The translations under genes and the position numbers were made by a program. DNA of 33,191 bases from Dehalococcoidales bacterium (GTDB taxonomy: Bacteria > Chloroflexota > Dehalococcoidia > Dehalococcoidales > GCA-2688105), in contig NZBQ01000002.1 of assembly GCA_002688105.1 (NCBI GenBank), forward strand, positions 117,393 through 150,583, read 5' to 3'. Positions 1 to 33,191 of the stretch are shown one piece after another (positions within the stretch are counted from its first letter, which is position 1; each line of letters starts with the position of its first letter). A model generated the notes under the pieces. The model saw only the letters and a program-made list of their open reading frames with translations, had not been told where the DNA came from and did not search any database.

Positions 1-45
1 ATTACCGTGAGACAAAGCCCCAGATTATCTTTAGAGCCAGGAGTT

Positions 46-1209
46 CTAAAAAGTAGGACTTACCTCCATACCAACCAGTACTGGCGGCAACCCAACTGAA
101 TCAACTGGTCGGGCTGGCGCCACGATATACTCTCGCCACAAGGCATCCAGCCCGACCATATTAAAACCGTAAACCTGCTCTAAGGCGCCATCATAGGTGC
201 TACCCTGTTTAAAAATATTCAGTAGCTCAAGCATCTTACCCTGCCCATAACTACTGATAAGAAATTCAACCAGGCTGTAGCTCTGGGTGTAGGAAAGGGC
301 AGCCTCATCGGCATAAGCCGAAAAGGGAGATGATAAGCTACGCACTGAGATAAGACTGTTTTCAGCTATTGCCCTATCAAGATAAGTCACATATCCCGGA
401 AGCAGAGGCCCCTCAGTATACATAGCTAGACCCTCATCAAGCCAGGCAGGTATCTCCCCGTAGGGATTAAGCGTCATCTGATGGACAACCAGATGGGTCA
501 GTTCATGGGCAATTGCCTTCTTGCCCCAATCAAGGTTATCTGGGGATATGCCAATAGCGATAATACCAAACCTGGTAAAAGCTACTCCTCCCGTCCACTC
601 CTGAGGAAAAATCATAGCTCCTTGTAAATCACTGGGGTCAGTGTAGATATACATCTTAACCGGCTTCTCCAAATGAGCACCCGCATCACCAGTCAGCCGG
701 GTCAGGGCTTGCTGAGCCGTGGTCATTATCTCCTGAGCAAAGGACGGCTCCCCTTCATACCAGTATATAGTTACCTCACCCTCGGTTAAACTTTGCCAGG
801 AATAGCGCTCATCATCAAAATCGACACGAACCGGAGCCGTTTTAACCTCATTACCCGCGGCATCCTTCACCGCCCACCAATAGTCTATACCGGACCCCGG
901 CGGCAACCCGCCTACTCTCACCATTTCCAAAGTCCAGCTAACATCAACCACAGTACCGGGCACAAATTCAAGATAAGCCTCGCTGGTTACCCGAGCGTAG
1001 CTCATCCGGTCAACCTCATAGTGAAGGCGAATATCCGTGATACTGACATCACTCCGGGCAGACAGACTAAAATTGAGCCCCATCGGAAACTCTACCTGAG
1101 CTGAGCTATCTAATACGGTTAACCCACCCTGGGCTTGAACCAGACCGGGGCTCAATACCGCCAAGGCTAAGCAAACCACCAGGGCTAATATAATAACTTT
1201 CCTAATCAT
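46..1209 (-). CDS. Secreted/membrane-anchored peptidase MA-like metalloprotease
   Basis: 387 residues. Residues 1-27 form a signal peptide: basic MIRK, a hydrophobic core and an AQA-type cleavage site. A beta-rich region (about 30-135) is followed by a gluzincin metallopeptidase domain. The zinc motif HELTH lies at 235-239, and a downstream Glu in WLDEGLAMY (E259, 20 residues later) fits the third zinc ligand of the peptidase MA/M1-like family. The protein is therefore probably an exported zinc protease acting outside the membrane; its substrate cannot be told. The ATG overlaps the prfB stop codon by four bases (ATGA), and the ribosome site GGAGGAGAAGG lies in the end of prfB, so the two are translationally coupled. 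The family call rests on the two zinc motifs and the secretion signal. Confidence 0.85.
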   Translation of the reverse strand: MIRKVIILALVVCLALAVLSPGLVQAQGGLTVLDSSAQVEFPMGLNFSLSARSDVSITDIRLHYEVDRMSYARVTSEAYLEFVPGTVVDVSWTLEMVRVGGLPPGSGIDYWWAVKDAAGNEVKTAPVRVDFDDERYSWQSLTEGEVTIYWYEGEPSFAQEIMTTAQQALTRLTGDAGAHLEKPVKMYIYTDPSDLQGAMIFPQEWTGGVAFTRFGIIAIGISPDNLDWGKKAIAHELTHLVVHQMTLNPYGEIPAWLDEGLAMYTEGPLLPGYVTYLDRAIAENSLISVRSLSSPFSAYADEAALSYTQSYSLVEFLISSYGQGKMLELLNIFKQGSTYDGALEQVYGFNMVGLDALWREYIVAPARPVDSVGLPPVLVGMEVSPTF

Positions 1210-2310
1210 CCTTCTCCTCCTACAATACTACGGAGATAAGCAGTTATAAAACCATCCAGTTCCCCGTCTAATACCGCATCGGGATTACTGGTCTGGTAAT
1301 CAGTCCGGTGGTCCTTTACCATTTTATACGGATGGAGGACATAGCTTCTAATCTGGTTACCCCAGCCAGCGGATACATGCTTACCCTTAAAACTGGCTCT
1401 TTCTTTATCTCGCTTAGCCAACTCTAGCTCTAACCGGCGAGACTGGAGTATTTTTAAGGCGGTCTCCTTGTTCTGGTATTGAGAACGCTGACTCTGACAG
1501 GTGGCCACCAAGCCGGTGGGAAGGTGAGTCAACCTAACCGCACTGCTTGTCTTCTGCATATGCTGCCCCCCGGGTCCGCTTGACCTGAACGTTTCCACCT
1601 TTAAATCATCGGGCTCTATACTTACCTCGGTATCGGCTTCAGCTTCAGGCATAACCTCAACCAGAGCAAACGAGGTATGCCGGGCATGGTCAGCATCAAA
1701 AGGAGAAAGGCGAACCAGCCGATGGACGCCGTGCTCTGATTTTAAGTAACCGCAGGCATAAGCTCCTTTAACTCCGATAACCACACTCTTTATTCCGGCC
1801 TCTTCACCAGGAGAAGTATCCAATATCTCAGCTTTATAGCCACGGCGCTCAGCCCAGCGAAGATACATTCTCAGCAGCATCTCCGCCCAATCCTGAGATT
1901 CGGTGCCGCCAGCCCCAGCATGAATAGCCAGCAGAGCATTCATGGCATCGTACTCGCTGGTAAAAGCCGCTTCCAATTCCAGCTCATCAAGGCGAGAGGT
2001 TACTTTATCCACCTCGGACTGAATCTCTTCTCGAAGCGAGGTGTCCTCTTCCTTCAGTGCCAGGGAGACCAATCCAACAAGCTCAGCAACCTTTGTCTCC
2101 AGTCCCCGCCATATCTGCACCACTCTCTTCTGTTCAGCCAGCTGGCGCATAATTCCCTGTGCCTTAATCGGGTCTGACCAAAAATCAGGCTCGGCTGACT
2201 GCTTCTCTAACCGGACAACTTCTTCTTCACGGGCAGCGATGTCAAAGATGCACCAGCGACATAGAAACTCTAGCCCTTAAATCCTCTAATTTATCCCTTA
2301 ACTCCTGCAT
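1206..2310 (-). CDS. prfB: Peptide chain release factor 2 (programmed +1 frameshift)
   Basis: RF2 ends translation at UGA and UAA codons. The main frame (2243 down to 1206) carries the RF2 anticodon-like tripeptide SPF (full-length residues about 202-204) and the catalytic GGQ loop in SGPGGQHMQKT (about 247-249). The gene starts at the ATG at 2310 behind GAGGAAGG. It reads 22 codons to CTT, then TGA at 2244-2242. A +1 slip on CTTTGAC restores the long frame, giving 367 residues, close to the usual ~365. A GGTG sequence just before CAT-CTT-TGA may act as the internal anti-ribosome-stimulating site. This is the classic autoregulatory frameshift of bacterial prfB: scarce RF2 lengthens the pause at its own UGA. 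It sits 21 bp downstream of the endonuclease V gene and overlaps the next gene by 4 bp. Confidence 0.96.
2241..2247 (-). promoter_or_regulatory. prfB: prfB programmed +1 frameshift site
   Basis: The minus strand reads CTTTGAC. Frame 0 from the ATG at 2310 meets TGA as codon 23; shifting by one base continues as GAC-ATC-GCT into the RF2 frame. The heptanucleotide is the same as the conserved bacterial RF2 slip site. Confidence 0.93.
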
Positions 2311-2331
2311 CCTTCCTCACCAGCAGTTATT

Positions 2332-3039
2332 CTACCCAAAAAGCTCGGGTTGATAGTCTACCCCGGACGTTAAGCTATCCCTAACTTGTTTCAGATTGCC
2401 TCCTGCCGCCAGATGGGCAAGTCGAGTAGGCTCAGGTAAGCGATAACCACGACAGCAGTTCATCACCCAGTAAATAGCAGTGTTCAGGTCAACCTTATGA
2501 CCGATAGAAACATAGACAGGATTTACGCCAAGCCTGGTTCGTAGAGCTACGCCTATAGTCTCACCATTATCTATTACTTCAGCGTAGCTACCTGGCTCCT
2601 CACCCGGCATTTCATGACTGCCGCACAGTCGGGACTTAGCGCAACCAACGGTTGGCGTATCCAGAAAGAGCCCTAAGTGAGAGGCAAGTCCCATTCGTCG
2701 CGGATGGGCAATTCCCTGACCATCCACCAGAATAAGGTCAGGGATAGTAGTTAGCCTCTGACAGGCGTCCAGAATCAAGGGCGACTCCCCGAAGGATAAA
2801 AACCCCGGGATATAGGGGAAATTGAGTTCCCCCCGGGCTACTTCCGTTTCTGCCAGTCTCAGTTCGGGATAGCTCAAGACAACCACCGCCCCGGTAGCCA
2901 TCTCCTGTTCCTTCCCTACCGATATATCCACACCGGCGATAAAGCGGGGAGTAATGATCTCACTTTTTCTAGACACCTGTGCCGCCAGCCTCAACTGCGT
3001 ATCCAGTGCTTCGGCGTGACTGACCTGCCAACTATGCAA
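2332..3039 (-). CDS. nfi: Endonuclease V (deoxyinosine 3' endonuclease)
   Basis: Cuts DNA one nucleotide 3' of deoxyinosine, starting repair of deaminated adenine. Family motifs in order: AGVDIS (first catalytic Asp), [11 protein letters not shown] (catalytic Glu; the usual FRE is FGE here), [12 protein letters not shown] (catalytic Asp), the [11 protein letters not shown] core and the C-terminal GYRLPEPTR block. The open frame extends to a TTG at 3093, but a strong promoter (TTGCCA-N17-TATAAT, 3062-3090) lies inside that extension, so the start must be downstream. I chose the TTG at 3039 behind GGAGAGG, giving 235 residues and an N-terminus as long as in E. coli Nfi. A GTG at 3048 or 3054 is also possible. 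It is the first gene of a minus-strand operon with prfB and the peptidase. Confidence 0.9.
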
Positions 3040-3061
3040 CCTCTCCACTCTCACACTACTG

Positions 3062-3090
3062 ATTATAACGGCAATGAAGGTTGCTGGCAA
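3062..3090 (-). promoter_or_regulatory. Promoter of nfi-prfB-peptidase operon
   Basis: The minus strand reads TTGCCA (3090-3085), a 17-base spacer, then TATAAT (3067-3062), close to the sigma-A consensus. It faces away from the rpsP promoter; the two -35 boxes are 18 bp apart. Confidence 0.75.
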
Positions 3091-3108
3091 CAATACTTTA
3101 AGCTACTA

Positions 3109-3138
3109 TTGACAGTTATGCCCATTATATCGCATAAT
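3109..3138 (+). promoter_or_regulatory. Promoter of rpsP-khpA-rimM
   Basis: TTGACA (3109-3114), an 18-base spacer, then CATAAT (3133-3138). The ribosome site AAGGGGGAGAGG and the rpsP ATG at 3166 follow closely. Confidence 0.75.
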
Positions 3139-3165
3139 GTTAAGTTACAACGAAGGGGGAGAGGT

Positions 3166-3435
3166 ATGGTAAAGATCAGATTACGCCGAGTGGGTGCCAA
3201 AAAAAAGCCAAGCTACCGACTGGTAGCTGCTGATAGTCGGTCTCCCCGCGACGGAGCATTTCTAGACATCATCGGATACTTTAACCCACTAACCGACCCG
3301 GAAACAATAGTTATCGACGAAGAAAAAGCTCTACATTGGCTGAACCATGGGGCTCAACCTACCGCTACTGCTGCCAGATTAATATCAAAGGCAGGCACTA
3401 TGGAAAAGTTCAACAAAATCAAGGAGAAGACATGA
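3166..3435 (+). CDS. rpsP: 30S ribosomal protein S16
   Basis: 89 residues, normal for S16, a small-subunit assembly protein. The N-terminus [18 protein letters not shown] is the family signature, followed by the ADSRSPRDG and GYFNPL blocks and a C-terminal helix with the [12 protein letters not shown] segment. The start at 3166 is fixed by the strong ribosome site AAGGGGGAGAGG and by homology; the open frame upstream to 3016 is not coding because it covers both divergent promoters. The stop overlaps the next start as ATGA. It is the first gene of a short translation operon with khpA and rimM. Confidence 0.97.
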
Positions 3436-3659
3436 AAGAACTAATCGAATACATCGCCAAATCAATTGTGGATGCGCCTGATGAAGTAGTAGTTACTGAG
3501 GAAACCGATGAGGAGGGATTAATACTTAAATTGCAGGTTGCCGATGATGATAAGGGGAGAGTTATTGGTAAGCAAGGCCGAATAGCCGCCGCCATGCGCA
3601 CCTTGATTAGGGTAAAAGCAGCTAAACAAGGCACCAGAGCCACTCTTCAAATCATCTAA
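3432..3659 (+). CDS. khpA: KH-domain RNA-binding protein KhpA
   Basis: 75 residues, a single KH domain. The GXXG RNA-binding loop is GKQG at residues 46-49 within [16 protein letters not shown]. In Gram-positive bacteria KhpA works with KhpB (Jag) as an RNA chaperone linked to growth and cell-size control; the partner is not in this window. The ATG at 3432 overlaps the rpsP stop by four bases and has AAGGAGAAG upstream, so it is coupled to rpsP. Placement between rpsP and rimM is common in bacteria. Confidence 0.93.
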
Positions 3660-3723
3660 GTAATAATAATCCTATAAGCACGAATAGATTTAGACTTACC
3701 AAATCAGCGACCCAGAATCGGGA

Positions 3724-4230
3724 ATGAAATCCTCCAAGCTGGAATTTGTAACTATTGGTCAAATCCTTGCCCCCTGGGGTGTCAAGGGCAAGCTAAAGAT
3801 AGAGGTAGTAACCGATTTCCCTCAACGCTTCGCCCCCGCCTCAAAGGTCTATGTTAACCGACAGCCTGCGACCATTGACAGCACTGAGTGGCATAAGGGC
3901 AAGTTAATCATCAAGCTCAACCAGATTGATACCATTGAAGCGGCACAAAGGCTACGGGGGCAACCTATAGAGATACATTACCGCCAACTCTATCCGCTAC
4001 CTGAAGAGCAATACTACCATTTTCAAATCATCGGGCTAGAGGCATGGACAACCCAGGGAGAACTACTGGGAAAAGTCACTGAAATTTTAACTGCGGAGAG
4101 TAATGACAACTATGTAGTTAACGGAGCCAGAGGAGAGATTCTTATTCCTGCCATTGACGATGTAGTCAAATCGGTTGACCTTGATAGCGGACGGATAACA
4201 ATTGAGCCAATTGAGGGACTACTGCCTTAA
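3724..4230 (+). CDS. rimM: Ribosome maturation factor RimM
   Basis: 168 residues, normal for RimM, which binds S19 and helps mature the head of the 30S subunit. The N-terminal RimM barrel has the motif TIGQILAPWGVKGKLKI (residues about 11-27). The C-terminal PRC barrel starts near residue 95 (YYHFQIIGLEAW) and includes GEILIPAIDDVVKSVD. It lies 64 bp after khpA with only a weak ribosome site (CGGGA), so its expression may be lower. The usual neighbours trmD and rplS do not follow; the next gene, atpC, is convergent with a 32-bp gap. Confidence 0.94.
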   Translation: MKSSKLEFVTIGQILAPWGVKGKLKIEVVTDFPQRFAPASKVYVNRQPATIDSTEWHKGKLIIKLNQIDTIEAAQRLRGQPIEIHYRQLYPLPEEQYYHFQIIGLEAWTTQGELLGKVTEILTAESNDNYVVNGARGEILIPAIDDVVKSVDLDSGRITIEPIEGLLP

Positions 4231-4262
4231 ATCAAAAAACACTAACCGGAACAACTTTAGTT

Positions 4263-4691
4263 TTAGAGATTACTTCCCGGCTTTCTTTTTCTCTTCTGCA
4301 CAAACTCTAGGCGAGTTAGGGCGCGGTGCAGTGCTGCCTCGGCTCGAGCCACATCCAAATCTGGACCACGCTGGCTGAGCAGTTCCTGTGCCCGACGCTT
4401 CGCCTCTTCCGCCCGGGCAATATCAATCTCCTCAGCACGTTCCGCAGCATCGGCCAAGACTATTACCCGGTCAGGGCGCACCTCAAGAAATCCGCCGGTA
4501 ATGACCAAGATGAACTCCTCACCATCAACCTTCCTGGCTCGTAACTCACCCGGCTGTAACATGGTCATCAGTGGGGTATGACTAGGCAAGATTCCCAGCT
4601 GACCCTCAACACCCGGAGCCACCACCGAATCCACGTCCTCTGAGAAAACTACCCGCTCTGCGGTAACAATATCAAGTTTCATGGCAGACAT
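4263..4691 (-). CDS. atpC: ATP synthase epsilon subunit
   Basis: 142 residues, normal length. Epsilon is part of the central stalk coupling F1 to the c-ring and can inhibit ATP hydrolysis. The N-terminal beta-sandwich carries [31 protein letters not shown] and [15 protein letters not shown]. The C-terminal helical hairpin (about 85-142) is rich in Ala, Arg and Glu. MSA-MKLD gives two possible ATGs three codons apart. It is the last gene of the atp operon, 20 bp after the 103-residue membrane protein gene that separates it from atpD. Confidence 0.96.
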
Positions 4692-4711
4692 AATTCTCTA
4701 CTCGTTAAACC

Positions 4712-5023
4712 TCAACAGCAAGTGTTTACTGAATTCCTAACAAGGTCCATTACCAGGCACGAGCTAAACCGCCTTTGCCGCCGTTTCATCAGGCGTTGTC
4801 TTATCTTCCCCCCGACATATTGACCAGCGGCAAAGGCAGCCACGAAGACAGGAAACATAGCCCAGCTCCAGCCCAACAGTGAAAGCCTGAGCCCGATAGC
4901 CACTAGCACTGGAATATGGACAGCCATTATCCACTGAATTGAAAATATCCTAGTATTTGACCTCCAGTAGCCAAAAAAGATATTAACTAAGAATATAGAT
5001 ACCGAAGCCAAAAACAGAGTCAT
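4712..5023 (-). CDS. Unknown small membrane protein inside the atp operon
   Basis: 103 residues, not recognised. Three hydrophobic segments can be seen: about residues 2-18 (FLASVSIFLVNIFFGYW), 28-49 (IQWIMAVHIPVLVAIGLRLSLL) and 53-70 (WSWAMFPVFVAAFAAGQYVGG). A basic tail follows (KIRQRLMKRRQRR). The ATG lies 5 bp after the atpD stop, and a GGAGG within the end of atpD serves as ribosome site, so it is translated with the operon. atpC follows after 20 bp. The canonical order has atpD directly followed by atpC, so this is an inserted gene. A role in assembling or tuning the synthase is plausible but is only inferred from position. It is not a recognisable AtpI or AtpZ; that role is filled by the first gene of the operon. 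Confidence 0.8.
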   Translation of the reverse strand: MTLFLASVSIFLVNIFFGYWRSNTRIFSIQWIMAVHIPVLVAIGLRLSLLGWSWAMFPVFVAAFAAGQYVGGKIRQRLMKRRQRRFSSCLVMDLVRNSVNTCC

Positions 5024-5028
5024 ATTGA

Positions 5029-6435
<1,407 letters not shown>

Positions 6436-7296
6436 CTAAGCCAGAGCCGCCGCCCCACCGATAATGTCAAGAAGCTCCCTGGTTATTGACTCCTGGCGGG
6501 CTTTATTATACAGCAGTGTCAAATGCTCAATAAGCTCATTGGCGTTTTCCGTGGCATTTCTCATCGCCACCATTCTGGCTGACTGCTCACTGGCAATAGA
6601 CTCCAGAATAGCGTGATAAACCTGCATCTCAACAAATCTCGGTAAGAGCTGGCCCAACACCCCCGCCGGTCCTGGCTCATATATATAATCTACATTCTGT
6701 GCGGTAGGTATAACCGCCGGTTCCACGGGAAGTATCTGCTTCACCATCGGTCTCTGAACCATCGTGGAAACAAACTGAGCATGGACTAAATAGACCAAAT
6801 CCACCTCGTCATTAGAGTAACCATCGATAAGAAGACGAGATATAGGTAGGGTATCAAACAGGACGGGGCGGTCACCAAGTCGGGTAAACTCAGCCTTAAT
6901 ATCCCGTCCGTATCGCCTCATAAAATCAAACCCCTTGAGACCAACGGTAATAAGCTCAACCGGCACATCCTTTTCCAGAATAACACTCGCTGTCTTGCGG
7001 TTGATATTAGCCACCAGCCCGCCGCACAAACCCCGGTCAGGGGTAATATGAACGATAGCGATTTTGTGTACCGGCCGACGCTGTAGCAAGGGATGCGGCA
7101 CGGCTCCACCTGCCTCAGCTAAGGCAGCTAAATCGGCCAGTACCTGGGCTATCTTCTCCGAATAAGGGCGCCCGGCTAAACCTCTTTCCTGTGCCCGTCT
7201 CATCTTGGAGGCAGCCACCATCTCCATCGCCCGGGTAATCTTAGCTATGCCCCGGATACCACGTGTCCGGCGGCGAATCAAACGAATATTAATCAA
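6436..7296 (-). CDS. atpG: ATP synthase F1 gamma subunit
   Basis: 286 residues, normal for gamma, the rotating shaft inside the alpha/beta hexamer. The N-terminal helix reads IRLIRRRTRGIRGIAKITRA followed by MEMVAASKMRRA. The GLCGG turn is in TPDRGLCGGLVANINR, and the C-terminal helix has RMVAMRNATENANELI and ITRELLDIIGGAAAL. A GGAGAGGCC ribosome site precedes the ATG. It is separated from atpA by 103 bp that hold a two-hairpin repeat, the widest gap among the F1 genes. Confidence 0.97.
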   Translation of the reverse strand: MINIRLIRRRTRGIRGIAKITRAMEMVAASKMRRAQERGLAGRPYSEKIAQVLADLAALAEAGGAVPHPLLQRRPVHKIAIVHITPDRGLCGGLVANINRKTASVILEKDVPVELITVGLKGFDFMRRYGRDIKAEFTRLGDRPVLFDTLPISRLLIDGYSNDEVDLVYLVHAQFVSTMVQRPMVKQILPVEPAVIPTAQNVDYIYEPGPAGVLGQLLPRFVEMQVYHAILESIASEQSARMVAMRNATENANELIEHLTLLYNKARQESITRELLDIIGGAAALA

Positions 7297-7319
7297 TCTT
7301 TAGGCCTCTCCTTCTTAAT

Positions 7320-7379
7320 CCCCCTCTCCTTAAAAGGAGATGGGGAAAGATGGTTTTTGAAGGGGATCCGCCCCTTCAA
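7320..7379. repeat. Composite two-hairpin repeat, copy A (inside atp operon)
   Basis: Two inverted repeats fill most of the atpA-atpG gap. Hairpin 1 has 12-base arms at 7320-7331 and 7334-7345 (CCCCCTCTCCTT type, one mismatch, 2-base loop). Hairpin 2 has perfect 9-base arms at 7357-7365 and 7371-7379 (TTGAAGGGG/CCCCTTCAA, 5-base loop). Reversed, the arrangement matches the element at 17999-18052, where an AGGGGCG hairpin is followed by a T/A-rich spacer and the CCCCCTCTCCTT hairpin. In the atp mRNA these would be strong hairpins just upstream of atpG. Confidence 0.75.
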
Positions 7380-7399
7380 TCTATCCCAAATAGTGACCT

Positions 7400-8914
7400 C
7401 TACTCCAAACTAAGACCCTGTTTAAATTCCGCAATAGCCATCTTTAATTTCTCTTCAGTTTCAGGAGTAATCTCCTTTTCTCCAGCAATAGCTTTACCTA
7501 TTTCAGGATGATTTGCCCCCATAAACCTATAGAAATCAGCCTCAAAAGCCCCGACCTTATCCACCGGTATATCGTCAAGATAACCGTTAATAGCTGCATA
7601 CAAAATCATAACCTGCTTATCTATCGGCACCGGGACATACTCAGGTTGCTTCAGGATTTCAGTAATTCGTTGGCCCCGCTCAAGCTGAGCTCTGGTGGCT
7701 TTATCCAGCTCAGCGGTACCAAATTGGGCGAAAGCAGCCAGTTCCCGGTATTGAGCCAGCTCCAGCCTCAGCCTACCCGCCACCTGCTTCATCGCCTTGG
7801 TTTGAGCGGCGCTCCCCACCCGGGAAACCGATAAGCCAACATTGAGTGCCGGCCTGATGCCCGCATTGAACAGGTCTGTTTCCACATAAATCTGACCATC
7901 CGTAATTGAAATAACATTAGTCGGAATGTAAGCGGATACATCTCCCGCCTGAGTCTCAATAATCGGCAATGCGGTAAGCGAACCGCCACCATGCTCCGGA
8001 GCATATTTAGCGGATCTCTCCAGCAGACGACTATGCAAATAGAAAACATCGCCAGGGTAAGCCTCCCGTCCCGGCGGACGTTTCAGAAGCAGTGAAAGCT
8101 GACGATATGCCCAGGCATGCTTGGAAAGGTCGTCATAGATAACCAAAGCATCCTTCCCCTGCTCCATAAACCCCTCACCTATAGCACAGCCAGCGTAGGG
8201 AGCCAGATACTGCATTGCCACCGAATCAGCAGCGTTAGCAGCAACCACAATAGTGTGCTCCATCGCTCCGTGTTCCTCTAAAGTGGCTACCACCCGCGCT
8301 ACCTTGGAAGCCTTCTGCCCAATGGCGACGTAGACACAGGTCAAATCACCACCCTTCTGATTGATAATAGTATCCAGGGCAATAGCCGTCTTGCCCGTAG
8401 AGCGGTCACCAATAATAAGCTCTCTTTGTCCCCGACCTAAGGGAATCATGCTATCTATCGCCTTAATACCGGTTTGCACCGGGGTATCCACTGACTTACG
8501 CATGGTGACATTGGGGGCAACACGCTCCATAGGTCGAGTCTTATCCGTCTTTATTGCTCCTCTGCCATCCAGAGGACGACCCAGTGAATCAACCACTCTG
8601 CCAATGAGAGCTTCGCCCACCGGCACCTCAGCAATGCGACCCGTGCACCTAACCTCGTCCCCTTCCTTAATCTCAGTATAATCGCCCAGGATAACCGCCG
8701 CTACACTATCCTCCTCCAGATTCAGGGCAATTCCCATAGTCTCATTAGGAAACTGAAGCAACTCATTATACTTAGCCCCAGCTAACCCGTGAATCCGGGC
8801 AATACCATCACCAATCTCAATCACCGTGCCCACATCCACCATAGTTACTGCCGAGCCGAACTGCTCAATCTGCTGCCTGATAACAGAAGCAATATCCTGC
8901 CCTCTAATTGTCAT
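7400..8914 (-). CDS. atpA: ATP synthase F1 alpha subunit
   Basis: 504 residues, normal for alpha, the non-catalytic nucleotide-binding subunit that supplies the arginine finger. The P-loop is GDRSTGKT (169-176), where most homologues have GDRQTGKT. Other blocks are GMALNLE-like [33 protein letters not shown] and the arginine-finger region [18 protein letters not shown]. It starts 5 bp after atpH. The downstream gap to atpG carries the hairpin repeat. Confidence 0.98.
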
Positions 8915-8919
8915 CTAAT

Positions 8920-9453
8920 TTACCTCCTTGCCAACTCCCTCTTTAATGCCTCTAATTTACTACGGGTACTGCCGTCAAGCAACTTACCACCAATCCTGGC
9001 GATAATCCCGCCGATTATGCTGGAATCCACTTCAGGCTTGATTACCACCTTTTTGCCGACTACAGCCCCGATACGCTCACCCAACCTTAATCTATCTTCA
9101 TCATCAAGGGGAACAGCAGTAATAACCTCAGCCGGCTCTATGCCATGATAGCTATCCAGCAACCGCTGATACTCGTCAGCAATATCGCCCACCATACTCA
9201 ACCTGCCTCTGGTTTGTAGTAGATAAACCAGATTTAGAGCTAGAGGATTTATATCAGCTAATTGTTTGGAGAGGAGCTTGGCCTTAGCCTCAAAATTAAA
9301 TTTAGGGTTCTCAAAAAAAGCAATAACCGTGCTATCCTCACCGAGGCCAGCAACCTTCCTCAGGTCAGACTGCCACCGGTCTAATTCTTTGCTCTCCAGC
9401 GCAATATCAAATACAGCTTGAGCATAGCGCTTGGCATAAAGCCTTCTCGCCAC
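8920..9453 (-). CDS. atpH: ATP synthase delta subunit
   Basis: 177 residues, normal for delta, the peripheral-stalk cap that joins b to alpha. The N-terminal domain starts MARRLYAKRYAQAVFDIALE. The C-terminal family signature is present as DSSIIGGIIARIGGKLLDGSTRSKLEALK. It lies 25 bp after atpF and 5 bp before atpA. Confidence 0.96.
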   Translation of the reverse strand: MARRLYAKRYAQAVFDIALESKELDRWQSDLRKVAGLGEDSTVIAFFENPKFNFEAKAKLLSKQLADINPLALNLVYLLQTRGRLSMVGDIADEYQRLLDSYHGIEPAEVITAVPLDDEDRLRLGERIGAVVGKKVVIKPEVDSSIIGGIIARIGGKLLDGSTRSKLEALKRELARR

Positions 9454-9478
9454 AGCATCTCCTTAAAATAATAGCAAA

Positions 9479-9979
9479 CTAGCCCTTTTTCAGGGTGGTG
9501 CTTTCTTTCAACACCTTATCAATAATCTGGCGATGTGCCTTCTTATCCAGTGAGCGGTCAATGACCTTCTCGGCCGCCTTTATGGTTAAGTCGGCAAACT
9601 CCTTGCGCAGCTCACCAATAGCCTCATCCCGCTCTCGCTGAATCTCGGTACGTGCCCGAGCGATGAGCAATTCAGCATCTCGCTTTGCCTCCTGCTGTGT
9701 CTGCTGTCTGACCTCCTCCCCAGTCCGCACTGCCCGGGCGACTAGCTCCTGCCCCTCTTTACCGGCAGCTTCAATTCGTTTCTCAGCCTCTTCTTCGGCA
9801 TGGGCTGCCTGCTCCTTAATAGACTCGGTTTGTTCTATGCTCTCCTTAATCTTCCGGGAGCGCTCGTCAAACATCCTCATAATCGGCTTATAGGCAACCA
9901 GATACAGAAGAACCAGCAGGATAGCAAAATTTATGATTTGAGCTAGCAATGTTGGCAAACTAATGCCAAGACCTTCCAT
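9479..9979 (-). CDS. atpF: ATP synthase Fo b subunit
   Basis: 166 residues, normal for b, the peripheral stalk. One N-terminal membrane helix (about 8-30, with LLAQIINFAILLVLLYLVAY) is followed by KPI and a long charged coiled coil rich in Glu, Lys, Ala and Arg to the C-terminus. Only one b gene is present, so the stalk is probably a homodimer. It follows the 35-residue microprotein gene after 104 bp. AAGGGGAGTAAA before the ATG is the ribosome site. Confidence 0.96.
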   Translation of the reverse strand: MEGLGISLPTLLAQIINFAILLVLLYLVAYKPIMRMFDERSRKIKESIEQTESIKEQAAHAEEEAEKRIEAAGKEGQELVARAVRTGEEVRQQTQQEAKRDAELLIARARTEIQRERDEAIGELRKEFADLTIKAAEKVIDRSLDKKAHRQIIDKVLKESTTLKKG

Positions 9980-10083
9980 TTTACTCCCCTTTTCAACCGG
10001 TTAATGCATAATTAATTAAGCTCTTATAGTTATCCGCACACGCAGTATTGGGACAGACTCCCCGGAAACACCGAGGGTTGTCT

Positions 10084-10191
10084 CTACATAGCTAGAACTG
10101 CAGCTACTATCAGCCCGGCGAGAATCAACACTCCCAATATTGCTCCGGCTAGGATAATACCTATAGACAGAGGGATACCATCTTGTCCCAT
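10084..10191 (-). CDS. 35-residue single-helix microprotein inside the atp operon
   Basis: Not recognised in any family. The frame begins MGQDGIPLSIGIILAG, continues as an unbroken hydrophobic helix with spaced glycines (GAILGVLILAGLIVAAV) and ends LAM. Its ATG at 10191 has a near-ideal ribosome site (GAGGAGGAAGTAATT), stronger than several neighbours, which supports real translation. It lies 22 bp after atpE and 104 bp before atpF in the same direction. It contains one predicted membrane span (about residues 8-34) with a short polar N-terminus and no charged residue in the span. It resembles one helix of a c-subunit hairpin in its small-residue pattern but lacks the ion-binding Glu. It could be an Fo accessory peptide or a c-ring-associated peptide; function is inferred only from place and shape. 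Confidence 0.72.
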   Translation of the reverse strand: MGQDGIPLSIGIILAGAILGVLILAGLIVAAVLAM

Positions 10192-10213
10192 AATTACTTC
10201 CTCCTCAACGTCA

Positions 10214-10444
10214 CTACACAATCATAGCCAGGATAATGGCTATAATCAGGACATAAATCCCGATAGCCTCAGCGAAGGCGGTAACCAAAATCATATTGGT
10301 CATAATTGGTCCCCTCGCCTCAGGATTACGGGACAGTCCCTGTAAAGCCGAGTAACCGATAAGCCCGATAGCCAGCGCTGGTCCTAGCATTCCCAGGCCA
10401 GCCGCCAACCCCACCGCCAACATCTTCATTACTTCCGGAGTCAT
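10214..10444 (-). CDS. atpE: ATP synthase Fo c subunit (rotor ring)
   Basis: 76 residues forming a two-helix hairpin; multiple copies make the rotor ring. Helix 1 has the glycine-rich packing surface (GLAAGLGMLGPALAIGLIG). The polar loop is SRNPEARGP. Helix 2 carries the ion-binding carboxylate E59 in TAFAEAIGIYVLI. The residue after this Glu is Ala, and helix 1 has no Gln in the sodium-ligand position, so proton use is more likely than sodium. The gene lies 41 bp after atpB. Confidence 0.97.
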   Translation of the reverse strand: MTPEVMKMLAVGLAAGLGMLGPALAIGLIGYSALQGLSRNPEARGPIMTNMILVTAFAEAIGIYVLIIAIILAMIV

Positions 10445-10485
10445 ACTCTATCCCCCTTTCAATAACTGATTAAACAGCGCCTATT

Positions 10486-11448
10486 TTAGTGACCTTCTGC
10501 TCCATGATGAGTCACCGCCAGCGTAAGAAACACCAGAGTTAGCCCACCAAAAATAAGAGCCTGAACAAAGCCGACAAGCAACTCAAGTCCATAAAACGGT
10601 AAAGCCACCACAAAGGGAACCAGAAACATCACTATTAAGAGTAGTATTTCACCAGCAGTCATATTGCCAAAAAGACGGAAGGTAAAACTGACAATGCGAA
10701 TAAATTCGCTTAGCATTTCTAGCATGCCGACAAAAATATCAATAACGCCGGTGAACATACTACTCAAGCCAGCCTTGAGCTTACCACTAAATAGCTGTCG
10801 CGCCCCCCTAAAAAAAGCACCCACATTAACAAATTTTGAAATGTAGCGGCGACCCCCAAGCGACCTTATACCAAAATACTCAACAAAGATAAAAGACATA
10901 AGAGCTATAGCCAGAGGCATATTAATATCGGTGTTAGCTGGCCGCAGCAGGTGTATATGCTCACCCTCATGCCCGGTAACATATATTGAGCCAAACCCGG
11001 GAAACAGACCCAACCAGGCATTGGTTATGACAAAGAGAAAGATAGTAGTTACTACCGGAAAGAACCGGCGTCCGTTTTCCTCACCGGCTACCTCTTTACA
11101 AAAGTCATAAAGCCAGCCCAGGACAGACTCCAAAAAAGACTGTAGCCTTGATGGTATCAGCTTAACCTTACGAGTAGCCGCATAGGACATTCCCACCAGG
11201 ACAATGATGGTAACCCAGGCGGCAATAACACTATTAGCAATAGGAAAGCCAAATATGTGGAAAACTACTTCAGCCGGAAGCTTGGGGTCAGGGCGGGGAA
11301 CAGAAAGCCAGCTAGGTAACCCTAAACCGCCCAGCATACTACTGCCGATAGGACCAACGATAAAACCAATTACGAAAAGAGCCAGAAAAACAACTATAAG
11401 ACCAACTATAACCGGAAAGGAACAACCCAAGCAGCCCCGCTTAGGCAC
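10486..11448 (-). CDS. atpB: ATP synthase Fo a subunit
   Basis: 320 residues, longer than many a subunits (~240-270). The essential stator arginine is R258 in FTFRLFGNMTAGE. The extra length comes from an N-terminal segment with RGCLGCS and an added hydrophobic helix (about 11-35), and a long basic loop (about 195-235, GGRRYISKF...ARQLFSGKLKAG). The start is GTG; it overlaps the stop of the upstream atpZ-like gene by one base (TAGTG), so the two are coupled. The C-terminus ends in ATHHGAEGH-like VTHHGAEGH. Confidence 0.95.
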   Translation of the reverse strand: MPKRGCLGCSFPVIVGLIVVFLALFVIGFIVGPIGSSMLGGLGLPSWLSVPRPDPKLPAEVVFHIFGFPIANSVIAAWVTIIVLVGMSYAATRKVKLIPSRLQSFLESVLGWLYDFCKEVAGEENGRRFFPVVTTIFLFVITNAWLGLFPGFGSIYVTGHEGEHIHLLRPANTDINMPLAIALMSFIFVEYFGIRSLGGRRYISKFVNVGAFFRGARQLFSGKLKAGLSSMFTGVIDIFVGMLEMLSEFIRIVSFTFRLFGNMTAGEILLLIVMFLVPFVVALPFYGLELLVGFVQALIFGGLTLVFLTLAVTHHGAEGH

Positions 11449-11669
11449 TAGCTATTACCTCTTTCTCGCTTATTACCCATAACCGGCAAAAGCATGCGAT
11501 AAACACCATAAAATGCAACCACAATCCCAATAATTAGCCCCACTATCCAGAATAGATTTGTTCCCCGCCAATTATCAAGCCAACGACCCACAAACAACCC
11601 CAAAACAATAGAACCGCCAATAAAGAACCCGACACCTACCAGCCTGAGAGCAGCTACCCACCTACCCAT
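11448..11669 (-). CDS. AtpZ/AtpI-family ATP synthase accessory protein
   Basis: 73 residues with two membrane helices (about 6-28 and 38-63). The motif GLFVGRWLDNWRGTNLFWIVGLIIGI matches the short AtpZ/AtpI group whose members are usually the first gene of atp operons and help c-ring assembly or Mg/Ca transport. The frame opens with a TTG at 11681, but the ATG at 11669 follows GGGGGGTGG, a better ribosome site, and is preferred. The gene is the first of the operon, 30 bp downstream of a consensus promoter. Confidence 0.85.
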   Translation of the reverse strand: MGRWVAALRLVGVGFFIGGSIVLGLFVGRWLDNWRGTNLFWIVGLIIGIVVAFYGVYRMLLPVMGNKRERGNS

Positions 11670-11698
11670 ACCACCCCCCAAATTTCCAATCTAGCGAG

Positions 11699-11727
11699 AG
11701 TATATCAAACCTGCCGGTTCAGGTCAA
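11699..11727 (-). promoter_or_regulatory. Promoter of the atp operon
   Basis: The minus strand reads TTGACC (11727-11722), a 17-base spacer, then TATACT (11704-11699), directly upstream of the atpZ-like gene. It is the only strong promoter seen before the operon. Confidence 0.8.
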
Positions 11728-11771
11728 GCCTGCTTTTGGCGATCAAACACTAAAAAACCCTACCTTTCTCC

Positions 11772-11797
11772 GTCATAGGACCTCAGTCATAGGGCTC
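11772..11797. repeat. Tandem near-repeat upstream of the atp promoter
   Basis: The plus strand has GTCATAGGACCTC followed one base later by GTCATAGGGCTC, a direct repeat with a 14-base period, about 45 bp upstream of the -35 box of the atp promoter. It could be a regulator-binding site; no protein is identified. The rest of the 243-bp gap between atpZ and the nuclease gene shows only the promoter. Confidence 0.45.
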
Positions 11798-11912
11798 TTT
11801 TTAAAAGAATATAACTATATTGGTAATGCTTCTAAACTTTAGCTACACCCACCTACCTATGGCTAAAAAGCCGGGAGCGGCGAACCTACCCATATTACTG
11901 CACCTATCAAGT

Positions 11913-12464
11913 TCAAGATTTACGATTATCAAGTTCATCTAAATCAAGGGTATCAATGAAATCCTGGAACGCCGACAGCCTCTTCATCTCTTCTTCACTA
12001 ATCTTTTTACCCTTGCCGCCAGCCTCCATACCCTCGGTAATAGGTTTACCTGTCTCCTTGTCTAACAGGATGCCCGCCTTATCTAAAACCGCCTCCTCAG
12101 CATAGATAGGCGCCTCATCCCTTACCGCCAGTGCCAAGGCATCACTGGGGCGAGAGTCAATCTCCATCTCACCCCCATCTACATTAAGGATAATCTTGGC
12201 ATAAAAGGTATCACTCTTAAGCTCACTGACAATGATAGAATTGATAGTAGCCCCCAAGGCATCAATGACCGAATGTAACAGGTCATGAGTTAAAGGTCTA
12301 GGCACATCAACCCCCTGCAGTTTTACCGCTATGGCATCTGCCTCAGCCGGACCGATCCATATGGGTAGATAGCGCTCTGACATTTTCTCCTTTAGAATCA
12401 CCACCCGTTGATAATTCATCAAACTAACCCGAATGCTATCAATAGTCATCTCTATCATGGCCAT
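11913..12464 (-). CDS. Bifunctional nuclease (BFN/DUF151) family protein
   Basis: 183 residues. The core (about 1-135) carries the family blocks ILKEKMSERYLPIWIGPAEA, ADAIAVKLQGVDVPRPLTHD and IDSRPSDALALAVRDEAPIY. A Lys/Glu-rich tail follows, ending in SAFQDFIDTLDLDEL. Some members have DNase/RNase activity; the role in this organism is not established. The open frame reaches 12518, but a strong promoter overlaps that extension, and GGAGGAGGTG lies just before the ATG at 12464, so this start is preferred. It is transcribed divergently from dgt and upstream of the atp operon in the same direction, with its own promoter. Confidence 0.88.
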   Translation of the reverse strand: MAMIEMTIDSIRVSLMNYQRVVILKEKMSERYLPIWIGPAEADAIAVKLQGVDVPRPLTHDLLHSVIDALGATINSIIVSELKSDTFYAKIILNVDGGEMEIDSRPSDALALAVRDEAPIYAEEAVLDKAGILLDKETGKPITEGMEAGGKGKKISEEEMKRLSAFQDFIDTLDLDELDNRKS

Positions 12465-12501
12465 AGACACACCTCCTCCGTTTCTCAACCAACGTATCAA
12501 A

Positions 12502-12530
12502 ATTCTACCCCACATCAATCACCCTGTCAA
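12502..12530 (-). promoter_or_regulatory. Promoter of the BFN-family gene
   Basis: The minus strand reads TTGACA (12530-12525), a 17-base spacer and TAGAAT (12507-12502). It lies 38 bp before the chosen start, and rules out the longer frame that would begin at 12518. Confidence 0.8.
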
Positions 12531-12695
12531 CCAGAAATTGGGAGAACCTTTACTGCCCCATACGGTTAAATATCAGCTTGGAATCTCACCCCCTTATCTC
12601 CCTTTTCAAAAAGACACCAGAGACGAGATTAACCAACAATCCAACCGATCCAGTTGAAAAGGTAAGGCCTCATTTTTATTTTAACTATTTAATGA

Positions 12696-12701
12696 TATAA
12701 T
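12696..12701 (+). promoter_or_regulatory. -10 box of the dgt-dnaG-rpoD promoter
   Basis: A perfect TATAAT in A/T-rich DNA, 25 bp before the dgt ATG. The -35 position holds only T-rich sequence with no good match, so the promoter may depend on an activator or on the A/T-rich upstream DNA. Confidence 0.55.
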
Positions 12702-12726
12702 ATTAAGTCACCAAAGTTGAAACTTA

Positions 12727-13794
12727 ATGATTAGTCGGCTTAACATTCGCCAGATAACTGAGGAAAGTGAAGAAAGCCTCTCTCCTTATGCAGCTAAAAG
12801 CAGGTTGTCACAGGGCAGGCTCAAGCCAGAAGAGCCCTGCCCAATACGCACCGCATTCCAGCGTGACCGGGACCGTATTATTCACTCCAAGGCTTTCCGC
12901 CGCCTGAAACATAAGACACAGGTCTTCATCGCCCCCCAGGGTGACCACTATGTAACCCGGCTTACTCATACCCTTGAGGTTTCCCAGATAGCTCGAACCA
13001 TAGCTCGAGCCCTAAACCTCAATGAGGACTTGACTGAGGCAACCAGCCTGGGACACGACCTGGGTCACACCCCCTTCGGTCATGTGGGCGAGGAGGCTTT
13101 AGACGAGCTCTATTCCGGCGGATTCAGACATAATGAACAATCTCTGCGAGTTGTTGACCTTTTAGAAAAAGATGGCCAGGGACTTAATCTCACCTGGGAG
13201 GTAAGAGACGGTATTGTCAATCACTCCAAGGCAAGAGCCGATATCCAGAGAGAGGGCTCGGGAGAGGCAAGCACCCTGGAGGGTCAGGTTTGTAAGATTG
13301 CCGATGCCATCGCCTATATTAACCATGACATTGGAGATGCCATAAGGGCTGGTATTATTACCGAGAATGATTTGCCATTATCGGCGGTTACCGGATTAGG
13401 TCGTTTCCATTCACAGCGCATTAATACTATGGTGTTTGATATTATTGAGCACTCATGGTCGGTGACGGGTTATAATATTGGTCAGGATATTATAGGCAGC
13501 CACACTATAAGTATGAGCCCCGGGATTCTGGAGGCAACCAACAACCTCCGTGAATTTCTTTTTGCCCGGGTATATAATATACGCTCAACGCAAGAGGAAG
13601 CCGAAAAGGCTCGAGAGGTGATTCGCCTGCTGTATAAATACTTTAATGAGCACCAAGAGAAGCTGCCACCGGAATACCATACTTACAGCGATGAGTCGGA
13701 ACGCAAGGTGGCTGACTATATCGCCGGTATGACTGACCAATACGCCCTGAGAACGGCTGAAGAGCTGGCACTACCGATAAATAATCAAGGCTAA
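12727..13794 (+). CDS. dgt: dGTP triphosphohydrolase (dNTPase, HD family)
   Basis: 355 residues. Splits dNTPs to deoxynucleoside and triphosphate and so helps control the dNTP pool. The HD metal-site motifs are visible: H81 in [15 protein letters not shown] at 110-111 in [19 protein letters not shown], and a downstream Asp in [13 protein letters not shown]. The N-terminal [22 protein letters not shown] block is typical. The length and lack of long insertions place it in the short dGTPase-like group rather than the E. coli Dgt (~505 residues). No clear ribosome site precedes the ATG at 12727 and the leader is short. dnaG follows after 40 bp, suggesting co-transcription. Confidence 0.93.
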
Positions 13795-13834
13795 AAAACA
13801 AAATTGCAAAGGGGGAGAGGTAACACACAACAAG

Positions 13835-15622
13835 ATGAGTGTTATTGATGAGGTAAAACAGAGGGTAGACATCGTAGAGGTAATCGGCCAGTATGCCTCC
13901 TTAAAAAAGGCGGGACGAACCTTCAGGGGGCTGTGCCCGTTCCACAGCGAAAAACATCCCTCTTTCTTTGTCTATCCTGAACAGCAGAGCTGGCACTGCT
14001 TCGGTACCTGTAACACCGGAGGCGATGCCTTTTCCTTCATTATGAAGAAAGAGAGTATTGACTTTGGGGAGGCATTGCGCCTTCTTGCCCAAAGAGCCGG
14101 GGTTACCATCCCATCAAGATTTGAACCGGGAGCTGAAGGTAAAGAGAAGGAAAGGTTATACCAGGCTAATCAGACGGCAGTCCAATACTTCCACAACCTG
14201 CTGGTTAATTCCCCGCCAGGAAAAAAGGCACAAAAATATGTAACCAGCCGGAGACTGTCACCAGAAACTGTCGCCGAGTTTCAGCTAGGCTACAGTTCAA
14301 ATAGCTGGGATGCCCTGAAGCAATATCTAACGAAGAGAGGCTATACTGAAAGTGAACTGCTGGCCGCTGGCTTAATAATTCAGACAGAGGAAGGGAAAAC
14401 CCACGACCGATTTCGTAACCGGTTAATGTTTCCCATAAGTGATGCCAGGGGACGCACCACTGGTTTCGGAGCCAGAGCGCTTGATGATTCAGAACCCAAA
14501 TATCTCAACTCACCACAGACGCCAATCTTCGATAAGAGCCACAGCCTATACGCTATAAATCTGGCGGCAGCAGCCATTAGACAGCAAAACATGGCAGTGA
14601 TTGTCGAAGGCTATATGGATGTCATCACCGCCCACCAGAATGGTTTCAAAAATGTGGTTGCCTCTATGGGAACCTCAGTTACCGAGAAGCAGGTCAGCAC
14701 TCTGAAAAGGCTAACCAGAAATGTAAATGTGATTCTAGCCCTAGATGCTGACGCTGCCGGCGATGAGGCCATGCTGCGTAGTGTCAGCTATGAAAACATA
14801 CTGGATGCCGAGGTAAAGTTTATGATCCTACCCCGAGGTAAAGACCCGGATAATGTTATTAGAGAAGACCAGAATAACTGGCAGCAGCTGGTGGCGACAG
14901 CTCCAACCGTGGTTGATTATGCCTTCAACACGATTACTTCAGAGCTTGACCTGAACACCGCCAGAGGTAAGTCTCTAGCCGCAGAAAAGCTTATACCCAT
15001 TGTCGCTGAGATTAAGAAGCCCGAAAGATATGACCCCTATCTGAATAGATTGTCAAAGTTGACCGGAATGAATTATAAAAGTTTAGAAGCTGCTCTAGGC
15101 AAAATCAAAGCCAGTCAGGGTAGACGCCGGATTAAAGAGCCAAAGCCAGAAGCCATAACCCGGGCTCTGCGTCCGCTGGTGTCCAGCCCCCTTGAGGAGT
15201 ATTGCCTGGCTCTGCTTCTGCAGCACCCTGAGCTTAAAGGCAGAGATGAAGGTCTTTTGCCAGAATACTTCGATAGCAGTGAAAACCGTGAAATCTCTAT
15301 CGCCTGGCAGCAAGCTGATGATACGTCATCACTTAAGGACAAGCTCGATGCCGCTCTCCACGAGGAGGTTGATGCCCTAATAAACAGGATCTTACCCGCT
15401 AACCAGATAGAGCGGAAATATGCCAACTGTGTCCTCCGCCTGAAAGAAAAATTCCTCCGCAATCTGGCGATAAAAAGGGAGGAGATATTAGCCCTAGAAG
15501 CTGAGGCAGGCGGCACTGATGCCGAGCTGGCTAAGCTTGAGGAGCAAGGGATAGAAGTCAGTGTTCAACTAGGAGAAGTTTTTGCTCAAAAAGCCAGACG
15601 AGGTCAGGAGCCGAGGAGATGA
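13835..15622 (+). CDS. dnaG: DNA primase
   Basis: 595 residues, normal. DnaG makes RNA primers for replication. The N-terminal CHC2 zinc domain has C34, H37 (CPFH), C55 and C59 (WHCFGTCNTGG): the last pair is CxxxC rather than the CxxC of E. coli. The TOPRIM catalytic core (about 250-340) shows VIVEGYMDVITAHQ and LALDADAAGDEA. The C-terminal helical region (about 440-595) is the likely helicase-binding domain. The ribosome site GGGGGAGAGG is 14 bp from the ATG, longer than usual. rpoD starts 3 bp after the stop, the classic replication/transcription pairing. Confidence 0.97.
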   Translation: MSVIDEVKQRVDIVEVIGQYASLKKAGRTFRGLCPFHSEKHPSFFVYPEQQSWHCFGTCNTGGDAFSFIMKKESIDFGEALRLLAQRAGVTIPSRFEPGAEGKEKERLYQANQTAVQYFHNLLVNSPPGKKAQKYVTSRRLSPETVAEFQLGYSSNSWDALKQYLTKRGYTESELLAAGLIIQTEEGKTHDRFRNRLMFPISDARGRTTGFGARALDDSEPKYLNSPQTPIFDKSHSLYAINLAAAAIRQQNMAVIVEGYMDVITAHQNGFKNVVASMGTSVTEKQVSTLKRLTRNVNVILALDADAAGDEAMLRSVSYENILDAEVKFMILPRGKDPDNVIREDQNNWQQLVATAPTVVDYAFNTITSELDLNTARGKSLAAEKLIPIVAEIKKPERYDPYLNRLSKLTGMNYKSLEAALGKIKASQGRRRIKEPKPEAITRALRPLVSSPLEEYCLALLLQHPELKGRDEGLLPEYFDSSENREISIAWQQADDTSSLKDKLDAALHEEVDALINRILPANQIERKYANCVLRLKEKFLRNLAIKREEILALEAEAGGTDAELAKLEEQGIEVSVQLGEVFAQKARRGQEPRR

Positions 15623-15625
15623 GGA

Positions 15626-17062
15626 ATGATCCCAGAAAACGATGAAAACTCTATACATTTCCTACCCCAAAAAGATAAGGACGAAGAAGAGCTGCCTCCA
15701 GAGGCAAGGCTAGCCGAAGAAGAATTTGAACCCCCGATAGACCGCGAGCTTGAAGCGCCGCCAGAACAACTGGGGGAGCCGGAGGTAGTTGATGACCCGG
15801 TCCGTATGTACCTCCATGAAATTGGCAGAGTGCCTCTCCTCACCGCTAAGGAAGAAAAGGTCTTAGCCAAAAAGATTGAGGAAGGCAAACGTGTTAATGA
15901 GATAAAACAAGCCCTCCAACAACAATATGGCAAACCATCTTCAGCCATAGAAATAATATTGGCTATCCTTCAGGAGCTTGGTCAGGAGTCTAATATCATC
16001 CATCCCCTGCAAAAACAGCTTGGCTTGACTCCTACCACCAGCTTTATAGACTGTATCTCCAACACTAAATTACGAGATAGCATTGATGGTGAGATAGACC
16101 GACAACTAGTCCAGACTATTGCCAGCCGGATAGATAAGTCCATACCGGAAACAGAACAGCTTCTCATTGACCTATCAACAAATAGTAACCTGTTACCAGA
16201 GGAAGTGCTTAATGTTATCGAAGATAGCGTCTCTCTGTCTGATATAGCGAATCTGGTGACCAGGCCCGATTTTACTAAGTCAATTCAGGCTTACGAAGAC
16301 CAGCTCAAAGCTTACCTAGAAAATATCGAGCGTGAGGCGGAAAAATCCGAGAACCACCTCACTGAAGCCAACCTGCGTCTGGTAGTCAGCATGGCCAAGA
16401 AACATATCGGACGGGGCATGTCTCTCCTCGACCTTATTCAGGAAGGTAATATCGGACTAATCAGAGCCGTAGAGAAATTTGATTACCACCGGGGTTATAA
16501 ATTCAGTACCTACGCCACCTGGTGGATTCGCCAGGCTATTACCCGGGCTATAGCCGACCAGGCTCGCACCATTCGCATCCCGGTTCATATGGTGGAGACC
16601 ATCAACAAACTGCTCAAAGTAAGCCGCAAACTGGCCCAGGAACATGGGCGAGAGCCTACCCCCAAGGAAATCGGTGAGGGCATGGAAATACCCCCGGGAA
16701 AGGTCAGAGAGGTAGTTAAGGTATCCCAGCTGCCCATATCCCTGGAGTCACCCATAGGTGAGGAGGATGACAGCCACCTGGGCGACTTTATCGAGGACCG
16801 CCGGGCTTTACCACCGGTTGATGCCGCCACCAAGCGACTGCTCAAGGAGCAAATCGATGAGGTGCTGTCAACCCTTACCCCCCGGGAAAAGCGAGTGCTC
16901 AAACTCAGATTCGGGCTTGAGGACGGACGAAGCCGCACCCTGGAGGAAGTGGGCAAGGAGTTCAATGTCACCCGGGAGCGAATTCGCCAGATTGAAGCCA
17001 AAGCCCTGCGCAAACTGCGCCACCCCAGCCGCAGCCGAAAACTAAAAGACTATCTGGAGTGA
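15626..17062 (+). CDS. rpoD: Primary RNA polymerase sigma factor
   Basis: 478 residues. Region 1.2 is at about 56-90 ([18 protein letters not shown]). It is followed by a non-conserved helical insert (about 95-215). Region 2 is at about 245-310, with [36 protein letters not shown] and [18 protein letters not shown]. Region 3 follows, and region 4 (about 415-478) ends with the helix-turn-helix [17 protein letters not shown]. No region 1.1 is apparent; the N-terminus is a short acidic stretch. The promoters seen here (TTGACA/TATAAT, 17-18 spacing) fit this factor. The start overlaps a GAGGAGATGAGG ribosome site spanning the dnaG stop, so the two are coupled. Confidence 0.97.
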
Positions 17063-17207
17063 TGAAGAGGGTATTGAAAAACCTCGTCAGTTTATCACTT
17101 CATTTATGATGATAACAAAAAGGCTTACAATTGAACAATAAATCTTAATAAGATACTACGTGAGTAATTGAATTGATTTATCTTGCCGTCTGAGGAGTAT
17201 CATAACT

Positions 17208-17339
17208 ATGCCACTAAGTAAGGTATACGTAATAGTTGGAGCCGGTGCATCTTGCGATGTTGCTGGTGAAGGGTCACCAATAATTAATGGAGATTTTCGG
17301 CCTCCCTTGGCACTAGATTTAATAGAAACCTTTATTTGA
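17208..17339 (+). pseudogene. Truncated start of a SIR2-like domain gene
   Basis: 43 residues beginning MPLSKVYVIVGAGASCDVAG, with a TGAGGAG ribosome site 10 bp before the ATG. VYVIVGAGAS looks like the first strand and glycine-rich NAD-binding turn of SIR2-like domains, including those in some anti-phage systems. The reading then breaks off at a TGA, exactly where it runs into the end of the convergent FKBP gene (the last 8 bases overlap its stop). A real SIR2-domain protein would be several hundred residues, so this appears to be the 5' remnant of a gene whose rest was lost. The family call is tentative because only ~40 residues remain. Confidence 0.5.
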
Positions 17340-17826
17340 TTTCTACGAGTTCAATCTCAAATGTCAGGCCTTTCCCTGCCAGAGGGTGGTTAGCATCTAC
17401 CGTTATCGTCGTTTCAGAAACATCAGTAACGACAACCACAGTCGTTCTAGCATCTGCTTGTTGCATTTGTAATTGCTGTCCGACCTCAGGGTCTAGATTC
17501 TCAGGTAATTGTTCTCGCTCTATTACCAGTACTAGGTCATCAAGACGCAGGCCGTAGGCTCTCTCTGGTGGAATCGTGACCGTCTTCGATTGCCCAACCT
17601 GCATACCCTTAACCGCTTCTTCAAAGCCTGGAATTACCCGACCCTCACCTAAGGTAAATTCTAGCGGTTCACGCCCCACCGACGTATCGAATGTGGTACC
17701 ATCCTCTAGCGTGCCCGTATAGTGAACTTTAACGGTATCACCATCTTTTGCCATTGCTGAATCTCCTTTTCCAGTGCACCCAATCACTAGCACTGTTCCT
17801 AATAGTAGGGTTACCAGCAATATCAC
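17332..17826 (-). CDS. FKBP-type peptidyl-prolyl isomerase, predicted lipoprotein (SlyD-like)
   Basis: 164 residues. The mature part matches SlyD-like FKBPs: DGDTVKVHYTGTLEDGTTFD, then EFTLGEGRVIPGFEEAV, GMQVGQSKTVTIPPERAYG, an insert (about 95-135) in the place of the chaperone flap, and DANHPLAGKGLTFEIELVEI. The N-terminus is hydrophobic and ends in a lipobox (LVIGC, C17), so it is probably an exported, lipid-anchored folding catalyst. The frame opens at a GTG (17826) with no basic residue before the hydrophobic core. In-frame upstream codons would supply Arg-Lys, and a GGGGGG ribosome-like run lies upstream of them, but no standard start codon is there; an ATA or similar start is possible. 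Confidence 0.88.
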   Translation of the reverse strand: MILLVTLLLGTVLVIGCTGKGDSAMAKDGDTVKVHYTGTLEDGTTFDTSVGREPLEFTLGEGRVIPGFEEAVKGMQVGQSKTVTIPPERAYGLRLDDLVLVIEREQLPENLDPEVGQQLQMQQADARTTVVVVTDVSETTITVDANHPLAGKGLTFEIELVEIK

Positions 17827-18162
17827 GCATATTTTTCTTACTATACTTACCCCCCATTGGCTATAAGGAATCTTGATACAAGTATTCGGTATGTCCTGTC
17901 GCTGGTATTGTGGTAATTCTGACTCTCAATAATATCACAATAGTTAAACTAAAAGCCATTTCGTTCAATACATTTCTAACCAGAAGGGGTGTCTAAGAGG
18001 GGCGAAGCCCCCCTTTTTTATTTCGCCCCCCTCTCCTTTGAAGGAGAGGGGGACACAGGGGGTGAGGTAGACCCCGTTAGATTTCCTAACGGGGTAGATA
18101 AAAAACCGCCTGATTATGCTAAAATGGGGCAATAAAGGTGGTTATCTTTAGGAGCTTTACCG
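17827..18162. other. Intergenic region between FKBP and sbcC-like gene
   Basis: 336 bp without a recognised gene. The left third must hold the FKBP promoter, but no convincing pair of boxes was found. The middle and right parts hold three hairpins (listed separately). A possible extended -10 (TGC-TAAAAT, 18117-18125) lies 38 bp before the sbcC GTG, with a weak -35. Confidence 0.5.
17999..18095. repeat. Composite hairpin repeat, copy B
   Basis: Three inverted repeats in a row. First, GGGGC (17999-18003) / GCCCC (18007-18011), followed by CCTTTTTTATTT, which could act as a plus-strand terminator. Second, a perfect 12-base stem CCCCCTCTCCTT (18027-18038) / AAGGAGAGGGGG (18041-18052). Third, a perfect 10-base stem ACCCCGTTAG (18071-18080) / CTAACGGGGT (18086-18095). 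The first two match, in the opposite orientation, the element at 7320-7379. It contains no coding frame and looks like a dispersed palindromic repeat. Confidence 0.75.
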
Positions 18163-20733
18163 GTGATTCCCATTAAATTATCACTGCGCAATTTTATGTG
18201 CTACCGGGATAATGTGCCCCCCCTCCTTTTTGACGGCATCCACACTGCCTGTATCTCCGGTGATAACGGCAGCGGCAAGTCAGCCCTGATTGACGCTATG
18301 ACCTGGGCGCTGTGGGGACGGACCCGGGCTAAGAGCGACGACGACCTCGTTTACTCCGATCAAGCTGAAATGGAGGTAGAGTTTGACTTCACCGTAGGCG
18401 AGCAGCCGTACCGCATCATACGCAAGCACTCCAGACCCAGACGACGAGGCCGCTCCGGGCAGAGCAGCCTTGACCTGCTCATAGGCTCCGATGACAGCTT
18501 TAAAGTAATTTCTGGCGATAGAATAACTCAGACGCAACAAAAAATCTTTGATATTCTGCACATGGATTACGATACCTTTACCAATAGCGCCCTGCTGCGG
18601 CAAGGTCATGCTGACGAATTCACCATCAAGCGCCCCGTCGAGCGTAAAGAGGTGCTGGCTTATATTCTGGGACTATCCTTCTATGATGAACTGGAAGGAC
18701 AAGCCAGAGAGTTAGCCAAGCTGCAGGACACGGAAAAAACACAACTGGAGAGCGCTATCAAAGAAATTAGCGATGAATTAGACCGGAAACCAGCCTACCA
18801 GACTGAGTTGGAACAATCCGAGGCTGAACTCTCACACATCGCAAAGGCAACTAAGGAGCAGGAAGTCGAGCTTAATCGGCTGCGACAGAAAAAGGAGTCA
18901 CTGGATAACAAGCAGGAGCAGTTAAACCAGATAGAGGAGCACATAACCGCCACCAGAAGAGAATTAGAGCGTCGTGACCATGAAGTGAAACAACTCCACT
19001 CCCGTATCAAAGAGTATGAAGAGGTAATAGCCCAGCGTACCAGTATAGAAGATGGCTACGCCCAACTAACCGAAGCCAGAAGACAAAACGATGAACTGAA
19101 CCAGAAGCTAGAGTTGCTGGTCAAATTAAGGGAAAGTAAGAACCAGTTAGAGAAGAGCATAGAGCAGGCACAGGCAGCGTTAATTACGGAACACAAACTA
19201 GCCCAAACCAGAATCACCGAGCTGGAAGCTAAAGCACAAAGACTACCCCAGCTTAGGAGTGAACTACAGCAAATAAGCGCTCAATTGCTAAAGCTGGCTG
19301 AGCAAGAAAAAACTCTAAACCAGAAAAGACAAAACTGCCAGGAACTACAGGCTCAAATCCGTTACCTGGAATCCAGCCAGACCCAGCTGGAACAGGAAAT
19401 AAAGGAGATAGAAGAAAAGCTCGACCTGCTGCTTGCCCAGCGTGGCGCCAAGTGTCCGCTATGTGAGACCGAGGTAGGCACGGAGGGCTTAAAGCTAATT
19501 GAGACCAAATATACCGCCGATAAAGAGAAAAGGTCTGATGCTATAAAGTCGAATCAGGTTGAGATAGCCCAAAAGAAAACCGAGCTGGAATCGCTGGCCA
19601 ATGAAATATCCCGGCTGGAAACCAGGCTGAACCAGGATAAAACCTCCACCCAGAGTAAAACCGGTAGTCTAAACCAGCAGATTACTGAAGCTGAAGAAGC
19701 CGATAATCGGTTAAACGAGGCAAGAAAAGGACTGACTGAAATTGAAGAGCGCATGGCCCGAAAGGACTTTGCCACTACCGAGCAATTAACGTTAAGGGAT
19801 ATTGAAGACGAATTAGTCAGGCTTGACTACGATTCCCAGCAATACGACGAGGTGCGCCAGCGCCGGCGCACTCTGGAACAATATGAAGAACCCAAGCGAA
19901 AGCTGGAAGAAGCCGACCGGCTTATCAACCAGGAAAAGGAGTCAGCTTCCCGAGCCGAAGAGGCAGCGCAGGAGCTGCGCCACCGTCTGGAGGTTGACGA
20001 ACCAAAAAAACAAAGCCTGAGTCAGGAACTCAATTTACTGCCTCAGTTGGTCAGCGATTTAACCCGGGCGGAAACTAAAAACCAGGAGCTAACCGCCAAA
20101 CAACGCCAATCCCAAGAGATAATGTGGAGTATCAAGACAAATCTCCAGCGCTGTTCGGAAAAGGAGATAAAAAAACAGGAAAAGGGGAAACTGCTGGTCA
20201 AAGCGTCAAAGGAGGAGAAGATATATAAAGACCTGGCTCAAGCTTTCGGCAAAAAGGGAATACAAGCCCTGCTCATTGAAATAACCCTCCCCGAAATTGA
20301 AGTTGAAGCTAATAAACTATTGGGACGAATGACCGATAATAGAATGCACCTGAAGATTGAGACGCAGCGGGAAACGAAAAAAGGGGATTTACTGGAAACC
20401 CTGGATATTAATATCTCTGACGAGCTGGGAATGCGAAATTATGAAATGTTTAGCGGTGGTGAAGCCTTCCGTATTAACTTTGCCATTCGTATTGCCCTTT
20501 CCAGGCTATTAGCCCGGCGAGCCGGAGCGCCACTCCCTACGCTCATTATTGATGAAGGCTTCGGCACGCAGGATAGCATCGGCGTTGAAAAACTCAAAGA
20601 GGCGATAAACTCCATTCAGGACGACTTTGACAAGATACTGGTTATCACTCATATCGAGGAGCTTAGAGACGCTTTCCCCACCCACATTGATATTGTCAAA
20701 ACTGCTAACGGTTCAACGATTGAGGTAAGCTAA
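18163..20733 (+). CDS. sbcC: SbcC/Rad50-type SMC ATPase
   Basis: 856 residues. ATPase head halves lie at both ends: Walker A GDNGSGKS (33-40) in the N-terminus, and the ABC signature FSGGEAF (about 763-769) and Walker B TLIIDEGFG (about 793-801) in the C-terminus, then the VITHIEEL switch. The centre (about 180-700) is coiled coil, broken by a zinc-hook motif CPLC at 431-434. SbcC/Rad50 pairs with the nuclease SbcD/Mre11 to process hairpins and breaks, but no sbcD gene is in this window, which is unusual because the two are generally adjacent. The start is GTG behind TAGGAG. Downstream, the HD-domain gene is convergent 5 bp away. Confidence 0.92.
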   Translation: MIPIKLSLRNFMCYRDNVPPLLFDGIHTACISGDNGSGKSALIDAMTWALWGRTRAKSDDDLVYSDQAEMEVEFDFTVGEQPYRIIRKHSRPRRRGRSGQSSLDLLIGSDDSFKVISGDRITQTQQKIFDILHMDYDTFTNSALLRQGHADEFTIKRPVERKEVLAYILGLSFYDELEGQARELAKLQDTEKTQLESAIKEISDELDRKPAYQTELEQSEAELSHIAKATKEQEVELNRLRQKKESLDNKQEQLNQIEEHITATRRELERRDHEVKQLHSRIKEYEEVIAQRTSIEDGYAQLTEARRQNDELNQKLELLVKLRESKNQLEKSIEQAQAALITEHKLAQTRITELEAKAQRLPQLRSELQQISAQLLKLAEQEKTLNQKRQNCQELQAQIRYLESSQTQLEQEIKEIEEKLDLLLAQRGAKCPLCETEVGTEGLKLIETKYTADKEKRSDAIKSNQVEIAQKKTELESLANEISRLETRLNQDKTSTQSKTGSLNQQITEAEEADNRLNEARKGLTEIEERMARKDFATTEQLTLRDIEDELVRLDYDSQQYDEVRQRRRTLEQYEEPKRKLEEADRLINQEKESASRAEEAAQELRHRLEVDEPKKQSLSQELNLLPQLVSDLTRAETKNQELTAKQRQSQEIMWSIKTNLQRCSEKEIKKQEKGKLLVKASKEEKIYKDLAQAFGKKGIQALLIEITLPEIEVEANKLLGRMTDNRMHLKIETQRETKKGDLLETLDINISDELGMRNYEMFSGGEAFRINFAIRIALSRLLARRAGAPLPTLIIDEGFGTQDSIGVEKLKEAINSIQDDFDKILVITHIEELRDAFPTHIDIVKTANGSTIEVS

Positions 20734-20738
20734 CTATG

Positions 20739-21290
20739 TTATAACCCCAGGGCAACGGCAATCTTCTTCATTGCTGACAGCCCCAGTTCCATAAACTCAT
20801 TTAGTTCAATGCCAAGTTCACTACACCGGGCAATGTGCTCTCTATTTACCCCGGCGGCAAAGCCATTCTCCTTGAACTTTTTAATTACCGACTTGGCTTC
20901 AAGACCAGCCAATTTTTTATCGGGACGAACCAGAGCCGCCGCAGTAATTAAGCCAGTTAGTGGGTCAACACAACATAGCGCCTTATCCAGCTTTGTCTCC
21001 AGGGGAATGCCATGAGCTTCATTATGACATAAGACAGCGTGACCCATCGCTTCACTGGCTCCCAGCTCCCTGGCCAGGTCAGCCCCCAACTTACTATGCT
21101 GGCTCATATCTCCCCCGATAAGCTCCATATCAATATCATGCATGAGCCCGGTAAGCCCCCACTCCTCCTCCTCCTCACCCAGTCGCTTGGCTAGTGTCCG
21201 CATAATAGCCTCAGTAGCTAGCATGTGCTTAATCAGGTTTCCGTTCTCCACATTAGCTTTGACGGAGTCAAGTACTTCTTTCCGTGTCAT
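20739..21290 (-). CDS. HD-domain phosphohydrolase-like protein
   Basis: 183 residues. An HD superfamily domain with H22 (LIKHMLATEAIMRTLA), HD at 51-52 (GLMHDIDMELIGGD), further His in MSQHSKLGADLA and VLCHNEAHG, and an Asp in CCVDPLTGLITAAAL. Such proteins are metal-dependent phosphohydrolases; the substrate is unknown. Similar stand-alone HD proteins are common in anaerobes. The ATG at 21290 follows AAGGAGGAACAA and is preferred to the upstream ATG-like start at 21329. It is convergent with the sbcC gene, with 5 bp between stops. Confidence 0.83.
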   Translation of the reverse strand: MTRKEVLDSVKANVENGNLIKHMLATEAIMRTLAKRLGEEEEEWGLTGLMHDIDMELIGGDMSQHSKLGADLARELGASEAMGHAVLCHNEAHGIPLETKLDKALCCVDPLTGLITAAALVRPDKKLAGLEAKSVIKKFKENGFAAGVNREHIARCSELGIELNEFMELGLSAMKKIAVALGL

Positions 21291-21379
21291 TTGTTCCTCC
21301 TTGGCTAATAGTCGGTCTTGATAAGGCACTTAATATAATACCTATAACACTCATGGCTATACAAGTCAAGAAAGTCGGC

Positions 21380-21696
21380 TTATAACTGCCAAACAGCATT
21401 AATCTGTGACATCAACAAATAGCCTAAACCAAAAAAGACACAACAGGCTACCATAGTCATCCTGGGACCAAACCTATCGCCCAGTCTCCCCACAATAATG
21501 CTAGTCAAGCCCAGTATGAGAAAAACCGATGATTGAGCACCAGAAATCGTTGCCCTTGTCCAGCCAAACTCATCTAACAACGGATTGAAAAAACGCCAAA
21601 GGTAATGTATGTACCCCAGGCTATCAGCTGGATAATAAAACCAGCCAAAACTATGATATAGCCGTAAAAGAACTTAGGCCTCTTATCTTCAGTCAA
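21380..21696 (-). pseudogene. Decayed MFS transporter gene (5' fragment, frameshifted)
   Basis: The minus strand encodes an N-terminal piece of a major facilitator transporter. The first part (from about 21696) reads TEDKRPKFFYGYIIVLAGF and then WGTYITFGVF. After a run of six T (21588-21593 as A on the plus strand) the frame shifts; in the other frame it goes on NPLLDEFGWTRATISGAQSS, then GRLGDRFGPRMTM, the conserved loop 2-3 motif, and stops at AVWQL. One missing T would restore the frame. About 100 residues of an expected ~400 are left, so the gene is both frameshifted and truncated. The DEFGWTRATIS motif resembles monocarboxylate/OFA-type MFS proteins. Confidence 0.8.
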
Positions 21697-21832
21697 GTAT
21701 AGACCCCTGTTTAATAGCAATATGACTTCCTGACTTATCCTTCATCTCTACCCTCAAAAATAAAGGGGGACAACTATGAATCCCCCCGTAAATGCCGGCT
21801 GCCAAACTGGAAGGACATTAAGCAGCGAGCCG

Positions 21833-24688
21833 TCAATTAGTTAACGAATACTCAATATTCTTAGCTAACACCCTGCCTAAATACTGCCCGGTGGCTGAGG
21901 ACTTCTCTTCAGCTATTGCCTCAGGCGTCCCTCTAGCCACAATGTAGCCACCCCGGTCACCGGCGCCAGGTCCAAGGTCAATAATCCAGTCAACATTCTT
22001 AATCACATCCAGGTGATGCTCAATAATCACTACCGTATTACCACCATCAACCAGACGCTGCAATACCCGTAGCAGTGCCGCCACATCCTCAAAAGAGAGC
22101 CCTGTGGTCGGCTCATCAAGAATATATAATGTCCGGCCCGTAGACCGCCGCGACAGCTCGGTAGACAGCTTTACCCGCTGTGCCTCACCACCAGAAAGAG
22201 TAGGTGCCGGCTGACCCAATCGAATATAGCCCAGCCCCACATCATGTAAGGTCTGCAGCTTTCTCTTCACCTTGGGGAAATGCTCAAAGAAAGCCAGCGC
22301 CTGCTCCACCGTCATATCCAATATCTCAGCTATGTTCCTACCCTTAAATTTAATTTCCAGAGCCTCACGGTTATAACGTTTCCCCTGGCATACCTCACAG
22401 GGAACGGTGACATCGGGTAAAAACTGCATCTCAATCTGAGTAAACCCCTCCCCGCCGCAGGCTTCACAGCGCCCACCCTTAACATTAAACGAAAAACGAC
22501 CGGGAGCATAGCCTCTCATCCGAGCCTCAGGGACAGTGGCAAAAAGTTCACGAATCAGGGTAAAGGTTCCGGTATAGGTGGCTGGATTGCTACGAGGGGT
22601 ACGCCCGATAGGCGACTGGTCAATATTGACTACCTTATCAATATTCTCAATACCGACGATTTCATCACAATCGCCCGCCTTTTCCCGCGACAGATACAGT
22701 ATCTGTGCCAGTTTTTTATACAAAATATCATCAATAAGAGTGCTCTTACCGCTACCGGAGACCCCGGTGATACCAACAAACTCGCCCAGGGGAATATGGA
22801 CATCTATATTCTTCAGGTTGTTCTGCCTGGCACCCTTTATTGTTATCTCCTCGCCTGAGCCAGGCCGACGCTTCGATGGTAAAGGAATCTGCTTAACACC
22901 ACTAAGATACTGACCGGTTATTGACTTCGGGCACTCCATAATATCAGCCATAGTTCCGGTAGCCACAATTTTGCCCCCATGTTCCCCCGCCCCGGGTCCC
23001 ATATCAATAATATGATCAGCCGCCCGCATCATCGCCTCATCATGCTCCACCACCAATATGGTATTACCCAGATCCCTCAGCCGCTTTAGGGTCTCAATCA
23101 AACGAAAGCCATCGGCGGGGTGCAAACCAACGGTTGGTTCATCACAAATGTAAAGCACCCCCATAAGTCCACTGCCAATCTGGGTTGCCAGACGAATACG
23201 CTGCGCCTCACCACCACTCAGGGTTGCCGAAGCTCGGTCAATGGTAAGATAGTCCAGACCTATATCCTTGAGAAAACCAAGGCGGGCCTCAATCTCCTTG
23301 ATAATCTGGTGGGCTATCATCTGCTCACGTTCACTAAGTATCGCCTTCTTCCCACCACTGAGAGTAGCCACCCACTTCAATACTTGAGTAACCGACATTG
23401 AGCTAACCTCAATGATATTTTTGCCACCGATGGTTACGGCTAAAGACTCCGGCTTAAGCCTCTTGCCCTGGCAAACGGGACACTCCCGGGATACCATATA
23501 ACGTCCAATATCAGCCCGGGAGTGTTCGGACTCCGTATCCCGGTAGAGTCGCTCCATGCGGGGAATAACCCCTTCAAAATCGTAATAATATTCTCTAATT
23601 CTTCCGAAGCGGTTCCGATACCGGTAGGGTTCACTCCCATCCCCATAAAGTATAAGCCTGAGATGTTGCTCACTCAGTCCTTTTACCGGGGTACGCAGGG
23701 CAAAACCGTGACGTTGCGCCAAGGACTCAAGCTGATCGAAGTACCAGGATTGCCATTGCCAGGGACGGATAGCCCCTTCAGCGATGGAAAGTTCCTTATT
23801 GGGGATAACCAGCTCAGGGTCTATCTCCAGCTTAACCCCCAAGCCGGTGCAGGCTGGACAGGCACCGTGAGGGCTGTTAAAGCTAAAGGTTCTGGGGGCA
23901 ATCTCGCCCAGGCTAATCCCACAGTGCACACAGGCAAAGTGTTCCGAGAACAGTAACTCCTCACCATCAGCAATAGATACCAGCACCACCCCCACCCCAA
24001 GCTTGAGAGCCGTCTCTACCGAATCGGCAATGCGGCTCTGGCTTCCGCTCTGCCCGATTACCAATCTGTCCACCACCGCCTCAATGGAGTGCTTCTTATT
24101 CTTATCCAGTTGAATTTCCTCAGACAGGTCATAGATATGCCCGTCAACCATAACTCTGACATAGCCTGCCTGGCGCAAATCATCAAACACCGCCTGATAC
24201 TCACCCTTACGGTCTCTAATCAGTGGTGCCAGAATCATGATGCGGCTATTTCCCGGGAGATTTTGAATGGTATCAACAATTTGCTGGACTGTCTGGGTAG
24301 CAATCTCTCGTCCACACCTGGGGCAATGAGGATGACCCACCCGGGCAAAAAGCAGACGCAGATAATCATAAATTTCGGTTACCGTCCCCACGGTAGACCG
24401 TGGATTACGACTCGGCCCCCTCTGGTCAATAGAAATGGCGGGACTTAATCCTTCAATATAGTCAACATCGGGTTTTTCCATCCTGCCCAGAAACTGACGA
24501 GCATAAGCCGATAGAGATTCTACATAGCGGCGTTGTCCCTCAGCGTAGATGGTATCAAATGCCAGCGAACTCTTACCTGAGCCAGAGACACCAGTGATAA
24601 CTACCAATTTATCCCGGGGGATAACTACATCTATATTTTTGAGGTTATGCTCTCTAGCTCCTTTGACAACTATGGCATCTAACGGCAT
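21833..24688 (-). CDS. uvrA: Excinuclease ABC subunit A
   Basis: 951 residues, normal for UvrA, the damage-sensing ATPase of nucleotide excision repair. First ATPase: Walker A GVSGSGKS (33-40), zinc pair CPRCG near residue 120, signature [19 protein letters not shown]. Second ATPase: [17 protein letters not shown], the second zinc finger (CEACGGEGF...[10 protein letters not shown]), signature [18 protein letters not shown], Walker [13 protein letters not shown]. The frame runs to 24880, but the ATG at 24688 after GGGAGGAAGAT starts with [20 protein letters not shown], the family N-terminus. The gene appears complete and stands alone; uvrB and uvrC are not in the window. Confidence 0.98.
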
Positions 24689-24759
24689 ATCTTCCTCCCG
24701 TCTAAAATTTATTGTAGCACTAGAGCTATGAGGGCAACAAGCACCACCCCACCTCCAGA

Positions 24760-24786
24760 TTGACACAGTCGACAAAGATGTTGACA
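24760..24786. repeat. Three TTGACA-like direct repeats upstream of uvrA
   Basis: TTGACA at 24760-24765, TCGACA at 24769-24774 and TTGACA at 24781-24786 (plus strand), spaced 9 and 12 bases. They lie about 75-100 bp before the uvrA ATG. They might be a regulator site, for example for the SOS repressor, but the binding sequence of LexA in this lineage is not known to me. Confidence 0.35.
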
Positions 24787-24875
24787 AACTATACGCCCTG
24801 TGGTAGATTAGGGCGAGAATGAGCAGGTGTAAGATAAAGAATGTTAGCTTACACTGCCCCCTACGGATTTTATTA

Positions 24876-24893
24876 CGCATATATTATTATGCG
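24876..24893. repeat. 18-bp palindrome in the uvrA upstream region
   Basis: CGCATA / TATTAT / TATGCG, perfect 6-base arms with a 6-base centre, in A/T-rich DNA. The symmetry suggests an operator. Confidence 0.4.
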
Positions 24894-24977
24894 GAGTAAA
24901 TAAGATATGCTGGGGGGCTTTAAAGTTAAGAAAACAGAGATAAAACTGATAACACATCCAAAGCAAAAAATTCAAGC

Positions 24978-25002
24978 AGAACCCTCCCAGCAGGAGGGTT
25001 CT
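24978..25002. terminator. Hairpin between uvrA and acyl-CoA synthetase promoters
   Basis: Perfect 10-base arms AGAACCCTCC (24978-24987) and GGAGGGTTCT (24993-25002) with a 5-base loop. On the plus strand only TAATTT follows; on the minus strand GCTTGAATTTTTT follows, so it may be a weak terminator of minus-strand transcripts or an attenuator ahead of the synthetase gene. Confidence 0.4.
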
Positions 25003-25066
25003 TAATTTACCGGAAACATAGAATAAAGCAAAACTGATATGACACTACTCATACTGAGGGTAAAAG

Positions 25067-26647
25067 ATGAATATATCTGAAATGCTGGCTAAAAATGCCA
25101 GGCTTTATCCTGATGATACCGCCCTTATCCAAATAAAACCCAGTGAGAATTTAAGGCAAGAAATCACCTGGAGGGAGTTTGACGAAAGAGCCAACCGTAT
25201 CGCCAATGCCCTGGTGGATAGAGGCATTAAGAAAGGGGATAAAGTCATCCACTGGATGCGGAATTCAACCAACTGGCTTGAGGCTTACTTCGGCATTATT
25301 AGAACCGGGGCTTGGGCAGTGCCCCTCAACTATCGTTTCACCGGTAGAGACCTTAAATATTGCGCCGATATAGCCGAAGCCAAAGTAATGATTTTAGGCG
25401 AAGATTTGATCGAGAGTGTCGAGACGGTTCGCTCCCAGCTACTCACCATTGAAAAGTATATCCTGGCTGGTCAGGGCACACCTGAAGATATGGAGGGCTT
25501 TGAAGAGGTTATAGACAAATCCTCAGCCAAACCCCCAGAGATAAAGCTTAATGATGAAGATGAGTGCGGTCTCTACTTCACTTCAGGCACCACCGGGGCA
25601 GCCAAGCCGATATTGCTTACCCATAAGAATATGGAGGTAGCGGCCATAACGGAAAAAGCGCACCATTATCAAGAACGTGGTGATAATTTTGTACTTATAC
25701 CTCCCCTGTATCACGCCGGAGCCAAGATGCACTGGTTTGGCAGCCTGATGGTAGGTGGACGGACTACATTGCTAACCGAAATCGATCCCCAGTATATATT
25801 TGAGGTTATTGATAAGGAGATGGGAACCATAGTATGGCTGCTGGTGCCCTGGGCCCTGGACATTATCAAAGCCATGGATAAGGGAGAACTTAAAAAGGAA
25901 GACTATGACTTGAGCCACTGGCGCCTAATGCACATCGGAGCCCAACCGGTGCCCCCTAGCCTGGTCAGGCGGTGGAAGGAATACTTCCCCGATATGCAGT
26001 ATGATACTAACTACGGACTGAGTGAGGCTGCCGGACCCGGCTGCGTTCACCTGGGTATAGGGAATGAAAGGAAAATCGGGTCAATTGGTAAAGCCGGGTT
26101 TGGCTGGAAAACACGCATCGTCAATAAGAAGGGCGAGAATGTCCCCCAGGGAGAAGTCGGCGAGCTGCTGGTCAAGGGTGACGGTGTGATGAAGCAATAC
26201 TATATGAATCCAGAGAAAACGGCCGAAACCATAAAAGACGGCTGGCTGTATACCGGCGACCTGGTTAGAGAGGAAGATGAAGGATTTATCTATATTGCTG
26301 GTAGAAAGAAGGACGTCATCATTAGCGGAGGAGAGAATATCTACCCCATAGAAGTAGAGGAAATTCTCCAGAGCCACCCCGAAATCTACGATGTGGCAGT
26401 AATTGGGCTTCCCGATGAAAGACTGGTAGAAACAATTGCTGCCGTCATTGAAGTTAAGCCGGGAAAGAATCTCACCAGAAAAGAGGTAAACGAGTTCTGT
26501 GAACAGAATTTACCCAGATACAAGCGACCAAGGCATGTCATCTTTGATAAGGTGCTAAGAAATACCACCGGTAAAATAGAAAAACCCAAGATGAGACAAA
26601 AATACGCCGATTTCAAAAATAACCTGAAAAACTTTAAAACACGCTAA
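25067..26647 (+). CDS. AMP-forming acyl-CoA synthetase (acyl/aryl acid:CoA ligase)
   Basis: 526 residues of the adenylate-forming ligase family: acid + ATP + CoA gives acyl-CoA + AMP + PPi. The AMP-binding P-loop-like motif is FTSGTTGAAK (171-180), with AAKPI instead of the common PKG. Other blocks are YGLSEAAGPG, GDGVMKQYYMNPEKTAE, LYTGDLVREEDEGFIYIAGR, KDVIISGGENIYPIEVEE, and the catalytic Lys region TTGKIEKPKMR near the C-terminus. The substrate cannot be read from sequence. The gene is 36 bp before iorA in the same direction, so it probably works with that enzyme on aryl- or branched acyl-CoA. Start supported by GAGGGTAAAAG. Confidence 0.92.
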   Translation: MNISEMLAKNARLYPDDTALIQIKPSENLRQEITWREFDERANRIANALVDRGIKKGDKVIHWMRNSTNWLEAYFGIIRTGAWAVPLNYRFTGRDLKYCADIAEAKVMILGEDLIESVETVRSQLLTIEKYILAGQGTPEDMEGFEEVIDKSSAKPPEIKLNDEDECGLYFTSGTTGAAKPILLTHKNMEVAAITEKAHHYQERGDNFVLIPPLYHAGAKMHWFGSLMVGGRTTLLTEIDPQYIFEVIDKEMGTIVWLLVPWALDIIKAMDKGELKKEDYDLSHWRLMHIGAQPVPPSLVRRWKEYFPDMQYDTNYGLSEAAGPGCVHLGIGNERKIGSIGKAGFGWKTRIVNKKGENVPQGEVGELLVKGDGVMKQYYMNPEKTAETIKDGWLYTGDLVREEDEGFIYIAGRKKDVIISGGENIYPIEVEEILQSHPEIYDVAVIGLPDERLVETIAAVIEVKPGKNLTRKEVNEFCEQNLPRYKRPRHVIFDKVLRNTTGKIEKPKMRQKYADFKNNLKNFKTR

Positions 26648-26683
26648 ATATAGAGATGGCGGTAAAGTTTAAGGAGAGCCAGA

Positions 26684-28585
26684 ATGAAGGAACCAGCTAT
26701 TAGCTCTGATGCCCCGGGAGAAAAACTCCTTATGCTCGGCAACGAGGCCATAGCCCGAGGCGCTATGGAGGCTGGAGTTCAGGTTGCCGCTGCCTATCCC
26801 GGCACCCCGTCAAGCGAGATTCTGGAAACCTTAACTAAAGTTGCCCAAAAGTTCGACATATACGTTGAGTGGTCAACCAATGAAAAAATAGCCTTTGAAG
26901 TGGCTCTGGCGGCTTCCATTTGCGGAGTAAGAGCTATGGCATCAATGAAGCATGTTGGGGTAAATGTCGCCCACGACCCGCTAATGACCGCCAGCTATAT
27001 CGGCGCCAAGGGCGGTCTAGTTTTGCTTTCCGCCGATGACCCCTGGGCGTGGAGTTCCCAGAATGAACAGGATAACCGATATATTGCCGAACAGGGCTAC
27101 ATACCGGTTCTTGAACCCTCATCAGTTCAAGAAGCCAAGGACATGATGGCTGATGCCTTCAGGCTCTCCGAGGAATTTAAGCACCTTTTTATGGTCAGGT
27201 CGGTAACCAGAATAAGCCACGGTCGGGGCGATGTGGTGCTGGGAGAAATAACCAGGGAGAGAAGAAAGGGCTCTTTTAAAAAAGACCGCTCCTGGTTAGT
27301 CTATACCCCAGTTGCAGCCAGAAAGAACCGACTTTTAATGATTGAACGGTTTGAGAGGATAAGGCAAGCGGTAGACACACTTCCCTATAACCGGTTAAAG
27401 CTGGTTGACAGAGCCAGGCTGGGGATAATCGCCTGCGGCCTCTCCTACAGTTACACCTTGGAAGCCATAAAGTGGCTGGAGCTTGAGGAGAGGGTCTCCG
27501 TGCTAAAAATCAGCACGCCCCACCCCCTCCCCCAGGAACTGGTGAAAAAGCTACTGAAGTCAGCAGCCGAAATAATCATAGTCGAAGAGCTGGAACCATT
27601 CGTTGAGAACAAGGTTAAAGCCATTGCTGGAGAAGCCAATATCCCGGTCAAGATTCACGGCAAGAACTTACTCCCTGTCATCGGTGAGCTGTCAACCAGG
27701 AAGGTTACCGAAGCTATTGCCAGGTTAACCAACTCCAAGCCGCCAGTTAACTTCACTAAACTGGACAAGCTCAGCGAGGAAACCGCCCCGATTCTCCCCT
27801 GGAGACCACCAACCCTGTGCCCCGGCTGTGCGCACCGAGCCGCTCTATATGCCATCAACTCAGCCGCACAAAGGGTGGCCAGAGACTATGGTAAGCCCAC
27901 CGAGCCTATCTACCCCGGTGATATTGGCTGCTACACTCTAGGTTACCTTCCGCCGTTGGAAGCCGTTGACACTACTATCTGTATGGGAGCCAGTATCGGC
28001 ATCGCCAACGGTCTAGCCCACGTGGTAGCAGCACCCATAATAGCCCACATCGGTGACTCCACATTCTTCCACTCCGGGATACCACCACTGATAAATGCCG
28101 TTTACAATAAGGCAAATATAACGGTAGCTATACTTGATAATTCAGCGACAGCAATGACCGGTTTCCAACCACACCCGGGCATCGGTCATACTGCCACCGG
28201 TGAGGAAACCACCTCCGTAAAGATTGAAGACATAGCCCGGGCATGCGGGGTAAAGTTCGTCAAGGTTGCAGACCCCCTTGACCTGAAAAAAGCCGCCGAT
28301 GTCTTGGAAAAGGCAATCAGGTTTGAGGGACCGTCAGTGGTAGTGCTTAGAAGTCCCTGTGCCATCATAGAGCAGAGGGAAAAGAGGCAAAGGGGAGAGA
28401 AAACTATCCCCTACTATATCGACCAGGATAAATGCAACGAGAAATGTGGCGCCTGCATTAAGTTGCTCGGTTGCCCGGCTATAGTAAAAGAGAATGGCAA
28501 AACCATAATTGATGGCCCGCTATGCACCGGTTGCGGAATTTGTGTTCAGGTCTGTCCCCATAACGCTATACTACAGGAATCATAA
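26684..28585 (+). CDS. iorA: Indolepyruvate:ferredoxin oxidoreductase-type alpha subunit
   Basis: 633 residues. Oxidises 2-oxoacids (indolepyruvate and other aryl pyruvates in known members) to acyl-CoA with ferredoxin. The N-terminal pyrimidine-binding domain has AAYPGTPSSEILE and the VNVAHDPLMTASYIGAKGG block. The TPP-PP domain (about 380-540) has CPGCAHRAALY, GDIGCYTLGYLPPLEAVDT, GDSTFFHSGIPPLINAV and LDNSATAMTGFQPHPG. The C-terminus (about 584-627) carries two [4Fe-4S] ferredoxin motifs: CNEKCGACIKLLGCPAI and LCTGCGICVQVCPHNA. iorB begins one base after the stop. The ribosome site is AAGGAGAG. Substrate range is not settled. Confidence 0.93.
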   Translation: MKEPAISSDAPGEKLLMLGNEAIARGAMEAGVQVAAAYPGTPSSEILETLTKVAQKFDIYVEWSTNEKIAFEVALAASICGVRAMASMKHVGVNVAHDPLMTASYIGAKGGLVLLSADDPWAWSSQNEQDNRYIAEQGYIPVLEPSSVQEAKDMMADAFRLSEEFKHLFMVRSVTRISHGRGDVVLGEITRERRKGSFKKDRSWLVYTPVAARKNRLLMIERFERIRQAVDTLPYNRLKLVDRARLGIIACGLSYSYTLEAIKWLELEERVSVLKISTPHPLPQELVKKLLKSAAEIIIVEELEPFVENKVKAIAGEANIPVKIHGKNLLPVIGELSTRKVTEAIARLTNSKPPVNFTKLDKLSEETAPILPWRPPTLCPGCAHRAALYAINSAAQRVARDYGKPTEPIYPGDIGCYTLGYLPPLEAVDTTICMGASIGIANGLAHVVAAPIIAHIGDSTFFHSGIPPLINAVYNKANITVAILDNSATAMTGFQPHPGIGHTATGEETTSVKIEDIARACGVKFVKVADPLDLKKAADVLEKAIRFEGPSVVVLRSPCAIIEQREKRQRGEKTIPYYIDQDKCNEKCGACIKLLGCPAIVKENGKTIIDGPLCTGCGICVQVCPHNAILQES

Positions 28586-29194
28586 ATGGCAAAAGAATTC
28601 AACGTGCTGATTACCGGGGTGGGTGGACAGGGTGCAATTTTAATGTCAGAGCTACTGGGAGAGGCAGCCGTCAAAGACGATTTCAATGTCAGGGGCTCCG
28701 AGGCGCTGGGGATGGCAGTCAGGGGTGGCTCAGTAGTCAGCACTATCAGAATCGGCAGTGAAATATATGGGCCGCTTATTCCTATGGGGAAGTGCCACCT
28801 ACTAATTGGCATAGAGCCGGCGGAGGCTCTCAGGAATATCTCCTACCTGTCACCGTCCAGCCTGATCATACTTAATCTAAGAGGAATAGTCCCCTTCACT
28901 GTTTCCCAGGGTAAAAGTAATTATCCCACTCAGGATGAAATTCTGGAAAAGCTAAATAGAGCTTCCCGCCAGGTAATCAGGCTGGATGCGGCTTGCCTGG
29001 CGGAAGAAGCCGGCAACCCGATAACAGCTAATATGGTCATGCTGGGGGCAGCCTTTGGCGGCGGGCAGATGCCGGTAAAGCTGGAAACGATAAAGGCAGT
29101 AATCCAGTCCCACTTCCCCGCCAAACTAGCCCCGGTTAACATCAAGGCTTTTGACCTCGGCTACCAGGCCTGCCAGCAGGCTGTTAAGAATTAA
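28586..29194 (+). CDS. iorB: Indolepyruvate:ferredoxin oxidoreductase-type beta subunit
   Basis: 202 residues, the gamma-like domain partner of IorA. The N-terminal GVGGQGAILMSELLGEAA motif and RGSEALGMAVRGGSVVSTIRIG block are the family marks, and GNPITANMVMLGAAFG lies in the C-terminal half. It completes the active iorAB heterodimer. Its ATG follows directly after the iorA stop (TAAATG), so the pair is coupled. No further gene follows in this direction for about 1 kb. Confidence 0.93.
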   Translation: MAKEFNVLITGVGGQGAILMSELLGEAAVKDDFNVRGSEALGMAVRGGSVVSTIRIGSEIYGPLIPMGKCHLLIGIEPAEALRNISYLSPSSLIILNLRGIVPFTVSQGKSNYPTQDEILEKLNRASRQVIRLDAACLAEEAGNPITANMVMLGAAFGGGQMPVKLETIKAVIQSHFPAKLAPVNIKAFDLGYQACQQAVKN

Positions 29195-29553
29195 AAAGGG
29201 CAGTAGACAATATTTAGGCAAATGGGAATCCTTGGAAATGGTACAGAGATACACAAGGTCTATCAGCTTTCAGGATAGCTTGAAGTTCTATAGGGCACCA
29301 CTTCATAGGATAAAACTGCGGAATGTAGTTATGACTTTGGAGAGGGATGTGGCATTGGTGAGACACTAGGGTAACAAGACGTCATTTGTGTAATGAGGTA
29401 GCAAAACAAGCAATTGTTATCTCTGCTACACTTTTTGGAATTTCATATTACGCATTTCTTGGGCTATCTTACTGTTTTTAGAGGTGCTGGCTTATAATAT
29501 GGTTGGGTGTCGGTAGCTTTACCAGCTGCCTGTTCTCCTCTCTTGCTGGCAAA
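29195..29553. other. Gene-free region between iorB and the repeat lipoprotein
   Basis: 359 bp with no gene that can be supported. The only structure seen is one copy of a 20-base repeat at 29319-29338 (partner at 30134-30153). Frames here are short and lack ribosome sites. Confidence 0.5.
29319..29338 (+). repeat. 20-base direct repeat, copy 1
   Basis: CGGAATGTAGTTATGACTTT, matching the copy at 30134-30153 at 19 of 20 positions. Flanking bases do not match. Confidence 0.5.
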
Positions 29554-29667
29554 CTATTGTAAGGATTCATATGCTTCAACCTGATTCTCGTATTCGTATT
29601 TCACCATCTCGTAATCATTGCCCCAATTCTGTTTTGCTCTTTCCATAATGCTTGGGTAGTTAGCTTG
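29554..29667 (-). other. In-frame continuation of the repeat lipoprotein after a TGA
   Basis: Directly after the TGA of the lipoprotein gene (29670-29668) the same frame stays open for 37 codons to a TAG at 29556-29554. It encodes a second copy of the protein's own repeat: QNWGNDYEMVKYEYENQ here against ANWGDDYEMVRYEIDNQ before the TGA. The conserved frame and protein-level similarity show it was once, or still is, part of the gene. It could also be translated alone from the ATG at 29646. Confidence 0.65.
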
Positions 29668-29916
29668 TCAAACAACCCGGTCATATGTTTCGGTTTGATT
29701 GTCAATCTCATACCTTACCATTTCGTAATCATCGCCCCAATTTGCCAAAGCGTTGGCCTTAAAAATCTCTATCCTATCTTCTCTATCGGTCTTTGTTTCG
29801 GGCGTTGGTTCGCTGGGTGCGGGAGTAGGTGCGGGTGTGGGAGTAGGTGCACACCCTCCCATAACAAGCATCAGAATTAAAGCTAAGGCTGTTGTCTTCC
29901 AAAGAAATTTACTCAT
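29668..29916 (-). CDS. Small predicted lipoprotein with WGDDYEM repeat
   Basis: 82 residues. A signal peptide with lipobox (LVMGGC, C22) is followed by a Pro/Thr/Ala linker (TPTPAPTPAPSEP) and one repeat unit, KANALANWGDDYEMVRYE, ending IDNQTETYDRVV. The ATG at 29916 has an AGGAGGCAAGGGTA ribosome site. The TGA stop is followed by a second in-frame repeat (29554-29667), so the protein may be a truncated form of a ~120-residue parent. The function is unknown. The proline-threonine linker is a feature it shares with the propeller lipoprotein at the right edge. Confidence 0.7.
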   Translation of the reverse strand: MSKFLWKTTALALILMLVMGGCAPTPTPAPTPAPSEPTPETKTDREDRIEIFKANALANWGDDYEMVRYEIDNQTETYDRVV

Positions 29917-30133
29917 TACCCTTGCCTCCTAATTTGAGATTCTAACGTCATAAAAAAGAATGACACCAACCACCACCGTATCATTTAGCGGTTCCAGTGC
30001 CCCTATTGCCCACCTCATCATACGTAACCATATTCTTACTTTTTAAGGTTGATTCACATGTTGGAACTTGAGTTTAGTCCTGTTTTGAAGCTTTGTCAAT
30101 GCCCCTTAGGAACAGTAGATGCCCCTATGCGTA

Positions 30134-30153
30134 CGGAATGTAGTTAAGACTTT
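30134..30153 (+). repeat. 20-base direct repeat, copy 2 (abuts a promoter)
   Basis: CGGAATGTAGTTAAGACTTT, 19 of 20 bases as in copy 1. It ends 3 bp before the -35 box of the promoter for the membrane protein gene, the place where an activator site would lie. Confidence 0.5.
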
Positions 30154-30156
30154 TTA

Positions 30157-30185
30157 TTGACCATATCTGTTCGCTTCACTATAAT
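30157..30185 (+). promoter_or_regulatory. Promoter of the Gate-domain membrane protein gene
   Basis: TTGACC (30157-30162), a 17-base spacer and a perfect TATAAT (30180-30185). The transcript would have a leader of about 85 bases before the ATG at 30279. Confidence 0.8.
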
Positions 30186-30278
30186 GCACGGATAGTGTCT
30201 ACCTATTAGCCAGTATCAAGAAGAAAGGCAATATTTTCATAGTTCATTTATTGAAGCAGCCAGGGAACAAGTATTAAG

Positions 30279-31217
30279 ATGTCCAATTTTCAAACTCAAC
30301 TAAAAGCGAGCTTTTTGGCGGGAGTTAAAAAGGGGGGTGGTAGTTTTGTTTGGATGTGCAAGATTATTATCCCTGTTTCTTTGCTGACAACTCTTTTCCA
30401 GTGGACTGGTTGGCTGAATCAACTGGATTTCTTTCTAAGTCCCTTAACAAGCCTGATAAATCTGCCACCCGAAGCAGCGCTACCAATCATTACCGGAATG
30501 TTAATAAACATCTACGCGGTTATCGCCATCATAACCGTCCTTCCCTTTACTATTGAGCAGATGACATTAATTGCCGTATTTAACCTGATTGCTCACAGCC
30601 TTATCATGGAAGGAATCATACAACACAAATCCGGGCTTAATGCCATTAAAGCAACTCTGATCCGTATTACCGCAGCTATTCTAGCTGTGCTCATCGTTTC
30701 CCAGTTTCTTGGTGATACCAGCCAGAGTGTTACTGCACCGGCCGCTCTTATGGTTCGCCCTCCATTTCTTGAGGTCTTGAAGGTCTGGACTGTAGACATA
30801 ATAGTTCTGCTCCTAAAAATCTTGGGAATAATCATGCTCGTTATGATTATGCTAGAGTCATTAAAATCTCTGGGATGGATAGAATCCTCGCTTAAGTTTT
30901 TCAGGCATTTGATGAGAATTCTTGGACTTTCCGACCGAATAGCAATGATGCTGGTAACTGCCATCATTTTTGGCTTATTGTATGGCGGAGCTGTTATTGT
31001 CGAAGAGGCTAAAAAAGGAGCCCTGACCAAGGAAGAACTGGAGCGTCTTCATATTTCTATTGGCATCAATCATGACATGGTGGAAGACCCGGCACTTTTC
31101 GCGGTATTAGGATTGAATGCTTTCTGGCTCTGGGTGCCCCGGTTTATTATGGCTATCATAGCGGTTCTGACCTATCGTGCTATAAAACATCTTAAAAGCA
31201 TATTGCCTCACCATTGA
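30279..31217 (+). CDS. Nucleoside-recognition (Gate) domain membrane protein
   Basis: 312 residues, with about eight hydrophobic segments. The pattern, with KKGGGSFVWMCKIIIPVSLL near the N-terminus, PPEAALPIITGMLINIYAVIAI, and in the second half GLLYGGAVIVEEAKKGALTKEEL and GINHDMVEDPALFAVLG, matches the nucleoside-recognition (Gate) domain group that includes SpmA/SpmB-like and FeoB-gate proteins. Two related halves can be seen (about 1-150 and 165-312). These proteins are thought to move small molecules or ions across the inner membrane, but the substrate here is unknown. It has its own strong promoter and a weak ribosome site, and stands alone. Confidence 0.75.
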   Translation: MSNFQTQLKASFLAGVKKGGGSFVWMCKIIIPVSLLTTLFQWTGWLNQLDFFLSPLTSLINLPPEAALPIITGMLINIYAVIAIITVLPFTIEQMTLIAVFNLIAHSLIMEGIIQHKSGLNAIKATLIRITAAILAVLIVSQFLGDTSQSVTAPAALMVRPPFLEVLKVWTVDIIVLLLKILGIIMLVMIMLESLKSLGWIESSLKFFRHLMRILGLSDRIAMMLVTAIIFGLLYGGAVIVEEAKKGALTKEELERLHISIGINHDMVEDPALFAVLGLNAFWLWVPRFIMAIIAVLTYRAIKHLKSILPHH

Positions 31218-31339
31218 TTTCTGGTAACGGAATACTCAGGCATAACACATTCCACTGCATCTCTTTACTATAACTATTTCTCTCCAATATAGTTACCACT
31301 TCTTATTGATTATATCGGGTCTAATGCTCAACAGGAGAG

Positions 31340-31429
31340 TTGTGCTAGCCAAGGTAATAAGCTGTCAGGGTGGAGTGTCGAAATTGACTACAACCCAAGA
31401 GGCACTGACAGCTTATAATATTTGTGCTA
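31340..31429. mobile_element. Small MITE-like element (inverted repeat with flanking direct repeats)
   Basis: Perfect 12-base inverted repeats ATAAGCTGTCAG (31357-31368) and CTGACAGCTTAT (31405-31416) enclose 36 bases. They are flanked by identical 8-base direct repeats TTGTGCTA at 31340-31347 and 31422-31429. The layout resembles a short non-autonomous insertion with target duplication, but the direct repeats are 5-9 bases away from the inverted arms. It may instead be a plain hairpin in a gene-free gap. No coding capacity. Confidence 0.35.
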
Positions 31430-31454
31430 AGGCGAAGGGCAGGTGTAGATTATC

Positions 31455-33191
31455 TTAAGAACCAGGGGAGTAAACAAATCTGAAAACCCGACCTGAATGG
31501 ATAGCGATCAAGTCACCATTTTTGTTTGCGTTTATGCCGAAATTATCTACACCACCGTTATTCATGGCGAAGGTCGATTTTACTGGATTATTAAGTGGCC
31601 ACAGCTCGTAATTCTCTATAGTGGTAACGAGTAAAGCCTGTTCCTTGGACAGGTACTCTATTCTAGGTACAGTTATAGCCTCGCTGCTCAGCACTGATGA
31701 TGCGAAGATAGTTGTTGTGGTTGCTCCGCTAGGAATCTGGTAAATGACATTGGCTTTGCGTTCTAGCACATAGATGTTGCCTGAGTCGTCCACTGCACCT
31801 GCTGGTAAACTACCAGTAATTCTAACGTTGGATAACTCTAGTACTTTTGTTGGCGAATTTGGCGTGTTTAGAGGTATCCGCCATATCGTAGCCGTCGAGG
31901 TTTGTGGGTTACCCGTGAAAGAGATGATAGTGTTATTCTTTGAGTCGTAATGCAGACTGACGACGGGGTAATTTGAATACTCCGAGGCCCAAGGTGTTGC
32001 CGAACCATCGGCCGCGATCCTCCAAATAGTTCCGTCAGTCATACCGGCGTAGATGTTTCCGCTTGTATCACGTTCCAAATGGCGGCAATTGGTTCCTAGG
32101 TCTGGTGTAAAGGGAGTAAACCCAGAACTATCAACTTTTTGAATAGACCCTCCAAAAAAATCCCCGTCACCGACTAGTACCGTGCCGTCGTCCATTTCTA
32201 CGATACCCAAGGCATTTACATACTGCGTGAGATGATTTGATGTTGCGGTGGAAGGCTGGTAACTGATAATGTTTGCCCCCACGCCATTGCCTACCAGAAA
32301 TCCAGAATGGATCGGTGACCAAGTCATTGGCCCCACACCCGCGACAGAATCCATTACTTTGGTAAACGACCCTGCCTCAAATTTATTTAAGCCGTTATTA
32401 GCCGTAAAGAAATAGAGGTCGTTTTCTCCGTCAAGGGCAACAGCAATAGGTTCGACCGTGCCGGGAATGCCAACTCCAGTGGCGATTATCCTTTTGGAAT
32501 TATCTGATAGAGCTACCTCAGTAATTCGCCCGGCGAACGTTTCTGAGTAATAAAGTTTGTTATGAGTTTCATCTAGTGCAAGTTCAAAGCAACCATCTAC
32601 CCCGTCAACGATAGTGGATAACAGATTTCCATTGGCATCGTAATGATTGATCTGGCTATCTCGTGATTGTGAACCGGTATAAAAGCTATCGTCGGCAGTT
32701 TTAACCACAATTGTGCTGGCGACTATCCCGAATGGTTTCAGGGTAGTCAACTGCCCATTCAAAGATCCGTATAATGTGCTCTGGTCATTGGCAATCAATA
32801 AACGTCCCAGACCAGGTTGGTATCCGATACTAAAGACGGTGGACAATGAGTTGGTATCCAGATATGTTGACAGCTGACCCTCACCAGAAAGCTTGAGAAT
32901 TTTATTGTTTCCTCTTGAAACGATAAGAATATTGCCATCACCATCTTTAGTGAAATAAGCAGGGTAGACAATGAGATTCTCATATACCATCTCTTCATTC
33001 CAATCTGTCTTCAGGCCTTTTACGGCACTAGGGGTAGTTGTTGGAGTGGGAGTAGGTGTTATTTCAGGAGCCGGAATAGGAATAGGAACGGGGAAAGGAG
33101 CTTCCCTTGCCCCAGGAGTGGGAGTAGGTGTTATTTCAGGAGCCGGAATAGGAATAGGAACGGGGAAAGGAGCTTCCCTTGCCCCAGCACA
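31455..33191 (-). CDS. Beta-propeller (NHL/SMP-30-like) lipoprotein, 5' end outside window
   Basis: 578 residues are visible; the frame runs off the right edge. From the ATG at 32990 the frame is open upstream through the edge, so the gene is longer than that start suggests. The upstream part is a Pro/Thr-rich linker in two identical 24-residue units (GAREAPFPVPIPIPAPE...TPTPTP), preceded at the edge by Cys-Ala, which would fit a lipoprotein Cys. The rest is made of ~40-50 residue blades with DGDGNILIVSRGNNKILKL, DDGTVLVGDGDFFGGSIQKV, DTSGNIYAGMTDGTIWRI and DDSGNIYVLERKANVIYQI, typical of NHL/SMP-30-type propellers. It is likely a surface-anchored binding or scaffolding protein; no enzyme residue is claimed. 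Confidence 0.8.
   Translation of the reverse strand, partial: CAGAREAPFPVPIPIPAPEITPTPTPGAREAPFPVPIPIPAPEITPTPTPTTTPSAVKGLKTDWNEEMVYENLIVYPAYFTKDGDGNILIVSRGNNKILKLSGEGQLSTYLDTNSLSTVFSIGYQPGLGRLLIANDQSTLYGSLNGQLTTLKPFGIVASTIVVKTADDSFYTGSQSRDSQINHYDANGNLLSTIVDGVDGCFELALDETHNKLYYSETFAGRITEVALSDNSKRIIATGVGIPGTVEPIAVALDGENDLYFFTANNGLNKFEAGSFTKVMDSVAGVGPMTWSPIHSGFLVGNGVGANIISYQPSTATSNHLTQYVNALGIVEMDDGTVLVGDGDFFGGSIQKVDSSGFTPFTPDLGTNCRHLERDTSGNIYAGMTDGTIWRIAADGSATPWASEYSNYPVVSLHYDSKNNTIISFTGNPQTSTATIWRIPLNTPNSPTKVLELSNVRITGSLPAGAVDDSGNIYVLERKANVIYQIPSGATTTTIFASSVLSSEAITVPRIEYLSKEQALLVTTIENYELWPLNNPVKSTFAMNNGGVDNFGINANKNGDLIAIHSGRVFRFVYSPGS
33043..33186. repeat. Perfect 72-bp tandem repeat, two copies
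   Basis: Copies at 33043-33114 and 33115-33186 are identical base for base. Each encodes one 24-residue linker unit of the propeller lipoprotein on the minus strand. A whole number of codons keeps the frame when copies are gained or lost. Confidence 0.93.

Follow-up and report, generated by a model that had tools for sequence, protein, structure and literature searches.

An additional gene in an ATP synthase operon

The window (the whole 33,191-nucleotide stretch of Dehalococcoidales DNA that we analyzed) contains an ATP synthase operon on its minus strand. The operon begins with a gene for an AtpZ/AtpI-type protein with two transmembrane (TM) helices (11448..11681; Pfam ATPase_gene1, PF09527, E = 3.6e-11) and continues with atpB (subunit a, 10486..11448), atpE (subunit c, 76 amino acids, with tyrosine at position 31; 10214..10444), a short open reading frame (10084..10191), atpF (subunit b, 9479..9979), and atpH (8920-9453), atpA (7400-8914), and atpG (6436-7296), the last three spanning 6436..9453. 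(We identified atpB, atpH, atpA, and atpG by their sequence and by gene order.) Apart from the short frame, this order is ordinary.

The short frame lies directly downstream of atpE and directly upstream of atpF, and it has 35 codons and a stop, starting with ATG. It encodes a microprotein of 35 amino acids (MGQDGIPLSIGIILAGAILGVLILAGLIVAAVLAM, stop included), with homologues at the same place in other genomes. A first-pass annotation of this DNA had correctly placed a microprotein gene between atpE and atpF but did not state its strand; the gene is on the minus strand, and the plus strand of 10084-10191 contains stop codons. The distance from the stop codon of atpE to the gene is 22 nt, and another 104 nt separate the gene from the start of atpF. 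(This spacer, at 9980-10083, is long for the family, in which it ranges from 7 to 109 nt.) A Shine-Dalgarno site (GAGGAGGAAG; 10197..10206, minus strand) ends 5 nt before the ATG, just as had been described. We found no match to Rfam across the window. The annotation had suggested that standard gene callers could overlook so short a frame; at 108 nt, it exceeds the usual length floor of Prodigal, which is 90 nt.

The protein has two parts: a conserved head, GQDGIP (residues 2-7; 10171..10188, minus strand), and a predicted transmembrane helix (residues 8-34; 10090..10170, minus strand). Given the family alignment, AlphaFold2 predicts one helix, at residues 8-34 (pLDDT 93.7), in agreement with the original reading of the protein as a single helix. 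The protein had also been described as uncharged, which holds for the helix but not for the head, which carries one aspartate (D4). There is no lysine or arginine anywhere in the peptide. Across the family, the head consists of acidic or amide residues and then G-[IL]-P, with the common pattern M-x-[QEN]-[EDN]-G-[IL]-P and a single helix after it. Among 66 distinct sequences that we anchored on P7, G5 is conserved in 91% and position 6 is isoleucine or leucine in 87%. In 70 of 74 sequences, residues 2-7 carry a net charge of −1 to −3.

The helix had been noted for a "GxxxG-like" spacing of glycines, and the actual pattern is more ordered than that: across the family, small residues are paired every 5 residues, at positions 15/16, 20/21, 25/26, and 30/31 (P = 0.006 by permutation, with a range of periods scanned). 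Taking 100 degrees per residue, we found no conserved face of the helix in the family alignment. As a 5-residue period turns about 140 degrees per repeat, the small patches lie on several sides of the helix, which would suit a helix with several neighbors.

Conservation and distribution of the microprotein

We gathered loci by searching for AtpE and then read each gap between atpE and atpF. About 72 of 167 distinct atpE loci from the Dehalococcoidia share the frame, its start, its Shine-Dalgarno site, and the acidic "xxxG[IL]P" head. The homologous frames encode 34-46 amino acids and begin 9-48 nt downstream of atpE. They start with ATG (although our choice of frames preferred ATG), and 73 of the 74 distinct frames in the survey are preceded, at the usual spacing, by a match of 4-8 nt to the anti-Shine-Dalgarno sequence.

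Comparisons between relatives indicate purifying selection on the protein. The genes at loci L148 and L150 differ at 18 nucleotides (2, 0, and 16 at the first, second, and third codon positions), and they encode identical proteins of 36 residues. The same bias towards third positions is seen in the pairs L161/L162 and L180/L195. In close pairs, dN/dS is mostly 0.1-0.5 (median 0.47); some distant pairs have values above 1, but these are near saturation at synonymous sites. Across 19 pairs, mean identity is 0.81 for the frame versus 0.56 for the spacer that follows it, and close pairs have few insertions or deletions in the frame and many in the adjoining spacer. A profile of 38 members of the family, which include the copy in the window, gives that copy a score of 52 bits (E = 9e-14 per genome). 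When this profile was searched against 294 genomes of the class, it gave 28 matches at E < 1e-6, of which 26 lie directly after atpE; below these there is a clear break, followed by chance matches inside longer frames. From these patterns of substitution and conservation, the frame is almost certainly a genuine gene under selection. The first-pass annotation had proposed a real microprotein tied to ATP synthase, to be checked by its conservation at this position in other Dehalococcoidia, by dN/dS, and by a conserved ribosome site, and each of these comparisons came out in its favor.

The annotation had further stated that canonical operons have nothing between atpE and atpF, and the survey bears this out. 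About 95 of the 167 distinct Dehalococcoidia loci lack the gene, with gaps of mostly 10-60 nt, and so do all 11 of the atpE-atpF gaps from other classes of Chloroflexota. Also, among 400 genomes of the phylum, the profile had no match outside of the Dehalococcoidia. As so many loci within the class lack the gene, the microprotein must be dispensable. We mapped its presence and absence on a tree built from subunits a, b, delta, and alpha (FastTree) and counted about 14 changes. (This count took loci L127 and L142 as lacking the gene, but both carry it, so there might be slightly fewer changes.) The scattered presence of a shared sequence implies repeated loss or transfer. One family that lacks the gene (f9) includes many complete genomes of 1.4-2.1 Mb (G009, G083, G131, G101, and others), and its gaps are 22-25 nt. 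Two other gaps contain what might be remnants of the head ("PDNGIPSLMG*" at L044 and NGKGIPMF at L058), which would fit with recent loss, but this is suggestive only. The microprotein is thus probably an accessory protein that many relatives have lost, and not a core subunit.

We noticed some other features of these loci. L035 has a different short frame with a single transmembrane segment in the same position (L035:1753-1860, MIEILQLIWLIVGVLIIVAIGASLGLALFFWLTKER); this frame has no G-[IL]-P head and might not be related. In one family-level group (f82: L042, L044, L049, L050, L068, L084, and L100), the subunit b encoded downstream of atpE starts with a signal peptide like that of a lipoprotein (e.g., MRYRVGLAITIMLLTLLLSGC). 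Finally, the records for L144 and L146 are titled Deltaproteobacteria, which is at odds with their content: the ATP synthase of L146 is Dehalococcoidia-like, and its contig matches G033, which is from the same order as the window.

Copies of the microprotein outside of the ATP synthase operon

In three genera, an orphan gene for subunit c, outside of any ATP synthase operon, has its own microprotein gene. One example is in a complete genome (G018, CP070693.1), where the cassette (L236:4519-5133) is 0.87 Mb from the ATP synthase operon in contig coordinates. It encodes a protein with two transmembrane helices, another subunit c, which has the ion-binding sequence "AEAIGIYAL", and a second microprotein (MEEKGVPSLIMFGFVTLFSTLAILALLISYLVLFGS). 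The two-helix protein is distantly related (E about 1e-5) to the AtpZ-type protein that other genomes encode upstream of atpB. Downstream of the cassette are trp genes on the opposite strand, and there are no genes for a, b, or F1 nearby. G029 has the same cassette (two-helix protein, c, and MDEKGGFPNMPFLVTLGF...; L237, about 3080-3730) amid unrelated genes and away from the genes for a, b, and F1. In G187 and G207, which belong to one genus, c and the microprotein (MNDSSFPTPLFAIG...) are together (L249, about 9020-9400, and L252, about 6850-7200) and separate from the main operons. Thus, two of the cassettes with the microprotein also have an AtpI/AtpZ-like gene, and none of them has stator genes. 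G082 lacks the microprotein in its main operon and likewise in an orphan cassette of an AtpI-like gene and c (L250, about 1560-2110, minus strand).

So, the microprotein gene follows subunit c even outside of the ATP synthase operon, with two exceptions. G062 and G230 contain clear members of the family (MEQEGIPTWIAI... at L275:9403-9507 and MEQEGFPTGLGL... at L276:6-113, both on the minus strand) that are not beside c and instead are next to an operon that resembles NuoE-NuoF-NuoG and formate dehydrogenase. The microprotein gene is codirectional with that operon in one genome and divergent from it, at the edge of a contig, in the other. In the ATP synthase operon of G230, atpE and atpF have no microprotein gene between them; the contig of G062 stops at atpE, and we did not find atpF. 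We examined 28 other NuoE loci and found no microprotein gene. We therefore reject strict exclusivity to atpE, and the link to subunit c is not absolute: either the gene was relocated in these two genomes or the role of the peptide is broader.

We also asked which residues of subunit c vary with the microprotein. Position 31 is tyrosine, phenylalanine, or histidine in 69 of the 69 loci with the microprotein that we scored, versus 22 of the 97 that were called as lacking it (these 97 include L127 and L142, which do carry the gene). Phenylalanine is also found at this position in all four of the orphan c genes with a microprotein. The informative independent pairs of loci all point in the same direction, and they are few (median P = 0.06). 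As these pairs are too few and other columns of c show similar trends, the aromatic residue is only a lead: its association with the microprotein is suggestive but confounded with ancestry. We set aside the idea that it is a specific partner residue for the microprotein because the trend is common to other columns of c.

Possible roles of the microprotein

Our preferred interpretation is that the microprotein is an accessory partner of subunit c, to which we assign a probability of roughly 0.55. Subunit c is its constant companion inside and outside of the operon, and the stator genes are not, which places the peptide with the c-ring. We propose that the peptide would be translated from the same mRNA as c, directly after it, and would insert in the membrane as one helix. 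The head is probably outside, as it is acidic and lacks positive charge. The small-residue patches would then pack against the helices of c, and the peptide would have one of two roles: promoting the assembly of c monomers into a ring, which is what AtpI does, or remaining as a part of that ring, inside it or on it. Of these, a resident helix of the c-ring is a tentative suggestion that we consider unlikely. The same doubt attaches to a bolder version, in which a bacterial F-type c-ring has a resident single-helix component (e.g., in its lumen) and the orphan c-rings, with their helix, work apart from ATP synthase. Some of the data do not sit easily with a partner of c: the copies near Nuo and formate dehydrogenase genes in two genomes are not beside c, the link to the aromatic residue falls short of significance, no one face of the helix is conserved when residues are placed 100 degrees apart, and many atpE genes have no microprotein.

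A second possibility is that the microprotein is an accessory Fo subunit on the stator side, whose helix lies beside those of a and b and stabilizes the a/b/c interface, in a position like that of mitochondrial subunit 8 (A6L). The gene is immediately upstream of atpF, it encodes a single predicted helix, and small single-helix subunits are common in bioenergetic complexes (such as CcoM, PMC10433244, or subunit IIa of ba3 oxidase, PMC3128077). However, the orphan c cassettes carry the gene without any gene for a or b. This favors a partner of the c-ring, whether a resident helix or an assembly factor, over a stator subunit. The first-pass annotation had offered three roles (an Fo subunit, a plug of the c-ring, or an assembly peptide); of these, a plug or an assembly factor is compatible with the cassettes, and a generic Fo subunit on the stator side becomes less likely.

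Third, the microprotein could exist as a free peptide in the membrane. It would then regulate or tune membrane energetics and would not be stably bound in ATP synthase. The two members near a NuoEF/formate dehydrogenase operon and the frequent losses on the tree speak for this. Still, this seems improbable given that 26 of the 28 strong profile matches follow c and that even orphan c genes have kept the gene.

Fourth, the expression of the atp operon must drop from many copies of c to a few copies of b at just the point between atpE and atpF, so the frame could be a leader or spacer whose translation matters and whose product does not, with translational coupling setting the ratio of c to b. 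This is strongly disfavored: the amino acids themselves are kept (18 of 18 differences are synonymous in L148/L150), the G-[IL]-P head is conserved, and the gene also accompanies orphan copies of c that are not followed by atpF. Finally, short frames that look like transmembrane segments easily arise by chance, but a chance origin is refuted by the profile score of 52 bits, the conserved start and Shine-Dalgarno site, the purifying selection, and the decay of the spacer around a frame with few indels.

The F-type ATP synthases of bacteria are regarded as having a fixed and minimal set of subunits. With a conserved additional gene that goes with subunit c, this set would gain a dispensable partner of the rotor or an assembly factor. 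Such a gene would allow tests of what fills or builds the c-ring in bacteria, and it would bring the unexplained orphan c cassettes into view. The frequent losses provide natural comparisons, with and without the gene, between close relatives.

Comparison with other small membrane proteins

We found no paper that describes this gene in the literature that we searched, which was mostly from outside of subscription journals. (One paper marks atp loci with unspecified "hypothetical intervening ORFs", but the Dehalococcoidia are absent from its main text; PMC4154653.) Searches of 38 members of the family gave best E values of 0.0076 against Pfam and 0.05 against NCBIfam, each for one member, with matches that were scattered over unrelated families and none for the copy in the window. 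The best match in a sequence search of the PDB was the transmembrane helix of a TNF receptor (E = 5.9), and a fold search of the PDB with Foldseek gave no match, although a lone helix is weakly searchable. The gene is real, conserved, and undescribed in the sources searched.

The closest parallels within atp operons are other small membrane proteins: AtpI/UncI and AtpZ/AtpQ (PF03899 and PF09527) and AtpR (PF12966). AtpI/UncI acts in the assembly of the c-ring (PMC9806626, PMC4154653), and two of the orphan cassettes contain an AtpI/AtpZ-like gene together with that for the microprotein. However, AtpI, AtpZ, and AtpR have at least two helices and are encoded upstream of atpB, whereas the microprotein has one helix, is encoded after atpE, and matches none of their models. 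We rejected its identity with AtpI/UncI or AtpZ on these grounds (there is no match to PF03899 or PF09527), and a separate PF09527 gene is already present in the operon in the window.

Mitochondrial Fo also has supernumerary single-helix subunits (8/A6L and others), but we found no sequence or fold match to them in the PDB, and the orphan c cassettes disfavor an association with the stator. We found no report of a single-helix subunit of a bacterial F-type ATP synthase in the literature searched. In the V-ATPase, single helices from accessory proteins (AP1, also known as Voa1 or ATP6AP1, and AP2) sit in the middle of the rotor ring (PMC10003446), which is a precedent for an accessory helix inside a rotor ring. 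These are transmembrane parts of larger eukaryotic proteins, and the microprotein has no sequence relation to them.

In bacteria, other bioenergetic complexes have small single-helix subunits of about 30-40 residues, to which the microprotein is similar in form. CydX and KdpF are such subunits, and their genes lie beside those of the complex that they serve. CcoM of cbb3 oxidase (PMC10433244) and subunit IIa of ba3 oxidase (PMC3128077) are others. Although we detected no sequence relation to any of these four, the microprotein likewise has one predicted transmembrane helix and is encoded in the operon of its putative complex, and by analogy it may resemble the CcoM-type subunits in its way of working.
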